64,000 nt of DNA from Candidatus Obscuribacter phosphatis. GTDB lineage: Bacteria > Cyanobacteriota > Vampirovibrionia > Obscuribacterales > Obscuribacteraceae. Location of the stretch: assembly GCA_001899315.1 (NCBI GenBank), contig MOYA01000001.1:745105-809104 (forward strand), read 5' to 3'. This document shows positions 1-64,000 of the stretch, piece after piece. A model generated the notes under the pieces. That model ran no database searches and had not been told where the DNA came from. It was given only the letters and a program-made list of their open reading frames with translations. Each line of letters begins with the position of its first letter. The first letter of the stretch is position 1. A program made the position numbers and the translations under genes.

Positions 1-90
1 GCCACTGCCTGTGGTGTGCTCATAGAAGTAGAAAGGAAGACAGGTCGCGCCCTTTCTATTGAAAGAATTCGATTCGAAGGTGATTCTTGA
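1..90 (+). CDS. C-terminal end of an unidentified protein (partial)
   Basis: Frame 1 is open from the first base of the window to a TGA at 88-90 and gives 29 residues ending in RIRFEGDS. Codon use looks like that of real genes here. The stop overlaps the next gene's TTG start in a TTGA arrangement, typical of translationally coupled operon neighbours. The fragment is too short to assign a family. It could also be chance open frame, but the exact start/stop overlap argues for a real gene. Confidence 0.5.
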   Translation, partial: ATACGVLIEVERKTGRALSIERIRFEGDS

Positions 91-1289
91 GCACGATTGC
101 AGATGAAAATGCGGCGTCAAGCCGGACTTCTGCCGCTCTTGCCGACCTGCATTTGCATAGCCACTTTTCTGATGGAACTTGGTCGCCTACTGCCTTAGTC
201 GAGCATGCTGTATCGAAAGGGATGCGCTACATCGCTCTTTCTGATCATGATACTGTGGAAGGTTTGGCCGAGGCAGAAGCCTGTCTTGCCCAATTCAATC
301 GGCAAAAACCCGGGTCTCTCGGCAATTCTCCAGAGGCATTCAGCAACTCCCCAGATCTCAGTAAGTCCCCAGCTTCCATCAGTAATTCTCCAGAGGCATT
401 CAGCAACTCCCCAGATCTCTGTAAGTCCCCAGCTTCCATCAGTAATTCCCAAGATTCTCTCAATAACTCTCCAGAGGCTCTCGGTAAGTCCCCGGTTTCT
501 ATACTTGCATCAGGCTCGTTGAGCGCAGCTAGTGGTCGCGTCCTGCCAAAGCTTATACCTGCTGTGGAAGTCAATACTGTCTATATAGATAAGCAAGGGC
601 GGCGCCAAGATGTCCACATTCTGGGCTATTTCCCAGATTTACATAGTTCAGCTCTCCATGAGCTTTTGGAGCGACAAAAGGCGGCTCGCTTTAGGCAATT
701 GGAAGAGACCATCGCTTTGATAAACGCCAGCTTGAGGAACTCGGGGTGTGGTCTTGCGCCCCATAGAGCCGTGGGTTTGCAAGATGTCCTGGCTGTATCT
801 GGTCCGGCGGCGCCGGGAAAGGCCCATTTGACCGAGGCGCTAGTGCGCTTGGGGCTAGCTAAAGACTTGATGGATGCCTATGAGCGATTTACTTCCTCCA
901 AGTCTCCCTGCTATGTCTATCGGCAGAGCGTCAGTCCTTTTGAGGCCTTGGAAGCCTTGCAGAAAGCAGGAGCCCTCACTTCTATTGCCCACCCAGGTCA
1001 AGGCGCCTATATGAAAGAACTCTTGCCCGAGCTTGTTGCCGCCGGCTTGTCCGGCATAGAAGCCTACCACCGGGTTCATGACGAGCCGCTGGTGCATTAC
1101 TATGAGAATTATGCCGACGCCCAAGGACTGCTAGTCACAGGCGGTTCAGATTGTCATGGGCCCTATCTCGATAAAGAGAACGGCACTTTCTATCCATCTA
1201 CTATGGGAGCGATCAAGCTACCAGAGGAGAGACTGAAGAGATTCTTGGCTAGTAGTCCAATTGGCTACTGCGAGACTTTATCTATTTGA
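87..1289 (+). CDS. PHP-domain phosphoesterase, RNase AM/YciV-like, with in-frame repeat insertion
   Basis: Predicted metal-dependent phosphoesterase of 400 residues. Visible PHP motifs in order are DLHLHSHFSDG (20-30), SDHD (52-55), the metal-ligand glutamate in AVEVN (about 161), HILGYF (177-182), AHPGQ (301-305) and GGSDCHG (352-358). The central HLTEALV and later VSPFEALEAL segments match the YciV/TrpH (RNase AM) branch, whose studied members trim RNA or nucleotides from the 5' end; substrate here is inferred. Between the second and third motifs lies a Ser/Pro/Asn-rich tandem repeat at residues 80-139 that family members normally lack. The start is TTG, overlapping the upstream stop. The 3' end overlaps the convergent neighbour by 25 bp. 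Confidence 0.85.
   Translation: MSTIADENAASSRTSAALADLHLHSHFSDGTWSPTALVEHAVSKGMRYIALSDHDTVEGLAEAEACLAQFNRQKPGSLGNSPEAFSNSPDLSKSPASISNSPEAFSNSPDLCKSPASISNSQDSLNNSPEALGKSPVSILASGSLSAASGRVLPKLIPAVEVNTVYIDKQGRRQDVHILGYFPDLHSSALHELLERQKAARFRQLEETIALINASLRNSGCGLAPHRAVGLQDVLAVSGPAAPGKAHLTEALVRLGLAKDLMDAYERFTSSKSPCYVYRQSVSPFEALEALQKAGALTSIAHPGQGAYMKELLPELVAAGLSGIEAYHRVHDEPLVHYYENYADAQGLLVTGGSDCHGPYLDKENGTFYPSTMGAIKLPEERLKRFLASSPIGYCETLSI
324..503 (+). repeat. 60-bp in-frame tandem repeat inside the PHP gene
   Basis: Two nearly identical 60-bp copies (324-383 and 384-443) are followed by a degenerate third copy. Each copy encodes about NSPEAFSNSP plus DLSKSPASIS, so there is a 30-bp (ten-residue) sub-period. 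The first two copies differ at very few bases, implying recent duplication. Confidence 0.9.
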
Positions 1290-1738
1290 TTTGAGAGTGT
1301 ACCGGTCTCGACTTCTCCGATTTGGCTCCAGGCTACTTTGCCAGCTTTATCGAGAATAACCTGGAACGGTATATAGCCTTTGTAGTGGTTCTTGATGAGA
1401 GCCTTGGCTGCCGAACCGGAAGGATGATCAACGTCTATCAATATAAACTTGACTGGCTTACCGGCTTGCGAAGTCTGTTTGTAAAGGTCGACTACTCGCT
1501 TGGCTTGCCGATTGACATTGAGGTCACCGGACGCGCCGAAGAAAATCAGGGCTGGCTTGCCCGGCTCTACGTCGACATCTTCCATTTTGCTTGCTTCGAT
1601 TGGGAAGCCGCTATCGGTGTCCTGGCTAAACGAAATACCTTTCTTCAGCTTGAGTTCTTCTGCCGCTTGTGAAAGAGTCGGCAAGCCCATAGCGATGGTC
1701 AAGGCGGCTAAGAATGCCAGATTGCGTTTAGTAGTCAT
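1265..1738 (-). CDS. exported thioredoxin-fold-like protein lacking CXXC
   Basis: 157 residues with a clear signal peptide (hydrophobic core about 6-20, predicted cleavage near SQA/AEE). The remainder looks thioredoxin-like: PALIFFGASGD at about 80, an alpha/beta segment FILIDVDHPSG, and YIPFQVILDKAGKVAW, which resembles the cis-proline strand and following hairpin of thioredoxins. The position that normally carries WCxxC reads FFGASGD, so both redox cysteines are absent and disulfide exchange is not expected. The last 25 bp overlap the convergent PHP gene. Function unknown; a structural or binding role in the cell envelope is a guess. Confidence 0.6.
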   Translation of the reverse strand: MTTKRNLAFLAALTIAMGLPTLSQAAEELKLKKGISFSQDTDSGFPIEASKMEDVDVEPGKPALIFFGASGDLNVNRQAKRVVDLYKQTSQAGKPVKFILIDVDHPSGSAAKALIKNHYKGYIPFQVILDKAGKVAWSQIGEVETGTLSNQIDKVSQ

Positions 1739-1821
1739 GGCTAGCTAGTTTTCATCCTCCTGTCACTGCACATGCTGTAATTGACTGCTTGCTGCTCAAT
1801 TTGTTCCGCATTATGAGCTCT

Positions 1822-2211
1822 TTAGTGAAAGTCGCTCGCCTTGAGATTATGCACGAATTTCGACCAGCGGTGTTGTTCATAACTATGGCTATATTCAACC
1901 AAGCTTGACAAAAGTCTTTTGCCCGATTCGGAGGCGCCGGTGAAAACCAAGGTAAATCGGTCTTTTTCTTTGGCGGTGGTTATGCCATAGGTCTTGTGGA
2001 AGGTTTCTATAGCTTCACTAGGCAAAAATACCAAGTCTCGATTGCTCAATTGCTCTGGTTTTCTGCCAATTGCAATTTCTAATTGGATAACTTGATCGAC
2101 CGGCTTGGCCGGTTCGGCGTTCAGTCTATCCCAGAGCCATGCCGACAAAGCCTGACCAGCTGGCAGGCTTGGGTTGTTGTGCAGATACTGGGCAAAGGCT
2201 TCTAAAATCAA
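1822..2211 (-). CDS. conserved-looking hypothetical protein, 129 aa
   Basis: I do not recognise this protein. It is soluble, mixed charged, with no signal peptide or membrane segment. The TTG start at 2211 is preceded by a strong AGGAGG Shine-Dalgarno about seven bases upstream, which supports this start. The middle (about 65-100) carries LPSEAIETFHKTYG and RFTLVFTGASESGKRLL; the last resembles no known P-loop. It sits on the minus strand upstream of the redox-like gene with an 83-bp gap and could be cotranscribed with it. Confidence 0.6.
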   Translation of the reverse strand: MILEAFAQYLHNNPSLPAGQALSAWLWDRLNAEPAKPVDQVIQLEIAIGRKPEQLSNRDLVFLPSEAIETFHKTYGITTAKEKDRFTLVFTGASESGKRLLSSLVEYSHSYEQHRWSKFVHNLKASDFH

Positions 2212-2617
2212 GGGGCTTCCTCCTGAAGCGAATATATCATAGTAGTCAGGAGGACGTGCCCGCTTGGCTAGCGGCGGTTGTGTGAAGAATTAAAAATGAG
2301 CAAGAAGTCCGAAATTTCATCGCTTTCAAAGCCGATTTTCCGGGCGGTGCTTTGCAATCGGGTTCTAGCTGCTTGCCCTTTCTCGACCGGTCAGACTTAG
2401 ACACTCCGACTTACATATAAAGATGTCAGTACTTGATTAGCGAAATACTTCAGTAATTTTAAGTTCAGATTTCTATATATAGGTTCAAGAGGCTATATAA
2501 TTGGAGCACTTGAGGACGCATTTTGCTCAAGACCCCTTTACTTTATTAAAGTAGTTTGAGTCGCACCAGCGCGAGCTTTGCAGTGCTGGATCAGAGTCCT
2601 CAGTCGTTGAAAAAATT
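2212..2617. other. intergenic region between divergent genes (406 bp)
   Basis: No convincing gene is visible. The right half is AT-rich with several TATA-like stretches and probably contains the promoter of the radical SAM/RNase E operon. The best -10 candidate is TATAAT at 2496-2501, without an obvious -35. The left part upstream of the 129-residue gene holds nothing I can name. Confidence 0.5.
2496..2501 (+). promoter_or_regulatory. candidate -10 element upstream of the radical SAM gene
   Basis: A perfect TATAAT lies 116 bp before the annotated TTG start. No good TTGACA-like hexamer is found 16-18 bp upstream, so this is a suggestion only. Confidence 0.3.
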
Positions 2618-5569
2618 TTGACCGCCGCTGCGGTTGGGAGTGTAGTCATAGTTAGCACTGAAGCCTTGCTTAGAAGTTCGGGCTCTAAACATACAGAAAG
2701 CAACTCTGCCGAGTCGATTGCAAGACGACTCAGAGAGGATTTTTTGCCCCGGGTGAATAAACCAGGGCAGTACCTCGGTAATGAATGGGGCGCGCGCAGG
2801 AAGAGTTTTTCAAGTAGCCGGGTAAGAATGGCTCTTGCTTTTCCAGACCTGTATGAGCTTGGTATGTCCAATTTTGGGCTGAAGATACTCTATCAACTGA
2901 TAAACGATATAGACGGCTATATGGTTGATAGAACTTATGCACCGGCTGGTGATATGGAAGCCTTGATGCGAGCCGAGCACTTGCCGCTTTTTGCTTTTGA
3001 ATCAAAAGAGCCGGTGCAGCATTTCGATTTGATCGGTTTTTCCCTGCAATATGAGCTCACCTATACCAATGTCCTTAACATGCTTGAGCTGGCTGAACTG
3101 CCTCTGAGAGCTTGTGAGCGCAAGACTATTTTCCCCTTGGTTTTCGGAGGCGGGCCCTCTGCCGTTAATCCCGAACCGATGGCGCCATTTCTTGATTTCT
3201 TTGTAATTGGCGATGGTGAAGAAGCCTTGCCTGCAGTAATGCGCCAAATCGACCAGTTTAAGCAAGAGGTTTATCCGACTCTAGACTTAGACAAAATGTC
3301 TTTTGCTGCTGTGCAAGCAGTTCGCAATTTACTTTTGGCTCGTCTGGCTTGCACCGTATCTGGTGTTTATGCGCCGCAGCTCTATACCTTCAATCCCACT
3401 GAGCACCCGGTTAAACCAAGAGCTCTAGCCGAACTGCGTCAGATTGCTCAAAATGAATTGACTGCTTGCGGTATTGATGCCCAAGCTCTTTTGGCTCTTC
3501 CTTATTTTGATCTCTTTGAACCAGGCAAAGAAGCTCAGTTGCCGGAAAGAGTAATGCGTCAAGTAGCTCCTCTTTTGCCCAGTAACCAACCGACCCGTAA
3601 TCTAGTTCCTTATTTGGCACTGGTGCACGATCGCGAAGTGTTGGAAGTGAGACGCGGCTGCGACCGGGGCTGTCGTTTTTGTCAGCCTGGCTATACTTTT
3701 TTGCCTGTGCGTGAGCGCTCGGCTGAAGAGCTGGTGGAGCTCTCCAAGCAGGCTTTGAAGAATTCGGGACACGAAGAGTATTCTATGCTTTCACTTTGTG
3801 TGTCCGACTATACTAGTCTTTATGACAGCGTGCGAGCACTCAACAGAGAGCACGCTCATAAGCGTACTTCGCTCTCTTTCCCGTCGCAGAGAGCCGACCG
3901 CATGAACTTGGATGTGGCGGAAGAACTGAAGACAGTTCGCAAAAGTGGTATTACACTGGCGCCTGAAGCCGGTAGTGAAAAACTAAGAGCTGTTATCAAC
4001 AAAGGGCTCAAGCACGAACAAATTATCAATGCCATAGACTCGGCATATGAAGCCGGTTGGCAGTCGGTCAAGCTCTATTTTATGTGTGGTCTGCCTTTCG
4101 AAGATGATGATGACCTTGCCGGCATCATTGCTATTTTGAAAGAAGCTACAGTGCATGCCCGTCTCAAACGTAAGGCTGAGCCGGCAAAGTATAGAAGAGA
4201 TCTGGAATTGACTTGCACCATTTCTAATTTCGTACCTAAGCCGTTTACGCCGTTTCAGTGGTTCCCTCAAGTTTCCCCGGAAGAATTCGCCAGAAAACAT
4301 AGTGTTCTGAGGGCGAAGTTGAAAGAGTCTGGTCTGCGCAATGTACAGCTCAATGTCACAGGCCCGCAAATAAGTCTGCTTGAGGCTGTGATTTCGCGCG
4401 GTGACAGACAGACCGGCGAGATGATCTTGGAAGCTTTCAAACGTGGTTGTGTTTTTGATGCTTGGGATGAGCATCTCAAGCCCGAGATTTGGCATCAGGT
4501 GGCAGAGCATTTTGGTACCACTCTCTTGGCTGAAGCTGCTAAAGATAGACCGGTAGGCAGTATGCAGGCTTACGATATCGTGCATATTGGTCTCCATCAC
4601 TGGTGGCTTGTGCGTGAATGGGAAAAGGCCGTCAAGGAAGTTGAAACCGCTGCTTGCACAGAGAATACCTGCCATGCCTGCGGTATCTGTACCGAGCTTG
4701 ATACCAATCATGTCTTAGCTAATCCCAGTCCGGTCACACTCAAGAAGAATCCTTTTGTCAAAGAATTGAATGCCAACAAGAGTGATGAAGACTCACATCC
4801 TTCGCTCTTTTTCTTGGCGCCCGCCACAAACTCTCAGAGCCAAAGAGATGAAAACTCTCAAGACTCTGAACAGTCTGAACAATCTAGAAATACAGGCAAT
4901 GTCAAAATCAGAGCTGTGTTCAAGAAGGTCGACGACTTGCGTTTCATCGGTCACTTAGATCTGCAAAATCTATTTATCAGAGCGCTGCGCCGAGCCGAAA
5001 TTAAAATGAGCTATACCCAGGGCTTCAATCCTTCGCCCAAGCTCTCTGTGGCTGCACCGTTGCCGCTTTTCCAAGAAGGTTTGGGCGAACTTATAGATGT
5101 TGAGGTGGCGGAGGCTATCACTGCCGACCAGTTTATGGAGCGCCTCAATCGTGAATTACCGCCGGAGGTGCAAATACTTTCGGCTTTCCAAATCGGCAAA
5201 GATCTTGCCGAAAATAAGAAGTCTCTGCCTTCCCTTGTGGGCAGGGCCAGATATAGGGTCGACTTGGTTCGACCGGCTGAAATTGAACAAGACAAGCTTT
5301 CGAGGCTCAGTGCCCGAATAGAAGAGATATTGGGTTTGGGTGAGCTCAATATTGATGGAAAGAAAAATTTGAGACCTTTGATTCACCTGATCAAACTACA
5401 TGATTTAGCCACGCCGACTCCCTGGTTGGAGCTTGAGCTGGCGACCGGCTCGTCGGGACACTTAAAGCCTCAAGATCTTTTGGCTTTGCTTAGTTCCGAA
5501 CTCACTTTTCATGTGACCAGACTAGAGATGCTTTCTCTAGATGGTGAGCCCCTGGTTCCGCAAAAATAA
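2618..5569 (+). CDS. B12-binding-type radical SAM protein fused to a TIGR03936 domain (TIGR03960/DUF2344)
   Basis: 983-residue two-part protein. Residues about 30-680 match the TIGR03960 radical SAM family, with the [4Fe-4S]-binding CX3CX2C as C348, C352, C355 (CDRGCRFC) after an N-terminal cobalamin-binding-like region. A second cysteine cluster (CTENTCHACGIC) lies near 680. After a Ser/Asn/Gln-rich linker (about 720-760, itself a short repeat), residues about 762-983 match TIGR03936 (KIRAVFKKVDDLRFIGHLDL). The reaction is not established for this family; tRNA or rRNA modification is often suspected. RNase E/G starts 18 bp downstream, a linkage seen in Cyanobacteria and Firmicutes. The TTG start at 2618 is uncertain; homologous sequence begins only around RYLGNE-like GQYLGNEWG. 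Confidence 0.88.
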   Translation: MTAAAVGSVVIVSTEALLRSSGSKHTESNSAESIARRLREDFLPRVNKPGQYLGNEWGARRKSFSSSRVRMALAFPDLYELGMSNFGLKILYQLINDIDGYMVDRTYAPAGDMEALMRAEHLPLFAFESKEPVQHFDLIGFSLQYELTYTNVLNMLELAELPLRACERKTIFPLVFGGGPSAVNPEPMAPFLDFFVIGDGEEALPAVMRQIDQFKQEVYPTLDLDKMSFAAVQAVRNLLLARLACTVSGVYAPQLYTFNPTEHPVKPRALAELRQIAQNELTACGIDAQALLALPYFDLFEPGKEAQLPERVMRQVAPLLPSNQPTRNLVPYLALVHDREVLEVRRGCDRGCRFCQPGYTFLPVRERSAEELVELSKQALKNSGHEEYSMLSLCVSDYTSLYDSVRALNREHAHKRTSLSFPSQRADRMNLDVAEELKTVRKSGITLAPEAGSEKLRAVINKGLKHEQIINAIDSAYEAGWQSVKLYFMCGLPFEDDDDLAGIIAILKEATVHARLKRKAEPAKYRRDLELTCTISNFVPKPFTPFQWFPQVSPEEFARKHSVLRAKLKESGLRNVQLNVTGPQISLLEAVISRGDRQTGEMILEAFKRGCVFDAWDEHLKPEIWHQVAEHFGTTLLAEAAKDRPVGSMQAYDIVHIGLHHWWLVREWEKAVKEVETAACTENTCHACGICTELDTNHVLANPSPVTLKKNPFVKELNANKSDEDSHPSLFFLAPATNSQSQRDENSQDSEQSEQSRNTGNVKIRAVFKKVDDLRFIGHLDLQNLFIRALRRAEIKMSYTQGFNPSPKLSVAAPLPLFQEGLGELIDVEVAEAITADQFMERLNRELPPEVQILSAFQIGKDLAENKKSLPSLVGRARYRVDLVRPAEIEQDKLSRLSARIEEILGLGELNIDGKKNLRPLIHLIKLHDLATPTPWLELELATGSSGHLKPQDLLALLSSELTFHVTRLEMLSLDGEPLVPQK

Positions 5570-5587
5570 CGTGTTTAGAGGAAACGT

Positions 5588-7627
5588 ATGAGAAAGTCAA
5601 TCGTAATTTCAGAGCAGGACAATATTGCTGCCTTGCTCGAGAATGACCGGGTTGTCGAGTTTTTCGTCAATAGAGGCGAACTCTTGCTCGGTGATATCTA
5701 TACCGCCACAGTAGAGAATATTCTGCCTGGTATTGATGCTGCTTTCGTCAATCTCGGCAAAGACAAGATGGGCTTCTTGCATGCCAATGATGTGCCGGGG
5801 CAAGGACCGCTTAAAGAGCGCCTAGTGCCCAAGCAGAAACTCTTGGTGCAGATAACCAAAGAACCTACTGGTCACAAAGGACCGCGAGTTTCTACCGCAA
5901 TCAGTTTGCCCGGTCGTTTTCTGGTCTTGGTGCCGGAAGAGCGTGGCGTCAGTATTTCAAGAAGAATTTCGGAAGCTAGAGAGAGAGCCCGTCTGAAAGC
6001 CGTGGTCAATCTCATGAAACCTCCCGGCGTTGGTCTCATTATTCGTACAGAAGCTAAGGGTCAGGGAGATCAAGAGCTATACGAAGATTTTGAACAACTT
6101 TGGGATCGTTGGCAGACAATAGTTTCGGAAGCTGAAGCTTCAATTGGGCCAACTCTTATATATAGAGATCAAGATTTGTTGTTCCGGGTCATTCGTGATG
6201 CTTATTCACATGAAGTGACCGAGATCATTACCGATAGTCCAGAAGGGCAAAGACGCGCTCAAGAGTATCTGGCAGGTTGGGCTCACAAGCAGACCAAGGT
6301 GATTTTCCATACAGCCGAAGAAAATCTATTGCTTTCCAAAGGCATAGACAAAGAAATCGAAGCAGCCCTCTCCAATAGAGCAGAGTTGCCCTCCGGCGGA
6401 CACCTAGTCATTCAGCCCACCGAGGCTCTCACCGTTATCGACGTTAACTCTGGTCGTTTCACCAGTTCGCGCACCCAGGCCGAGACCGTACGCCGTACCA
6501 ACCTGGAAGCGGCTCAAGAGATTCCGCGTCAGCTGAGATTGCGAAACATCGGCGGTATGGTCATAGTCGATTTCATCGATATGGATAGCCGCAAAGACCA
6601 GCAGCAAGTTTTGGAAGCTTTCCAGCGCGCCCTCGAAGAAGATCGAGCCAAGCCCCAAGTTGGTCAGCTATCAGATCTCGGTCTAGTGGAATTGACTAGA
6701 CGTAGACAAGGGCAGAGCCTGCGCGAATTGTTCACCAGACCTTGCACAAGCTGTCTCTCTCATGGCGTAGTGCCGGCGCTGGAACTTGGCCCGCCCGAAG
6801 ATAGAAGGGTAATCACCTTCAAGAGTAAGGAAGACGAGCCGGTCAGCCGCAAGAATCGCAATAAGAACCGCTTGCAGCAGCCGCTTAAATCTGCCACTGC
6901 CTATGGTGGAAGAATCATGCCCGCTCCTCTAGATGAAGAAGAGCTGGAAGCTGAAGCAGCCCTTGAGTTAGATGATGTGCCGGAAGAAATTTTGGAAATG
7001 ATGCCGGAAGATCTTCTCGATGCCAGAGCACAGGGGAAGCCACACTCTAAGCCGGTAAGCTTTGAAGATGATGAAGAGAATGGCGAAGCTGAAGAAGTGA
7101 CTATCGAGTTGAAAGCCGATGTATTTCAACCCAAGAAAGCACTTTATGAAGATGGCTTGACCGAAGATGCAGATGAGGAACCAGCTTCCGATTTGGCTTC
7201 AGACCTGGCTAAGAGCGTTTCTGCTGTAGAGAGCGTCTATCAGGAGCTGGATCTTGATAGTGAAGGTTTGACCGCCACTATCGAGGCTGAAGTAGCCGAC
7301 GAAGAGCATGAAATCGCTTCTCAGGCAGGCAGCCAAGCTGAGCCTGCTATCCAATACGAAGTAGAAAGCCCTTATTCGGCTGAAGTAGACCCTGTTACAG
7401 GTGTCTATCGCTTGAAGACTAAGAGCGATGATATCGAATCTGGTGCCGGCGATTCTAATTCTAAAGCCATGTCGGCTGAAGAACCGGTTTCGGTGGCAGT
7501 GCAGTCTGAAGCTCTCAGCGACTATACACCTAATTTCACTCTGCAAAGGGAAGAAGTGAGCCAGCTCACCTTGCCTGCTTTCCAGGCTGACACTCAAAGC
7601 GAGTCTCAGGAAGAAGGTCAAGAGTAA
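5588..7627 (+). CDS. rne: ribonuclease E/G
   Basis: Endoribonuclease that processes rRNA and starts mRNA decay. 679 residues: an N-terminal S1-containing RNA-binding region (about 30-120), RNase H-like and 5'-sensor region, then the DNase I-like catalytic core with TVIDVNSGRF (about 281) and IVDFIDMD (about 327), whose aspartates bind Mg. The Zn-link CTSC lies near 398 in place of the usual CPxC. After about 410 the protein is acidic, repetitive and probably disordered (rich in Glu, Asp, Ala), as in RNase E tails that act as scaffolds. Length lies between RNase G and E. coli RNase E, like cyanobacterial enzymes. An AGAGGAA ribosome site precedes ATG. A strong terminator follows. Confidence 0.93.
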   Translation: MRKSIVISEQDNIAALLENDRVVEFFVNRGELLLGDIYTATVENILPGIDAAFVNLGKDKMGFLHANDVPGQGPLKERLVPKQKLLVQITKEPTGHKGPRVSTAISLPGRFLVLVPEERGVSISRRISEARERARLKAVVNLMKPPGVGLIIRTEAKGQGDQELYEDFEQLWDRWQTIVSEAEASIGPTLIYRDQDLLFRVIRDAYSHEVTEIITDSPEGQRRAQEYLAGWAHKQTKVIFHTAEENLLLSKGIDKEIEAALSNRAELPSGGHLVIQPTEALTVIDVNSGRFTSSRTQAETVRRTNLEAAQEIPRQLRLRNIGGMVIVDFIDMDSRKDQQQVLEAFQRALEEDRAKPQVGQLSDLGLVELTRRRQGQSLRELFTRPCTSCLSHGVVPALELGPPEDRRVITFKSKEDEPVSRKNRNKNRLQQPLKSATAYGGRIMPAPLDEEELEAEAALELDDVPEEILEMMPEDLLDARAQGKPHSKPVSFEDDEENGEAEEVTIELKADVFQPKKALYEDGLTEDADEEPASDLASDLAKSVSAVESVYQELDLDSEGLTATIEAEVADEEHEIASQAGSQAEPAIQYEVESPYSAEVDPVTGVYRLKTKSDDIESGAGDSNSKAMSAEEPVSVAVQSEALSDYTPNFTLQREEVSQLTLPAFQADTQSESQEEGQE

Positions 7628-7708
7628 GGAGAGAGCTCGGTTTAGAAATATCCCGAGCAATCGAAAGAGTCGTCTGAAAAATGGCTCAAGTCAAAGAGCT
7701 TGTCTGAT

Positions 7709-7747
7709 GGAAAAAGCCCGGTGTTCTTAAAACACCGGGCTTTTTCC
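7709..7747. terminator. bidirectional intrinsic terminator
   Basis: A perfect inverted repeat (7709-7725 with 7731-7747) has a GC core GCCCGGTGTT and a five-base loop, flanked by A5 on the left and T5 on the right. It can end rne on the plus strand and the opposing 443-residue gene on the minus strand. Confidence 0.9.
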
Positions 7748-7786
7748 GTAGCCATAAATGAATGAATAACTTAATGCCAATAAAAA

Positions 7787-9118
7787 CTAATTGCGCTTTT
7801 GCTTGGCCATCGAAAGGCTATAACCAAAACGGGCTCCCGGTGCAGTCATTTCTGGTTGCAATAGACTTGCTTCTACCCGGGCTTGCGGATCGACCTGGAA
7901 TAGTTTGTAGATGTCGTTGGGATCTTGGGTAAAGATCTGCTCTTCGACAAAGAAACATCCACCAAACCTACCTCTATGCACAAAGACCAGATAGGTCGAT
8001 TTTGTGCTCGGTAGTGTTATAGCTAAACAAGCGGTGCTGCCATTTTGAGTGAAATAGGTCATGAAGAAATCAAACTGGCTTTTGGCATCCATTCCTTCTG
8101 TGCGCTCCACCGGGAAGCCCAAGAAGAGAGCAGACATAGCCACGGTAACATCTTCAGGCAGGTCGTAGACACTGACTACAGCATCAGTTGCTTCTAGGTC
8201 ATTGAGCATACTGGTTAATGACTCTTCGGTCGGTCTTGCTTCGGGTGAAGACTTGCAGCCATAAATGCAACCTACTGCCTTACCCTTGTATAGCAAAACA
8301 GCAGAGCGGGATAACTGCTGCTCTGAGGTGCATTTCATACAACCTGTGCGCATCCCGCCTTCTAGGTCGGTGATCAGCCATTCCAGGTCATAATCTTTCA
8401 TCTGATAAACACTGAGCGACTCTTGATCTACTGGCGGCATAACCAGGTCGATAGCCCGTCTTAGTCTAAATCTTTTCGTGGGAGTCTGTTCTACCGGTGC
8501 CTGCCATTGGCTTTCGGCAAAGGCGCTGTGTCCACCCTGGGCATAGTCGGTACTTTCTTGCTGATAATTTTGATAAGCTTCGGCAGGAGCCTGAGTGTAT
8601 TCGGTGCCCATTTGATATTGCTGATAAGCCTGCATGTCTTGCTGAGCATCACTGGGCATCTGATTTTCGGCATAACTATTAGAGCCATTAGCGCCGTAAC
8701 TGTTAGATCCATAAGCTTCGTTGGCATCAGGGGAGGGCGGCGCAAAGGGCGATTGAGTCTGGCCCATGGCTTCTTCCTGATAATTTCCCTGAAAGCCACC
8801 TTGCGAGGTTGCTTGCTGATCGGGGTTTTCCAGCTCTTCCAGCCAGTTCTTAGAGGATTTGACCGGCAGCGATGCGCCTTTTCCTATGGTTCCAGAAAAC
8901 AAGGGAGAAAGAAGGATGCGGTTATTGTGAACACATACGAACTGAGCCAGAACTTCTTCCCCTGGCTGATGATTCGCCGCAGTCTGTATAAATCCGGGCA
9001 GGTTGTCTTTAGGAATCAAGACGGCATAGCCGCCCGATTCGGCCTTCATGACCTTACAAACTACGTTTTGACCAGCTTTGTACCCTGTTACTTTCCAGGG
9101 ATTTATTGGTCTTGACAT
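7787..9118 (-). CDS. unknown protein: OB/S1-like N-terminus, prion-like Q/Y/N segment, conserved C-terminal domain
   Basis: 443 residues in three parts. Residues 1-75 (PWKVTGYKAGQNVVCKVMKA, then ILLSPLF) look like a small beta-barrel of S1/OB type. Residues about 95-210 are low complexity, rich in Gln, Tyr, Asn, Ser and Ala. Residues about 215-443 form a folded domain with GCMKCTSEQQ, GKAVGCIYGCKS and a C-terminal GGCFFVEEQ; a possible sensor or effector domain similar in feel to DUF4388/PATAN-type regions, but I cannot assign it. It is the last gene of the minus-strand uvrA-fur-feoA run and converges on rne. Function unknown. Confidence 0.75.
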   Translation of the reverse strand: MSRPINPWKVTGYKAGQNVVCKVMKAESGGYAVLIPKDNLPGFIQTAANHQPGEEVLAQFVCVHNNRILLSPLFSGTIGKGASLPVKSSKNWLEELENPDQQATSQGGFQGNYQEEAMGQTQSPFAPPSPDANEAYGSNSYGANGSNSYAENQMPSDAQQDMQAYQQYQMGTEYTQAPAEAYQNYQQESTDYAQGGHSAFAESQWQAPVEQTPTKRFRLRRAIDLVMPPVDQESLSVYQMKDYDLEWLITDLEGGMRTGCMKCTSEQQLSRSAVLLYKGKAVGCIYGCKSSPEARPTEESLTSMLNDLEATDAVVSVYDLPEDVTVAMSALFLGFPVERTEGMDAKSQFDFFMTYFTQNGSTACLAITLPSTKSTYLVFVHRGRFGGCFFVEEQIFTQDPNDIYKLFQVDPQARVEASLLQPEMTAPGARFGYSLSMAKQKRN

Positions 9119-9217
9119 TCTGGTTCCCTTGAGTGCGCAGATGCGCCTAAGCCATAAATAGATAGACTTCTATTTTATTCCCCGGCAGGGTCAAATCCAA
9201 GCGTTTTTTTGGGCTTC

Positions 9218-9514
9218 TCATTGATTATCACAACGATTTTTAAACTTGGCAGCTCTTTCTTGCAAATCAGTCTCTTGCGAGCATGATTTGCCATTGAAAA
9301 TAACCTTCAAACTATTGAATATATTAAAGCTATTCTTTGCGACTGTGCTTTGACCGCAACTTTTGCCTGACTGGCAGCTATTACAACCGCTCTTGAGCAC
9401 TTCGCTTGAAAATTCACTCCAATTGCCGCAACGCTGACAATGCAAAAGCTGACCTACTGCTCCGCTTGCATCAAGAGGCATAGAGCAAGTTTGACAATGT
9501 AATTGGCTGGACAT
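9218..9514 (-). CDS. small zinc-ribbon protein, 98 aa
   Basis: The N-terminus carries a treble zinc-ribbon-like pattern: CQTC at about 7-10, CQRC at about 26-29, then a Cys-rich stretch CNSCQSGKSC at about 45-54. The C-terminal half is Lys/Asn-rich with no motif. The start lies 3 bp after the FeoA-like gene's stop, so the two are almost certainly cotranscribed. The pattern suggests metal binding or a regulator's partner in iron homeostasis; this is inferred only from context. Confidence 0.65.
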   Translation of the reverse strand: MSSQLHCQTCSMPLDASGAVGQLLHCQRCGNWSEFSSEVLKSGCNSCQSGKSCGQSTVAKNSFNIFNSLKVIFNGKSCSQETDLQERAAKFKNRCDNQ

Positions 9515-9517
9515 AAT

Positions 9518-9739
9518 TTAGCCGACTTCTGAGACGTCGATTTGAAAGGCAACATCACGGCCGACGGCTAATTCCATTTCATTGAGGGCGATTATCACCG
9601 GACCCCCCTTAATGTTCTTGGCAATACCGATGCGAGCGCCTTCACCAATGCCAAATCTCACCGCCTGCATGGTTACTTCGTCAGAGCGAGTGGCGGTGAC
9701 TATAAAATGCTTGCCTTCTTTTGCTTCAGCCAGTGTCAT
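9518..9739 (-). CDS. feoA: FeoA-domain protein
   Basis: 73 residues forming a single SH3-like FeoA domain: an N-terminal TLAEAKEGKHFIV, then VRFGIGEGARIGI and GPVIIALNEMELAVGRDVA, the last being the typical conserved end of FeoA. FeoA proteins support the ferrous-iron permease FeoB, but no feoB lies in this window. It sits between fur (22 bp upstream) and a zinc-ribbon gene (3 bp downstream), so it is probably iron-regulated. A stand-alone FeoA fold acting as a protein-protein adaptor is an alternative. Confidence 0.82.
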   Translation of the reverse strand: MTLAEAKEGKHFIVTATRSDEVTMQAVRFGIGEGARIGIAKNIKGGPVIIALNEMELAVGRDVAFQIDVSEVG

Positions 9740-9761
9740 TTTTTATTCCTCTGCCTTTATT

Positions 9762-10241
9762 TTAGCGCCCTTTGCTGGACTTGCCAGTCTTGCAATTGGG
9801 ACACAGTCCAAAAATCTTGAACTGGGCGTCGATTACTTCGAAATTGTACCTGGCTCCAATCTTTTGCCCGGCTTCTTCGAGAAAGTGGTCTTCAAACTCG
9901 AGGGTTGTGTTGCAGCCTGTGCAAATGATGTGTTGGTGCGGCAAAGTGTCTTGTTTCAGTTCGTAGTGCTTATGACCTTCAGCAAAATCCAATTCGCGCA
10001 ATAAGCCGAGAGATGAAAGCAATTTGAGTGTTCTATAGGCTGTAGCCAGCGAAACATTGCCTCCCCTCTCCAACAATTTGGCATGCAGTTCTTCGGCCGA
10101 GAGGTGATGACCGCTCTCTTGTTCTTTGAAAATCTGCAAAATCGTCTCGCGCTGCGCCGTTATTCTATGTCCACGTTTTCGTAGACTGTCGAACAGCGGG
10201 TCAGTACCTGTTTCTGGGATATCTTCCATTGTCTCGCGCAT
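9762..10241 (-). CDS. fur: Fur-family metalloregulator
   Basis: 159 residues with the Fur winged helix (RKGHRITAQRETILQIF-type start, LATAYRTLKLLSSLGLL recognition region at about 60-80) and the dimerisation/metal part: HKHYEL, HQHIICTGC (about 107-115) and CPNC (about 148-151), the two CxxC pairs of the structural zinc site. It represses genes in response to Fe2+ or another metal. The adjacent feoA makes iron likely; Zur or PerR cannot be excluded from sequence alone. I found no classical Fur box in the short gap upstream. Confidence 0.85.
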   Translation of the reverse strand: MRETMEDIPETGTDPLFDSLRKRGHRITAQRETILQIFKEQESGHHLSAEELHAKLLERGGNVSLATAYRTLKLLSSLGLLRELDFAEGHKHYELKQDTLPHQHIICTGCNTTLEFEDHFLEEAGQKIGARYNFEVIDAQFKIFGLCPNCKTGKSSKGR

Positions 10242-10310
10242 GGTCTATAGATATGGGCATGGCAGTTGCTAGCCAGCACTCCTTTAGGTCATGATCATAC
10301 CCCAAATAGA

Positions 10311-13223
10311 TCAAGATTTAGCCAGGCAGTGTTTTAGGTGGGCTTCCAGGTACTGGCCTGTATGGCTGAAAGATTTGGCCTTGATTATTGTTTCAGGCGT
10401 GCCTGCTTTAACCAGATTGCCGCCCTTGTCGCCGCCTTCCGGGCCAAGGTCGATGATCCAGTCGGCCTGCTTAATGACATCTAGGTTGTGTTCAATGATA
10501 AGAACTGTGTTGCCCCCATCCACCAGGCGATTGAGCACATGCAAAAGCTTGTCCACATCTTGGAAAGACAGACCGGTTGTCGGTTCGTCCAAAATATAGA
10601 TTGTTTTGCCGGTGGACCTTCGGCTCAGCTGTTCCGCCAGTTTCACTCTCTGGGCTTCACCGCCCGATAATGTGGTGGCCGGTTGACCGAGTTTGACATA
10701 GTCGAGCCCGACCTCTTGCAAGGTTTCCAACTTGCTCAGCGCTTTCGGTATCGAAGAAAAGAAACCCAGGGCTTCTTCTACGGTCATCTCAAGCACATCT
10801 GAAATCGATTTGCCTTTGAATTTTACTTCTAAAGTTTCGCGGTTATATCTGGCGCCTTTGCAAACATCGCAGGTGACAAACACCGAGGGCAGAAAGTTCA
10901 TTTCGATTTCATTCATACCTTCGCCGTGACAGGCTTCGCAGCGTCCGCCTTTGACGTTGAAACTAAAGCGTCCGGGCAGATAGCCTCTCGCTTTTGCTTC
11001 GGTGGTCATAGAAAAGACTTCTCGAATGACGTCAAACAAGCCGGTATAAGTGGCGGGATTTGACCTTGGGGTTCTGCCTATGGGGGATTGATCGATATCA
11101 ATTACTTTGTCTATCTGCTCTAGTCCGGTTACTCTGTCGACCCCACGGGGGGCTGGCACAGTGCCGCTCACATGGTGCTTGAGATACTGATAAAGCAAAT
11201 CATTCACCAAGGTCGACTTGCCCGAACCAGATACGCCGGTAACAGCTACAAAACAACCGAGCGGAATTTCGACACTGAGATCTTTTAGATTGTTGAGGCA
11301 AGCGCCTTCCACTTTGATAGAGAGACCATTGCCGCCTCTTCTTTTCTTTGGCACCGGAATTTGCTTGCGACCGCTCAGATAGGCTCCGGTCGATGAACGC
11401 GGTGCTTTCATGATATCTTCTATGGTGCCTTCCGCCACCACTTCGCCGCCGTGCACGCCGGCGCCCGGACCTATATCAATCAGCCAATCGGCTTCGCGCA
11501 TCGTGTCTTCATCATGTTCTACGACCAAGAGCGTATTACCTAGATCGCGCAGATGTTTGAGGGTGCTTATCAGTTTATTGTTATCTCTCTGATGCAGACC
11601 AATAGAAGGTTCGTCCAGTACATATAAAACGCCTGATAAGCCCGAACCTATCTGGGTAGCCAGTCTGATACGCTGAGCTTCACCGCCTGAAAGGGTGCCG
11701 GCTTGTCGATCCAAGGTGAGATAAGTTAGCCCGACATCGCTGAGGAACTTCAATCTGGCATTGATTTCAATCAAGACTTGGTGGGCGATGGTGCGCTGCT
11801 TTGCCGTCAAGTTAGCTGGTACTTCGGCAAAATAACCAATAGCTTTCTCAACCGAAAGAGCACTCACCTCTGCTATGGAACGGCTATGCACTTTTACAGC
11901 CAAACTCTCAGGCTTTAGACGTGAGCCCCGACAAGTTTCACAAGGCATCTGAGTCATATAGTTTTCGATGTCTTGTTTGATGCGGTCCGAGTTCGATTCT
12001 TCATAACGGCGCTTGAGGTTGCTTATCACCCCTTCGAAAGATTTTTTGTATTCCCAAAATTCTCTACCGTCGAATGAATCGTGTCCAAGTTTGATACGTT
12101 CCGGTCCTGAGCCATAAAGGATCACACCTTGCTGAGCTTTTGTCAGCTCTTCAAAAGGGGTGCGGGTGGAAAATTTATAGTGCTTAGCCACCGAGGCGAG
12201 CAACTGATCATAGTAGGGATTATTGGTTTTAGACCAGGGATAGATTGCACCTTGGGCCAGTGATTTTTTTGGATCTGGTACAACCAATTTGGGATCTACT
12301 TCAAAGGTGCAGCCCAAGCCATGGCATTCATCGCAAGCTCCATAGGGGCTATTGAAAGAAAAAATGCGGGGCGATAGTTCGGCGAAACTGATACCACAGG
12401 CGGCGCAGGCAAAATTCTCAGAAAAGAGCATGTCCCCTTTTTTGATATTTTCTTTCTGGCTTTCTTTGCTGCTTTCGCTTACTGCCAGCACATCGACCAG
12501 GACATTCTGTTTTCCCCACTTTAGACCAAGTGAAAGACTGTCGGCTAGTCTCGATTGAATGCCTTTTTTGATCACCAGACGATCAACCACGAGGTCGATA
12601 TTATGTTTCTTATTCTTGTCCAGTTTGATCTCGTCTTCCAACTCGACCACTGTTCCGTCTATGCGGCAGCGCACAAAGCCTTCTTTACGAAGGTCTTGAA
12701 ATAAACTTTGGTATTCGCCTTTTTTGCCGCTCACAAGCGGCGCCAATATTTGTATTTTGGTGCCGTCCGGCAGGTCTAAAACTTGGTCGACTATTTGATC
12801 TATGGTCTGCGGGTTGATAAGTCTGTCGCAGCTGGGGCAATGGGGGGTACCGACCCGGGCATAGAGCAGACGCAGGTAATCATAGATTTCGGTGACTGTA
12901 CCGACCGTAGAACGAGGGTTATGACTGGTTGATTTTTGGTCAATTGAAATAGCTGGAGATAAGCCGTCTATACCGTCAACATCAGGTTTGTCTAATTGGC
13001 CGAGGAACTGTCTAGCATAGGCTGAGAGTGATTCGACATAGCGTCTTTGCCCTTCGGCAAATATAGTATCGAAGGCCAGCGACGATTTGCCTGAGCCTGA
13101 GACCCCTGTGACCACGACAAGATTGCCACGCGGAATCTTTATATCGATATTTTTGAGATTGTGCTGCCTCGCCCCCCTGACGACAATATGTTCGTCAAAG
13201 TGGGGGTCATGTCTTTTTGCCAT
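10311..13223 (-). CDS. uvrA: excinuclease ABC subunit A
   Basis: DNA damage-recognition ATPase of nucleotide excision repair, 970 residues, a normal length. Two ABC modules are visible: Walker [11 protein letters not shown] near 40 and [10 protein letters not shown] near 650, signatures LSGGEAQRI and LSGGEAQRV, and DEPSIGL / DEPTTGL Walker B regions. Zinc modules CAACG...CDEC and CEAC...CDVC are intact. AAGGAG lies eight bases before the ATG. It heads a minus-strand run whose next gene is fur, 69 bp downstream. No uvrB or uvrC is in the window. Confidence 0.97.
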
Positions 13224-13378
13224 TCAAAGGCTCCTTAACTCCCAGATAAATATTAGCAACTCAAGCGGGGCTTTTACCCCTGGCAAGCTGCTTTTCAACT
13301 TTAGATATGGTTATAGGTCAGGCTTAGGCGGGTAGATTCAATTTAATTGGGCTTTAAGTTAGGTTCGGAGACTTACAT

Positions 13379-15676
13379 ATGTGGCCAGGTAAGGGTAAGG
13401 GGAAGGACGACAATAAGAAGGCCCGTGCCACTAAAGCTCGACTGAAGGCTATGACTCAAGAGACCGCCGAAGCCATGGCGGAAGAAGCGGCTCGGGCTCA
13501 GGAACAGCAAGGTAACTTCGCTGAGTCCGAAATGGACGAGCCGGGCTCATCTTCCGATTCGGGACAGATTGGGCTGAGCTACCACTTAGATAGTCAAGCC
13601 AGAGAAAGCCAGGCTGCCGATAGTCAGAATAACTTTATTAGATTGCCCGCCTCAGCCGGTGAGAGCAATGAAGACAAAATTTCCGGGGTTTGGAAGAGTC
13701 GTATGCTAGGTGCGGCGCGCCCGAGCGGCTCTGTAGAGAACACTCCTTTTGGTCAAAGGCAGGTGCAAAGCCATTCGGAGCGAATGAGACAGGAAGCTCA
13801 ACATGAATCAATGGTCAATCTTGTCGACCACATGTTCGATTATTTCCAAAATCTAGCTTATGACTTTAATCAAGTAAATCCTGTACCTGAATTAGAGCTG
13901 AGCTGGATCAGACCGAGTATTTCGAAAGAGAATATATCGAGTTGGCACCAAAGTGCCAACTTTATTTCGGTATTCAGCGGGCGAATCTCTACTAGATACT
14001 GGACTCTCGTTGTCAGAGGTACTTTCGAAGGGATTCATTCCTACATAATTCCTGCCGATAAGCTGCTCTCATTCAGCACCCAGCCCTCAAGCTATGTCTG
14101 TGCTCTTGCTCTTTTGCCGGCTTTTGACGGCAGTCAGGTGCGCTATTCTTCCCAAGACTATATGCTCGACAACGATTCTCTCGATAACTGTTTTCGGGCT
14201 CTTTTAGAATCTTTAATTGATGTGGCTCAGTCAAACGAGGCTCCGCGCAGTCATCTTGACCTGGTCTCTTTAGGAGTGGCCGCCCAAGGTGACGCCTACT
14301 ACGACGGGGTTTATCGAGGGCAGGGCTATCTCTACGGTGCTGCTGCCGAGCAAGAAATAGACTATTCGGCCCGCTACAAGCAGCAGATGGCGCAAGGCAG
14401 CAACAACAGCGGTCAGTTCAATAGTCCAAATATTGCCGCTCCGCAAGTAGCCGCTTCGTCGACCTTTTCGTCTCCGTCATCATCATCATCATCTTCTTCT
14501 TCTTCTTCAGAATCAGACGACGATTGGAAGCCGGTTTCGCGTGCAGGACGGAGCAGTTCGCAATCTTTGCCTAATTCGCTGAACGCGATGCCTAATTCGC
14601 TGAACTCGATGCCTAATTCCTCCGCTGGTTTGCCCCCGAGTAATCCGAAGGGCTTTTCCGCCGAAGCCTTGTTCCAGAGCCAAGCTACTGGACCATCAAT
14701 CATTCAACAGCAGGCTCAAGAAAATAGGCAGTCTCAGGACAATAGTAAATGGAACGCCGTTGAACCGAGCGGCAAGCCAAATAGTCCTTCCCAGACCAAT
14801 ACCAACGTGCAGCAACAGCAGTGGCAAATGGCCTTCAAGCAAGAGTCTGCCTTCAAACAAGATTCAAGCTTCAAACTCGATTCTTTTCAGTCTGGTTCAC
14901 ATCAAGCTCAGACTGGATCACATCAGGCTCAGTCTGGCTCACATCAGACTCAGTCCGGGTTAAATCAGGCTGCGCCTATGTCAAATCAAGCTTCTCCAGC
15001 GCCCAATATTCCGCAGACATCTAGTTCTCCACAGTCCCCGGTTCTGCCAAGTGGTGCTCCGCAGTTTATGCCGCCCAGTCCGCCTTCTAGTTATGAGTCC
15101 CAAAGCCAGCCCCAACTAAATCGGCCCGATTTCGAATTTCTCAAGCCCGAGCCTCCTGCTGCTCCCGCCAATTTCGCCAAGCCGGAAGAGCCTCTAGCTA
15201 AGCCTGAGTTGCTCTCTCAAAAGTCGCAAGAGATCTCGACCAAACAAGAAGAGATTTCAACTAAACAAGAAGAGAGCCAGGGCAAGCCCAGTTTCGCCCA
15301 ATCATTAGCGCGCTCCCTTTCAGCCAATAAAGCGCCCGAGGCGGATGCTGCCGTTGAAAAATTGTCTGCAGATAAAGCTTCTTTAGAGGAAGCGGCCAGT
15401 GTTTCTTCAGAAATTTCATCACCTTTAGCCGCACCGCCTCCCGCTCTTTCTGGTGCAGAAGTCTCAGCCAAGCCATTTTCATTTAAAGCAGAAGTAACCA
15501 GTTTGCTTGAATCTTTTGACAAAGAGATGGAAGCGATAGCGGCTCGTGGCTCAGAAGCATTTGCCAAGCGCGATCTAAAAGGGGCTGAGTCGATGATCAA
15601 GTTGGCTGAAGAAATTAGTCAGATGAAAGAATTGATTGCGTCTTTTCTAGAAGACAATAAAGAGAACTTTTCCTGA
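13379..15676 (+). CDS. large unknown protein with one folded domain and long repeat-rich disordered region
   Basis: 765 residues. A basic N-terminus (KGKGKDDNKKARATKARLK) leads to an apparently folded domain at about 145-300 (WIRPSISKENISSWHQS, YWTLVVRGTFEGIHSYIIPADKL), then Ser/Gln/Pro/Asn-rich low complexity from about 340 to 640, and a C-terminal helical segment (about 695-765, FKAEVTSLLESFDKEMEAIA). The low-complexity part contains three sets of 21-bp, seven-residue tandem repeats (SHQAQSG, PNSLNSM, EISTKQE) and a Ser homopolymer. There is no signal peptide or membrane segment. I recognise no family. A CGGAG ribosome site precedes ATG. The gene is alone, divergent from uvrA and convergent with a kinase gene. 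Confidence 0.75.
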   Translation: MWPGKGKGKDDNKKARATKARLKAMTQETAEAMAEEAARAQEQQGNFAESEMDEPGSSSDSGQIGLSYHLDSQARESQAADSQNNFIRLPASAGESNEDKISGVWKSRMLGAARPSGSVENTPFGQRQVQSHSERMRQEAQHESMVNLVDHMFDYFQNLAYDFNQVNPVPELELSWIRPSISKENISSWHQSANFISVFSGRISTRYWTLVVRGTFEGIHSYIIPADKLLSFSTQPSSYVCALALLPAFDGSQVRYSSQDYMLDNDSLDNCFRALLESLIDVAQSNEAPRSHLDLVSLGVAAQGDAYYDGVYRGQGYLYGAAAEQEIDYSARYKQQMAQGSNNSGQFNSPNIAAPQVAASSTFSSPSSSSSSSSSSSESDDDWKPVSRAGRSSSQSLPNSLNAMPNSLNSMPNSSAGLPPSNPKGFSAEALFQSQATGPSIIQQQAQENRQSQDNSKWNAVEPSGKPNSPSQTNTNVQQQQWQMAFKQESAFKQDSSFKLDSFQSGSHQAQTGSHQAQSGSHQTQSGLNQAAPMSNQASPAPNIPQTSSSPQSPVLPSGAPQFMPPSPPSSYESQSQPQLNRPDFEFLKPEPPAAPANFAKPEEPLAKPELLSQKSQEISTKQEEISTKQEESQGKPSFAQSLARSLSANKAPEADAAVEKLSADKASLEEAASVSSEISSPLAAPPPALSGAEVSAKPFSFKAEVTSLLESFDKEMEAIAARGSEAFAKRDLKGAESMIKLAEEISQMKELIASFLEDNKENFS
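14475..14509 (+). repeat. trinucleotide microsatellite encoding poly-Ser
   Basis: A TCA/TCT tract codes for about eleven consecutive serines in the 765-residue protein. It is pure enough to be slippage-prone. Confidence 0.8.
14570..14620 (+). repeat. 21-bp tandem repeat (PNSLNxM)
   Basis: Two near-identical 21-bp units (14570-14590 and 14591-14611) plus a partial third encode PNSLNAM, PNSLNSM and PNSSAGL. Confidence 0.85.
14897..15001 (+). repeat. 21-bp tandem repeat, five units (SHQAQSG-like)
   Basis: Five in-phase 21-bp units encode SHQAQTG, SHQAQSG, SHQTQSG, LNQAAPM and SNQASPA. The first three are highly similar and the last two have decayed, a gradient typical of an expanding array. 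Confidence 0.85.
15230..15271 (+). repeat. 21-bp tandem duplication (EISTKQE)
   Basis: Two copies encode EISTKQE twice; they differ at a few third positions. Confidence 0.8.
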
Positions 15677-15703
15677 ATTTTCTTTGTTTCGTCTAGTTTC
15701 CCT

Positions 15704-17092
15704 TTAGTAATGGCTTTCTTCGGTTGCTCCCTTGAGCAGAAAGCGCGCCGCCTCACCCAAGATTTTGGTCAAGCTTTGCATATTATTGATGGCAAAAATA
15801 ATTGCACCTGAAAGAAATATAGAAGTACAGACAACCAGAATCATAGGCTTGAGTCTTACGCCTTTTGCTGCCGCTTTCTTTCTGCTGCTTTTCACTTGTC
15901 TAACCGACTTGAGAGCTGGCTTAGCCGAGGTTGTGGAGGTTCTGCTTTTGCTGCGTGTTTTTGCACCTGGGCGGCGCACCGGCTTCTCTTCCTCAAGATC
16001 GAAATCTATTTCGCTTTCTTGAGGTCGATACTCCTGTCTTTTTAGCTCTAGCTTTTGTTTTTCATTTTTTCTATCTGGCAGTCTTTCTTGAGAAGTTGTC
16101 TTATGCTTGGTGCCGGTTGTTCGCCCGGGCCCGCCGCTATCTTGCTTGAACGATAAGGCTGACTCAAGTTCTTTGCGCATAGTGGTGAGCGTTTGATAGC
16201 GTTCATCGGGCAGCTTGGCCAGCGCTTTCATAACAATTTTCTCCAGGCTGGCTGGTATCTCCAGGTCTGGTCTGACTTCTTTCATGGGCGGAGGCGGTTC
16301 GGAAATTTGCTTGCCCATGGTATCACCGTAGTTTTTGCCTAGAAAGGGAACACGGCCGGTGAGACTTTCGTACATAACCACGCCCAGCGAATAGATGTCT
16401 GATCTCAAATCGACCGTGGCGCCCATACACTGCTCCGGACTCATATAAATTGGCGAACCCCAGACTTCGCCCATGCGGGTCAATCTTTGGGCCTCTTCGC
16501 TAATCATGGCGATGCCGAAATCGACTATCTTTACGTAGTCTCTAGTTTGCCCTTGTCGGGTAAGCATGATATTGCCCGGTTTGATATCACGGTGAATAGC
16601 ATTGTGTTTGTGGGCATGTTCAATGGCGGCACAAACTTGCACAAAAATATCTTGAAAGCGCTCAGGCGGCAGATGATCAATCTTCTTTAGTAATTCGGTC
16701 AAGTTTTGACCGACCAGATAGTCCATGACAAAGTAGGGCTGGCCCCTCGAACTGGTCCCATAGGCATGCAGATTGACTATGCGGGGATGATTGAGGCGGC
16801 TCAAGAGTTCGGCTTCTCTTTGAAAGCGCTTGACCAGCATTTCATCTGTTAGCCCTTGGGTGCGCAAGGTTTTCACTGCTACGGTTTTGCCTGTGCCTTT
16901 TGTCTTGGCCTTATAGACCACGCTCATGCCGCCTTTTCCGATAGACGACAGCACCCAATACTTGCTGCCCAGGGTGCAGCCAATCAGGCAATCTTTAAAA
17001 TTGGGAGAGACTCTGATGCGATAAAGAGGATAGCGACCAGCGCCGGCTAGTGGTACTAACCGCGGTGCTGGGCTTCTAACAATTCTCTTCAT
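15704..17092 (-). CDS. membrane-anchored Hanks-type Ser/Thr protein kinase
   Basis: 462 residues. The kinase domain spans about 42-310: glycine loop GKGGMSVVYKA, catalytic lysine in VAVKTL, HRDIKPGN with catalytic Asp, DFGIA, and GSPIYMSPEQ with the activation segment, so it should be active. A Lys/Arg/Ser-rich linker (about 315-420) follows, then one transmembrane helix (about 428-446, ILVVCTSIFLSGAIIFAI) with a short outer tail and no sensor domain. It signals by phosphorylating cytoplasmic proteins; targets unknown. The DUF445 gene lies 25 bp upstream on the same strand and is probably cotranscribed. Confidence 0.9.
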   Translation of the reverse strand: MKRIVRSPAPRLVPLAGAGRYPLYRIRVSPNFKDCLIGCTLGSKYWVLSSIGKGGMSVVYKAKTKGTGKTVAVKTLRTQGLTDEMLVKRFQREAELLSRLNHPRIVNLHAYGTSSRGQPYFVMDYLVGQNLTELLKKIDHLPPERFQDIFVQVCAAIEHAHKHNAIHRDIKPGNIMLTRQGQTRDYVKIVDFGIAMISEEAQRLTRMGEVWGSPIYMSPEQCMGATVDLRSDIYSLGVVMYESLTGRVPFLGKNYGDTMGKQISEPPPPMKEVRPDLEIPASLEKIVMKALAKLPDERYQTLTTMRKELESALSFKQDSGGPGRTTGTKHKTTSQERLPDRKNEKQKLELKRQEYRPQESEIDFDLEEEKPVRRPGAKTRSKSRTSTTSAKPALKSVRQVKSSRKKAAAKGVRLKPMILVVCTSIFLSGAIIFAINNMQSLTKILGEAARFLLKGATEESHY

Positions 17093-17117
17093 CTAACTTT
17101 CTCAGGAAGTAACTTAC

Positions 17118-18395
17118 TTAGGGGGCAATGGCATTAACCACAATCTGAAAGAATCCTAGTCCAAGACCGATGAAGCCTCCGAACCATTCCAGAGCTTGCA
17201 ACTCTTGTTTACAGATTTTTTTGATTAGGTTTTCCAGTTGCTGAGCCGAAAACAAATCTATCTTCTGGGCAATCACATTGTACATACCCAATTTTGGTAT
17301 GGCTTGTTCCAGCAATTCGCCCAGTTCTCTTTTCAGATAGCTCAACAAGAACTGAGAGAGGTCTTGCTTGGCGCGCTCCAACCAGGCTTCTGGTATATCT
17401 TCAGGGTTGAAGCCGACTATGGCTTGGCGCACCGAACTCATGGCTTCACCTTCGATCTTGCGAACCGCTGCCACAATGTCGTCTTTATGCTCAACTAAGA
17501 AAGTTTCTACGAACATGACCATATTGGCTTTGAATTTATTCACTGTTTGCAAGGGCAAAGATCTCAGTTCAAAATTGGCAATTTGCAAGGCCAGCTGATC
17601 TTTGATGCCAAAGCGCTTGGTCATGTCGGCAATGATTTTGTCTGCTTCTTCAGGCTCTTTCTCTAGGAAGTTACGCCATTCATAGCAAACTCTCTTAACC
17701 CCGATTATTTTGGCTAATAACTTATATGGGCCGCTGGCATGGGCTGAGATAGACTCTTCTAGTGAGCTTATATTGCTGGGGCTCAAAATAGAAATCATGG
17801 CGGCGCGCACCTTGGGTGGTGTCGCAAAAGCCTCTAATATACGCGAAGCGAACTCATTGGCTTGCTCAAGCGAAATGCGCGTGGTGAGCACTACCTGGTC
17901 GAAAACCTTTTCACAGACTGTCGCTACTTTCTTGTCTGTACCGGCCTGCAAAGACTCAATTGAAGATGTGACGAAGTGTTCTAATAAAGTCGGGCTCAGT
18001 TCGGCTATGTCTGAAGCAAGACGGTGCAGTTTGGTCGTATCTCTGAATTCTTTCAATACCGAGTCGACCAACAAACCGATTGTTAGGCGAATATTATCTT
18101 CGGTCAAGAGGTTTTCAACTTGAGCTTTTATGTCATGCGGAGTGAGCAAAGTATCTGTGACTGTGCCGGCTACCGCCTGGGCAAGTTTGGCTCGGCGCTT
18201 GGGAAAGATGCCCGGAGTGAGGGGGATTTGGATCTTGGTGCCGGGAATGAAATAAGCGTTATATGGTCGGAAAAGGGCTGCTACAGCCATCCAAGTCGCT
18301 AGATAGCCGTGGGCGAAGTACAAAATGGGCGGCACGACCACCTTCCAGAGGATGGCTTCCTGACTTTGAAAGAGTGCAGCCCAATGAAATTCCAT
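17118..18395 (-). CDS. DUF445-family membrane protein
   Basis: 425 residues. The N-terminus shows the DUF445 hallmark: a hydrophobic helix (about 17-42, PPILYFAHGYLATWMAVAAL), then LFRPYNAYFIPGTKIQ and LTPGIFPKRRAKLAQAV. The centre is a long helical region, and a second hydrophobic segment (about 405-423) ends the protein, giving a hairpin-like topology with a large soluble domain. Biochemical role is unknown for the family. A GGAAG ribosome site precedes ATG. It probably shares a transcript with the downstream kinase. Confidence 0.8.
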   Translation of the reverse strand: MEFHWAALFQSQEAILWKVVVPPILYFAHGYLATWMAVAALFRPYNAYFIPGTKIQIPLTPGIFPKRRAKLAQAVAGTVTDTLLTPHDIKAQVENLLTEDNIRLTIGLLVDSVLKEFRDTTKLHRLASDIAELSPTLLEHFVTSSIESLQAGTDKKVATVCEKVFDQVVLTTRISLEQANEFASRILEAFATPPKVRAAMISILSPSNISSLEESISAHASGPYKLLAKIIGVKRVCYEWRNFLEKEPEEADKIIADMTKRFGIKDQLALQIANFELRSLPLQTVNKFKANMVMFVETFLVEHKDDIVAAVRKIEGEAMSSVRQAIVGFNPEDIPEAWLERAKQDLSQFLLSYLKRELGELLEQAIPKLGMYNVIAQKIDLFSAQQLENLIKKICKQELQALEWFGGFIGLGLGFFQIVVNAIAP

Positions 18396-18494
18396 ACGTT
18401 AGCTTCCGAATTTAAGACAAGACTTATTCTATAAGCAGAAGCGTCTGCTTGACCTCCTCTTATAATTAGTGACGTCATATCCAGCTTAATCATT

Positions 18495-19526
18495 TTGACA
18501 AATGAGGCATTCTTGCGCAATTTAGCAAAATTCGGCTTTAAATCTCGGGGCAAGAGCAGTTATCTGTTGCTTAACGCTGTTTTGCTAAGCGGCTTCTTTA
18601 CAACGCCTGCCTTTTCTTTTGGTCTTGATATCAAAGTGCCACGTCTAGGTTTGGGTCGTGAGAGTGCGCCACGAACCACAGAAATAGAAGAGCAAGCCAA
18701 GACCTTAATTGAAAGCAATAAGCCTGAGAACATCGCCCAGGCGCTTCAATTTATTGAGCTTGCCCAACAAAAGCAGATTGACAGCGCCAGATTGCATTTT
18801 CTGCAGGGGCTGGCCTATACAAAGTTAGGCATAAGCGGCAGAGATGACAAAGCCATACTTGCCTTTGTGGAAGCTCTTGTCTTGACCCAGGGACGAGCGG
18901 AAGATGCCGCAGTTGCAGCCGAGAGCCGGGCTGAGCTAGCCACAATCTATATGAGACAGGGGAATTATGATGAGGCCGGCGGGCAACTAAAGCGCATCCT
19001 CGAGACGCGACCGCTCGATTGCAAAACTCGAGGAAATCTCGGTATATGTTATTTGCAGCTGGGTTTTGGCGAAGCGGCTCTGAACGAATTTAAACAAGTT
19101 CTCGCGCAAGAGCCCGATAACTTTATAGCCCTTTATAACAGCGGTTTAGCATACACACTGACCGCACAGACCGAAAAGGCAGCTTCTGCATTTGAGAAGG
19201 CTATAGCCAGTGGTCAGAAAAACAAAGAAGCCTTGTTGCCTATGGCTTATTTGGGTTTGGCCAGGGTTTATTGTCAGAATGGGCGTTTCGACTTTGCCTT
19301 AAAACTGACTGAGCGGGCTGAGAGCTTGAGCCCGAAAAGCAGCTATGTATTTTTGACCAGATCTGAGATTTATGAAGCCCGCAAAGAGACTGGGAAGGCA
19401 ATCGAATGCGTGCGCAAGGCTTTGGAGGCTAATCCCGGCGACAAGAGTGCGCAGTCGGCATTGGCGCGCATCTTAAATCGCCAAAAAGAATTGATAGGAC
19501 AGACACAGACACTGAAAGTACAGTAA
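18495..19526 (+). CDS. exported TPR-repeat protein, 343 aa
   Basis: The N-terminus (about 20-42, SSYLLLNAVLLSGFFTTPAFS) is a signal peptide or anchor. From about 70 the protein is built of tetratricopeptide repeats, for example LATIYMRQGNYDEAGGQLKRIL, LGICYLQLGFGEAALNEFKQ and YNSGLAYTLTAQTEKAASAF. Such proteins act as envelope scaffolds or assembly factors; partner unknown. The TTG start is the best available but not certain. A second TPR gene begins 16 bp downstream, so the two form an operon. Confidence 0.8.
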   Translation: MTNEAFLRNLAKFGFKSRGKSSYLLLNAVLLSGFFTTPAFSFGLDIKVPRLGLGRESAPRTTEIEEQAKTLIESNKPENIAQALQFIELAQQKQIDSARLHFLQGLAYTKLGISGRDDKAILAFVEALVLTQGRAEDAAVAAESRAELATIYMRQGNYDEAGGQLKRILETRPLDCKTRGNLGICYLQLGFGEAALNEFKQVLAQEPDNFIALYNSGLAYTLTAQTEKAASAFEKAIASGQKNKEALLPMAYLGLARVYCQNGRFDFALKLTERAESLSPKSSYVFLTRSEIYEARKETGKAIECVRKALEANPGDKSAQSALARILNRQKELIGQTQTLKVQ

Positions 19527-19542
19527 AAATGGGGATAGAAAA

Positions 19543-20376
19543 ATGTTAGGTAAAAAGGAAATATTGACAGTTGCACTGGGCGTCCTGGCTCTTTCATTTT
19601 CTCAGCCGGTTCTAGCCGCCGAGGACAAAGACAGCGAAGATATCTCGGCCTCCATATTTAGATACAAAGCCGCATTGGAACAAAATCCCCATAGTGCCAC
19701 CAATCATCTCAAGCTGGCTAAGTCATACTTGATGGGTGGTGAGCTGGATAATGCCATCAATGAGTTCAGAGCCACTTTGAAGATCAATCCGGAAGATGCC
19801 GAAGCCTTTATGGGGCTTTCCAGAGCCTACTCAAGAAAGGGCGATATCAAGCAGGCTTGCGACAACATCAAAGAATCGGTGCGTTTGCAACCCAATGAAA
19901 GTCAGTATCACCTTAAATATGCTCAGCTACTCTCTCGTGACAACAAACTCGATCAAGCCGTGACCGAGTTTAAGACTGCCATCAAACTCAATGGCAAAGA
20001 TGCCAATGCTCACCGTGACTATGGTGCTTGCCTGGGACTCAAAGGTGATGTCGATGGGCAGATTGCTGAAGAAAAGAAAGCCCTCGCTATCGATGACAAG
20101 AATGCCGATGCTTACTTCTACCTTGGTTCTGCTTATGCCCAGAAAGTAAACAAGAAAGAAGCGATTGCCGCACTAAAGAAGTGCACCGAGCACGACAAGA
20201 AGAATGCCGATGCTCTGCGCTTGCTGGCCAGTATTTATGCCTCGGAAGGACAGTTTAAGGAAGCTGTGCAACTGGCTGAACAGGCTGTCAGCATCAATCC
20301 TGACAATGCCCGTTATGTGCAAACCCGTGACAAGATTCTGGCCGCCAAAAAGAAGGCTGATTCAGGTAATCGCTAG
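19543..20376 (+). CDS. exported TPR-repeat protein, 277 aa
   Basis: Signal peptide at 1-25 (LTVALGVLALSFSQPVLA/AED). The rest is about six TPR units: NHLKLAKSYLMGGELDNAIN, AFMGLSRAYSRKGDIKQAC, YAQLLSRDNKLDQAVTEF, DAYFYLGSAYAQKVNKKEA and others, with few other features. Likely a periplasmic scaffold. It follows another exported TPR gene by 16 bp and ends before a candidate terminator, well apart from ftsZ. Confidence 0.85.
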   Translation: MLGKKEILTVALGVLALSFSQPVLAAEDKDSEDISASIFRYKAALEQNPHSATNHLKLAKSYLMGGELDNAINEFRATLKINPEDAEAFMGLSRAYSRKGDIKQACDNIKESVRLQPNESQYHLKYAQLLSRDNKLDQAVTEFKTAIKLNGKDANAHRDYGACLGLKGDVDGQIAEEKKALAIDDKNADAYFYLGSAYAQKVNKKEAIAALKKCTEHDKKNADALRLLASIYASEGQFKEAVQLAEQAVSINPDNARYVQTRDKILAAKKKADSGNR

Positions 20377-20396
20377 AAATAGCAAAATTTTATCTG

Positions 20397-20424
20397 ACGC
20401 TGAATTGGCTTCGGCGTTAATTTT
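20397..20424 (+). terminator. candidate terminator after the TPR pair
   Basis: ACGCTGAA (20397-20404) can pair with TTCGGCGT (20410-20417) through one G-U, with a five-base loop, followed by TAATTTT. The stem is modest. Confidence 0.5.
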
Positions 20425-20529
20425 GGGGTAGTTGAAAAGAGTACGCTTAATCTATTGGCAACCCTTTTGCTTTGCCATGCATCGGCATATGTAATGTAAA
20501 AAGGTTAACGACATACGACGGCTAGCAAC

Positions 20530-20558
20530 TTGCAAATAGACTAGATAGGTTCTACCAT
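20530..20558 (+). promoter_or_regulatory. ftsZ: possible ftsZ promoter
   Basis: TTGCAA (20530-20535) and TACCAT (20553-20558) are separated by exactly 17 bp and lie about 110 bp before the ftsZ start. Each hexamer matches consensus only partly. Confidence 0.3.
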
Positions 20559-20669
20559 ACCTTAATAGTTAATCGATACTGGAAAGGCAGATGGCATGAG
20601 CTGTTATTGTCGGTCCAGCTAGAACGATTCATTTCCAAAGTCAACTAGATAGCGTGAGGTCCTGAAGCT

Positions 20670-21812
20670 GTGCTTGAGCGAGCGGATAAACAAGAGAAAC
20701 CTGCCAAAAACTTCGAGATGAAGGCCAACATCAAGGTTGTTGGTTGCGGCGGAGCCGGTTCTAATGCCGTTAACCGTATGATTGCGGCTGGTTTGAACGG
20801 AGTCGAGTTCTGGTCCTGCAATACCGATGCCCAGGCTCTTGACCTGTCGGCAGCAAAGAACCGTCTTCAAATCGGCTCCAAGTTGACTCGCGGTTTAGGT
20901 GCGGGTGGTAACCCCAACATCGGGCAGAAAGCTGCCGAAGAAAGTCGCGAAGAAATCGCCCAGGCTCTTCAAGGTGCCGACATGGTCTTTATCGCCGCCG
21001 GCATGGGTGGCGGCACCGGCACTGGTGCGGCTCCGATTGTTGCCGAAGTAGCTAAAGAGCAAGGTGCTCTTACAGTTGGTGTCGTTTCCCGTCCTTTCCT
21101 CTTCGAAGGAAAGCGCAGAAGCAACCAAGCCGATTCCGGCATAAACGAGATTCGTTCTCGTGTTGATACGCTCATTGTTATTCCCAACCAGCGTCTATTA
21201 GAGGTTGTCGATCACCGAGCCTCTATGCAAGAAGCCTTTGTTGAAGCCGACAAAGTGCTCATGCAAGGTGTGCAGGGTATCTCCGACATCATCACCGTTC
21301 CTGGTCTTATCAACGTAGACTTTGCCGACGTCAAAGCCGTCATGCAAACTGCCGGTTCCGCCCTCATGGGCGTCGGTAGAGCCACCGGCGAAGGTCGTGC
21401 TGTCGAAGCGGCTCGCAATGCCATCAATAGCCCCTTGCTTGAGACCACCATTGATGGTGCTTCCGGCGTCATCTTCAACGTCACCGGCGGACCAGACCTC
21501 ACCTTGCACGAAGTGCAGGAAGCTGCCAACGTTATCTACTCCGCTGTTTCGGACGAAGCCAATATCATATTTGGTGCTGTTCTCGATGACAGATTGCACG
21601 GTGAAGTGCTCATCACTGTTATCGCCACCGGTTTTGATATGCTCGTGCAATCGCAGCCCCGTGCGCATAAAGCGCAACAGCCGCAACCGGCGCCTCGTCG
21701 TGAAGTCCAACCTCAACCGCAGGCTCAGCCGGCCAATGAGGTCAAGAAAGTGGCTTCAGACATACTGGATATTCCAGAGTTTCTCAAAGCAAGAAATGGT
21801 CAGGGTCGCTAA
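20670..21812 (+). CDS. ftsZ: cell division protein FtsZ
   Basis: Tubulin-like GTPase that forms the division ring, 380 residues. Visible: [17 protein letters not shown] (about 18-34), the tubulin signature [10 protein letters not shown] (about 112-121), [11 protein letters not shown], a variable Gln/Pro-rich linker (about 330-360) and the conserved C-terminal peptide DILDIPEFL used to bind FtsA/SepF-type anchors. The GTG start has GAGG ten bases upstream; an internal ATG at MKANIKVV (about 20718) is a possible alternative. It stands alone, with no ftsA, ftsQ or mur genes around it, and is followed by a good terminator. Confidence 0.96.
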
Positions 21813-21875
21813 GCAAAATCTCTAGGCAAGTCCCAAAGTAAAGACCCTTAGAGACCGTAAATTCCAAAGAGTAAA

Positions 21876-21910
21876 AGAGCCCTCGTCAAAGCGGGGGCTC
21901 TAACTTTTTA
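21876..21910 (+). terminator. intrinsic terminator of ftsZ
   Basis: AGAGCCC (21876-21882) pairs with GGGCTCT (21895-21901), extended by three further pairs, with a short loop and a downstream T-rich run. Confidence 0.8.
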
Positions 21911-21926
21911 GTGCACTTTTCTAGAC

Positions 21927-22850
21927 TCAATTGAAAAGCAAGGTCACTTCAAAGTCACCGGCATCGTTGGCTGATCTCGGATAGTTCTGCCAAAGTTTCA
22001 CCACAGCCTTTGCCGGTAAAGACTTGATACCGAGGTCGAAGAGTTTGTCATTGTAAGGGCTCATATTGTTGCATCCGCCTGGATAGCCGCAGGTATCACC
22101 GCAATGTATATACTGATCGATTTTTACGATCGAACCGCTCTTTTCAATATTCTGACTTTCATAGTTGGAAACAGCCAGATAGTTATAGCCCATATCTCTG
22201 GCGTTATAGACCACTAGGTCAAACTCTAAGGCATCTAAGCCGGTCTTGACCCGGCTGGCGTTTTCGCATTGTCTAAGAAAGTCAGAGACATTGTAGGTAA
22301 GTTCTTCTTTCTTCACCCGCGGATAAATAGTGGCTGATTGCGGCGGGCAGTCTAGAGGCATGGCCGATGCCGCTAGATCTTCGCGGCTGGCATAAAAACC
22401 CTCGTCCCAAGAGACTTTCTTGAGAAAGAGATTGGCCTGGGCAAGCAAAAATGGGTTGTATAAGAAGCGACTTTCTTCGGCATCGCCTTCGATGGAGCGA
22501 TTGCCGGGACCAAAAAAGAGCTGCCCCTTTAATCCCCACCATGGTTTTTGTTCTTCCATCGAGTCAAATATGGCGCCGGTCGGCACATACTGATACATGA
22601 GCAATTCTGGATGACGATAAAGATAAGAACGTCTTCTCTCCAAAATCTCTTGTCGACTGAGAAAGTTTAGATTGGCTTGCGGATTTATTTCTAATCGCAC
22701 TGTTTCGGCTTTTGCTCTATCTCCAGCCGCCAGTCTATTGACCGCTTGCGCTTGCACTTTCATATAGGCCAGGCGCCCTAAAACAAATAACCCAATAGCA
22801 ACAGCAGCTAGTTGCAGGTAAATATAGTTTGGCTTGTCTTTTCTTCTCAT
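21927..22850 (-). CDS. membrane-anchored hypothetical protein, 307 aa
   Basis: One N-terminal transmembrane helix (about 9-26, YIYLQLAAVAIGLFVLGRL) preceded by MRRKDK suggests a signal anchor with the bulk outside the cytoplasm. The outer part has cysteines in DQYIHCGDTCGYPGGC (about 245-262), probably disulfide bonded, and a C-terminal beta-rich end. I recognise no family. It converges on ftsZ and diverges from mtnA. Confidence 0.65.
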   Translation of the reverse strand: MRRKDKPNYIYLQLAAVAIGLFVLGRLAYMKVQAQAVNRLAAGDRAKAETVRLEINPQANLNFLSRQEILERRRSYLYRHPELLMYQYVPTGAIFDSMEEQKPWWGLKGQLFFGPGNRSIEGDAEESRFLYNPFLLAQANLFLKKVSWDEGFYASREDLAASAMPLDCPPQSATIYPRVKKEELTYNVSDFLRQCENASRVKTGLDALEFDLVVYNARDMGYNYLAVSNYESQNIEKSGSIVKIDQYIHCGDTCGYPGGCNNMSPYNDKLFDLGIKSLPAKAVVKLWQNYPRSANDAGDFEVTLLFN

Positions 22851-22894
22851 GAAATCTATTATTTCAGCAATTGTGATTGATAAGGAAGTTAATT

Positions 22895-23998
22895 ATGGAG
22901 AAAGCCGGACTCTTGCCTCTTCGCTTCCTTGAAGAGAGCGGCACTCTCTTGCTTGTCGACCAAAGGAAATTGCCCTTTGAAGAGGAGTGGTTCGATGCCA
23001 CCGCCTTTGATGATCTACTCTTTTCTATTAAAGAAATGGTTGTGCGCGGCGCCCCTTCAATAGGAGTGGTGGCAGGCTATGGTCATGCCCTCAATATTGC
23101 CAGGCGCATGCGGCAAGGGGCTTCGCTGCCTGTTATTGAAGCCGACTTGGAGCGCTTGCTTGCCACCCGTCCTACTGCCGTCAATCTTCAGTATGGCGCC
23201 AGGCAAGTACACAAGGCATTTATGCAAGCACTGTCTGAGCATTCAAATAGTAATGCCAATACTAATGCCAATACTAATGCCAATACTAATGCCAATACTA
23301 ATGCAGACCCGGCTGAAGCGGCGCTTAAGGAAGCCCATCGCCTTTATCAGGAAGTGCTGGATGCCAACTATCAGTTAAGCAACCATGGTCTCTCTGTGAT
23401 ATCGAAAGGGGCTTCGATATTGACTCACTGCAATGCCGGACCACTTGCTGCTTGTGGTTATGGAACGGCACTGGGGGTGATTAGGGCGGCTCATTATGCC
23501 GGTCTTCAACCCCAGGTCTTTGCCGATGAAACTAGACCGCGCAATCAAGGTCGCTTGACCGCCTTTGAATTGCAGAGAGAAGAGATACCGGTCACTCTTG
23601 TTTGTGAATCGATGAGTGGTTTTCTCATGAAGTGCGGCAAAATTGATTTGGTCATTACCGGCGCCGACCGTATAGCCCTCAATGGCGATACAGCCAATAA
23701 GATTGGCACATATAACTTGGCTGTGCTTGCTTCATTTCATAAGATTCCTTTTTTCATAGCCGCACCGCTTTCCACTTTCGATAGAGTCACCACTGATGGT
23801 GACTCTATTCCAATCGAGTTTAGAGCTGAGGAAGAAGTACTCACCTTTGACGGGGCACGACACGCCCCGCCTGGAGTGAAGGCGATAAATCCTTCTTTTG
23901 ATGTTACACCCTCTCAACTAATCAGCGGCATCATCACTGAAAAGGGCATTTTGCGAGCCCCGTTCCAAGAGAGTATAGCCGCTGCCCTTTCTTCCTAA
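22895..23998 (+). CDS. mtnA: S-methyl-5-thioribose-1-phosphate isomerase
   Basis: Isomerises methylthioribose-1-phosphate to the ribulose form in methionine salvage; 367 residues. Family motifs: RGAPSIGVVAGYG near 45, RPTAVNL near 92, THCNAGPLA with the catalytic Cys, FADETRPRNQG, and TGADRIALNGDTANKIGTY with the catalytic Asp. Residues about 117-138 are an inserted NANTNANT tract encoded by perfect 12-bp repeats, placed in a surface helix-loop region that varies in homologues. I chose ATG at 22895, with AAGGAAG six bases upstream, over a TTG 18 bp earlier. The stop overlaps the convergent gene by 4 bp. No other salvage gene is nearby. Confidence 0.93.
   Translation: MEKAGLLPLRFLEESGTLLLVDQRKLPFEEEWFDATAFDDLLFSIKEMVVRGAPSIGVVAGYGHALNIARRMRQGASLPVIEADLERLLATRPTAVNLQYGARQVHKAFMQALSEHSNSNANTNANTNANTNANTNADPAEAALKEAHRLYQEVLDANYQLSNHGLSVISKGASILTHCNAGPLAACGYGTALGVIRAAHYAGLQPQVFADETRPRNQGRLTAFELQREEIPVTLVCESMSGFLMKCGKIDLVITGADRIALNGDTANKIGTYNLAVLASFHKIPFFIAAPLSTFDRVTTDGDSIPIEFRAEEEVLTFDGARHAPPGVKAINPSFDVTPSQLISGIITEKGILRAPFQESIAAALSS
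23252..23305 (+). repeat. 12-bp perfect tandem repeat inside mtnA
   Basis: Four identical copies of AATGCCAATACT (23252-23299) plus a partial fifth encode NANT repeats. Perfect identity indicates very recent expansion. Confidence 0.95.
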
Positions 23999-24591
23999 TG
24001 ATGAAAGAGCCAGTATGCCACGGCATAGAGTATGGCCATCAAGCTGCTCAAGGTGGCGCTTCCTAAAAAGCGATAGGTAATAGGCAGTCTTTGCTGAATG
24101 ATGTAATTGCCCAAAAAAGATATCGGTAGATTGATCAAAAAAGAATTGCCGCCCACCGCTAGAAAGTGACCGACGGCTGCCAGTGGTGTCATATTTGATG
24201 GCATGAACTGATGATTGGTACTGATGAAGATTACATAAATATGTCTTGAGATCCAGAGCGGATTGAAATAGAGCATAGCTCCCAGAGTCCTTCCCAGCCA
24301 GTTAAGTATTTGTTTGTGGGCAGTCTCGGCTGGATTTTCTCTGGTAAGTAATTTGAGTAGTTGAAACTTTTCGATTGTTTCGTCGTCGAACTTTATACTA
24401 TCTAAGGTCTTGAACCAACGAGGAATTTCGAAGCGGTAGACAAGCCCGCCCATCAAGGTGATAGCCAGTAGTCTTTCGATTGAAATGTGGCTTGGGTGCA
24501 GGATTAATTGACCTAGAAAATCGCCGGTCGGGTAAAGAAGCCAGCCTACTGCTAAATTTAGATTTTTTTGGAAACTATCTTGGTTATTCAT
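23995..24591 (-). CDS. putative integral membrane protein, 198 aa
   Basis: Several hydrophobic segments are visible: about 38-55 (ERLLAITLMGGLVYRF), 105-125, 138-165 (AAVGHFLAVGGNSFLINLPISFLG) and 172-195 (LGSATLSSLMAILYAVAYWLF), so 3-4 membrane helices. No known family. The start lies 40 bp from the divergent HMA gene; no Shine-Dalgarno is seen, while a TATATT lies seven bases or so upstream, so the message might be leaderless. Confidence 0.6.
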   Translation of the reverse strand: MNNQDSFQKNLNLAVGWLLYPTGDFLGQLILHPSHISIERLLAITLMGGLVYRFEIPRWFKTLDSIKFDDETIEKFQLLKLLTRENPAETAHKQILNWLGRTLGAMLYFNPLWISRHIYVIFISTNHQFMPSNMTPLAAVGHFLAVGGNSFLINLPISFLGNYIIQQRLPITYRFLGSATLSSLMAILYAVAYWLFHH

Positions 24592-24631
24592 TTGCTATAA
24601 ATATATACAGCTTTTCTGGAGAAAGTAGAAA

Positions 24632-25075
24632 ATGGTGGCAGAAATGGTCTCAAATATATTTGGGTATAGCGCGATAAATCTGAAACCGGTAAGCAAGGCG
24701 TTGAGCATTTTAGCAATATCTTCTCTTCTCTCGGTTTCGGGTTGGGCTGATATGGCGGCTGCCAAAGAAGCATCTAAAGAAGTCTTGACTCGCTATGACT
24801 TTAGATTGGAGCAGATTAGCTGTGCTAAGTGTTTGCTCAATATCAGGCAGGCGCTGCGAAAGACTGCCGGGGTAGTTAAGTGCGAAGTGGCTTTGCGCAA
24901 GCCCTATGGTGCTGTAATCATTGCCGATGCAAAGGCCAATGAAGCTAAAATCAAAGACGTTGTCGCCAGTGCCGACCCAGGCACCCATCCGCGGGCCGTT
25001 GACTTTATTGCCGAGCCGGTCAAAGAAGTACCCGCCGTGCTTTTGCCAAAACACAACGGGCTCAAAAAAGACTAG
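24632..25075 (+). CDS. exported HMA-like (heavy-metal-associated) domain protein
   Basis: 147 residues. The hydrophobic stretch at about 20-42 looks like a signal peptide or anchor. Residues about 53-115 resemble an HMA domain: YDFRLEQISCAKCLLNIRQALRKTAGVVKCEVALRKPYGAVI, with CAKC in place of the usual CxxC copper site and the normal betaalphabeta order. It could bind Cu or another soft metal outside the cytoplasm. The tail is unstructured. GGAG precedes ATG. Confidence 0.68.
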   Translation: MVAEMVSNIFGYSAINLKPVSKALSILAISSLLSVSGWADMAAAKEASKEVLTRYDFRLEQISCAKCLLNIRQALRKTAGVVKCEVALRKPYGAVIIADAKANEAKIKDVVASADPGTHPRAVDFIAEPVKEVPAVLLPKHNGLKKD

Positions 25076-25106
25076 ATTTTGGGTTTTGGATTTGCTGATC
25101 AAACCC

Positions 25107-25523
25107 TTAGGGCGGCATAATTGCTACTACAGGCTCAATGGCATCGGCTCTGAATTGCATGCTTGATGGTCCAAACGGTATCGGCACAGGAAAATTGCAG
25201 GTGACTGTCGACTGCACATAAGCTTGGGCATTGGCGAAGTAACCAGCATCAAGAGTAGCCCCATTAGAAACACAAATTTTGGAGCCGCCGTTGGAGGCGT
25301 TGAATTCGTCCACAACTTTTTGTTTAGCAGCGTTGGCTAGTGCGTAGTCGTCTTTATTAGCCGCAGCTCTGGCACAATGCTTGGCCAGGGCATCGTTCTG
25401 GGTCTGGCAGATGACTATGGCTGCAACATCTACTAGAAAGAGAGCCACTATAACGAGAATGATGCACCCGCAAACAGTCTCTACCATATTGCCGGAGTTA
25501 TTTCTTCTCAGTCTTTTTTTCAT
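25107..25523 (-). CDS. TadE/TadG-like pilin-associated protein
   Basis: 138 residues. A basic N-terminus (MKKRLRRNNSGNMVETV) and one long hydrophobic helix (about 18-40, GCIILVIVALFLVDVAAIVI) match TadE-like minor pseudopilins, which carry a conserved Glu just before the helix (ETV here). The outer part has three cysteines. These proteins help assemble Tad/Flp pili. The paralogous-looking upstream gene ends 17 bp away, on the same strand. No tadA, cpaB or flp is in the window. Confidence 0.65.
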   Translation of the reverse strand: MKKRLRRNNSGNMVETVCGCIILVIVALFLVDVAAIVICQTQNDALAKHCARAAANKDDYALANAAKQKVVDEFNASNGGSKICVSNGATLDAGYFANAQAYVQSTVTCNFPVPIPFGPSSMQFRADAIEPVVAIMPP

Positions 25524-25540
25524 TTCTAATTGAGCCCTTA

Positions 25541-26020
25541 CTAGAGTTCGCTGACGGAAAGTTCTTCACGGGGGCGCTTATCGACATATCTAAAGGTGAC
25601 CGGTTTGGTCAGCCCGTCGATGCTAAGCGCATTGAGAAAGGGGACAGAAGCCAGTGAGATGAAGGGATTGATACGAACTTCGGTATTTACCTGCACAAAC
25701 TTATCGTATTTGTCGCCGCCGCTGAGAGTACCTCCCGTGGCGTTGGATGAGCCGTTAGACACGACCGAGGCACCTGTGAAATTGGCCAGTGAGCTGCCCT
25801 GCCAAGCTGTGGTCATGCGGCTCGCTGCGGTTGGCCAATCTGTCGGCTCGGTTGTGGCCAGGGCGCGGGCTGTCATCTGATTGAGATACCAGCCGCCTGC
25901 ATAGCCGATGCCGAGATACATAATATCGAGCATCGGAAAGAGAACAACTAACAACAGAATCACCAAAGATGGAGCAAGTTCGGCAATTTGCGAGCCTCTA
26001 CGCTTCCGTTTTACTCTCAT
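25541..26020 (-). CDS. TadE-like pilin-associated protein
   Basis: 159 residues with MRVKRKRRGSQIAELAPSLVILLLVVLFPML: basic start, Glu before a single hydrophobic helix, the TadE pattern. The rest is a Ser/Thr/Gly-rich outer domain with no cysteine pair. Cotranscribed with the next TadE-like gene (17 bp). A near-palindromic AT site lies 42 bp upstream. Role in Tad-type pilus assembly is inferred. Confidence 0.65.
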   Translation of the reverse strand: MRVKRKRRGSQIAELAPSLVILLLVVLFPMLDIMYLGIGYAGGWYLNQMTARALATTEPTDWPTAASRMTTAWQGSSLANFTGASVVSNGSSNATGGTLSGGDKYDKFVQVNTEVRINPFISLASVPFLNALSIDGLTKPVTFRYVDKRPREELSVSEL

Positions 26021-26061
26021 GCTTCAATCCCCCAGCTTCTAGCTGCTACAGAAAACGCCAA

Positions 26062-26080
26062 ACCAAATATATATATTGGT
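26062..26080. promoter_or_regulatory. AT-rich near-perfect palindrome upstream of the TadE genes
   Basis: ACCAAATATATATATTGGT is almost identical to its own reverse complement and lies 42 bp before the TadE-like start. It could be an operator; nothing else supports this. Confidence 0.25.
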
Positions 26081-26245
26081 CTGTGCAGATTATTCCCAGA
26101 GCAATGCGGTTGTTAATCGTCGCCGCGCCCTGTCTGTGAAGGTATGAAAATATTTTAATGCTACAAAATCCCCTTCCTCTGTGATCCCTGTAGAATTCCA
26201 TTTGGTAAGCATTTTGTATGTTCAATCGAGAAAGGTGTAACCGCA

Positions 26246-27499
26246 GTGTTGGCAAGAACCTCTTTACAATTGGCGACTTCGCTGGCCCTGACTTTGGGTA
26301 CGTTCAGTTTGCTCTCTCCGGTCTGGGCGCTCGATGCCGCTTTAACTGAAAAGCTCAATGACTATCAGCAGAAAATCGAAAGCCGCAGTCTTTCAGAAGC
26401 ACAATTGACTGAATTGGCCGGCCTCACCCAGAAGTTTCCCGGCGAGGCTAAAGTTCACCTCGTGTATGGTCTTGCCCTCGACCTAGTGGGTTTGAATGAT
26501 CAGGCTCTGGAACAGTTCCAGGCTGCCGATAAACTTGGACCGCAAGATTCAAATGCAGTTGTCGGTATCATTCACCACCTCGTCTCCAAAGGTGACAAGC
26601 AAGCGGCCCGAGCTTTGCTCGACCAAGCTTTGAAGCGCTTTCCGGAAGATGCAAATGTTCTCTTTATGCTGGGCAAGACTCTCAAGCAGGATAGAGATTT
26701 CGACTCAGCTGAAAAAACTTTATGGCGGGCGCATAACTTGCCCAACCGCCCCATCGGGCTAGCCACCGAACTGGCTGAGTTATATTCAGCTACCAATCCG
26801 GAATTGGCAGTAAATCTAGCTTCTGAAGACATCGAAAGGCAATCCAACTATGCTCCGGCTCTGGCTGTACTGGCAGAGGCCTTTTATAACCAGGGGCAGT
26901 ATCGCCGAGCTATCTATCCCTGCGAGATTTTGGTCAAGCAGTCCATCAGCTGGCGCAATATTTCGGACATTTATGCTCGCTGTCTCTTTTGGGATGGGCG
27001 CTACAAAGAAGCAGTTCTACCCATGTTGGTAACCCTGGCTAAGTCAGCCACCTACCTGGGGGGACGCATGCCTGGTGCCGAGATGATTGCGCAGACCGTA
27101 CCGCATATTTCAGGCAAGAAATTGAGTGCCATACTCGATAACTTTTATGCCAGCAATAGCAAAGAATTGGTGCGCAATCCCTTCCACTTTTATCTGGCTT
27201 CGGCCTTAGAAAAAGGCGGACGCTATGAGCTCGCATACAAAGAGATCAATACTTTTTTGTCAGCCGACCCTAAGAATGTGGACGCCCTTATATTTAAGGG
27301 CAAACTGCAAGAAACTTATCTCGGCGACTATGATGGAGCCTTGCAATCATACAAAACCGCCCATGCTCTTTTGCCCTACAACGGACCCTGCAATCAAGCT
27401 TTGATGCGCTTAGAGGACCGTCTGCGCGAAAGAGACGGCGATTTGGCCTGGAAGCTGCGGGATGGATTGCGAAGCTTCTTCCATCTTCCACCCATTTAA
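26246..27499 (+). CDS. exported TPR-repeat protein, 417 aa
   Basis: Signal peptide at about 1-28 (LARTSLQLATSLALTLGTFSLLSPVWA/LDA). The mature part has TPR-like units: VHLVYGLALDLVGLNDQALEQF, NVLFMLGKTLKQDRDFDSAEKT, LAEAFYNQGQYRRAIYP, AYKEINTFLSADPKNVDAL and LQETYLGDYDGALQSY. Probably a periplasmic scaffold. The start is GTG (an adjacent TTG is possible) after AAAGGTG. It ends 31 bp before the likely start of the phosphate-linked unknown gene and may be cotranscribed with it. Confidence 0.82.
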   Translation: MLARTSLQLATSLALTLGTFSLLSPVWALDAALTEKLNDYQQKIESRSLSEAQLTELAGLTQKFPGEAKVHLVYGLALDLVGLNDQALEQFQAADKLGPQDSNAVVGIIHHLVSKGDKQAARALLDQALKRFPEDANVLFMLGKTLKQDRDFDSAEKTLWRAHNLPNRPIGLATELAELYSATNPELAVNLASEDIERQSNYAPALAVLAEAFYNQGQYRRAIYPCEILVKQSISWRNISDIYARCLFWDGRYKEAVLPMLVTLAKSATYLGGRMPGAEMIAQTVPHISGKKLSAILDNFYASNSKELVRNPFHFYLASALEKGGRYELAYKEINTFLSADPKNVDALIFKGKLQETYLGDYDGALQSYKTAHALLPYNGPCNQALMRLEDRLRERDGDLAWKLRDGLRSFFHLPPI

Positions 27500-27530
27500 T
27501 CATATTCCAGGTTGGGGCATTTTTAAGGCA

Positions 27531-28514
27531 ATGTTCGAGTATTTGCCAGCTGCTAAATTAGTTGCAACCGACCACATAATGGTAGATGGCGCACCAAACT
27601 CTGCATCTGTCTTGACTCTATCTCATTGGCGCGGTAACAACACGCCGGCAGTGCTCAAGCATGACCTCTCTTGTGGTATCGCATTTAATGCTCTGCGAGC
27701 CATAAAAGAAGGCAGTTTGTCTGTTACTTGTCCTTATGTCACCAATAACCATTTTGATGAAGATGGCTTGGTCTCTCTATTTACCTTGACCAATAGTGAA
27801 GAAGCCATCGAATTGGAAGATAAACTGATGGATATTGCTTCGGCTGGGGACTTTGGGGTTTACAGCGATCGCGATATGGCGCGGGTTTCCTTTATGCTCA
27901 ATGCTTGGGCTTGCCCCGAGCTTTCCCCGCTTAGTGACGATGTCTTTGCCTTGCCTCGTCCAGAAATTGAAGCCATCTTGTATGAAGAATTGCTTTTGCG
28001 CCTGCCCAAGATCATCGCCAAAATAAGCTCATTCAGCCGCTTCTGGCAGGAAGAAGATGATTTTTTGAGCGAGACCGAGAAATGGTATGAAAAAGGGCTG
28101 ATTACTTTTGAAGAACGTCCCGAGCTCGACTTGCTCATAGTCAATATAGACGAGAAGGTACCGCAACGCGCCGATAAAGAACGAGCCTCCAGTTGGATCT
28201 CGTCGGTATTGCATCCTATGTTCATACACAATAAGAGCCGCATGATGAGAGTTGCCGTGCTAAAGGGCAGGCGGCGTGAAGTTTATTTTCGTTATGAGAC
28301 TTGGGTCGATTATCAAAGTCGTACTTTATTGCCTCGTCTTGATTTAAGTGCCCTGGCCAAGCAGTTTAACCGCCTAGACCGTAAAGGACGCTGGCAATTC
28401 AATTCTACCGACGATATAATAGCCCGGCTCTATATGCAGGAAAAAGACTCGGTACTTACCGAAGATGACTTTCTTAAGCTTTTAGTGGAGGCTCTCTCTA
28501 GTGAGCAATCATAA
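27531..28514 (+). CDS. unknown conserved protein (DUF6687-like?), coupled to DUF47-PiT
   Basis: About 327 residues, cytoplasmic. I think it resembles the DUF6687 group but am not sure. Conserved-looking parts: DHIMVDGAPNSASVLTLSHWRG (about 14-35), LKHDLSCGIAFNAL, and NNHFDEDGLVS (about 72-82). The last resembles motif I of DHH phosphoesterases (DxDGxxS), a hint rather than an assignment. The ATG at 27531 fits best; an earlier in-frame ATG at 27462 would overlap the TPR gene. Its end overlaps the DUF47 start by 14 bp, so the two are translationally coupled, linking it to phosphate import. Confidence 0.75.
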   Translation: MFEYLPAAKLVATDHIMVDGAPNSASVLTLSHWRGNNTPAVLKHDLSCGIAFNALRAIKEGSLSVTCPYVTNNHFDEDGLVSLFTLTNSEEAIELEDKLMDIASAGDFGVYSDRDMARVSFMLNAWACPELSPLSDDVFALPRPEIEAILYEELLLRLPKIIAKISSFSRFWQEEDDFLSETEKWYEKGLITFEERPELDLLIVNIDEKVPQRADKERASSWISSVLHPMFIHNKSRMMRVAVLKGRRREVYFRYETWVDYQSRTLLPRLDLSALAKQFNRLDRKGRWQFNSTDDIIARLYMQEKDSVLTEDDFLKLLVEALSSEQS

Positions 28515-29175
28515 GCGTAGTCTTCTTGCCCGTAGTCTTATGAAGATGCCCTTTGCCTCTTTCTTTGCTAAGGGTTTGTTTGAGCCTAGGGTAGATTTCT
28601 TCGCCTTGCTGGAAGCCCAAGCCGCCACCACGGTTAAGGGGATCGAAGCCTTAGAAGTTTGGCTCAGTGGTGGTGCTTATGATCGCTGCCAGCAGGTGCG
28701 CGACTTTGAGCATCAGGCCGATGAACAGAAGCTTGTTTTGCAAAAGAAGTTAGTCGAGTCTTTTGTCACGCCCCTAGATAGAGAAGATCTCTATGACCTC
28801 TCGGTTCGGCTTGATGAAGTGATAAATGCAGCCAAGAATGCTGCTCGCGAGGTGGAGGCTCTCAATTATTGCCCTCGTGATGAAACCTTACCCGAAATGG
28901 CTCGCACCCTAAAAGAAGGGGCGCGCTGTCTCTTCAACTCTTTTGCCAATCTCAAGAATAACCAAGAAGAAGCTGCTGCGCAGGCGGCTTTGGCCCGTAA
29001 GGCCGAGAATCGCTTTGAGAAGATTTATCGTCAGGGCATGCGAGATCTCTTTGAGACGAACGATTTCAAAACCATCTTGCGCACCGTCGAAGTCTATCGC
29101 ACCCTTGTCACTGCGGCGCAGCGCATCGACTCGGTGGCGGAGAAATTGCATCATGTCATAGTCAAGATGGGCTGA
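28501..29175 (+). CDS. DUF47 (PhoU-like) accessory protein of phosphate permease
   Basis: 224 residues, all-helical, matching the DUF47/PhoU_div family: FFALLEAQAATTVKGIEAL near 35, FEHQADEQK near 72 (the metal-binding E-x-x-A-D pattern), FVTPLDREDLYDLSVRLDEVINAAKNAA near 95. Such proteins accompany PiT permeases and are thought to control Pi flux. The GTG start lies inside the upstream gene, and the PiT gene begins 3 bp after its stop. Confidence 0.9.
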   Translation: MSNHKRSLLARSLMKMPFASFFAKGLFEPRVDFFALLEAQAATTVKGIEALEVWLSGGAYDRCQQVRDFEHQADEQKLVLQKKLVESFVTPLDREDLYDLSVRLDEVINAAKNAAREVEALNYCPRDETLPEMARTLKEGARCLFNSFANLKNNQEEAAAQAALARKAENRFEKIYRQGMRDLFETNDFKTILRTVEVYRTLVTAAQRIDSVAEKLHHVIVKMG

Positions 29176-29178
29176 AAT

Positions 29179-30186
29179 TTGGACCACAATACCATCATCA
29201 TCTTGATCGTTTTGTTTGGCTGTTTGTTCTCTTATACAAACGGCTTTCAAGACGGCAGTTCGGTGGCGGCATCTCCCATCGCCTCTCGCTCTATACCGCC
29301 TGCCTGGGCTGCTTTGCTCTCGGGGATATTCGAGTTTTTAGGTGCTCTCTTAGGCGGACAGGCTGTTGCTGGTTCGATAGTTGGTATCACCAGATATGGT
29401 GGAACTAAATTAGACGAGAGATTCTTGCCCATTCTTTTGACAGCTTTAGTGGCAGCCATTTCATGGAATTTTTTTACTCGCGCTATAAAAGTGCCAAGTT
29501 CATCGACGCACGCCCTGGTGGGTGGGTTGATTGGCGCTCTTTACGCCGCCAGCGGTAATTTTGATTATATTGTCGTGGGCGAATTGGGATATCTTTTGCA
29601 TCCCACCGGCGTCACTAAAGTGATTGTCACTCTTTTTCTCTCGCCTCTTATAGGCTTTCTTGCCGGCTTTATCTTGCTCAAGCTGGTTTATATCTTTGGT
29701 GTTTTCTTCACTGCCTCGCTCACTCGTCTATTCAAGCGCTTACAGTGGCTGGCATTGCCGCTTTTGGCTTTCGGCCACGGCGCCAACGACTCGCAAAAGG
29801 TAATGGGTTTAATCGCTTTCAGTTTGCTTGGCAATATTTCCACTATTCCCATTGAAATTAGACTCTTGATAGCTATAGCTCTAACTACTGGAGTTTTGGC
29901 CATGGCACCCGGTATTGTCAAAAGGGTGGGTACCGGCATTTATCGCTTGCGACCGACACCGGCTTTTGTCGCTCAGCTGGCCTCGGCGGTGGTGGTCACA
30001 ATGGGCTCACTCACCGGCGGACCTCTTTCCGCTTCTCAGGTGATTGCCTCAACAGTTATGGGGGTTGGTTGTGCTGAAAGAAGAAAAGGCGTGCACTGGC
30101 TTGTGGCGCGAGACATGCTAATGGCTTGGGTTTTGACCATACCATCTTCTGCCTTTCTGGCATACTGGCTCTATCGCTTATTTTGA
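29179..30186 (+). CDS. pit: PiT-family inorganic phosphate permease
   Basis: 335 residues with about ten hydrophobic segments. Both PiT signature repeats are present: the N-terminal TNGFQDGSSVAA (about 14-25) and the C-terminal half GHGANDSQKVMGLIA (about 198-212). The first repeat has NGFQDGS where many family members read NGANDxA, which may affect substrate or ion preference. Moves phosphate with H+ or Na+ across the inner membrane. Start TTG, 3 bp after the DUF47 stop. The last 15 bp and the stop codon are duplicated in tandem just downstream. Confidence 0.92.
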   Translation: MDHNTIIILIVLFGCLFSYTNGFQDGSSVAASPIASRSIPPAWAALLSGIFEFLGALLGGQAVAGSIVGITRYGGTKLDERFLPILLTALVAAISWNFFTRAIKVPSSSTHALVGGLIGALYAASGNFDYIVVGELGYLLHPTGVTKVIVTLFLSPLIGFLAGFILLKLVYIFGVFFTASLTRLFKRLQWLALPLLAFGHGANDSQKVMGLIAFSLLGNISTIPIEIRLLIAIALTTGVLAMAPGIVKRVGTGIYRLRPTPAFVAQLASAVVVTMGSLTGGPLSASQVIASTVMGVGCAERRKGVHWLVARDMLMAWVLTIPSSAFLAYWLYRLF

Positions 30187-30214
30187 GCTATCGCGTATTT
30201 TGAGCTAGCGCGCA
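30171..30214 (+). repeat. 17-bp tandem duplication of the pit 3' end
   Basis: CTATCGCTTATTTTGAG (30171-30187, containing the pit stop TGA) is followed directly by CTATCGCGTATTTTGAG (30188-30204, one mismatch) and then a partial third unit CTAGCGCGCA. Confidence 0.9.
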
Positions 30215-30381
30215 GGGTAAACCCAGGGTGCGTCATAATTTGAGTGACTTTGACTGCTGTAGAGCCAGGTATTGCTTGTCGCCGCTAGCAGTCCAAAGAT
30301 GACAGCCAGGAAGACTCGCTTGACTGTGTCGTCTTCTTTTGTTGCAACTGCTACTTTTACCTTTTCCTGATCTCTGAGCAT
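30205..30381 (-). CDS. small single-pass membrane protein, 58 aa
   Basis: This short frame opens with MLRDQEKVKVAVATKEDD, followed by one hydrophobic helix (about 23-41, VFLAVIFGLLAATSNTWLY) and a polar tail ending VYPAR. The charge/helix layout is that of a genuine small membrane protein rather than random translation. AGG lies about nine bases before the ATG. The competing 73-residue frame on the same strand looks like shadow. Its stop codon lies in the pit 3' repeat. No function can be given. Confidence 0.5.
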   Translation of the reverse strand: MLRDQEKVKVAVATKEDDTVKRVFLAVIFGLLAATSNTWLYSSQSHSNYDAPWVYPAR

Positions 30382-30391
30382 TATCCATACC

Positions 30392-30400
30392 TGATATACT
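30392..30400 (+). promoter_or_regulatory. extended -10 candidate for the EF-hand gene
   Basis: TGATATACT (TGn-TATACT) lies 64 bp before the EF-hand protein start. No clear -35 is visible, as is common with extended -10 promoters. Confidence 0.35.
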
Positions 30401-30463
30401 GCAAGTCTTACGCTTGTTAATGTGCCCGCCTGCAGGCGCCTCTAAACAGAGCAAAAGAAAGGA

Positions 30464-30853
30464 ATGTTTGAGGGTGATATGACTTCCGATATTAATTCTT
30501 CCAATTCAGAGCAGATAAATGAGAGTGCTGAATTTGACAGACATTGGTTGCGCAGCGAAACAAGCGCCGAACCGGTTTATCAAGACATAAAACAGATTAG
30601 GGACTATGCCAGATTGGCTTTTGACCGTCTTGATTTAGACAAGAACGGCTTTATCGAGCGCAGCGAACTTTTTACCTTTTTGCAGAGCGATAAAGTATCC
30701 AGCCGCGAGAAGTCTTTCATCACCTTTTTGCTCAATAATCAAGAAGCAATTGCCGAAATGGTCTCGGAAGAGAAATCTGGACCAGAAAGCGGCATATCAA
30801 GAGATGATTTGGAAAGCTATTTTGCTCTGGTCATCAATTTAATAGGCGCTTAG
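30464..30853 (+). CDS. EF-hand domain protein, 129 aa
   Basis: Acidic, soluble protein with one canonical EF-hand loop DLDKNGFIERSE at 57-68: Asp1, Asp3, Asn5, Gly6, Ile8 and Glu12 are all in place, so Ca2+ binding is likely. A second, degenerate loop may lie near EKSGPESGISRDDLE (about 103-117). No signal peptide. An AAAGGA ribosome site precedes ATG; ATG at 30479 is an alternative. Role unknown; possibly a calcium sensor. Confidence 0.75.
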   Translation: MFEGDMTSDINSSNSEQINESAEFDRHWLRSETSAEPVYQDIKQIRDYARLAFDRLDLDKNGFIERSELFTFLQSDKVSSREKSFITFLLNNQEAIAEMVSEEKSGPESGISRDDLESYFALVINLIGA

Positions 30854-30919
30854 AGCCGATCATCCTCTTTGTCGATGGGCTAAAATAGGCGCTATCGAAA
30901 GTTTCAGAGGAGATCTTGC

Positions 30920-33325
30920 ATGAAAGTCAAGGCAAGGCTTGCGGCTACATTGGCCCTGGTCTCGGTTCTAATGTCGGGCGCGACTGCTCAGGCACAACTT
31001 GGTGGTATCGACCTATCTCAAATTCCAGCTCTATTGGATGTCGAGGGTAGAAGAACCCAGCTGGAGAAAGCAGTTAATGATGCTGTGTTGGCTGGTCGTC
31101 TTTCTTCTGCCGACGCCGACAGTTTCAAGAAAGAATTGAATCGCATCAAGGATCTTGAGCTCGGTTATAAAGCTTCCGGTAAGTTTTCAATTTGGCAGAA
31201 GACCAGGCTCGGCTTAGAGTTGGATGTGATTTCTTCCAACCTTGAAAAATCTCTGGGCGAAAGAAAAGAAATCGGACTCACCGATATTGCCGGAAAACAG
31301 GCCGATCTTACTGCTCGGCTCAATGCGGCCCAGACAGCCGGCAGACTAAGCACCTTTGAAGTAAACGCGCTGCTTGCAGATCTGAATGCTTTAAAAACCA
31401 AAGAGTCTACATTTAAGGCTGCTTCTGGCGGGGCTTTATCTAACGCCCAGACTCTTGAATTGGCTCTTGATCTAGATAAGCTATCTAGTAAGTTAGAGTC
31501 GCAGCTGAAAGCCAGGAGCGGAGCCGATGTTGATTATGCCGCTCGCCGCACTGAGTTGCGTACTCGTCTGAAAGACTTGGTCACCACTGGGCGTATGAGC
31601 CAAAGCGAAGCCGATACTTATACCCAAGAATTGAATCGTATTGAAAGTCGCGAGACATCTCTCAAGGCTACCGGTGCGCCGCTTACCGTGGCCGATCAGT
31701 TGTCTTTGGCTCTTGATCTAGAGCGGGTCAATTCCGCCCTTGAGCGTTATACCGGTGCCACTGCCACTGGTATGCCCGGCATCGATGCCATGCAACAGGC
31801 TATTGAAAAGAAAATTGCAGACAATCAAGCTGCCGGTAAGTTCGCCCTCAATCAATATGCCGAGCTCAAGCAAGAGTTCGACCGTATCAATCAAGTGGAG
31901 AGCAATTATCGAGCAGACGGCTCTCTTTCAGACAGTGAAACACTAACCCTTTCCAATCAGTTGGAAGCGCTCGATAAGCGCATCGATACAGTTCTAAGCA
32001 GTAATGCTCCCACTCCCGGCGGCGGACTTTCAGCCAAGCAGAGTGAGCTGGTCAAAAAACTAGACTCGGCTAAAGCAGCTCAGCGTTTGACTGATGCCCA
32101 ATATCAAGACTTCAAAAACAAGCTTGATCAAAATAGCGCTAGAGAAAGACTTTTCCGCGCCGACGGCGTCTTGAGTGATTACGAAACACTTTCATTGGCT
32201 AATGAGCTGGACACACTTTCAGCTCAGATTACATCATCGCTGACGGCTCTGCCCGATCTTAGCACCACCCGCAGTGCGCTGGAGAAGAAGCTGCAAGATG
32301 GTTTGGCAAGCGGTCGCCTCAGCCCCTCTGCCGAGCCTGATGTGCGTGCCGATCTCAGCCGCGTTTCGCAGTTGGAGTCTGCATTCAAAAGTGGTTCTGG
32401 TAATTTAGCCTTAAATGATGAACAGATTGCCCATTTGTCTAGAGAGTATGCCGCCATTGGCGCCAGACTGGACAAGTCGATGGCTGCTCTGCCTGATGTC
32501 GCGGCCAAGAAAACCGAAGTGACTAAGCAGATTACCGAAGGCGAGGCCTCTGGTGTCTTGACTGCCGCCCAGGTGCAGGATATGCGCAAGGAACTCGATC
32601 GCATCGCCACTGTGGAAGCTAGTTTCCGTGCTTCGGATAATGCCTTTACCGATTGGGAAGTGATGACCGTCAATAGAGATCTCGATAGACTCAATAACGA
32701 CATTGTTAGATTGAAGGCCGCCCATCCGGTGGCGCCGGTTCAGACTGCCAATGCGCCTTTCGATACAAAGGGACATTGGGCCGAGTCCTATGTCGGGCAG
32801 CTAACACAGCGCTCGATTATCGGTGGTTTCCCAGATGGTTCATTCAAGCCGGATGATGGTATCACCCGTGCACAGTTTGCCGCCATTGCCATGAAGGCTC
32901 TCAATGTGCCGCCGGCTGCCGGTGCCGCTCAGTTCAAAGATGTCTCGCCTACCTATTGGGCTTCCAAAGCGATTGCGGCGGTAAGCCAGGCTGGTTTGGT
33001 GACCGGATTCCCTGACGGTACATTCAAGCCCGAAGATAAGATTACAAGAGCCCAAGCTCTGGTGATTTTAGCCAAGGCTCTACCTTCCGGTCTCGCCGAT
33101 GTCTCTATTTTGAATAGCTATCAAGATGGTTCTTCGGTGCCTTCTTGGGCTGCTCCTTCTGTGGCTAAAGCTGCAAAAGCAAGAATCATAGTGAGCTATC
33201 CAGACCCGAGCCAGATTAGGCCCAATCTCAACGCCTCTAGAGCTGACGTGGCCGCGCTCACCTATCAAACCTTGGTCAATTTAGGTCAGAAACTACCCGT
33301 GATCAAAGTTGGTTTAGAGAAATAG
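30920..33325 (+). CDS. SLH-domain surface protein with seven tandem helical repeats
   Basis: 801 residues. Signal peptide at 1-26 (ending ATAQAQ). Residues about 40-605 are seven diverged copies of a 75-82-residue unit, pattern L..L..A..AGRLS..EA..F..EL.RI...E..A.G.LS..E.L.L..LD.L...L. Three S-layer homology domains follow at about 614-657 (HWAESYVGQLTQRSIIGGFPD), 672-715 (WASKAIAAVSQAGLVTGFPD) and 732-787. SLH domains bind pyruvylated or other secondary wall polymer on peptidoglycan, so this protein probably anchors a helical rod to the wall. A strong GAGGAG site precedes ATG, and a strong terminator follows; it is probably well expressed and monocistronic. Confidence 0.9.
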   Translation: MKVKARLAATLALVSVLMSGATAQAQLGGIDLSQIPALLDVEGRRTQLEKAVNDAVLAGRLSSADADSFKKELNRIKDLELGYKASGKFSIWQKTRLGLELDVISSNLEKSLGERKEIGLTDIAGKQADLTARLNAAQTAGRLSTFEVNALLADLNALKTKESTFKAASGGALSNAQTLELALDLDKLSSKLESQLKARSGADVDYAARRTELRTRLKDLVTTGRMSQSEADTYTQELNRIESRETSLKATGAPLTVADQLSLALDLERVNSALERYTGATATGMPGIDAMQQAIEKKIADNQAAGKFALNQYAELKQEFDRINQVESNYRADGSLSDSETLTLSNQLEALDKRIDTVLSSNAPTPGGGLSAKQSELVKKLDSAKAAQRLTDAQYQDFKNKLDQNSARERLFRADGVLSDYETLSLANELDTLSAQITSSLTALPDLSTTRSALEKKLQDGLASGRLSPSAEPDVRADLSRVSQLESAFKSGSGNLALNDEQIAHLSREYAAIGARLDKSMAALPDVAAKKTEVTKQITEGEASGVLTAAQVQDMRKELDRIATVEASFRASDNAFTDWEVMTVNRDLDRLNNDIVRLKAAHPVAPVQTANAPFDTKGHWAESYVGQLTQRSIIGGFPDGSFKPDDGITRAQFAAIAMKALNVPPAAGAAQFKDVSPTYWASKAIAAVSQAGLVTGFPDGTFKPEDKITRAQALVILAKALPSGLADVSILNSYQDGSSVPSWAAPSVAKAAKARIIVSYPDPSQIRPNLNASRADVAALTYQTLVNLGQKLPVIKVGLEK

Positions 33326-33343
33326 GTTGACTATATAAAAGTG

Positions 33344-33374
33344 CAAAAAAAGGAGGGGTAACCTCCTTTTTTTG
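33344..33374 (+). terminator. intrinsic terminator of the SLH gene
   Basis: A stem with AAAAAAAGGAGG on the left and CCTCCTTTTTTT on the right, five-base loop, directly after the SLH stop. Also usable from the minus strand. Confidence 0.9.
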
Positions 33375-33392
33375 TGCGCCTAATTTTTGATT

Positions 33393-33791
33393 TTATTGAA
33401 ACTCTTTTTGAAAGACTTTGGCATTATTGTCGTCAATCAAGACCGACTTGATATCCATCTGGTAGGCATGGTTGCGAACCACTGCCAACATACGACCATA
33501 AATTTCTGCCGGGCTAGGACTGACACATGCGGGGGCAAAGCCGTTGCGCTTAATTTCTATTGTTTCGTTTTCGTTATCGCAGGCAGCAGCTAGATAGCCG
33601 CTTAGCTTGCCGTCTAATTCATAGACCAGAAAAATACCGCCGGGACCAATATATTTCCCTTCGATGTTGCGCAGGTCATTGTCTTGCTCTTCTAATGAGA
33701 AAGTCTGCCCCGATGCCTGGTAGAGGCTTTCAGTCAGCTCTCTGATTTCTTTCTCGTCTTGTCTATTGGCTAGTCTAATTTGGTCGCTCAT
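33393..33791 (-). CDS. GNAT-like acetyltransferase, 132 aa
   Basis: The N-terminus (IRLANRQDEKEIRELTESLY, about 5-24) and the central IFLVYELDGKLSGYLAA (about 54-70) match strands beta1-beta4 of the GNAT fold; the C-terminal KSVLIDDNNAKVFQKEF resembles the end of such enzymes. The acetyl-CoA loop (R/QxxGxG/A) is not recognisable, so activity is doubtful. It lies between two terminators and seems to have its own transcript. Confidence 0.55.
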   Translation of the reverse strand: MSDQIRLANRQDEKEIRELTESLYQASGQTFSLEEQDNDLRNIEGKYIGPGGIFLVYELDGKLSGYLAAACDNENETIEIKRNGFAPACVSPSPAEIYGRMLAVVRNHAYQMDIKSVLIDDNNAKVFQKEFQ

Positions 33792-33814
33792 GCTGATGAT
33801 GATAGCAGAGCAAA

Positions 33815-33845
33815 AAAAATAACCGGCACCTGGCCGGTTATTTTT
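33815..33845 (-). terminator. intrinsic terminator of hppA
   Basis: A 13-bp perfect stem (33815-33827 with 33833-33845) with core AACCGGC, loop of five, and T/A runs at both ends, 37 bp after the hppA stop. Confidence 0.88.
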
Positions 33846-33881
33846 CCGCTAACTATTTGTTTTGCTTTGCCTATTCGGTCT

Positions 33882-35966
33882 TTATTTGACCAAGAAAGCA
33901 ACCAAAAGAAGGGCAACGATGTTCAAGATTTTGATCATCGGGTTGATAGCCGGACCAGCGGTATCTTTGTAGGGGTCGCCTACAGTATCGCCGGTGACGG
34001 CAGCTTTGTGAGCTTCTGAGCCCTTGCCGCCGTGGTGACCTTCTTCGATATATTTCTTGGCGTTATCCCAGGCTCCGCCGCCGGAGGTCATAGAGATAGC
34101 CACGAATAGACCGGTGATTATTGAACCTACCAGTACGCCGCCCAGAATCTTGGCTGCTGCATATTCGCCGGGCAGAGCATTGTTCAGCCAGAAGGCGCCG
34201 AGCATGGCGATAACGACCGGGGTGCCGACTGGGAAGAGAGCCGGTACAACCATTTTCTTGAGGGCTGCCGAGGTAACGATGTCTACGCACTTAGCATAGT
34301 CAGGTTTGGCTGTGCCTTCCATGATGCCGGGGATTTCTCTGAATTGGCGTCTCACTTCTTCGACGACCATACCGCCGGCGGCACCTACCGATTCCATAGC
34401 CAGAGCTGCGAAAACGAAAGGAATGAGACCGCCGATGAAGAGACCAGCCAGCACATAGGGGCTGGAGAGATCGAAGGTGATATGACCTTGGGCACCGGCT
34501 TTGGCCATGGCTAGGTTCAGTTCTTCGGTATAAGAGCTGAAGAGCACGATGGCGGCAAGTCCGGCAGAACCGATGGCATAGCCTTTGGTCACAGCCTTGG
34601 TGGTGTTGCCTACGGCATCGAGGGGGTCGGTGACATTTCTTACTTCTTTGGGCAATTCAGACATTTCGGCAATACCGCCGGCGTTGTCTGTAATTGGTCC
34701 ATATGAGTCGATAGCGACGATGATGCCGGCCATCGAGAGCATAGACATGGCTGCCAGAGCCACACCGAATACTCCGCAGAGTGAATAAGAAATGAGGATA
34801 CCGGCGACAATGACGATAACAGGGTAGGCTGTGGACTTCATCGATACGGCTAGTCCGGCGATGATGTTGGTGGCGTGACCTGTTTCGGATGCTTTGGCGA
34901 TGTACTTCACCGGTGCATAGTCAGTTGAGGTGTAATACTCGGTGATGAAAACCAGAAGCCCGGTGACAACCAGGCCGACCATGGCAGCCAGGAAGAAAGC
35001 CATCGTGGTGACAGGTTTATCGCCGATGGTCAGACCTTGCATCATCTTGTCGGTGATTACCCAGAAGGAAACGCCGGCAAGAACACCGGCGACGATCAGA
35101 CCCTTATAGAGAGCGCCCATGATATTGGTGCTCTTACCGAGCTTGACGCAAAGAGCGCCTATCACAGAAGTGACAATCGAGGCGGCACCCAATACCAGAG
35201 GATAAACAATGACATTAGGGGCGGTGCCGGCTTCTATCTGGGCGTGAAAGATTTGATGAGCGAGCAGCATTGTCGCTACGGCGGTTACGGCATAAGTTTC
35301 GAAAAGGTCGGCTGCCATACCGGCGCAGTCGCCGACATTGTCGCCGACGTTATCGGCAATTACAGCGGGGTTTCTTGGATCATCTTCAGGAATACCGGCT
35401 TCCACTTTACCGACCAAGTCGGCGCCGACGTCGGCTGCTTTGGTGTAGATGCCGCCACCCAGTCTGGCGAATACTGAAATCAAGCTGGCTCCGAAGCCGA
35501 GACCAACTAGAGCATTCACGTCTTTGGTGACCATGTAAAATCCAGCCACGCCCAAAAGACCGAGACCGACAACCAGAAGACCGGTTACCGAGCCGCCTTT
35601 GAAGGCTACCGAAAGAGCTGCTTCCAGCCCGTTTTTGGCGGCTTCAGCGGTGCGCACGTTGGCTCGTACCGAGACATACATGCCGACAAAGCCGGAAAGA
35701 GCGGAAAGAACGGCACCGACCAGGAAGCCTGCCGCGGTGGTCCAGTTCAGAGTGAGACCGATGATGAGGAAAAGCACAGCACCGACACCAGCTATGGTGG
35801 TGTACTGTCTGTTCATATAAGCACTGGCGCCTTCCTGAATGGCCGATGCAATTTGTTGCATGCGCTCATTCCCGGCGCTTAAGTTGAGAACGCTGGTGCC
35901 AGCCCAGCCGCCATATGCGAGTGCGACTGCACCGCAGCCCAGCACACCCATCAGAGTCGTGTCCAT
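33882..35966 (-). CDS. hppA: membrane-bound H+-translocating pyrophosphatase, K+-independent type
   Basis: 694 residues, about 16 membrane segments. Pumps protons across the membrane using pyrophosphate hydrolysis. The substrate site is intact: [19 protein letters not shown] near 170-188 and [18 protein letters not shown] near 205-222. The subtype motif reads GNTTKA (about 460), with Lys where K+-dependent enzymes have Ala, placing it in the K+-independent class. A GGGAG site lies six bases before ATG. It has its own terminator. Pyrophosphate-driven energy use fits the phosphate genes 4 kb away, but no direct link is shown. Confidence 0.96.
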
Positions 35967-36103
35967 TATTTACTCCCTAAAATCGCTTAACGAATCAACG
36001 GTTGTCCGCATTCGGAATATTTCAGTTGTTTTGAGAGTCAGATTACCAGGTGGTGGGTGTTTTAGCCGGAACTCAATTTAATTTAGGCAGATAGTTCAAA
36101 TGC

Positions 36104-36130
36104 TTAACAAATTTGAGCATGTGTTATGAT
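36104..36130 (+). promoter_or_regulatory. possible promoter of the amidase-murI-UDG operon
   Basis: TTAACA (36104-36109), 15-bp spacer, TATGAT (36125-36130) preceded by TGT as an extended -10. The spacer is short but the extended -10 could compensate. Confidence 0.35.
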
Positions 36131-36180
36131 TTTCCCTCTTTAGATCTATATAAGTTAAATCAATTAAATCTATCGAGAGC

Positions 36181-36252
36181 CGGGCACTTTCCGGGCATTT
36201 GCAGGGTCATTTAGAGGGGCATTTACAGGGTCATTTACAGGGAATTTAGACT
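36181..36252 (+). repeat. 12-bp degenerate tandem array upstream of the amidase
   Basis: Six successive 12-bp units resembling GGGCATTTACAG (for example 36193-36204, 36205-36216, 36217-36228, 36229-36240), with alternating GGGC/GGTC starts suggesting a 24-bp higher-order unit. Confidence 0.85.
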
Positions 36253-36311
36253 CTGCCTAAGCTCTCCACTGCAGCATCAAAGACGGTATCTATCTAGAAA
36301 AGCGAAAGCAC

Positions 36312-38399
36312 TTGAATAGGGTCTCCAAGTTCGAAAGCAAAAGCAGTGGTGCTACCTATTTCAAGGTGGCGACTTTGAAGGTGGCGGCGGCTCTTTTCTG
36401 CATTTTGACGACCTCAGCCCTGGCTCCGTTTCGGTCTGCCGCGGTCTTGGCCCAGTCTTATTCGCAATACAAGTCTATTTCAGGCCCTGGTTTGAAAGTT
36501 GTTTCTGTCCAGGAAGAACTTGATAAACGCACAATCTATCTGCATTTAGCCGAGGCGGTTACTGTCGGTCGACCGCACTTCAATTACTTGCCGGGCGAGC
36601 GAGGTGAGACAGTTCTCATTGCCGATTTCGATGGGCTCACTCTCAATCAAACACAGTCGCGAAACATTAGTTTGGTGGAGCGCTCAAGCAGTCAGGTAAG
36701 AGGCAATTCATCTGATAATCGTTTTAGAAATCCTTCTTATACTAAATTTCCCGGCATCAAGTCGGTGCATATCGCTCTCGCTCAAGTCAGTCCTCCCAAG
36801 TTACGCATTTCATTTACCGCCGATGATCCGGCTGTCTTGAAGACTGTATCGGTGGGTGCCGCCCCTTCCGTCCTTAAGGTCAGCTGGGGGGAAGTTTCAG
36901 GGTCTAAATACGGCTCTAGTTCAAACTCTGGTTCTAGCTCTAGTTCTAGTCTTGTTTCAAAATCTGCCCAAGCCGCACCAATCTTAGCGTCGGCGTCGGC
37001 GTCGGCGTCGGCGCCTACTCCGGCTCCGGCTGCAAAAATAAGCAGCAAAAGCGCTGCTTCTGAAGCCGAGCCACCTTTGGCACCGCCGATCTATAAAAAA
37101 GACAAAAGCGCAACTAAAGAAAAAGACGCTAAAAAAGTCGCCAAAGCCAAAGCCGATAGTAATGAAGTTAGCGAAAAGCCCAGCCGGGGTTGGTTTTCGC
37201 GCCTGAAAGAACGCACTTTAGATATTATTGGTCTTTCGGAAGAAAGATCGCAGATTGAATCTGAGCCGGATGACAAAATGAAGGAGTCGTCTGAAGCAGG
37301 ACAGGTGCAGCCGAAGCAACCGGAAAAGGACAATGTGGGCGCTGCCCCGGTTGAGCGGGTGCTGCCGGAGCGGGTCGAGGATTTAGGACCGCCGCCCCTA
37401 ATCACATTAGATAAGGTCGACGATGCCGGTAAAGGCGCTCTCGAGATATTCAGAGTGGAATTGCCTAATCGAAAAGATCTTGAATACAAGTCATTTAGGC
37501 TGCAAGCTCCAGACCGTTATGTCATGGATATCAAAGATATGCGGTCGATAGTTAATGCCGCCTTGCCTGATGCTGCCGCATCACCGCTGGTGCGCTCCAT
37601 TCGTGTAGGCGTGCCTAATGCTGAAGTCTCTACAGGGCGTTTAGTACTTGAACTTGAAGAGGGGGTCACTGTCGACGAACTTTTCAATCAAGGTTCTTCA
37701 TATATGACTATCACCCTGAGCAAGGGACTTTCGCAGAAAAATTCCAGTCTTTCTATCAGTCAGGCTATTGTCGTACCGCGTGCTCCCAGTGAAACTGTAA
37801 TTGTTCTTGATGCCGGCCATGGTGGCAGTGATCCTGGTGCGCAAAGGTCTGATGTAAACGAGAAAGATGTCACTTTGGCCATAACCGCCAAGCTGAAGAA
37901 GGTCCTGGAGACTAAAGGGGCTCGAATCGTCATGACTCGCAGCGACGATACTTTTGTTTCACTGGAAGATCGGGTGAAGATAACCAATCAAGTCAATCCC
38001 AATCTATTTTTGTCTGTTCACATTAACTCGTTGCAGAGTACTTCCGATATCCATGGCATAGAAACTTATTATCAAACAGACCGCAGTTTACCCTTAGCCA
38101 GAAGAGTACATGAATCGCTTGTCGCCGGCTTGGCTGCGCCTGATCGTTCAGTCAGGCGGGCTCGTTTTTATGTCATCAACCACACTCCAGTACCGGCGAT
38201 TTTGGCCGAAGTTGGTTATATAACTAACAAAACAGAAAGAGATAGGTTAATCTCTTCTGATTACCAAAATAAGATTGCCAATGCTCTGGCTCGTGGTGTT
38301 ATGCTCTACCTGCAGGATGTAAACAAAGGCAGTGAAGAACTGGCCGGAAAACAGACCTCCCAGATAGCAGCTTCAGGCAACTCCAAATCGGCGAAATAG
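36312..38399 (+). CDS. N-acetylmuramoyl-L-alanine amidase with AMIN-like domains
   Basis: Peptidoglycan hydrolase of 695 residues that cuts the stem peptide from muramic acid, needed for daughter-cell separation. N-terminal signal/anchor at about 20-50, an AMIN-like region (about 55-200), a Ser/Ala-rich low-complexity and Lys-rich linker (about 205-345), an AMIN domain (about 375-470) and Amidase_3 from about 495. Zinc ligands and catalytic Glu are visible: H503 (LDAGHGG), E517 (NEKDV), H570 (SVHIN) and E633 (AEVGY). The TTG start is the likely one. murI follows after 5 bp, forming a wall operon. Confidence 0.93.
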   Translation: MNRVSKFESKSSGATYFKVATLKVAAALFCILTTSALAPFRSAAVLAQSYSQYKSISGPGLKVVSVQEELDKRTIYLHLAEAVTVGRPHFNYLPGERGETVLIADFDGLTLNQTQSRNISLVERSSSQVRGNSSDNRFRNPSYTKFPGIKSVHIALAQVSPPKLRISFTADDPAVLKTVSVGAAPSVLKVSWGEVSGSKYGSSSNSGSSSSSSLVSKSAQAAPILASASASASAPTPAPAAKISSKSAASEAEPPLAPPIYKKDKSATKEKDAKKVAKAKADSNEVSEKPSRGWFSRLKERTLDIIGLSEERSQIESEPDDKMKESSEAGQVQPKQPEKDNVGAAPVERVLPERVEDLGPPPLITLDKVDDAGKGALEIFRVELPNRKDLEYKSFRLQAPDRYVMDIKDMRSIVNAALPDAAASPLVRSIRVGVPNAEVSTGRLVLELEEGVTVDELFNQGSSYMTITLSKGLSQKNSSLSISQAIVVPRAPSETVIVLDAGHGGSDPGAQRSDVNEKDVTLAITAKLKKVLETKGARIVMTRSDDTFVSLEDRVKITNQVNPNLFLSVHINSLQSTSDIHGIETYYQTDRSLPLARRVHESLVAGLAAPDRSVRRARFYVINHTPVPAILAEVGYITNKTERDRLISSDYQNKIANALARGVMLYLQDVNKGSEELAGKQTSQIAASGNSKSAK
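36987..37014 (+). repeat. 6-bp GCGTCG tract in the amidase linker
   Basis: About four and a half copies of GCGTCG encode ASASASA in the disordered linker. Confidence 0.8.
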
Positions 38400-38404
38400 C
38401 TTAA

Positions 38405-39364
38405 TTGGCTGAGAATTCAGACTTGACGAAGTTTCAAAATGCGCCCCTGTCGACGGGCGTTTCTAAACAGCAATTGACTATTGGTCTGTTTGATTCAGGC
38501 GTAGGTGGCTTGTCTGTTCTTTCCCGTCTGGCTGCTTGTGCCGTGCCGGCTCGCTATATCTACTTCGCCGACACCGGGCGTTGCCCTTACGGCAATCGTG
38601 ACGCTGCCGAGATAGGACAGTTCGTAGAAGAGATTGTCGGGTTTCTGAGCGATTTTAAAATTGATGCACTTGTGATGGCTTGCAATACTTCGGCGGCACT
38701 GGCTCGCGGCCATGCCGAAGCTGCCGTTGGCAGTTCAGTGAAGCTTTACGACTTGATTGCTCCGACATGCAAAAGTCTCAGCCGCAGCCGCTTCTCATCG
38801 ATAGGTGTGATGGCTACTTTCGGCACAGTCAATTCTCAGGCTTTTAGCAAGGGCTTGCGTGGCTTTGGATATGAAGGAGATATAAGGGAAGTCGCCTGTC
38901 CTCGCTTGGTGCCAATTATCGAATCGGGTAAATTGCCCGAGCACAACGCTATGTGTGATCTCGAAGGGGCCTTGCGCGAATATCTCACCAAGCTTGCCGG
39001 TATGGAAGCAATTGTACTTGGCTGTACTCACTTTCCTTTTGTGGCGCCTCAAATTGAAAGGCTAATCAGTGAAGATGCGCAGATGGCAAAACTTTTTCCT
39101 GCCGGTTTGACTCTTATTGATCCTGCCACTTGTTTGGTAGACGACATTTTTCCTGGTTTGAATGAAATGGCAAAATCACAACCAGTCGACCTGAGCTTGC
39201 CGGCCTTCAAATATTTCACCACCGGAACAGTTCGCGACTTCGAGCGCACCGCTGTTTCTTGCGTAGGCAGAATTGGTGGCTGCCGCGAAGTATCTATAGC
39301 TGATATCAGCAATTATCATCTCAAGCCTTTAGACCGGTTCAGCGCTTTTTCAGTTGTTCTTTAG
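38405..39364 (+). CDS. murI: glutamate racemase
   Basis: Makes D-glutamate for peptidoglycan; 319 residues, slightly long because of an N-terminal extension of about 20. Motifs: GLFDSGVGGLSVL (D30), FADTGRCPYGNRD, MACNTSAA with catalytic C93, and VLGCTHFPF with catalytic C207. TTG start 5 bp after the amidase stop; UDG starts 9 bp downstream, so the three are one operon. Confidence 0.95.
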   Translation: MAENSDLTKFQNAPLSTGVSKQQLTIGLFDSGVGGLSVLSRLAACAVPARYIYFADTGRCPYGNRDAAEIGQFVEEIVGFLSDFKIDALVMACNTSAALARGHAEAAVGSSVKLYDLIAPTCKSLSRSRFSSIGVMATFGTVNSQAFSKGLRGFGYEGDIREVACPRLVPIIESGKLPEHNAMCDLEGALREYLTKLAGMEAIVLGCTHFPFVAPQIERLISEDAQMAKLFPAGLTLIDPATCLVDDIFPGLNEMAKSQPVDLSLPAFKYFTTGTVRDFERTAVSCVGRIGGCREVSIADISNYHLKPLDRFSAFSVVL

Positions 39365-39373
39365 AGCGACCCT

Positions 39374-39964
39374 ATGCAAAATTCGTGGGAAAGTTTGGAG
39401 CAGGTGGAAGAAGCGGCAAAACTTTGCCATGACTGTAAGCTTTGTGAAACTCGCAGCAATGTCGTTTTTTCGCGGGGCAATAGTAAGGCTAAGCTGATGA
39501 TCATCGGTGAAGGTCCCGGTCAGAAAGAGGACGAGACCGGTTTACCCTTTGTCGGTAAAGCTGGTCAGTTGCTCGATAAAATTCTTGAAGCCGGACAGAT
39601 ATCTAAAGATGAGGAAGTTTATATCTGCAACGTCGTAAAATGTCGTCCGCCGCAAAACCGCGTCCCCACTCAAGATGAGGCTGATGCTTGTCGAAAGTAT
39701 TTGCTCGCTCAAATAGATTTTCTTAAACCAAAGCTCATTTTACTGGCAGGATCCACAGCAGTTCAGCATATTCTCAAGGTAAAGGATCCTATAAGCAGAA
39801 TCAGAGGAAAGTGGTTTAACTACTCAAGCGGTGCTAAAGTAATGCCCATATTCCACCCCTCATATTTGCTAAGGAATGAATCGCGAGAGCCCGGCTCTCC
39901 AAAATGGCACATGTGGCAGGACATCAAAGAAGTTCGTAAGACTCTCAGTAGTTTGGATGCATAA
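39374..39964 (+). CDS. type-4 (Fe-S) uracil-DNA glycosylase
   Basis: Removes uracil from DNA; 196 residues. Family 4 signs: an N-terminal cysteine pair (CHDCKLC near 17-23) that with two later cysteines (CNVVKCR near 87) binds [4Fe-4S], the catalytic loop GEGPGQKED near 49, and the late HPSYLLRN motif near 158. Third gene of the amidase-murI run. ATG start after a short spacer. Confidence 0.95.
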   Translation: MQNSWESLEQVEEAAKLCHDCKLCETRSNVVFSRGNSKAKLMIIGEGPGQKEDETGLPFVGKAGQLLDKILEAGQISKDEEVYICNVVKCRPPQNRVPTQDEADACRKYLLAQIDFLKPKLILLAGSTAVQHILKVKDPISRIRGKWFNYSSGAKVMPIFHPSYLLRNESREPGSPKWHMWQDIKEVRKTLSSLDA

Positions 39965-39977
39965 CTCGGGGATTAAA

Positions 39978-40277
39978 ATGGCGACTAAAGCAGAAAGTTT
40001 CTATGCAGACCTGTTGACCGCTCAGATTGCCGATGCCGTCACCAATGATTTCGGCAAGGCAATTCTACGCCTGCCAAATCAAGGGCGAGGTTCAGTTCAT
40101 GACGATGTCGATGTCTATTTTTCGGCAATCGCGATGGAACAAGTTAACGCCATTGCCGCCAAGCACGGCATCAATGATCCGGCTTGTTTGAATGAGATCT
40201 TTCAACTAACTAGACATAATCTCATCCAAGGTTTTCGCATCGGTCAAAATATGAAAGGCAAATATCAGCCCAGCTGA
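39978..40277 (+). CDS. hypothetical protein, 99 aa
   Basis: Begins at ATG with GGGGATT nine bases upstream and 13 bp after the UDG stop, so probably the last gene of that operon. Soluble, mostly helical by eye (TAQIADAVTNDFGKAILRL, EQVNAIAAKHGIND). A longer frame back to 39876 would lie inside the UDG gene and is less likely. I recognise no family. Confidence 0.65.
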   Translation: MATKAESFYADLLTAQIADAVTNDFGKAILRLPNQGRGSVHDDVDVYFSAIAMEQVNAIAAKHGINDPACLNEIFQLTRHNLIQGFRIGQNMKGKYQPS

Positions 40278-40285
40278 TTTCGCCT

Positions 40286-40954
40286 TTAAGACTTAGTCAG
40301 TCTGCGCACTTCTTCCAACTGATTCAGTTCTTGCAAGAGCTGGGCCATGGCGCCTTGCGAATCTATAACCAGCCGTGAAGCATATTCGTCCACTTCCGAC
40401 CAAGATGGCTTATAGAAGCGGCAGGCTTTAAATTTAGCCTGATTTTCTTCAGTCTCTATCGGCAACTGCTTTTCTTTCGAGTTTTCTTCCTTTGTCAGTT
40501 TAGGCAAGGCAAGAGCCTCAAAGTTTTCTGCTTCCAATATAAGTAGGTCGCAAAATCTCAAACATTTAGCCAGGCTCTCTATAGCTAGTTCACCAGTCAG
40601 TTTCTTTGTGTATAGATAGGCTGCATCTAATATTGTCAGCTTACGATAAAACTCAAAAATAGCCTCTTTCTGCACTGCCGCTGCACTGTCTTGGGCCAGG
40701 GAGCGGCCTAGATAGTCACTGCGGTCGCCTAGCTCGGTGGCCAGCAAGTAGAGTTTTGCCATGCGTTCATCAAGAGAGAGGGCAAGTCTTTTGTTGACTT
40801 GTTTGCGGCGACCGGAAGCCAGCACCACTATTAGTGTCAAGAGCATGCTCATGATCAGCATAACAAGGTAGAAGGCTGGACCGGCAATGAGCGAATGGGA
40901 GGCGCAATATGGCTCCACCAGTGGTGTGTCTTTCGTCTGAGAAGAATATGGCAT
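40286..40954 (-). CDS. single-pass membrane protein with helical cytoplasmic domain, 222 aa
   Basis: One hydrophobic helix at about 25-45 (FYLVMLIMSMLLTLIVVLA), then a basic GRRKQVNKR turn and a long helical soluble part to the end. Not recognised. It starts 41 bp after the stop of a Ser/Thr kinase gene on the same strand, so it may be that kinase's partner or substrate; this is inferred from position alone. Confidence 0.6.
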   Translation of the reverse strand: MPYSSQTKDTPLVEPYCASHSLIAGPAFYLVMLIMSMLLTLIVVLASGRRKQVNKRLALSLDERMAKLYLLATELGDRSDYLGRSLAQDSAAAVQKEAIFEFYRKLTILDAAYLYTKKLTGELAIESLAKCLRFCDLLILEAENFEALALPKLTKEENSKEKQLPIETEENQAKFKACRFYKPSWSEVDEYASRLVIDSQGAMAQLLQELNQLEEVRRLTKS

Positions 40955-40995
40955 ATAGAAGAACTTTCTGCCTTCATTTTCTTGAGCAGCTATAC

Positions 40996-42705
40996 TTATT
41001 TCTTTATGGCTTGCACTATGCCTTTCATGGCATTGATGAAACTCGGATTATTGAGAGCGTTATAGAAAGAAAGACCAATTACAAGGAGCAGAATAACGAT
41101 AAGCCAAGTCTGTATGGTTGGATAGGTGCGGCTGCTCATTGCGTCTTTAGCGCGATTGCTGAAGCCTACTCTTTGATGCCTGCCGGTGTTTACTTGAGCG
41201 GAGGCTACTGCCAGGCGACCGCCGCCGCGCACTCGCATGCGGGCATATTCAGCCGCTGAAGGCAGTTGTCTCTGGCAAGAGATGCAAAACTTGATCAGTG
41301 CCCGCACCGGTGCTCCGCAGTAGGGGCAATTGGTATAGGGTAAGGCGGCATTGTCCGGTTCGTCGAAATCGGCAGGTTCGTTCTCTTTGTCTCTATGACC
41401 AAAGACCGCGCTCATGACTTTTGAGACCCAAGACCTGCTTGCGCCCTCGGCGCCATCTCCATTGTTGGCTGTTTTGTTATTGTTGGTTTTATTGTATTGC
41501 CCTGTGGCCATGCTTTGTCCGGCTATCGGTTGACCGGGATGGGCACTGATATCGTGGCTGGTGGCAATTTCTTGTAGGTTCATTGCCTGCTGTCCTGCCA
41601 ACTCTATGGCTCGGACACTGGCTAGGTTACTGCGCTGTCCGTCTGCTCCGAGGGTGGGATAAGTGCCGGACATCAGGGCCTCGGCTTCGCTTTCCATATC
41701 TTTGAAGGAAGCCTTCTCCATGCGATGCTTGTAGCTCTTCAGCTTGATACTGTCTCTTCGCAAGCAAGTCTTCAGATCTTCGCCAAATTCGATGATATTG
41801 GCATGTCTAGCTTCAGGCTCTTTCTGCAGGGCCTTAACAAAGAAATTGCTTAACTCGCTGCACACTTTCATGTCTTGGGTGGACTGGTTAAACGGTATGG
41901 GCGTGCCGTAAAGGTGGCAGTCCATCATTTCAATGGCCGACTTGGCTGTGTAGGGCAGGGTACCGGAAAGACATTCATAAACCACTACAGCTAGGGAGTA
42001 GATGTCTGAACGGGGATCAACCGCCGAGGCTGCCAGACATTGTTCTGGGCTCATATAGGGCGGGCTGCCGCAAACATCGCCGGTTTTTGTGATTGTATAA
42101 GCATCTTGAGTTTTCGGCTCTTTCAATTTGGAAAGACCAAAGTCAACCAGGGTGACCCAGTCGGTGCTTTGGTTCTGTTGCGAGAGTAGGATGTTTTCAG
42201 GCTTCAAATCACGGTGCACCACATCGAGGGCATGGGCTGAAGCGAGGGCGTCGACAACCTGTCCAAAAATCTTTTCGGCTCGCTCAAAACTTAGCGGGCC
42301 GTTATTTTTTAGTTCGTCTTTGAGGCTGACACCTTCCAGAAAGTCCATGACCAAGAAGGGCTGACCCTGCGAACTCATGCCAAAGTCATAGAGTGTGACT
42401 ATGTGGTGGTGCCTGACCTGGGATACAGTTTTAGCTTCTCGATAGAAGCGCTTTACCGCTTCCGAGTCTGAAACCATATGCGAATGCAGCATCTTAATAG
42501 CCATAAGCTTGTCCATTTGCTCTTGTCTGGCTTTGTAGACAATACCCATTCCGCCCCTGCCGACGACCGAAACTATCTCGTAACGATCGCCCAGCCTGGT
42601 TCCCACCAGAGGATCCATCTCCACCGACTTCAGAGGTGAGTTATCGGCAGGACAGACTTTGGTGTCGTCATCATATTCTGAGTAGCACTCAGGGCAAGTT
42701 TTCAA
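40996..42705 (-). CDS. Hanks-type Ser/Thr kinase flanked by two zinc ribbons, membrane-anchored
   Basis: 569 residues. An N-terminal zinc ribbon (CPEC...CPAD at 4-20) precedes the kinase domain at about 41-310: VGRGGMGIVYKA, catalytic Lys in LMAIKML, HRDLKPEN, DFGLSKL, GSPPYMSPEQ, all intact. A disordered region (about 315-440) leads to a second ribbon (CPYCGAPVRALIKFCISC, about 455-472) and one transmembrane helix (about 541-558). TTG is the likely start. Followed by a membrane-protein gene after 41 bp. The ribbons may recognise a partner or sense metal or redox state; that is a guess. Confidence 0.9.
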   Translation of the reverse strand: MKTCPECYSEYDDDTKVCPADNSPLKSVEMDPLVGTRLGDRYEIVSVVGRGGMGIVYKARQEQMDKLMAIKMLHSHMVSDSEAVKRFYREAKTVSQVRHHHIVTLYDFGMSSQGQPFLVMDFLEGVSLKDELKNNGPLSFERAEKIFGQVVDALASAHALDVVHRDLKPENILLSQQNQSTDWVTLVDFGLSKLKEPKTQDAYTITKTGDVCGSPPYMSPEQCLAASAVDPRSDIYSLAVVVYECLSGTLPYTAKSAIEMMDCHLYGTPIPFNQSTQDMKVCSELSNFFVKALQKEPEARHANIIEFGEDLKTCLRRDSIKLKSYKHRMEKASFKDMESEAEALMSGTYPTLGADGQRSNLASVRAIELAGQQAMNLQEIATSHDISAHPGQPIAGQSMATGQYNKTNNNKTANNGDGAEGASRSWVSKVMSAVFGHRDKENEPADFDEPDNAALPYTNCPYCGAPVRALIKFCISCQRQLPSAAEYARMRVRGGGRLAVASAQVNTGRHQRVGFSNRAKDAMSSRTYPTIQTWLIVILLLVIGLSFYNALNNPSFINAMKGIVQAIKK

Positions 42706-42805
42706 TTTGGTCTTGGCTTAGAAAGGGGAGTTTAAATATATCGAGGCGGGGAGGACTTTATGAAGGGGATGGCGGGAAAGCTCGACTGGAGAGTCATCTG
42801 GTGAG

Positions 42806-42869
42806 GCAGAAAGTGCTAGATGCAGTAAGTGCTAAATGCAGAAAGTGCTCAATGCAGTAAATGCTAAAT
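42806..42869. repeat. 16-bp intergenic tandem array, four units
   Basis: GCAGAAAGTGCTAGAT, GCAGTAAGTGCTAAAT, GCAGAAAGTGCTCAAT and GCAGTAAATGCTAAAT follow without gap. Alternation of GAAAG/GTAAG hints at a 32-bp higher-order unit. It lies between the kinase start and the hemW 3' end. Confidence 0.92.
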
Positions 42870-42908
42870 TCAGCATACCCAGCCCAGAGCTATTTATGTA
42901 TGTCTTAT

Positions 42909-42946
42909 CCTTGAGCTTTTCCTTGAGCTTTTCCTTGAGCTTTTCC
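42909..42946. repeat. 12-bp tandem array abutting the hemW stop codon
   Basis: Three perfect copies of CCTTGAGCTTTT (42909-42944) end next to the hemW stop (42947-42949). On the hemW strand the array starts right after the TGA. Confidence 0.93.
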
Positions 42947-44221
42947 TCAGATCAAGGCTCCAATAATCGAATTCATTACTGGCAAGCCTTTTCGGGTGAT
43001 TCGCAGAAATTTGGTCGGTTTTTCGGTGTCCGATAATCCTTGCTCGTCTGCTGGTCTAGAAAGCTCTTTTTTGCCGGCTTTACTAATTCTTTCAAGCAGA
43101 CCGGCGCTTTCTAAGTCCTTAATTGGCGCCGCTTTCGCTTCTTCAAGGTCAATTCCGTAACGCTTCTTAAAGTCGTCTAGGTCTAAGCCCTGACGCAAAC
43201 GTAAAGCAAGCATCAGACCCTCCACCCAGACATCCTGGGGTGAGATTTCTTCTATTTTTTCGCTCTCTCTATAATTGCGTACATAGGCATTGAAAGACTT
43301 ACTATTGGCGCTTCTTATACGGTCCACATAACGATGTGCGCCGACTCCGAAAGCAAAATACGGCTGGTTGCGCCAGTATGTCAGGTTATGCCTGCTTTCA
43401 AAGCCAGGTTTGGCAAAGTTGGAGACCTCGTATTGCATAAAGCCGGCGTCTTCCATGATTTGGCAAAGGTCATCGAACATCTGCACAAAAGTTTCTTCAT
43501 CGGGATAACTGGGGCATTCTCTCGGATAGCGCAGCAAAAGAGGGGAATTGATCGCTATTTCAAGCCCATAGGCTGAGATATGCTTGATTGGAAACTGTTT
43601 GGAGAGACTGACCGCTTCCAGAAGAGTCGCCTGGAAAGAGGCGCGTGTCTGCTCGGGTAAGCCATACATGAAATCCAGACAAATATTGTCGATGCCTGCC
43701 AGGCTGGCTGTTTCTATGCCCAAAAGGGCCTCTGCCCGGCTGTGGTCACGCCCCATGGCTTTTAGCTCGAAGTCATGCAATGACTCCACCCCAATGGAAA
43801 GGCGGTTGATGCCTATTTCTCGCCAGCCGCGAGCCTTTTCTGCGGTGATGGCGTGCGGAGTCGTCTCTAGGCTGAACTCTAAATCTGTTGAAAAACGAAA
43901 GTAACGGCTCAAAGACTCGGTTATTGACTGTAGGTGCTCGAGGGGAGACAAGCCGGGCGTACCACCGCCGATGAAGATTGTTTCTAAGACCGGTTTGTCT
44001 GCAAAAGCCTCTCGCCCTTTGCCTGGGTCTTGAGCGGAGTCGTCTTTTGGGCCGTCCGATTTCTGAAAATATTCAGTCAATCTTTCATCAATCTCAGCCA
44101 GCAGACTATTGAGATATTCCTCTTGCCGGCTTTCCAGCCCAGCAAAAGCGGCAAAGTCGCAAAAATGGCATTTGTGCGAACAGAAAGGGATGTGTATATA
44201 GACACTTTTGGGTGCAGTCAT
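42947..44221 (-). CDS. hemW: radical SAM heme chaperone HemW
   Basis: 424 residues from the chosen ATG at 44221. Begins MTAPKSVYIHIPFCSHKCHFCDF with the radical SAM cysteines C14, C18, C21 plus the following F-x-F-C-type pattern of HemW; IFIGGGTPGLSPL, then IDNICLDFMYGLPEQT and the C-terminal EGLMLALRLRQGLDL are typical. HemW proteins bind heme and deliver it to acceptors rather than oxidising coproporphyrinogen. The longer open frame upstream is unrelated sequence and overlaps the divergent TPR gene, so I reject it. Insert DGPKDDSAQDPGKGREAF near 70-90 is longer than usual. Confidence 0.9.
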   Translation of the reverse strand: MTAPKSVYIHIPFCSHKCHFCDFAAFAGLESRQEEYLNSLLAEIDERLTEYFQKSDGPKDDSAQDPGKGREAFADKPVLETIFIGGGTPGLSPLEHLQSITESLSRYFRFSTDLEFSLETTPHAITAEKARGWREIGINRLSIGVESLHDFELKAMGRDHSRAEALLGIETASLAGIDNICLDFMYGLPEQTRASFQATLLEAVSLSKQFPIKHISAYGLEIAINSPLLLRYPRECPSYPDEETFVQMFDDLCQIMEDAGFMQYEVSNFAKPGFESRHNLTYWRNQPYFAFGVGAHRYVDRIRSANSKSFNAYVRNYRESEKIEEISPQDVWVEGLMLALRLRQGLDLDDFKKRYGIDLEEAKAAPIKDLESAGLLERISKAGKKELSRPADEQGLSDTEKPTKFLRITRKGLPVMNSIIGALI

Positions 44222-44273
44222 TGCAGAATTATATGCTAGCCTCTTGCAGTATCCGAATTGGAATGAGACGACG

Positions 44274-45290
44274 TTGACTAAATCTTCATCCCTGAAAAAG
44301 TCTGTTGTATATCTTTTATCGACCTTGATTTGCTGCGCATCTGCCTTGGGTGGGACGGGCGGGGCGGGCAGCGCCCTGGCATTGACCGGTACGCAGAAGT
44401 CTCTGATTAAGCTGCTCAACTCAAACCCAGTCACCACCGACCTGCGTTCGGTAAGCGATGTCATAGTGCTCTTGCGAAGAAAAGTGACAGATAATCCCCA
44501 AGACGGTAACCTGAGGCTGCGTTTGGGCACCTATCTCTATTTAGCTGGAGACCTGTCGGGCTCAGCTACTGAGATGAAGCGAGCCGTCTCAATCAATCCA
44601 GAAGATTATCTCGCTCATATTATTTTGGCTCGGGTCCTCGACCTTTCCGGTGAAGAAGCGGCAGCGGAACTGGAGTTCAAACGGGCTTTGCAGATTAAGC
44701 CCGATGTTGCCGAAGCCCATTATTATTACGGCGAAAGTTTATATCGTCGCGGCGAAATCTCGGAAGCCGTGGACGAATACAGGCAGGCTGCCAAGCTGAA
44801 TGCCAATGACCTCAATCTAGCCGGGCTCAGCCAAGCTCTGCTTTCGGCCCGTGATTTACACGGCGCAATTAAGGCCGGGCGGCAAGCTGTCTCCGCCGAT
44901 CCATCATCGGCTATAGCCCACGCGGTCTTGACCAAAGCCCTGCTAATGTCAGGCGATTATCACTGCGCCAGGCGCACGGCGAGACAAGCAGTTCTGCTTG
45001 ATCCCACTTCCGCCGAGGGGCATATGGCTCTTGGTCGGGCGCTATATGCCACAAAAGAAGTCAATGCTGCGGTAGATGAATTTCGCTGCGCCGTCGCTCT
45101 CGATCCGCTCAATGCTCAAGCCCGCAATGATTTGGGCTTTGCCCTTTATGGGCGGGGCGATCTTTCCTCTTCAGTCAGTGAGTTACGCCTGGCTTTGCGT
45201 CTCAACCCGCATTTGGCCGAAGCTCGCAACAATTTAGAGATAGCTTTGGGCGGTCTGACCGGGTTAAAGAAGTTGCCTGCCAGTAATTAA
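44274..45290 (+). CDS. exported TPR-repeat protein, 338 aa
   Basis: TTG start gives a signal peptide (about 1-35, VVYLLSTLICCASALGGTGGAGSALA). The mature part is TPR units: LRLRLGTYLYLAGDLSGSA, LAHIILARVLDLSGEEAAAE, EAHYYYGESLYRRGEISEA, VLTKALLMSGDYHCARR, GHMALGRALYATKEVNAAV and ARNDLGFALYGRGDLSSSV. It diverges from hemW with only 52 bp between starts and precedes a secretin gene by 293 bp. TPR pilotin/assembly proteins often serve secretins, so a link is plausible but unproven. Confidence 0.8.
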   Translation: MTKSSSLKKSVVYLLSTLICCASALGGTGGAGSALALTGTQKSLIKLLNSNPVTTDLRSVSDVIVLLRRKVTDNPQDGNLRLRLGTYLYLAGDLSGSATEMKRAVSINPEDYLAHIILARVLDLSGEEAAAELEFKRALQIKPDVAEAHYYYGESLYRRGEISEAVDEYRQAAKLNANDLNLAGLSQALLSARDLHGAIKAGRQAVSADPSSAIAHAVLTKALLMSGDYHCARRTARQAVLLDPTSAEGHMALGRALYATKEVNAAVDEFRCAVALDPLNAQARNDLGFALYGRGDLSSSVSELRLALRLNPHLAEARNNLEIALGGLTGLKKLPASN

Positions 45291-45469
45291 CCAGTTCTAA
45301 TAACAGCTCTAGTTAAGGGAAAAGAGGAAGTTAAGCGGTAAAATTTCCTCTGCATATTGAGGACCCTGAGGATTCTAATTTCTTTAGAGGTTTGGGTTTT
45401 GGGTTCTGCTTTGGGGGCATTTCCTCGTTTGTTTTCTGGTTTGGTTTCTAGTTTGAATTTAGGGCTAGT

Positions 45470-45555
45470 TTCAGAATCAGGTTTAGTTCAGAGTCAAGTT
45501 TAGTTCAGAATCAGGTTTAGTTTACAGTTCGAGTTCGTTCAAGAGTCAGGTTTAG
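45470..45555 (+). repeat. 17-bp tandem array upstream of the secretin gene
   Basis: TTCAGAATCAGGTTTAG, TTCAGAGTCAAGTTTAG and TTCAGAATCAGGTTTAG (45470-45520) are contiguous; a related 18-bp unit ends at 45555, 29 bp before the start codon. The flanking 45400-45470 also has GTTT-rich degenerate copies. Confidence 0.9.
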
Positions 45556-45583
45556 TTTCGGTTTTTGGTCTAGGGGTTTTCTT

Positions 45584-47818
45584 TTGAAGAAGACAAACTT
45601 ATTTCTACCAGCTTCAGTCGCTTTGCTAATAGTGCTTCTGTCGGCAAGTCAGGCTTTAGCTGCTAAATCCGATTCAGATCTGATCTTCGACCCTGGTGTT
45701 GCAGACCCGAGTGTCGGTTCATCCAGTAAAGGACCTGATTCTAAAATATCTGCTTCTAAAGGCTCCGCTTCAGCCGCCTCTTCCTCTTCCTCTTCCTCTT
45801 CCTCTGACTCCGCAAATAAATCCGGCAACGCCCCTTCTTCCAACGCCGTTGATGCTTCCAGTTCTGCTTTCGGCGTCAGTCCAGGTAAGCCTGATGCCGA
45901 AGAGCAAAAAGGCAGCGACAATCTTACTTCGTCAAATTCAAGCTCTGAGCCGGAGCCGCGAGCGATAGCTCAAGGAACGATGCGTCCTCAGAGTCGCAAG
46001 AGTCTGCCTGGCGTGACCGGCACTGTTAAAATTCGGCGACCTTTCAAGCTTTTCGCTCAAGAATCTCTAATTCATAATTTGAGTTTTCGCGACACTCCAG
46101 TTCGTGAAGTGATAAGCGAAATCGCTCGGCGCGGCAATTTGAACATAATTATCGATAAGTCTTGCGCCGGCAAGATCACTGGTGAATTGCGCGATGTTAC
46201 TCTCAACGAGGCTATGGACAGCGTGCTTGCCGCTGCTGGTCTGACCAGCCGCACTCTCGATAGTTCGACAGTGGTTGTTGCCTCTACCCAGGCGATGGTG
46301 CAGTTAGGTCTAAACAGACCTGTAGCCAAAGCTTTCAAACTCAGCTACGCTCACCCGTATGACGTGGCTGCACTGCTTGCTGCCTCGGTCTTTAACAAAG
46401 GTTATTTGCCCGATTTTAAGACACAGACAAAGCGTCGCACACAAAACGAAGTTTCAGAAGAGACCGCCAGCGAAAAAGAAGGGCAGTCGCAAGGCGCAGA
46501 TTTGCGCGGTCCTACCGCTGAGAAATCTGGAACCAAGAATACAGACAAGGACGGCCAGTCGGTCGAAACTGATAACACCCAGACTTATCAACTCGAGACT
46601 CAGCCTCGCACTCTGCGTGGTATCACCCGAGCCCAGACCCAAGAGGGCGTCGGCTTTAACAACGCTGCCGTAGACCCTGGTACTCAGCAGATCAGGGCTC
46701 ATTTAGAGGTCAATGCCGATTTTCAGGTTGACCCCAATGGTGGTGGCGCCATCATTTTGCCCGACGTCAAGAATAGACAAGTTTTGGTAGTCGGCACCCA
46801 GGAAGACGTCAACTTAGCGGAAGAGTCGATCAGGCTTCTGGACCGCAGACCGAAACAAGTGCACATCCAAGCCAGCCTTGTCGAGCTGAACAACCAAGGC
46901 ATTAGGCAGTTGGGCGCCACTCTCAACATGCAGGGTGATGGACTCTCCACCTCGATTATGGGTAATTCGCAGGCGCCGCTCAAGTCGTTCTTGCCCGGTT
47001 TGGGTTCACCGGCTAGTTCTATCGCCAACCCGAATATTCCTGCTATTCCTTTCACCGGTAACAACACCACAGGTTCTGCGGTCAACACTTTTGGTACCGG
47101 TTATAACGGCTTGGTCGGTTCGCTCTTGCCCCTCAATCCTCCTACTATTGCTAACGTAACTGCTCTGCCGACAGCTCAGTCTGCCTTCAACTTCATTACT
47201 GCCGACCGCCTAGCTGGAGGCCGGGCCAACATTGCTACAGTGCCAACGGTCGTAAATTTGTCGGTAAACATGATGCTGCAGACCAACAAAGCTAAGTTGG
47301 TCGCCAACCCTTCAGTTGTGGTTGTAGACAATACCGAGGCTCTAATTACGATTGCCCAGGAAGTCGTGCACAAAGTTACAGCCACGGTCAGCCTTGGTGT
47401 TGTTACAACTAACGTGGAGTTGACCAAGGCGGGAATATTCCTCAACGTCTTACCGCGTGTCACCGAGGATGGTTTCATTTCCATGCGCTTGCGTCCCCAA
47501 GTGTCGACACCACTTGGACCGCCGCAGGCTTTCGGCACCACTGTGGTCACACTCTTGAACGTGCGCGACATCATGTCCCAGGAAGTGCGCATTAAGGATG
47601 GGCAGACCTTGGTGTTAGGTGGTCTTTTCACCGAAACAGAAGCTTCCCAGATGGCCAAGGTTCCTTATATGGCAGAGGCTCCCGTACTTGGTGCATTCTT
47701 CCGAAATACTTTGAAAGGACGCAATCGTTCTGAACTAATGCTTCTGATTACGCCCAAGATCGTCGAAGAAGAGCCAAACGCCGCCCTCACCGAAGGTCGC
47801 GGTTCGGTAAGCATGTAA
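45584..47818 (+). CDS. secretin (type II/IV/Tad outer-membrane channel)
   Basis: 744 residues. Signal peptide 1-26 (ending SQALA). Low-complexity Ser-rich region (about 30-130), then an STN/N0-like domain at about 160-235 (NLSFRDTPVREVISEIARRG), one or more N1/N2-type modules (about 240-430) with a disordered insert, and the secretin barrel domain from about 430, with VANPSVVVVDNTEALITI, GIFLNVLPRVTEDGFISMRL, VRIKDGQTLVLGGLF and ELMLLITPKIVEE at the end. It forms the outer-membrane gate for pili or secretion. The TadE-like genes 19 kb away suggest a Tad system; PilQ is an alternative. TTG start, weak ribosome site. Stop region is amplified in tandem. Confidence 0.9.
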   Translation: MKKTNLFLPASVALLIVLLSASQALAAKSDSDLIFDPGVADPSVGSSSKGPDSKISASKGSASAASSSSSSSSSDSANKSGNAPSSNAVDASSSAFGVSPGKPDAEEQKGSDNLTSSNSSSEPEPRAIAQGTMRPQSRKSLPGVTGTVKIRRPFKLFAQESLIHNLSFRDTPVREVISEIARRGNLNIIIDKSCAGKITGELRDVTLNEAMDSVLAAAGLTSRTLDSSTVVVASTQAMVQLGLNRPVAKAFKLSYAHPYDVAALLAASVFNKGYLPDFKTQTKRRTQNEVSEETASEKEGQSQGADLRGPTAEKSGTKNTDKDGQSVETDNTQTYQLETQPRTLRGITRAQTQEGVGFNNAAVDPGTQQIRAHLEVNADFQVDPNGGGAIILPDVKNRQVLVVGTQEDVNLAEESIRLLDRRPKQVHIQASLVELNNQGIRQLGATLNMQGDGLSTSIMGNSQAPLKSFLPGLGSPASSIANPNIPAIPFTGNNTTGSAVNTFGTGYNGLVGSLLPLNPPTIANVTALPTAQSAFNFITADRLAGGRANIATVPTVVNLSVNMMLQTNKAKLVANPSVVVVDNTEALITIAQEVVHKVTATVSLGVVTTNVELTKAGIFLNVLPRVTEDGFISMRLRPQVSTPLGPPQAFGTTVVTLLNVRDIMSQEVRIKDGQTLVLGGLFTETEASQMAKVPYMAEAPVLGAFFRNTLKGRNRSELMLLITPKIVEEEPNAALTEGRGSVSM
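45777..45806 (+). repeat. 6-bp TCTTCC tract encoding poly-Ser
   Basis: About five copies of CTCTTC-type hexamer encode a run of serines in the N-terminal linker of the secretin. Confidence 0.8.
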
Positions 47819-47970
47819 GCACTAGTAAGTGTGTAAGAGCTTGTAAGTGTGTAAGAGCTTGTAAGTGTGTAAGAACTAGCGAGCATGTAAGAGCTAGCGA
47901 GCGTGTAAGAGCTAGTAAGTGTGTAAGAGCTTGTAAGTGTGTAAGAACTAGCGAGCATGTAAGAGTAAGT
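47810..47970 (+). repeat. 18-bp array of the secretin stop-codon region
   Basis: Nine TAA codons lie at exactly 18-bp spacing, all in the secretin frame (47816, 47834, 47852, 47870, 47888, 47906, 47924, 47942, 47960). The unit is close to GTGTAAGAGCTTGTAAGT. The array starts in the last codons of the gene (VSM stop) and runs 140 bp downstream. Confidence 0.95.
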
Positions 47971-48039
47971 AAGCCTTTGAGAACAGCAAGCGTGTCTGAA
48001 TTTGTAAGCGTTTTTGGATAGAGTCAGTCTCAGGGATGA

Positions 48040-48303
48040 TTACCTTTTCGTGTTCGCGGGAGTTTCTTTTGGCTGTTCTCCTCCAGAGCTGTTCTTTTTG
48101 TGACGCCCAATTTCGCTTTCTGTTTCTGATGTTTTGCCGGGCAGTTTCTTGAAATAGTGCAATCGAGAGTTGTCACAAAATTGGACAAACAAGTCTTGTT
48201 TTTGTCTCTGAAGGCTGGCTGGTCCTCGGTTTCTGCTTAGTAACCAGGCCGAAGTCAAGAGAGGTTTGTTGGGCGCGCATTCACTTAGCGGAATCTTCGC
48301 CAT
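48040..48303 (-). CDS. possible small basic protein, 87 aa
   Basis: An open frame starting MAKIPLSECAPNKPLLTSAWLLSRN with a Lys/Ser-rich tail. Composition is gene-like and it fills an otherwise empty gap of 563 bp between secretin and the next gene. No Shine-Dalgarno is visible and no family recognised. It could be a false open frame. Confidence 0.35.
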   Translation of the reverse strand: MAKIPLSECAPNKPLLTSAWLLSRNRGPASLQRQKQDLFVQFCDNSRLHYFKKLPGKTSETESEIGRHKKNSSGGEQPKETPANTKR

Positions 48304-48381
48304 CCATCTGGGGGCGGAAGATCTGCAGAGGGAAATTTAGGACACTGTCTTTGCTTTTCTAAAAGCTGTTTTTGCAGTTAT

Positions 48382-49797
48382 ATGGTGGTGTCTATGGCGG
48401 TTTCTCAATTTACTAGACGGGCGGCAGCGCTCACTCTTTCCCTGGCAATAACCCTGCTTAATGCTCCTTTGGCAGCGCTGGCTGATCAGTCCTTTGCGGA
48501 AGCGGCAGATTCAACCAAGGCGAATGAAACTCTGGCGCTGCAATTGAATCCGCTCAATCCTGGCACTGCAGTGGCAACCTACGAAAGCGATAGTGAAATC
48601 GATAATTTGAATAGGCAGATTTCGGCAAAGGAGATTGAATTACTAAGGTTGAATTCTGAATTCAGAACACACTACACTGCCCGAGACAAGAATAAACAGC
48701 GCCGCATGAAGCTTTATGATTTCGCTGCCGGCGCCGTGGCCAATGCCGGCGACATTGCTTTGTTGACCAACTTTTGGAAGTATCAACGTAAACCGGGAGA
48801 AGGGCTGGCTAAGCGCGGACGTCTTGAATCTGGAGTAATAACTGTCTTTGTCGCATACTGTATTTTGGGTGGTCTTTATTCCCTCGAAGGGGCTTCAGAT
48901 CTTATTGCCGACTATAAGGGAAAGCGCAAGCACTTCGACGCAAAGTCAATCAGAGAAAGAGTGAACAGCATAAAGGAAGAAATTGATTCTCTGTTGGCAA
49001 AGCGTGCCACAATTGTGGCGAATTTAGATGGAGCCCAGAAGCAATACTTTATCGACGAAGAAGCCGTCTTGCGTGATTTGCGTGACTTGTCCATCTTAGA
49101 ATTCAGCAAGCTTTACATAGACTCCCGCAAGAAACACACCGCCAGAGATATCACTACTATCGGTACCTTGGCAGTTTGTGCCACCGGTGCTTTTCCGGGT
49201 GCCTTAAACGTTCTTAGAGGTATAAGAGAAACGCGAATTAATACTATCGGTGGTGGCGGTATCGGATTCTTGATATCTGGTGCGACCCTGACTGCCGCCC
49301 CCGTGCTAATTCATGGTGGTGCCGCAGTCACCGCTAAGGTTGCTGGTTCTCGCCTCTCTAAACTACTTGGTGAGGCTCAGTGTAAAACAACAGAAAAGCT
49401 TAGAACTGATCTTAATAAACTTATGGGTGGCAACAATACTGAAACCTATTCGGTTATGGCTAAGCTTCTCGAAGATAGGGAGGTTTTCCTCAAGGCTGAT
49501 AGCAAGACTCAAAAGCAGGACATGATCGAGAGCTTCATTTCCTATGCGGCCCGGGGCGGTCCTCAGATTGCTTTCGGCATAAACGTTGCAAGGGCTGGAT
49601 ATAGATACGACAGAAACCCCTATAAAGTCTTTAAGGGTGTAGCACAAGGTGCAACTGTCAATGAAGTATCTTGGGCTTTATGGATGTTAGATGTGGTGCA
49701 AAAGCAAACGCGCAACGAAATCCGAAACGCCAAGGAATCCCATGCTGGTCCAAACGCATTTTCCGCTGAATACGGAGAATTGAAAAAGCTGAAATAG
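48382..49797 (+). CDS. exported membrane-associated protein of unknown function, 471 aa
   Basis: Signal peptide at about 1-35 (MAVSQFTRRAAALTLSLAITLLNAPLAALA). A coiled coil (about 70-105) is followed by a hydrophobic segment (about 153-172, VITVFVAYCILGGLYSL), a second helical/coiled region (about 180-235), and further hydrophobic Gly/Ala-rich stretches (about 255-280 and 290-325). The remaining C-terminal part is soluble. I recognise no family. ATG at 48382; ATG at 48394 is equally possible. Confidence 0.7.
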   Translation: MVVSMAVSQFTRRAAALTLSLAITLLNAPLAALADQSFAEAADSTKANETLALQLNPLNPGTAVATYESDSEIDNLNRQISAKEIELLRLNSEFRTHYTARDKNKQRRMKLYDFAAGAVANAGDIALLTNFWKYQRKPGEGLAKRGRLESGVITVFVAYCILGGLYSLEGASDLIADYKGKRKHFDAKSIRERVNSIKEEIDSLLAKRATIVANLDGAQKQYFIDEEAVLRDLRDLSILEFSKLYIDSRKKHTARDITTIGTLAVCATGAFPGALNVLRGIRETRINTIGGGGIGFLISGATLTAAPVLIHGGAAVTAKVAGSRLSKLLGEAQCKTTEKLRTDLNKLMGGNNTETYSVMAKLLEDREVFLKADSKTQKQDMIESFISYAARGGPQIAFGINVARAGYRYDRNPYKVFKGVAQGATVNEVSWALWMLDVVQKQTRNEIRNAKESHAGPNAFSAEYGELKKLK

Positions 49798-49905
49798 ATG
49801 GAAAGGCGGTATCGCCAGGAGTGGCAAGTAAGGCTTGCCGCTCCGCTGGTTTTGGACCTTGTCAGTTTTACTCTTTCTGAAATGCTATGGATGTATAGAG
49901 CTTAG

Positions 49906-50688
49906 CTATGCAAAGATCCTGCTACCGGGTTTGCAGTACTGCTTGATTGAGCCTTTCTTTCGCAGTTCTCTTTTATTCACCAGTAGTGATAGGGTTAGGT
50001 TGTCATTGCTCGGAATCCGATCGCTTATCCATTGGGGAAGATATTGTTTCAGGCTAAGTAGCTCTTCTCTCGCTGATTTACTTAGCGAAAAGTAGGCGTT
50101 TTCCACGATCTCGTCAGTGCATTTTTTGATACCTTGTCGCCATATTTCTCTGAAGCACTGTCCAGCTTGTGATTCGCCTAACTTGGCTTTTCTATTGCCT
50201 ACCGCCTTCATATCTACTCTCGATTCTCTGAATGACCAAGTCCTATTTTTGTTGGCCTGTACTAGTTGCTCGATTTTGAAATTACTTTTTGTACCTTGAC
50301 TGAGATATAGAGGATTCCTTTCATTTGCTAGTTCCAGCTGATCAATGAAGGCCCGCTTCTCAATATGAAGAGAGTCTCTAGATTCTGTGGTGGTTAGGCA
50401 CCTACCGGCAAAGGATTGCCGCTTGATTCCTGCGATAGCTTCTTCCGTCAGAACTCTATTGAATTTGTGCCTTCTCCTGAATACCCCTCTTGCGAGTCTT
50501 TCAAGATAGCCAGATGCCACTTGTTTGGAAAGGAAAACATCAAGGGGCGCTCTCTTTGGTACCAAAGGCAATAATTCTCTAGTGGTGAATACTTCCCAGT
50601 GCGCCAGCTTTGCTATGAATCTGACAGCGAATTTGAGTTGGTCTTTGATGTAGTTGCGTTTTCTTTTGCTTGAATTTTCTTGTTTCAT
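49906..50688 (-). CDS. AbiEi/DUF6088-like winged-helix protein (orphan antitoxin-type regulator)
   Basis: About 260 residues. The N-terminal half has the AbiEi-type wHTH pattern FTTRELLPLVPKRAPLDVFLSKQVASGYLERLARGVFRR (first helix about 33), and the C-terminal half follows the AbiEi/DUF6088 layout: RTWSFRESRVDMKAVGNRKAKLG then a helical end. AbiEi proteins are antitoxins of the type IV AbiE system that repress their own operon. The partner AbiEii nucleotidyltransferase is missing on either side. ATG at 50688 has GGAG nine bases upstream, better than the longer TTG frame to 50745. Acquired by transfer is likely but unproven. Confidence 0.6.
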   Translation of the reverse strand: MKQENSSKRKRNYIKDQLKFAVRFIAKLAHWEVFTTRELLPLVPKRAPLDVFLSKQVASGYLERLARGVFRRRHKFNRVLTEEAIAGIKRQSFAGRCLTTTESRDSLHIEKRAFIDQLELANERNPLYLSQGTKSNFKIEQLVQANKNRTWSFRESRVDMKAVGNRKAKLGESQAGQCFREIWRQGIKKCTDEIVENAYFSLSKSAREELLSLKQYLPQWISDRIPSNDNLTLSLLVNKRELRKKGSIKQYCKPGSRIFA

Positions 50689-50818
50689 TTTCTGATACTC
50701 CAAAAAAAAAAGAAATTTTCGGGAATTTCTAAAAGTAGCTTTCAATCCTTTAAACGAAAATCAGAGCAGAAAAGTTCAAAGGCAAAATCAGATTTAATCT
50801 CTTGACTACCGGACGCAA

Positions 50819-50860
50819 AAAAAAGAGAAAGTAACTTGGAATGGTTACTTTCTCTTTTTT
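50819..50860 (-). terminator. intrinsic terminator of glmS
   Basis: AGAGAAAGTAAC (ending 50835) pairs with GTTACTTTCTCT (from 50844), flanked by A-run and T-run, 30 bp after the glmS stop. Confidence 0.88.
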
Positions 50861-50889
50861 ACTTACTTGGTGCTATTTGAACCTATTGT

Positions 50890-52764
50890 CTATTCGACAG
50901 TTACAGATTTAGCAAGGTTTCTGGGCTGATCAACGTCTTTACCTAGATAGTCTGCAATAAAGTAAGAAAGTAACTGTAATGGAACTACTGACGTCATTGG
51001 CGAAAAGAGTTCGTCAACAGGTGGAATAGCTAGAACCGCGTCAAATGTTTTGGTTGCTTGCTCGTCTCCGTCTACTGCCACGCAGATCATTTTCGCCTTT
51101 CTTGCTCTTGCCTCTTGTGCATTCGACAATGTCTTTTCGTAAACAGCTCCGGGAACCAGCACTGTAATGACCGGTACGTTTTGGTCTAGCACCGCTATAG
51201 GACCGTGTTTGAGTTCGCCGGCGGCATAGCCGGAAGCGTGTATGTAGCTTAACTCTTTCAGCTTCAAAGCCCCTTCCAGAGCGGTAGGGAAGTTTAGACC
51301 ACGTCCGATGAAAACTACATCGTGCGCTTCAGCGTATTTCACTGATACGTCACGAATCTGTTCTTCTCTTGCCAGGATCTGTTCAATCATAGTTGGCACG
51401 AGATTTAGCTGCACTTTTAGTTCTTTTGCTCTCTCCTTGCTGATGGTGCCGCGTTTTTCTGCAAGATAAATAGCGAGCAGATAAAAACTAGCAAGCTGGG
51501 CGAGGTAGGTCTTTGTAGCAGCGACCGATACTTCGATACCGCATTCGGTGACCATCAAGTTCTGGGTTAAGTGGGCTAAGTGGGAGTCGGCACGATTGGT
51601 TATGCCGAGCGTGTAGGCTCCTTTTGACTTTGCTTCTTTCAGCGCGGCTAAGGTATCAGCGGTTTCACCGGACTGGCTTACGGCAATGGCTAAAGTTGAC
51701 TCGTTGACGAGTACTTTTCGTCCTCTAATCTCTGAGGCAATCTCTACCTCGCAAGGAATGCCGACCAGTTCTTCTAAAAGTAATTTGCCGACCATAGAAG
51801 CATGATAGGCGGTGCCGCAAGCAAAAACTGAAATTCTGTCCAGTCCCTTGATCTCTTCTTCGGTAAGATGGACCCCGTATGCAGTTTCTCCAGAGCCGGT
51901 GGAGAGATGATCTATGTTTAGATCGATTGGATGATTGGGATGTCTGAGATATTTGGAGAGCGTCTGGCGCAGTACCAGCGGTTGCTCATGAATTTCTTTC
52001 AAGAGGAAGTGCTTGTAGCCGCATTTATCAATGACATAGGGGCTTGTATCTAAAGCGATAGGGCTGCGTTTTACCTCTTTGCCGTCAAAAGTGAACAGCC
52101 TTACCCCGGTTGTCGTGATCTCGGCCAGTTCGCTCTGGTCTAATTTGATAACTCTATTTGTGTACTGCCTGACAGCCATTGAGTCTGAGGCAAGAAAGTT
52201 CTCGTTATCGCCCAGACCGACCGAAAGAGAGTAGTGGTGATTAACCGCATAGATGCGGTCTGGATGCTTTTGGCTAACGATGCCGAGGGCGAAGATGCCG
52301 CTTAGTCTTTTGACGGCGCGTAAAATTGATTGCAGCAGATCTTGGTCTTTGGCATATTCGTGCGAGACCAAGTGAACGATTACTTCTGTGTCAGTTTCAG
52401 AGGCAAACTCGTAACCGAGTGACTTCAGCTCGTCTCTCAGTTCTTCGTGGTTCTCGATGATGCCGTTGTGAACAACCGCGACAGTGCCTGATTTGTCTGT
52501 GTGGGGGTGGGCGTTCTGGTCGTTGGGTATGCCGTGGGTCGCCCATCTTGTATGCCCGATGCCTACGCTGGCTTTTGGTCTTTTGCTTTCTAGCAGGGCT
52601 TCCAGATTAGAGAGTTTGCCTGCGGCTTTCAGTACGCAAAGCCGTCCCTCTTCGATGACGGCAACCCCAGCCGAGTCATAGCCTCGATATTCAAGACATT
52701 TGAGCTCATTGAGCAAAACCGGAAACGCCTGGGACGGGCCTAGATAGCCAACGATACCGCACAT
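50890..52764 (-). CDS. glmS: glutamine-fructose-6-phosphate aminotransferase (isomerising)
   Basis: Makes glucosamine-6-phosphate for peptidoglycan and lipid A; 624 residues. N-terminal Ntn glutaminase with nucleophile Cys2 (MCGIVGYLG), then two SIS domains: CGTAYHASMVGKLLLE near 317, SQSGETADTLAAL near 362, and GRGLNFPTALEGALKLKE near 488; ends LAKSVTVE as in the family. AGAGG lies nine bases before ATG. Separated from frr by a repeat-filled 190 bp gap, so possibly in the same operon. No glmS ribozyme-like sequence recognised. Confidence 0.97.
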   Translation of the reverse strand: MCGIVGYLGPSQAFPVLLNELKCLEYRGYDSAGVAVIEEGRLCVLKAAGKLSNLEALLESKRPKASVGIGHTRWATHGIPNDQNAHPHTDKSGTVAVVHNGIIENHEELRDELKSLGYEFASETDTEVIVHLVSHEYAKDQDLLQSILRAVKRLSGIFALGIVSQKHPDRIYAVNHHYSLSVGLGDNENFLASDSMAVRQYTNRVIKLDQSELAEITTTGVRLFTFDGKEVKRSPIALDTSPYVIDKCGYKHFLLKEIHEQPLVLRQTLSKYLRHPNHPIDLNIDHLSTGSGETAYGVHLTEEEIKGLDRISVFACGTAYHASMVGKLLLEELVGIPCEVEIASEIRGRKVLVNESTLAIAVSQSGETADTLAALKEAKSKGAYTLGITNRADSHLAHLTQNLMVTECGIEVSVAATKTYLAQLASFYLLAIYLAEKRGTISKERAKELKVQLNLVPTMIEQILAREEQIRDVSVKYAEAHDVVFIGRGLNFPTALEGALKLKELSYIHASGYAAGELKHGPIAVLDQNVPVITVLVPGAVYEKTLSNAQEARARKAKMICVAVDGDEQATKTFDAVLAIPPVDELFSPMTSVVPLQLLSYFIADYLGKDVDQPRNLAKSVTVE

Positions 52765-52820
52765 ATTTATAGCCTCTTGCTTGGTTCTAACTGAGTGATG
52801 AACTGAAGTTGCGAGCTTAA

Positions 52821-52958
52821 TCTCAATCTGAATTTCTATCTAAATCTCAATCTGATTCTCGATCTAAATCTAAATCTCGATTTAAATCTGAATTGCAACC
52901 TAAATCTCAATCCAGATTTGAATTTAGATCTTTGACCTAGACCCAGATCTTGACCTAA
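52821..52958. repeat. hexamer-phased tandem array between glmS and frr
   Basis: Twenty-three successive hexamers of TCTAAA/TCTCAA/TCTGAA type keep a 6-bp phase from 52821 to 52958. The last unit includes the frr stop codon. Higher-order 18-bp units such as TCTAAATCTCAATCTGAT recur. Confidence 0.9.
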
Positions 52959-53509
52959 ATTTCCATTAGCTCTTCTTCTTTGTCTTTTAGGGTTTTGTCG
53001 ATGTCTTTGATGTATTTGTCTGTCAGCTTCTGCAGAGAATCTCCGTGTTTTTTGATTTCGTCTTCAGAAATTGTGCCCTTCAGCTTTTTCATGTTCTGGT
53101 CGCAGTCACGGCGCGCGTTGCGAACGGTCACTCTATATTCTTCAGCGAGTTTGCCGACCATTTTGACTAGTTCCTTGCGGCGGTCTTCGGTGAGGGGCGG
53201 GAAGCTCAGTCGGATGACGCTGCCGTCGTTGTTAGGGTTCACACCCAGGTCTGATTTTTGAATAGCTTGTTCGATCGCTTTCAGAGAGCCTTTGTCGTAA
53301 GGCTGAATCATGATGGTTCGACCGTCTTGGATGGAAATATTGCCGAGGCCCTTGATTGGGTTCATGGTGCCGTAATAGTCCACTTCAATCTTGTCCAGAA
53401 CATGTGGACTCGGGCGTCCGGTTCTTATGGTCTGGAACTCTTTATGAAGACGCTCTACCGCCTTTTGCATGTGATCTTCTGCGGACTTCAGTAATTCCTG
53501 AGCGCTCAT
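52955..53509 (-). CDS. frr: ribosome recycling factor
   Basis: Splits post-termination ribosomes with EF-G; 184 residues, normal length. The long helical hairpin is visible (HMQKAVERLHKEFQTIRTGR, then AEEYRVTVRNARRDCDQNMKKL), with the beta domain in between (RPSPHVLDKIEVDYYGTMNPI). Starts 2 bp after pyrH in the rpsB-tsf-pyrH-frr run. Its 3' end merges with a hexamer repeat array. Confidence 0.96.
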   Translation of the reverse strand: MSAQELLKSAEDHMQKAVERLHKEFQTIRTGRPSPHVLDKIEVDYYGTMNPIKGLGNISIQDGRTIMIQPYDKGSLKAIEQAIQKSDLGVNPNNDGSVIRLSFPPLTEDRRKELVKMVGKLAEEYRVTVRNARRDCDQNMKKLKGTISEDEIKKHGDSLQKLTDKYIKDIDKTLKDKEEELMEI

Positions 53510-53511
53510 TG

Positions 53512-54258
53512 CTATTTACTTACTCCTGTTGCCTGTTGTGCTGTGCCGATGAGAGTACCGATTTTTTCGCCCATGACTATCTTTTCGATAGAGCCGGAAC
53601 GAGCAAAATCGAACACGACTAGGGGGATGGAATTTTGTTGGCAGATGGATACCGCAGCTGGGTCCATAACCTTGAGTTGTCTAGATAGCATTTCTTCGAA
53701 GGTGATGCTGTCGATATGTTTGGCATTCGGGTTTTTCTTGGGATCATCTTCGTAGACACCGTCAACATGGTTCTTAGCCATGAGGATGGCATCGGCTTTC
53801 ATTTCGGCGGCTCGCAGGGCAGCGGCAGTATCGGTGGTGACGTGCGGATTGCCGGTGCCGCCTCCGAAAATAACTACCCTTCCCTTTTCGAGATGGCGAA
53901 TGGCGCGCAATCTAATAAATGGTTCGGCTACTGCCGGCATGGCTATGGCAGTCTGCACTCTGGTGGGAACGCCCTTGCGGGTTAAGACCTCTTGCAGAAT
54001 GAGACAGTTCATAATTGTCGCCAGCATACCGACATAGTCCGCTGCTGCCTTGTCCATCCCCCAAGAAGACCCTTGCACGCCTCTGAAGATGTTTCCACCG
54101 CCCACTACGATGGCTATTTGTATGCCAAGTGAATAAGCGTTGGATATCTCGTCGGCTATGCCGCTGATTATCTCTGGATCGATACCGAAGCCTTGAGCCC
54201 CAGTCAGGGCTTCGCCGCTGAGCTTCAGTAAGATCCGTTTGTAGCGCACTTCCGACAT
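53512..54258 (-). CDS. pyrH: UMP kinase
   Basis: Phosphorylates UMP to UDP; 248 residues of the amino-acid kinase fold: [10 protein letters not shown] near 10, [10 protein letters not shown] near 52, [14 protein letters not shown] near 108 and [20 protein letters not shown] near 145. GGAG with good spacing. The start of frr follows after 2 bp, and a perfect 9-bp inverted repeat separates it from tsf. Confidence 0.96.
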
Positions 54259-54302
54259 TATTAACTCCGAGTTTCCGTATTGAGAGGGGCATTCTGTGCG
54301 AA

Positions 54303-54332
54303 AGCCGGGTAGATCATAACTCTTACCCGGCT
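54303..54332 (-). other. perfect hairpin between tsf and pyrH
   Basis: AGCCGGGTA (54303-54311) and TACCCGGCT (54324-54332) form a 9-bp stem around a 12-base loop. No long T-run follows on the minus strand, so a partial attenuator or RNA processing site is likelier than a full terminator. Confidence 0.55.
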
Positions 54333-54363
54333 CTCAGTTCTATAGTGCTGCTTCTAAGGTGAA

Positions 54364-55275
54364 TTAGGCTTCAGCCTGTTGCGGTGCATCGCCTTCTCCA
54401 AGAATGAAGAGAGCGAAGCGCACGGGCTTGATGGTGATGCCCAATTCTTTGCCTTTGGCGGCCAGGTACTTGCCTACCGAAGTAGACTGCTCCTTAACAA
54501 AGGGCTGCTCGGTCAAGCAACGCTCAGCCAAGATCTTATCTACGCGTCCAGCTACGATTTTGTCGCGCATTTCGGGCTTCTTGTCAGCCAGGTCGGCTTT
54601 GCCCGATTCAATGCGGCGCTCATTTTCGATCATTTCAGCAGGAACTGCTTCACGATCTAGATAAGTTGGTTTAGCCGAAACGACATGCATGGCTACTTCT
54701 CTAGCCAAGGCTTTGGTGTCGGCGCAGCCGTTTACACACTTGTCGGTGGAAAGTTCGACGATGGCGCCCATCTTGCCGCCGAGGGTGTGGATGTAAAGAC
54801 CGGTCGAGCCAGTGCCTTCTTTCAAATCAAAAACTTCCAGTCGCTTGACTTGGATGTTTTCTCCAGTTTTAGCGATGGCTTCGGTGATGAGCTCCTTAAC
54901 AGTGCCTTTGCTGGAGGGTTTCTCAAGCAGAGCTTCCACTGTTGCGGGCTTCTCTTTCAAGGCGATAGCGGCGAGTTCTTTACCCAAGGCTTGGAACTCT
55001 TCGTTGCGGGCAACAAAGTCTGTTTCGCAATTGACTTCGACCAGGGCGCAGGCTTTGCCGCACTCTGATACTTGTCCGACCACGAGACCTTCTGATGTGA
55101 TGCGGGAGGCTTTCTTGCCAGCCGCAGCAGCACCTTTCTGTCTCAAGATTTCGAAGGCTTTCTCAAAATCGCCGCCGGCTTCCACCAGGGCTTTCTTGCA
55201 GTCCATCATGGCTGCGCCTGACTTTTCGCGCAGATCTTTGACCATGGATGCTGATATCTCAACCACTGTACTCAT
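54364..55275 (-). CDS. tsf: elongation factor Ts
   Basis: GDP exchange factor for EF-Tu; 303 residues. Opens MSTVVEISASMVKDLREKSGAAMMDCKKAL, with the family TDFVARNEEFQAL near 83 and MHVVSAKPTYLDREAVP near 198. Length is typical of bacterial EF-Ts with full core repeats. AGGAAGGAG directly precedes ATG, a strong site. Second gene after rpsB (42 bp gap). Confidence 0.96.
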   Translation of the reverse strand: MSTVVEISASMVKDLREKSGAAMMDCKKALVEAGGDFEKAFEILRQKGAAAAGKKASRITSEGLVVGQVSECGKACALVEVNCETDFVARNEEFQALGKELAAIALKEKPATVEALLEKPSSKGTVKELITEAIAKTGENIQVKRLEVFDLKEGTGSTGLYIHTLGGKMGAIVELSTDKCVNGCADTKALAREVAMHVVSAKPTYLDREAVPAEMIENERRIESGKADLADKKPEMRDKIVAGRVDKILAERCLTEQPFVKEQSTSVGKYLAAKGKELGITIKPVRFALFILGEGDAPQQAEA

Positions 55276-55317
55276 CTCCTTCCTGTGACCTCGTTTGTTC
55301 TGGAGTGATATTGAAAA

Positions 55318-56130
55318 TTAGGCTTTTGCTTCTTCGTCGCCGAAAGCGTCTGGAGCATCAGCATGTTCACCGGCGGCGGCGCCTACCGAAGCCATCTGAG
55401 GCTCGGGCTCTTTCCAGGCTTTCTCTTCAGCCGGTGAGCTGTAAGCTTGACCTTGCTTGCCTTCCAGGATGGAATCGGCGATCTTGCTCGTAATTAGTTT
55501 GATTGAGCGGATAGAGTCGTCGTTGCCGGGGATGACATAGTCAATGCCGTCGGGATCGCAGTTGGTGTCGATGATGCCGACTGTGGCGATGCCGATTTTC
55601 TTGGCTTCTGAAACAGCGATGAGTTCGCGTTTCTGGTCGATGATGAAAAGTAGATCGGGCTTGCCGCGCATTGTTTTAATGCCGCCGAGCGATTTTTCAA
55701 GCTTGGTCAGCTCACGGTTGAGCATAGACTGCTCTTTCTTGCCGCGGCGATAGAAATCACCTGTATCTCTCATTTCTTCGAGTTCTTTGAGGCGATTGAT
55801 GCGCAGTCTGATTGTTTCGAAGTTGGTGAGCATACCGCCCAACCAGCGACGATTGACAAAGTGGGCACCGCAGCGCTTCGCTTCTTCTTCGACGATTTCG
55901 GCTGCTTGTTTCTTAGTGCCGACAAAAATAATGTTTTTCTTTTCAGAAGCGGCTTTTCTGACGAATTCACAGGCCCGGTCGAGAGCGCGGGTGGTCTGTT
56001 CCAAGTCAATGATGTAAATGCCGTTACGCTCCCCGTAGATGTAAGGTCTCATCTTGGGATTCCAGCGACGGGTCTGGTGACCGAAGTGCACGCCCGCTTC
56101 CAAAAGTTGTCTCATCGATGCTACTGGCAA
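55318..56130 (-). CDS. rpsB: 30S ribosomal protein S2
   Basis: 270 residues: [22 protein letters not shown] at the start, [19 protein letters not shown] near 70, [10 protein letters not shown] near 94, and the C-terminal [31 protein letters not shown]. An Ala/Glu-rich tail of about 35 extends beyond the S2 core. The start is TTG at 56130 with AAAGGAG nine bases upstream, better supported than ATG 15 bp later, and unusual for a highly expressed ribosomal gene. First gene of the operon. Confidence 0.97.
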
Positions 56131-56543
56131 GGCTTAATACTCCTTTGATATTGATGTGTGAGCCGGTAGGTATGACGGAAGCCGATACAAAACCAAGAAA
56201 AAACCAAATAATAGGTTTGCTCCTGGGTCTTCCTTGCCCCAGTCGCGCTTGGTAAGTAGACCAAAGTAGCACTAAATACTGCTCAAAGGCAATTGCCATA
56301 GAGTCTGGATTACGCGCTGCTTAACACTTGTCTCTGGCTGAAAGTACTCTAGGGCAATGTCAGCTCGGCAAATCTCGCCCAGAGGCGCACTGTTGCCTGT
56401 TTTATATGCAAACGATAAGAAAACTACAACTTCCACGCCCACCGTTGATATGGAGTCTGAAAATCGCCTATTTCTGGACATCTTGACCATTAGTCGTTAT
56501 AATATTACAACGTAAACTTTTACTAATAAATAAAGGTGGGAAC
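56131..56543. other. divergent intergenic region between rpsB and the HNH gene (413 bp)
   Basis: No gene is convincing. It holds the plus-strand promoter at 56475-56503 and a long leader for rpsB on the minus strand, in which S2-type autoregulation could act. I could not define the rpsB promoter. Confidence 0.5.
56475..56503 (+). promoter_or_regulatory. strong sigma70-type promoter for HNH-priA
   Basis: TGGACA (56475-56480), 17-bp spacer, TATAAT (56498-56503): five and six of six matches to consensus at the ideal distance. The start site would be near 56510, giving a leader of about 34 bases with AAAGGTGGG before the GTG start. Confidence 0.7.
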
Positions 56544-57044
56544 GTGTCTAAGGTACTGGTACTGAACGCATCATATGAGCCTCTCAATATCTGTACCTGG
56601 CGCCGTGCCGTGGTTCTGCTCATGAAGGGCAAAGCTGAACCGATTGAAGACAATGGCAACTTCATCTATACCGACACGCCCTTGCCCACAGTGATTAGGC
56701 TGCGTTCCTACGTCAAGATTCCCTACAAAGAGATCAGTTTATCCAGGCGCAATATTTTGCACCGAGATAATTACACTTGCCAATACTGCGGCGACAAAAG
56801 GCACGATCTGACGATTGACCACATTATTCCGCGCTCCCGCGGCGGTCTTGATGCCTGGGATAACGTTGTGGCGGCTTGTTTGCGCTGTAATGTCAAGAAA
56901 GGCGATCGCACACCTAAAGAAGCATCCATGCCTTTGATGTCCACGCCCAGGCGACCTGTTTCGCATGTTCTCTTTGAAATATCGAAGCACACTCATCCAA
57001 ATGTTTCAGGCTATAACTGGAAGAAATATGTGATCGGTGCCTGA
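56544..57044 (+). CDS. HNH endonuclease-family protein
   Basis: 166 residues. N-terminal MSKVLVLNASYEPLNICTWRRAVVLLMKGKAE is characteristic of a widespread bacterial HNH group; the nuclease motif is CQYCGDKRHDLTIDHIIPRSRGG (about 79-101) followed by CLRCN, giving the zinc ribs and the catalytic His. A GTG start follows AAAGGTGGG and a strong promoter. It is followed by priA after 10 bp, so it shares a transcript with a restart helicase. Host role unclear; not associated with mobile genes here. Confidence 0.9.
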   Translation: MSKVLVLNASYEPLNICTWRRAVVLLMKGKAEPIEDNGNFIYTDTPLPTVIRLRSYVKIPYKEISLSRRNILHRDNYTCQYCGDKRHDLTIDHIIPRSRGGLDAWDNVVAACLRCNVKKGDRTPKEASMPLMSTPRRPVSHVLFEISKHTHPNVSGYNWKKYVIGA

Positions 57045-57054
57045 TAATTAGGGA

Positions 57055-59817
57055 ATGGTCGAAACCGAATTAGGTCTTCAGAGCGTTAACCCGCAAACGC
57101 GTCTTTATTCTCAGATTCTGCTTGATATACAAGTGCAGGATTTGAAAGATCGTTTGTTCACTTACCGTGTGCCCGAATCGCTTCATGACGAAGTTTTTGT
57201 CGGCGCTCAGGTCCTGGTTCCTTTTGGTTCGCAAATGGTGGCGGGCTATGTCATTAGTCTGCTCACCGACTTTGACGAAGAGCGCGAATCCTTCAAAGTA
57301 AAAGAAATATTGGAAGTAGTAGATCCGCTTCCTTTGTTTGACGAAAGTTATATCGATTTTCTTGCTTTCATCGCCGCCAAATATTGCGCCAGCATGCAGG
57401 ATGTCGTCAGTGCCGCCGTTCCTAGTTGTCTGGTTAGTAAGGTGAAAAGGCATGTGCGTCTTGTCGATCGCACGCTTTCAGGAGCGGAAATTTTACTTTC
57501 ACCTGCTGCTTATCTTGTTTTTACCCTTCTTCAGGGCAGTGCTAAAGGCATACTGAGCTTGTCTGCCTTGCGCAGACGTTTTGAAAGTGAGGGCAAAAGA
57601 CGCAAACCTAAGTTGACCGTGCAAGACTTTTTGCAGTCGATGAGACATTTGAGTCGGCTTGGTTATATCACTATCGACGAAGTGGAAGAAAGCGGTAGTT
57701 CTATGAAGACCGAGCTTTGGCTGAGAGCTTCAGGGCTTCCACCCCGCACCGCCAAGCAAAAGCAAGTGCTGGCAGCCTTCAAAGAAAAGGAAAGCTCCGG
57801 CTTAGCAGAAAATCCTGCTGCAAATCCTGATTTAAATCCTGACGCAAGTCCTGATCTAAATCTTGACGAAAGTTCTGATCTAAATCTTGATGCAAGTTCT
57901 GATCTAAATCTTGATGCAAGTCCTGATTCAAATATTGACGCCGCTCTCAGCCTGGCTAACCTGCTGCAAAAATCGGGAGTTTCAAGAGCGACTATTGACA
58001 AGATGGTCAAGGAAGGCATGCTCGAGAGCTTTGAGAAAGAGGTGGTGCGCGACGCCCTTGGTCGCTTGCCCGGGGCTCTTGTCGATAACTATAGTGCCTT
58101 GCCTGAGCTGACTGAAGAACAAAAAGCTGTTTACGGTATTCTTTTGCCGGCTTTGGAAGAATGTTTATCTCTAAAAGATCAGTCGCAAAAGTTCTATGAA
58201 CCCTGGCTTCTGCACGGTGTCACCGGTTCGGGTAAGACCGAAATTTATTTGAGATTAATTGCCCGCTGTCTAGAATTGGGCCGCACAGCCCTATTTCTTG
58301 TCCCGGAAATCGCCTTGACGCCGCAACTGTCTGGGCGCCTAAAGGCGCGCTTCGGCGCTCTTGTCGCCGTCTGGCATAGTGGTATCAGTGCCGGTGAGCG
58401 TTATGATGCTTGGCGGCGCTTGCGCTCGGGCGAAGTGAGGGTCTTACTTGGTGCTAGATCGGCTATCCTAGCCAATATTCCTGATCTGGGTTTGATTGTG
58501 CTTGATGAAGAGCATGATGGCAGCTATAAGCAGTCAACCCCGTCCCCCCGTTATAACGCGCGTGATTTGGCCGTCGAGAAAGCCAGGCGCTGCGGGGCTC
58601 TGGTTTTGTTCGGCTCTGCCACTCCCGATCTTGCCAGTTTTGAGAGAGCCAGACAAAATGATCGCATTCTTTCCATGAAAAATAGAGTGCATCAGCCTGT
58701 TATGCCTCGCGTCGAGATTGTGGACATGCGACAGGGTAAGGGCGCCATGCTTGCAGGTAGTGAAATATTTTCAAGAAGACTGGCTGATGCTCTCAAAGAC
58801 CGCTTAGAGAAAGGCGAGCAATCAGTGCTTTTGATCAATCGCCGCGGTTATGCCAGTCATATTTTTTGTCAGGCTTGCGGCACTCCGCAGACTTGCAAAA
58901 ATTGCAGCGTCTCTCTGGTTCTACATTCCAATCTCAGACACAAAGTCAATCTTGAAGAGGCCGCCGACCAATCTTTGTTTTCCGCCGGTGGTTATCTGGC
59001 CTGTCATCATTGCGGCTTTAGGCAGCCTCTCAAAGAAGAATGCTCTAGTTGCCATGGCCCTTTTCTCAAGATCGCCGGCGTTGGTACTCAGAAAGTAGAA
59101 AAAGAGGTGAGCAAGTTCTTGCCGGCTGCTCGCATCGTCCGTCTCGATTCTGATGTAGTGCGCAGAAAGGGTGCTTTTGAAGAAGTGCTGGCCAAGTTTA
59201 CCGAGGGCGAAGCCGATATTTTGATTGGCACGCAGATGGTGGCTAAAGGACTAGATATAGCAAAAGTAACCCTGGTTGGTGTTTTGCTTGCCGACTCGGC
59301 TTTCAATCTGCCCGATTACCGTTCTTCCGAACGGGGCTTTCAATTGCTCACCCAGGTGGCGGGGCGGGCCGGCCGCGGTGAAACCCCTGGTTCTGTTATT
59401 TTGCAGACTTACACGCCTGAGTTGCCTGTGCTCAATTTAGCCAGCCGGCACGATTACGCCGGCTTTTTCGCCCCCGAGATAGAAAGTCGGCGTTATCTAG
59501 ACTATCCGCCATTTGCCCGCTTGACCAGAGTTTTGCTCTCGGGTGAAGACGAAATGCTGGTGCAGTCTGTCTCTGAGATTGTCGCTGAAGAAATAAGTTA
59601 TTTGATGGAAGATGAAGCTGATGAAGATGAGCTGAAAATCTTGGGACCAGCGCCCTGTCTTATTGAGAGAATCAAGGGACGCTACCGCTATCACTTAATT
59701 ATCAAAAATAAAGGCGGCGAGAGACTGCAACGGTTATTGGTCGACTATCTCAGGGGGCGGCGTTTTGGTCCTGCCGTTAGCTTAGCGGTCGATGTGGATG
59801 CTATCGACCTTATATAG
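57055..59817 (+). CDS. priA: primosomal protein N' (replication restart helicase PriA)
   Basis: Restarts replication at collapsed forks; 920 residues, longer than the usual 730-830. DNA-binding N-terminus (LFTYRVPESLHDEVFVGAQVLVPFGSQ, about 35-60), winged helix (about 140-240), helicase with Walker A GVTGSGKTE near 390, DEEH near 483, and the zinc-binding part CQACGTPQTCKNC...CHHCG...CSSCHG (about 605-670). Between wing and helicase, residues 255-294 are 24-bp tandem repeats (DLNLDASS-like), an acidic insertion not seen in normal PriA. ATG start, 10 bp after the HNH gene. Confidence 0.96.
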   Translation: MVETELGLQSVNPQTRLYSQILLDIQVQDLKDRLFTYRVPESLHDEVFVGAQVLVPFGSQMVAGYVISLLTDFDEERESFKVKEILEVVDPLPLFDESYIDFLAFIAAKYCASMQDVVSAAVPSCLVSKVKRHVRLVDRTLSGAEILLSPAAYLVFTLLQGSAKGILSLSALRRRFESEGKRRKPKLTVQDFLQSMRHLSRLGYITIDEVEESGSSMKTELWLRASGLPPRTAKQKQVLAAFKEKESSGLAENPAANPDLNPDASPDLNLDESSDLNLDASSDLNLDASPDSNIDAALSLANLLQKSGVSRATIDKMVKEGMLESFEKEVVRDALGRLPGALVDNYSALPELTEEQKAVYGILLPALEECLSLKDQSQKFYEPWLLHGVTGSGKTEIYLRLIARCLELGRTALFLVPEIALTPQLSGRLKARFGALVAVWHSGISAGERYDAWRRLRSGEVRVLLGARSAILANIPDLGLIVLDEEHDGSYKQSTPSPRYNARDLAVEKARRCGALVLFGSATPDLASFERARQNDRILSMKNRVHQPVMPRVEIVDMRQGKGAMLAGSEIFSRRLADALKDRLEKGEQSVLLINRRGYASHIFCQACGTPQTCKNCSVSLVLHSNLRHKVNLEEAADQSLFSAGGYLACHHCGFRQPLKEECSSCHGPFLKIAGVGTQKVEKEVSKFLPAARIVRLDSDVVRRKGAFEEVLAKFTEGEADILIGTQMVAKGLDIAKVTLVGVLLADSAFNLPDYRSSERGFQLLTQVAGRAGRGETPGSVILQTYTPELPVLNLASRHDYAGFFAPEIESRRYLDYPPFARLTRVLLSGEDEMLVQSVSEIVAEEISYLMEDEADEDELKILGPAPCLIERIKGRYRYHLIIKNKGGERLQRLLVDYLRGRRFGPAVSLAVDVDAIDLI
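57817..57936 (+). repeat. 24-bp tandem repeat inside priA, five units
   Basis: Five in-phase 24-bp units (57817, 57841, 57865, 57889, 57913), encoding AANPDLNP, DASPDLNL, DESSDLNL, DASSDLNL and DASPDSNI. The shared core GATCTAAATCT is also present in the intergenic array at 52821-52958. Confidence 0.93.
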
Positions 59818-59936
59818 ATGGGCGAATGTAGTAAAATCTGGGTGAAGGCAAATTTAGAACCAGAAACATGTCCAGCGCACAAGTTTTCTGACTCAGCGAC
59901 CAAGACAATAAAATAGTAAATCAAACAGAGTTCCCC

Positions 59937-61361
59937 ATGGTAAACGCCAGAACATTGCGCCGAATCAATAAAAAGACTGATCCGCTTTTCGGATTTACCA
60001 TCAATGGTTACTATTTTTTATTTGCTCTGCTTCTTATTATTGTGGCGCCGCTTCTGCTTTTCAAAAAGAAAGCCAGAGCTGGTTTTCGGCAGAAGCTCGG
60101 CGGAGTGCAGGAGGCGATTAAGGCAAAAAAGGCGAAACTAGCCGGTTGTCTTTGGTTTCATGCTGTTTCAGTGGGTGAGTTCAACGCCGTCTTGCCGCTT
60201 TTGAAAGCTTATCATCGTAAGCATCCTTCTGAACCTCTGGTGGTATCTACAACTACTGCCACCGGGCAGGCTCTCGCCCAAGAAAAATGTCAGGGTATGG
60301 CCGATGTTTTTTACTTCCCTTATGACTTGCCTTTTGCCACTCGTCCTTGGCTTGATGTCCTAAAGCCTTCTTTGGTTGCCATTGCTGAGACCGAAATTTG
60401 GCCTGGTTTTACCTATGAATGTAAGAAGCGAAATATACCCATGGTGGTGGTCAACGGTCGTATTTCGCCGCGTTCTTTCAAGGGCTATCATCGCTTTAGA
60501 GCATTCTTTGGACCGGTTTTGCGCCGTATGCATACTATCGGTGTACAGACCGAAGAAGAAGCAAACCGTTATCGGGCAATAGCCGGGTCCGACCTGAACG
60601 TAAAGGTACTCGGTAATCTCAAGTTCGACGGCTTGGTACCAATCTCTTCTGAGCGTCGGCAGGAATTGCAGAAACTCATCAGTACCGGTAGTAGTGGTAG
60701 TACTGGTAAGGACGATACTGCTGATACTAAAAGTAGTATCACTATTGTAGCCGGCTCCACCCATGAAGGAGAAGAGAGTGCCATGCTCGCTTTTCTTGAT
60801 CGAGTTTGGAGTTTGGATGCAAGCTTAGCTGCGCGCATAAAACTTATCATTGTGCCGCGGCACCCTGAGCGCTTTGAGCATGTGGCGTCTTTGATTAAGT
60901 CGCAAGGCTATACAGTGCGCCGTTATTCTCGCTCAGAGTCTTTTTCAGAGATGCCAAAGGAAGTTTACTTGCTTGATGCTATCGGCAAGCTTTTTGAATT
61001 TTACAGCCTTTGCGATCTCGCCTTCGTGGGCGGCACGCTGGCACCAATCGGCGGGCACAATATTATGGAGCCTTACGCTTATGCAGTGCCTGTCCTGGTT
61101 GGTCCGCACATAGAAAAGACTCGCGACACCGCTAACAGTCTACTTGAAGCCTCGGCACTGACAATCTGCCAAGATGCTTCTGCCCTAGGCGATAATCTAA
61201 TCAAGCTTATTCGAGATTTAGAGCATTCTCGGCAATTGGGTATGCGCGGGCAGGCTGTCTTGACCGCCAGCCAAGGGGCTGTTCAACATGCTGTTGGTTT
61301 GCTGGAATCGGTTCTTGAGCCGGGGCTCGATCCTGTACTCGATGCAGTACTTGAGCGATGA
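59937..61361 (+). CDS. waaA: 3-deoxy-D-manno-octulosonic acid (Kdo) transferase
   Basis: Adds Kdo to lipid IVA in lipopolysaccharide synthesis; 474 residues with an N-terminal membrane anchor (about 24-42, YYFLFALLLIIVAPLLL). Family motifs: WFHAVSVGEFNAVLPLL near 73-90, STTTATG near 103, AETEIWPG near 151, NGRISPRSF near 173, GNLKFDG near 230, and FVGGTLAPIGGHNIMEPYAYAVPVLVGP near 365-392 in the nucleotide-sugar half. Two repeat-like inserts occur: STGSSGSTGKDD near 250 and VLEPGLDPVLDAVLER at the C-terminus. lpxK starts in its last 4 bp (ATGA). Confidence 0.92.
   Translation: MVNARTLRRINKKTDPLFGFTINGYYFLFALLLIIVAPLLLFKKKARAGFRQKLGGVQEAIKAKKAKLAGCLWFHAVSVGEFNAVLPLLKAYHRKHPSEPLVVSTTTATGQALAQEKCQGMADVFYFPYDLPFATRPWLDVLKPSLVAIAETEIWPGFTYECKKRNIPMVVVNGRISPRSFKGYHRFRAFFGPVLRRMHTIGVQTEEEANRYRAIAGSDLNVKVLGNLKFDGLVPISSERRQELQKLISTGSSGSTGKDDTADTKSSITIVAGSTHEGEESAMLAFLDRVWSLDASLAARIKLIIVPRHPERFEHVASLIKSQGYTVRRYSRSESFSEMPKEVYLLDAIGKLFEFYSLCDLAFVGGTLAPIGGHNIMEPYAYAVPVLVGPHIEKTRDTANSLLEASALTICQDASALGDNLIKLIRDLEHSRQLGMRGQAVLTASQGAVQHAVGLLESVLEPGLDPVLDAVLER
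61311..61358 (+). repeat. 12-bp repeat forming the waaA C-terminus
   Basis: Four degenerate units GTTCTTGAGCCG, GGGCTCGATCCT, GTACTCGATGCA, GTACTTGAGCGA encode VLEP, GLDP, VLDA and VLER directly before the stop. Consistent with expansion at the gene end that stayed in frame. Confidence 0.75.
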
Positions 61362-62449
61362 AGATTACTGATCAAAATTGCCAAATTAATATTGATACAC
61401 TTTTGGAGAACCAGATCTTTAGGAACTGTCTTGCTCCCTTCAATTGTTTTTATGGTGCCGGTGCCTACCTGCATCTGCTCTCTTATCAAAGCGGTCTCAA
61501 GAAACGCCATAGCAGCCCTGCTTTTGTGGTAAGCGTCGGCAATCTTAGTGTGGGTGGCACCGGCAAAACACCCATAGTCATGGAGCTAGGTCGTCGTTAT
61601 ATCGAGAAAGGCTTGCGCACTGCCGTGCTCAGCCGCGGCTATGGGCGCCGCAGTAAAGGAAATGTCATTGTCAGTCGCGGGCAAGGTCCTCTTGCCACGG
61701 TTCAGGACAGTGGTGATGAGCCCTTCTTGATCGCTAGCCTGGTTGATGGGCTGGCTGTCTTGGTGGGCAGCCGTCGGGTGGAGCTGGCCCAGCTTGCCTG
61801 TCGCGAACTGGCTGCGCAAGTGCTTATTCTTGATGATGGCTTTCAGCATCTGCCCTTAGAAAGAAATCTCGATATTGTGCTTTGGGATGCCAATGATGAT
61901 CCTGAGAGACAGTCTCTCTTGCCCGGCGGTCGCTTACGTGAACCGCTCTCGGCTTTGGGCCGGGCCGATCATGTCATTATTACCAAGGTGGACAGCCTTA
62001 GCCGCTTTGATAATCTCAAGAGCAAGCTGGCTAAATATAGTGATAAAGCCGATTTCAGTGCTTGTCGATTTCGTCCAGGCAGACTGCGTAATGCTAGTGA
62101 TCAGTTTGTTGAACTTGCTTCCGCCCCGGTTGTATCTTTGTGTGCCATTGCTCGTCCTGAGAGTTTTGCTGCTTCTCTGCGGTCCCTCGACTTGAATCTC
62201 ATACAGAGTCATGCTTATCCCGATCATCACTGGTTTAGCGAAAAGGAGTTAAGGCAGATCTTTGCCTCTGCCGAAGAGAATTCGGCTTATGTGGTTACCA
62301 CTGCCAAAGATATGGTGCGCATTAAGGAGTATGCAAACGCTACTGGGCTCTCTCCATTTTTGGCTTCAGGTAAGCTTCTCTATCTGACTCAGGATGTGGA
62401 ATGGTTAACTGATTTGCCCAGTTTCTTGTTTAGTGAGTTACCTGAATGA
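61358..62449 (+). CDS. lpxK: tetraacyldisaccharide 4'-kinase
   Basis: Phosphorylates the lipid A precursor; 363 residues. Walker A-like GNLSVGGTGKTPIV (about 52-65), ILDDGFQHLPL near 155, LLPGGRLREPLSAL near 185 and the late VVTTAKDMVRI near 312 are diagnostic. The N-terminus is amphipathic, expected for peripheral membrane attachment. Overlaps waaA (ATGA) and the next gene (4 bp), so the three are translationally coupled. Confidence 0.95.
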   Translation: MKITDQNCQINIDTLLENQIFRNCLAPFNCFYGAGAYLHLLSYQSGLKKRHSSPAFVVSVGNLSVGGTGKTPIVMELGRRYIEKGLRTAVLSRGYGRRSKGNVIVSRGQGPLATVQDSGDEPFLIASLVDGLAVLVGSRRVELAQLACRELAAQVLILDDGFQHLPLERNLDIVLWDANDDPERQSLLPGGRLREPLSALGRADHVIITKVDSLSRFDNLKSKLAKYSDKADFSACRFRPGRLRNASDQFVELASAPVVSLCAIARPESFAASLRSLDLNLIQSHAYPDHHWFSEKELRQIFASAEENSAYVVTTAKDMVRIKEYANATGLSPFLASGKLLYLTQDVEWLTDLPSFLFSELPE

Positions 62450-63483
62450 AACCCCATGGCGAGCGCATTTTGGTGATTCGCTATCGCTTTATAGGCGATA
62501 CTATTTTGACCGTGCCCTTCCTGCGCAATTTGAGGGCAAATTATCCAGAAGCGCGAATCGATGTTTTAGTTGGCCCCAAGAGCGGAGAGGTGCTCAAGGG
62601 CTGTCCTTATGTCGACGAGTTAATCGCATTTGATACCACTCGCTTTCATAAGTATGACTCGGGCGAGGGAAAACCGCGCAACTGGTTCAGTTATGCCCTT
62701 GAGCTGCGCAAGCGCCGCTACGATCTGGCTTTTGTTCTGAAGCGGTCTTTTTCCAGCGCCGCTCTTTCTTTAGTTTGTGGTGCCAAAAGAAGGGTTGGCT
62801 ATCAGGGGGATGGACACTTTTTGCTCACTGATAAAGTGCCTTTTCGCACTGATATTCATGAAGTAGACTCGGTCTTGTCGGTCCTGGAAGGTTGCGGCTT
62901 GACCGTCGGCGATCGTCATCTTGAGAGCTTTACTACTGAGGATGAGTTGGCGGCAGTTTTGGCTATCGAACCACGCCTTAAGGAAGGGCGCTATGTGCTT
63001 ATCCACGCTGCCGCCGCCCATCCGGACAAGACCTATCCACTTGAGAGCTTTGCTCAAGTGATAAAGTTGCTTTACTCTGATGGCTTTATCCCTGTTTTCA
63101 GCGGCGATAAACAGGACATTGGTTTATATGCAGAGTTGGCGGCTCTTTTGCCTAAAGACATGCCCTTTATAGACATGAGCGGTCGGCTGCAATTACGTGA
63201 AAGTATGGCTCTTTATTCTTTGATGAAGCTTGCTGTTTGTGTGGACAGCGGCCCTTCACATTTAGCAGCCAGCGCCGGGGTGCCGGTTGTTACGCTCTTT
63301 GGTCCGACCGATCCGGTGCGTTGGGGTCCTTACGGCGGTCGCGCCGTTTTTGATGCCTCTCTCAGTTGTCGTCCCTGTCATTACAAAAAGACCTGTGATA
63401 ACCGACCTTGTCTTACTGAACTTTCAGCCGATTTAGTCTATGAGGCTTGCGCCGCCATGCTAAATGGTCGAGATGGTGCTTAA
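62446..63483 (+). CDS. heptosyltransferase-type glycosyltransferase (GT9)
   Basis: 345 residues of the GT9 family: ILVIRYRFIGDTILTVPFLRNLR (about 8-30), a central linker, and GPSHLAASAGVPVVTLFGPTDPVRWGPYG near 271-299 with conserved ADP-heptose-binding residues; the end has a cysteine-rich CRPCHYKKTCDNRPC, common in this group. It likely adds heptose or a related sugar to the lipopolysaccharide core. ATG overlaps lpxK by 4 bp. Exact acceptor unknown. Confidence 0.9.
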   Translation: MKPHGERILVIRYRFIGDTILTVPFLRNLRANYPEARIDVLVGPKSGEVLKGCPYVDELIAFDTTRFHKYDSGEGKPRNWFSYALELRKRRYDLAFVLKRSFSSAALSLVCGAKRRVGYQGDGHFLLTDKVPFRTDIHEVDSVLSVLEGCGLTVGDRHLESFTTEDELAAVLAIEPRLKEGRYVLIHAAAAHPDKTYPLESFAQVIKLLYSDGFIPVFSGDKQDIGLYAELAALLPKDMPFIDMSGRLQLRESMALYSLMKLAVCVDSGPSHLAASAGVPVVTLFGPTDPVRWGPYGGRAVFDASLSCRPCHYKKTCDNRPCLTELSADLVYEACAAMLNGRDGA

Positions 63484-63513
63484 ATATAAGATTTAGAGAT
63501 AAGGTGTCTGGTA

Positions 63514-64000
63514 GTGAGGTGTAAGTTGAGAGTCGCTTTAGTTTCTGTAAGCCTTGGATTGAGTTTAGTTCTCGCCGGTGGTTTGTCTTGCCGGGCTAAA
63601 GATAAAGGCGATTTTGAAAGAACAGGCGGTAAACATTATCCCGGAAAGAGTATTGAATATCTTTCCAGCCTCAAACCAAAGCAAAGAAAGAAAATCACTT
63701 TCCCACCTTATGACCAGGGTGGCGGATACTACTATGCCCATGGTGATTATGAAAAGGCCAGGCAATATTGGATGACCGCCTTACAGATTGCCGAAAGAGA
63801 AGTGCCGGCTGAGCGCGCCGGTGGTTTGTCCAGCGAAACAGAGCAAGCCACTTGCAGTCTAATCAACCACCTGATGTACTTTCTCAAAGACTCGCATTAT
63901 AAGCCGCCATATTTTGCCAGCCAAGGGGCCACGCCGCAGTTCACACCAAAAGGGCTACAACCTTTGCGTGATCCTGATTTGCGCAAAGTTTATCTTTATA
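63514..64000 (+). CDS. exported protein with a TPR-like unit (runs off the window)
   Basis: Open to the window end for 162 codons, so it is a partial gene. Hydrophobic segment about 8-28 (VALVSVSLGLSLVLAGGLSC) looks like a signal peptide, perhaps with Cys as first mature residue, though the lipobox is not canonical. The mature part has YYYAHGDYEKARQYWMTAL, one TPR-like helix pair. GTG at 63514 follows AAGGTG; TTG at 63526 after GAGG is equally plausible. Family unknown. Confidence 0.65.
   Translation, partial: MRCKLRVALVSVSLGLSLVLAGGLSCRAKDKGDFERTGGKHYPGKSIEYLSSLKPKQRKKITFPPYDQGGGYYYAHGDYEKARQYWMTALQIAEREVPAERAGGLSSETEQATCSLINHLMYFLKDSHYKPPYFASQGATPQFTPKGLQPLRDPDLRKVYLY

Follow-up and report, generated by a model that had tools for sequence, protein, structure and literature searches.

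The locus considered here lies in a window of 64,000 nucleotides, the whole stretch of DNA analysed, and raises the question of what is encoded by the gene that runs into a DUF47-PiT pair, and whether its 327-residue product acts in phosphate import. A sequence-only reading had proposed that this protein is a DHH phosphoesterase forming a three-part phosphate module with its neighbours. Our preferred answer, to which we assign a probability of roughly 0.6, is that it represents a divergent two-metal DHH-DHHA1 phosphoesterase, with its motifs in the order II-III-I-IV, that frees phosphate alongside DUF47-PiT.

Gene arrangement at the locus

The open reading frame list and the sequence itself place the start of the first gene at an ATG codon (Table 1). 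A 350-residue version starting at 27462 was rejected, as it runs into the upstream TPR gene and a 92% identical relative (L002, 5903-6886) has exactly 327 codons. Pfam assigns the protein to PF20392 (DUF6687; E 3.8e-65, 220.7 bits against a curated cut-off of 27), the second protein, presumed to regulate the transporter, to PF01865 (PhoU_div/DUF47; E 2.7e-17, 63.3 bits against 24.4) and the third, a predicted PiT transporter, to PF01384 (PHO4; E 1.9e-65, 221.6 bits against 33.7). The DUF47 gene starts with GTG, 9 nt downstream of a GGAGG sequence located within the DUF6687 gene, and the PiT gene starts with TTG; the 14 bp overlap between the first two genes and the 3 bp gap preceding pit were both correctly described in the sequence-only reading. 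The end of the TPR gene and the DUF6687 start are 31 bp apart, and 12 of the 16 stretches examined from relatives (L002, L099-L105, L108-L110 and L113) carry a TPR relative in the region immediately upstream of DUF6687. Counts from a promoter and terminator scan did not rise above those of shuffled sequences beyond the shuffle spread, and we therefore make no claim on the transcript of the trio. A gene for a pyrophosphate-energised pump, a feature anticipated for this lineage, is also present nearby (33882-35966, minus strand; PF03030, E 1.2e-266), which alone says nothing about the substrate of the DUF6687 protein.

Table 1. Features of the DUF6687-DUF47-PiT locus, in window coordinates.
Feature	Position	Strand	Basis
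TPR-repeat protein, 417 aa	26246..27499	+	Pfam TPR
DUF6687 protein (327 aa), putative DHH-DHHA1 phosphoesterase with reordered motifs	27531..28514	+	Pfam, model, fold searches, fragment test
D19, proposed motif II metal ligand, end of strand 15-18	27585..27587	+	conserved 42/42
S31-H32-W33, proposed motif III replacing DHH, end of strand 26-30	27621..27629	+	H32 conserved 42/42
NNHFDEDGLVS, residues 72-82, proposed motif I (H74, D76, D78), after strand 69-72	27744..27776	+	blocks and conservation
D107 (AGDF), proposed motif IV, end of helix 96-108	27849..27851	+	conserved 41/42
DHHA1-like C-terminal domain, residues 176-327	28056..28511	+	VIA and conservation
GGAGG, ribosome-binding-site-like, for DUF47, within the DUF6687 gene	28487..28491	+	read from sequence
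DUF47/PhoU_div protein, 224 aa	28501..29175	+	PF01865
PiT-type inorganic phosphate transporter, 335 aa	29179..30186	+	PF01384 PHO4

Predicted fold and putative active site of the DUF6687 protein

When an AlphaFold2 model of the DUF6687 protein (pLDDT 93.4, pTM 0.91) was searched against the PDB with Foldseek, ranks 1-14 were all occupied by the DHH superfamily (5cet, PPX1, NrnA, NrN and PPase among them), with an E-value of 3.3e-4 for 5cet and no unrelated chain before rank 15 (E 0.59); TM-scores across these ranks were low (0.14-0.30). Structural comparison by VIA matched the model to PggH (Z 9.4 over 236 residues) and PF0399 (Z 9.1 over 248), most of its Z-scores falling at 5-8, a range that unrelated models also reach. 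Named fold matches among phage and giant-virus proteins include exopolyphosphatases and DHH hydrolases. The C-terminal domain aligned with the DHHA1 domains of NrN, Rv2837c, DhhP and TmPDE at moderate Z-scores of 7-8, with 106-119 residues superposed at 3.1-3.9 Å, and contains conserved R254-Y-E-x-W258, R269 and W288. The GGGH or GGH of DHHA1 was not found in the alignment consensus of this domain; xLNxxExxGxW stands where FGGGGH would be expected, in a register set by eye and with a block rank of 1/317 at residue 271.

Neither the Pfam DHH and DHHA1 profiles nor searches of PDB sequences gave, respectively, a match to the protein or a credible relative. Alignment by hhalign of 34 DUF6687 sequences with profiles of NrnA (20 sequences) and RecJ was non-significant in both native and permuted order. 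Moving residues 63-88, or like segments, to the front brought motifs I, II and III into register by eye, and the permuted form scored no better against NrnA than the native order (16.5); the best single segment paired residues 64-95 with RecJ (probability 15.8%, E 0.0016, one template).

The segment NNHFDEDGLVS had been likened to motif I of DHH phosphoesterases, and this resemblance was upheld. With canonical ligands taken as described in PMC5593865 and PMC4846377, and with block ranks that are optimistic, the expected positions having been picked by eye before scoring, motif I ranked 1/308 for both the NrnA and the RecJ block, motif III at SHW 1/316 and 23/316, motif II at D19 3/317 and 28/317, and motif IV at D107 3/313 and 15/313, respectively. 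Among the homologues D76 and D78 are invariant (42/42) and H74 and G79 are present in 41/42, so that on the evidence of sequence the segment is no chance string. The D-x-D arrangement with a preceding ligand that characterises motif I of DHH proteins is found as H74-x-D76-x-D78. The proposed motif III is equally well conserved (S 41/42, H 42/42, W 41/42) and retains from the DHH tripeptide just the predicted metal-binding histidine, H32; the second His and the Asp, which PyapApase and DrRecJ need, are missing. Canonical DHH membership was accordingly rejected, on account of the SHW sequence and the altered motif order.

These differences admit a non-catalytic role, in which the DHH-like fold serves as a binding site for phosphate or a phosphorylated ligand and signals to DUF47/PiT without hydrolysis. 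The loss from motif III of the Asp and of the catalytic second His, the co-encoded PhoU-like protein, and one member (G005, L038) that has lost H74 and D107 and still adjoins DUF47-PiT all point in this direction. We nevertheless regard such a sensor as improbable, given that H32 is retained throughout and that the other proposed ligands are conserved in 41-42 of 42 proteins over several bacterial groups, even where PiT is not nearby, a pattern that fits catalysis better.

The predicted phosphoesterase shares with NrnA, DhhP and Rv2837c a two-domain plan, a DHHA1-like domain and an H..D-x-D motif I; for D80, H103 and D156 of the NrnA type, as numbered in PMC5593865, one counterpart each is proposed. 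Unlike these enzymes it has SHW where they have DHH, lacks GGGH and follows the proposed order II-III-I-IV; sequence similarity to the NrnA type is non-significant and the modelled catalytic domain contains fewer strands. DSSP assigned three strands of at least three residues to the N-domain model (15-18, 26-30 and 69-72); PMC4846377 describes a five-stranded parallel sheet of order 21345 for the superfamily. Motif I spacing resembles that of RecJ (D79-x-D81-x-D83 in DrRecJ, according to PMC4846377, against H74-x-D76-x-D78), and the DxDG(L/I) pattern is common to bacterial and archaeal RecJ and DUF6687, which differs from RecJ in proposed motif order, size and the absence of nuclease accessory domains; RecJ blocks II-IV match weakly. 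Yeast PPX1 and family II pyrophosphatase carry a DHHA2 domain. Both belong to the same superfamily and occur within Foldseek ranks 1-14 (the latter as 1i74), but with PPX1 VIA aligns the C-terminal part of the DUF6687 model and no more.

Proposed order of the motifs

We propose that the motifs of the DUF6687 protein run in the order II-III-I-IV, as opposed to the canonical I-II-III-IV. If motifs II and III precede motif I, deletion of residues 1-64 is predicted to move the start of structural alignments upstream, and with fragment 65-327 a shift of 23-30 residues in that direction was observed in 11/11 entries, the count comprising entries aligned from the model N-terminus in both VIA runs and excluding the many fragment-run rows that align the DHHA1 part alone and are silent on order. 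Because eye-picked positions make the individual block ranks optimistic, block chaining was also carried out. The order II-III-b-I-IV scored 41.0, compared with 20.1 +/- 3.3 (maximum 28.7) for 100 column shuffles, 33.0 (rank 50/120) for the canonical order on DUF6687 and 35.1 for genuine RecJ in canonical order; a rival order, III-b-I-II-IV, in which D107 serves as motif II, does equally well (41.2).

The same data bear on whether homology is restricted to the C-terminal DHHA1-like domain, the N-domain having an unrelated fold and a motif I likeness that is convergent. Many VIA rows cover residues 175-327 and nothing else, AlaRS C-Ala domains appear among the matches and the N-domain model has few strands. 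Against this, the predicted shift was seen in 11 entries whose alignment extends across the N-domain in both runs, and the motif I site is the top-ranked position for each of two independent DHH profiles, as the motif III site is for NrnA; we consider restricted homology very improbable. The proposed relationship to DHH phosphoesterases thus stands with respect to motif I and the fold, but not as membership of the canonical type.

Linkage to DUF47-PiT and possible role

The DUF6687-DUF47-PiT trio is present in 25 of the 26 DUF6687-bearing genomes of the Obscuribacterales family. Structural comparison and neighbourhood survey, which could each have gone against the earlier proposal, revealed DHH likeness and conserved linkage, respectively; the trio is nevertheless confined to one bacterial family among the loci examined. 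At 18 DUF6687 loci outside the family (L004-L021) no trio was seen and the neighbours differ. Searches with phmmer of the fetched flanks of these loci, some of them short, found neither DUF47 nor PiT, although a very divergent PiT may escape detection, and PiT occurs somewhere in the genome in 7/18 cases; a universal phosphate module was therefore rejected. In Gammaproteobacteria DUF6687 lies in a different conserved neighbourhood, comprising a MobA-like nucleotidyltransferase (11/18 non-family loci) and two small unannotated proteins (12/18 and 9/18). As DUF6687 occurs in other contexts elsewhere, phosphate import is not the function of these proteins at large.

It is conceivable, though on balance unlikely, that DUF6687 has no connection with phosphate uptake and acts as a nucleotidase or nucleotide-type phosphodiesterase, and that its link to DUF47-PiT is the inherited operon of one lineage. 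The gammaproteobacterial setting is in keeping with this, as is the grouping of the family proteins in a single clade (17 tips, support 0.96), so that the linkage may have arisen once; moreover, DUF47 and PiT are adjacent without DUF6687 in 14 of 24 family genomes lacking the latter. On the other hand, the trio remains intact in genera where the surrounding synteny has vanished (L106, L107, L111 and L112), and the DUF6687-DUF47 boundary is an overlap or a gap of a few bases at most loci.

For the DHH-DHHA1 phosphoesterase that we favour, likely a two-metal phosphohydrolase recruited once to a DUF47-PiT operon, we infer metal binding, catalysis, a substrate and a role in phosphate balance as follows. 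Two divalent metals, probably Mn2+, would be coordinated by D19, H32, H74, D76, D78 and D107 and would activate water for cleavage of a phosphate ester or anhydride, with the substrate sitting between the catalytic domain and the arginine-rich DHHA1 domain. Synthesis of the protein would be coordinated with that of the PhoU-like DUF47 protein and of PiT, and the enzyme would most likely liberate phosphate from a phosphorylated compound of the cytosol (a nucleotide, pyrophosphate or short polyphosphate), subject to the control that also governs the carrier. More tentatively, and with the odds against it, DUF6687 may constitute an undescribed class of two-metal phosphohydrolase, in which the motif I strand-helix has moved between motifs III and IV, recruited in Obscuribacterales, some with polyphosphate genes, to set the cytosolic phosphate pool that the DUF47-PiT pair senses or moves.

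If correct, the preferred reading would place an uncharacterised domain, present in several bacterial groups, in a functional class and would indicate that a large enzyme superfamily can keep its two-metal site despite a motif reordering that conceals DUF6687 from ordinary sequence searches. The DUF47-PiT pair of this lineage would gain an enzyme, and phosphate release coupled to transport would become directly testable in a group with reported polyphosphate genes. A comparable pairing of a PhoU-like accessory regulator with its cognate phosphate transporter is provided by PitR-Pit of Staphylococcus aureus (PMC13170248), in contrast to which the trio includes a DHH-like enzyme; none is named in the main text of that paper, where neither "phosphoesterase" nor "DUF47" occurs, PitR not being called a DUF47 protein. 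An HD-domain gene, met just in genus g13 among the loci inspected and hence rejected as a fourth part, lies between DUF6687 and DUF47 in two genomes (G014 and G031).

The DUF6687 gene and its predicted fold

The gene preceding the DUF47-PiT pair was described in the sequence-only reading as encoding an unknown protein, which stands insofar as no function is assigned to its family, although the family itself exists in Pfam (PF20392, DUF6687). No NCBIfam match was found for the 327-residue protein, and the name DUF6687 was found nowhere in the open-access literature searched. Its nearest relative in GTDB contigs (92% identity) is encoded by a Candidatus Obscuribacterales MAG (locus L002). The coordinates of the three genes, re-read from the sequence, agree with those first assigned, including the 14 bp overlap between the DUF6687 and DUF47 genes; a GGAGG motif lies at 28487-28491. 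Excerpts of PMC4040986 report PiT and polyphosphate-metabolism genes in the Candidatus Obscuribacter phosphatis genome EBPR_351.

Features of the trio and its surroundings
Feature	Position	Strand	Remarks
TPR-repeat protein	26246-27499	+	directly upstream of DUF6687
DUF6687 gene	27531-28514	+	327 aa; PF20392 DUF6687, 3.8e-65
DUF47 gene	28501-29175	+	GTG start; PF01865 PhoU_div/DUF47, 2.7e-17
PiT gene	29179-30186	+	TTG start; PF01384 PHO4, 1.9e-65
EF-hand protein	30464-30853	+	just downstream of trio
S-layer-homology protein	30920-33325	+	801 aa, long repeats; just downstream of trio
Membrane-bound H+-pyrophosphatase	33882-35966	-	PF03030, 1.2e-266; ~3.7 kb downstream of trio
HD-domain gene insert, genus g13	L106:4121-4816		
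HD-domain gene insert, genus g13	L111:5749-6435		

The best reading is that DUF6687 would be a two-metal DHH-type phosphohydrolase with reordered motifs, recruited once to the DUF47-PiT operon of the Obscuribacterales family to which the source organism belongs. The predictions give good support to its fold and site, and it is likely to act like a DHH phosphoesterase, with catalysis, metal and substrate all putative. Nevertheless it departs from the DHH family in two defining features, the DHH tripeptide and the motif order, and we therefore place it outside that family. No report of a permuted DHH family was found in the open-access literature searched, as judged from the titles listed.

An AlphaFold2 model of the full-length protein, built from a 20-sequence alignment, had a pLDDT of 93.4 and a pTM of 0.91. 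Foldseek ranks 1-14 against the PDB were all DHH-superfamily chains, including Rv2837c (3.3e-4), yeast PPX1, NrnA, NrN, the PF0399 DHH domain, S. aureus NrnA/Pde2, S. mutans pyrophosphatase and one replisome chain, which we take to be Cdc45; the first unrelated entry was rank 15 (E 0.59). VIA-align matched the full-length model to PggH (Z 9.4, 236 residues, 5.9 Å) and PF0399 (Z 9.1, 248 residues, 7.7 Å), and its C-terminal part (residues 176-327) to DHHA1 domains (Z 7-8, 106-119 residues, 3.1-3.9 Å). Since the Foldseek TM-scores for ranks 1-14 are low (0.14-0.30) and Z-scores below 8 are also reached by unrelated models, the weight rests on the uniform identity of the matches. In a search of viral predicted structures, exopolyphosphatases and DHH hydrolases are among the best matches that carry a name. 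The proposed similarity to DHH proteins is supported by fold searches but not by profile-profile comparison with hhalign, which gave nothing significant for DUF6687 in native or reordered motif order.

Order of the putative catalytic motifs

The canonical order in DHH proteins is motif I (strand 1), II (strand 3), III (the DHH motif, strand 4) and IV, represented by H20, D24, D26/D80/H103, H104/D156 in BsNrnA (PMC5593865) and D79, D81, D83/D135/D158-H159-H160/D223 in DrRecJ (PMC4846377). In the DUF6687 model, by contrast, residues 72-82, which resemble motif I and come after strand 69-72, follow rather than lead two strands ending in D19 and in S31-H32-W33, the putative motifs II and III, and are themselves followed by D107, the candidate motif IV, at the end of helix 96-108. 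Alignments of the full-length model begin downstream of motif I of the target; that with BsNrnA (5j21), for example, starts at residue 38, with D24 and D26 upstream. We therefore modelled residues 65-327 alone (pLDDT 90.3) and repeated the comparison. The alignment start shifted upstream in each of the 11 entries matched from the model N-terminus onwards in both listings (7d62, 27 to 3; 5yh1, 379 to 355; 8a8k, 23 to -1; 7bjq, 65 to 36; 7yik and 7ykv, 53 to 24; 7bhi, 65 to 35; 6tvv, 52 to 23; 8q6o, 40 to 17; 8xgc, 49 to 25; 8b9a, 48 to 25), which argues that the NNHFDEDG strand-helix occupies the place of canonical strand 1. The remaining rows align the DHHA1 part alone and are silent on motif order. 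DHH chains still came first in Foldseek with this fragment, at weaker E-values (best 0.015).

Blocks from an NrnA-type profile of 20 proteins, one of them shown to be akin to BsNrnA, TmPDE and Rv2837c, were scored against a DUF6687 profile of 42 sequences. Motif I ranked 1/308 at D76, III 1/316 at H32, II 3/317 at D19 and IV 3/313 at D107; the DHHA1 blocks ranked 3/318 and 1/317, and the post-DHH block (b) ranked 15/313 where expected and took first place at a one-residue offset. RecJ blocks agreed on motif I (1/308) and were weak for II (28/317), III (23/316) and IV (15/313). The resemblance of NNHFDEDGLVS to motif I, noted originally from sequence, is supported by both the fragment shift and these ranks.

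As the expected sites had been picked by eye, the blocks were then placed freely in all 120 orders. The order II-III-b-I-IV scored 41.03, second of the 120 and tied with III-b-I-II-IV (41.23), which sets motif II at D107; the canonical order scored 33.0 (rank 50). On 100 column shuffles II-III-b-I-IV gave 20.1 +/- 3.3 (maximum 28.7), and the best of the 120 orders in 40 shuffles did not exceed 34.1. As a control, NrnA blocks in canonical order scored 35.1 on the genuine DHH protein RecJ (rank 5 there). D19 rather than D107 is taken as motif II on the basis of secondary structure, D19 ending a strand and D107 a helix. The chained solution puts block IV at residue 157, not at D107, and shifts the first DHHA1 block (R) from R254 to residue 223, so that sequence alone does not prove the motif IV assignment.

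Linkage to DUF47 and PiT

Among 50 genomes of the family, PiT was found in 50, DUF47 in 44 and DUF6687 in 26. The proposed linkage is conserved: DUF6687, DUF47 and PiT lie in this order on one strand in 25 of the 26 DUF6687-bearing genomes, the sole exception (G003) carrying DUF6687 on a different contig. An HD-domain gene separates DUF6687 from DUF47 in G014 and G031, G031 has an extra reverse gene ahead of PiT, and the G754 locus has a gap of ~1 kb. The HD-domain protein, found in genus g13, may supply the operon with a second phosphohydrolase. The trio persists in four stretches from two genera in which the surrounding synteny is gone (L106, L107, L111 and L112). DUF47 matches occur in 18 of the 24 genomes without DUF6687, and 14 of these adjoin a PiT gene, which identifies the pair as the basic unit and DUF6687 as an addition. 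The family DUF6687 proteins group in a single clade (17 tips, support 0.96) with the unlinked G003 protein nested inside, so that, most simply, the linkage arose once and was lost once. In 12 of 16 stretches from relatives, that of G003 among them, the TPR-repeat protein gene immediately precedes DUF6687, and relatives of the H+-pyrophosphatase gene occur in the same neighbourhood in the family members L002, L102, L104 and L109.

Elsewhere DUF6687 is patchy, being present in 3/386 genomes sampled from the source's phylum, 6/296 from the phylum of genome G448 and 0/14 control genomes. The flanks of 18 non-family loci (L004-L021) yielded no DUF47 or PiT relative; PiT was detected in 7/18 of the corresponding genomes. 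Most gammaproteobacterial loci share another setting, with a MobA-like nucleotidyltransferase downstream (11/18 loci); two small unannotated proteins lie upstream in 12/18 and 9/18, and DUF2784 and CMD-domain genes occur in 6 and 7 of the 18, respectively. Phosphate import is therefore not the general role of DUF6687. The gammaproteobacterial setting is conserved in L004-L016 and L019, and its neighbour set offers a lead to the substrate.

Residue conservation and divergent members

Eight residues are invariant in all 42 sequences (D19, L30, H32, P39, D76, D78, R269 and W288), and S31, W33, N73, H74, G79, G106, D107, F108, R254, E256 and W258 are conserved in 41/42. The deviating member at W33, H74, G79 and D107 is that of G005 (L038), a genome of the family. 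Its site is degraded (L038/L101; substitutions H74V, D107T and W33E) with DUF47-PiT still coupled, and this genome provides a natural test of the need for catalysis in DUF6687 next to DUF47-PiT. The GGGH motif usual in DHHA1 is missing from DUF6687, which has a conserved R-Y-E-x-W and further arginines in its place; this sequence pattern suggests an anionic ligand, though one probably not bound in the nucleotide mode of NrnA. L115, from another lineage (G099), retains the DUF6687 N-domain with a different or highly divergent C-terminal domain, a domain make-up which suggests a reordered catalytic domain that forms a module in its own right.
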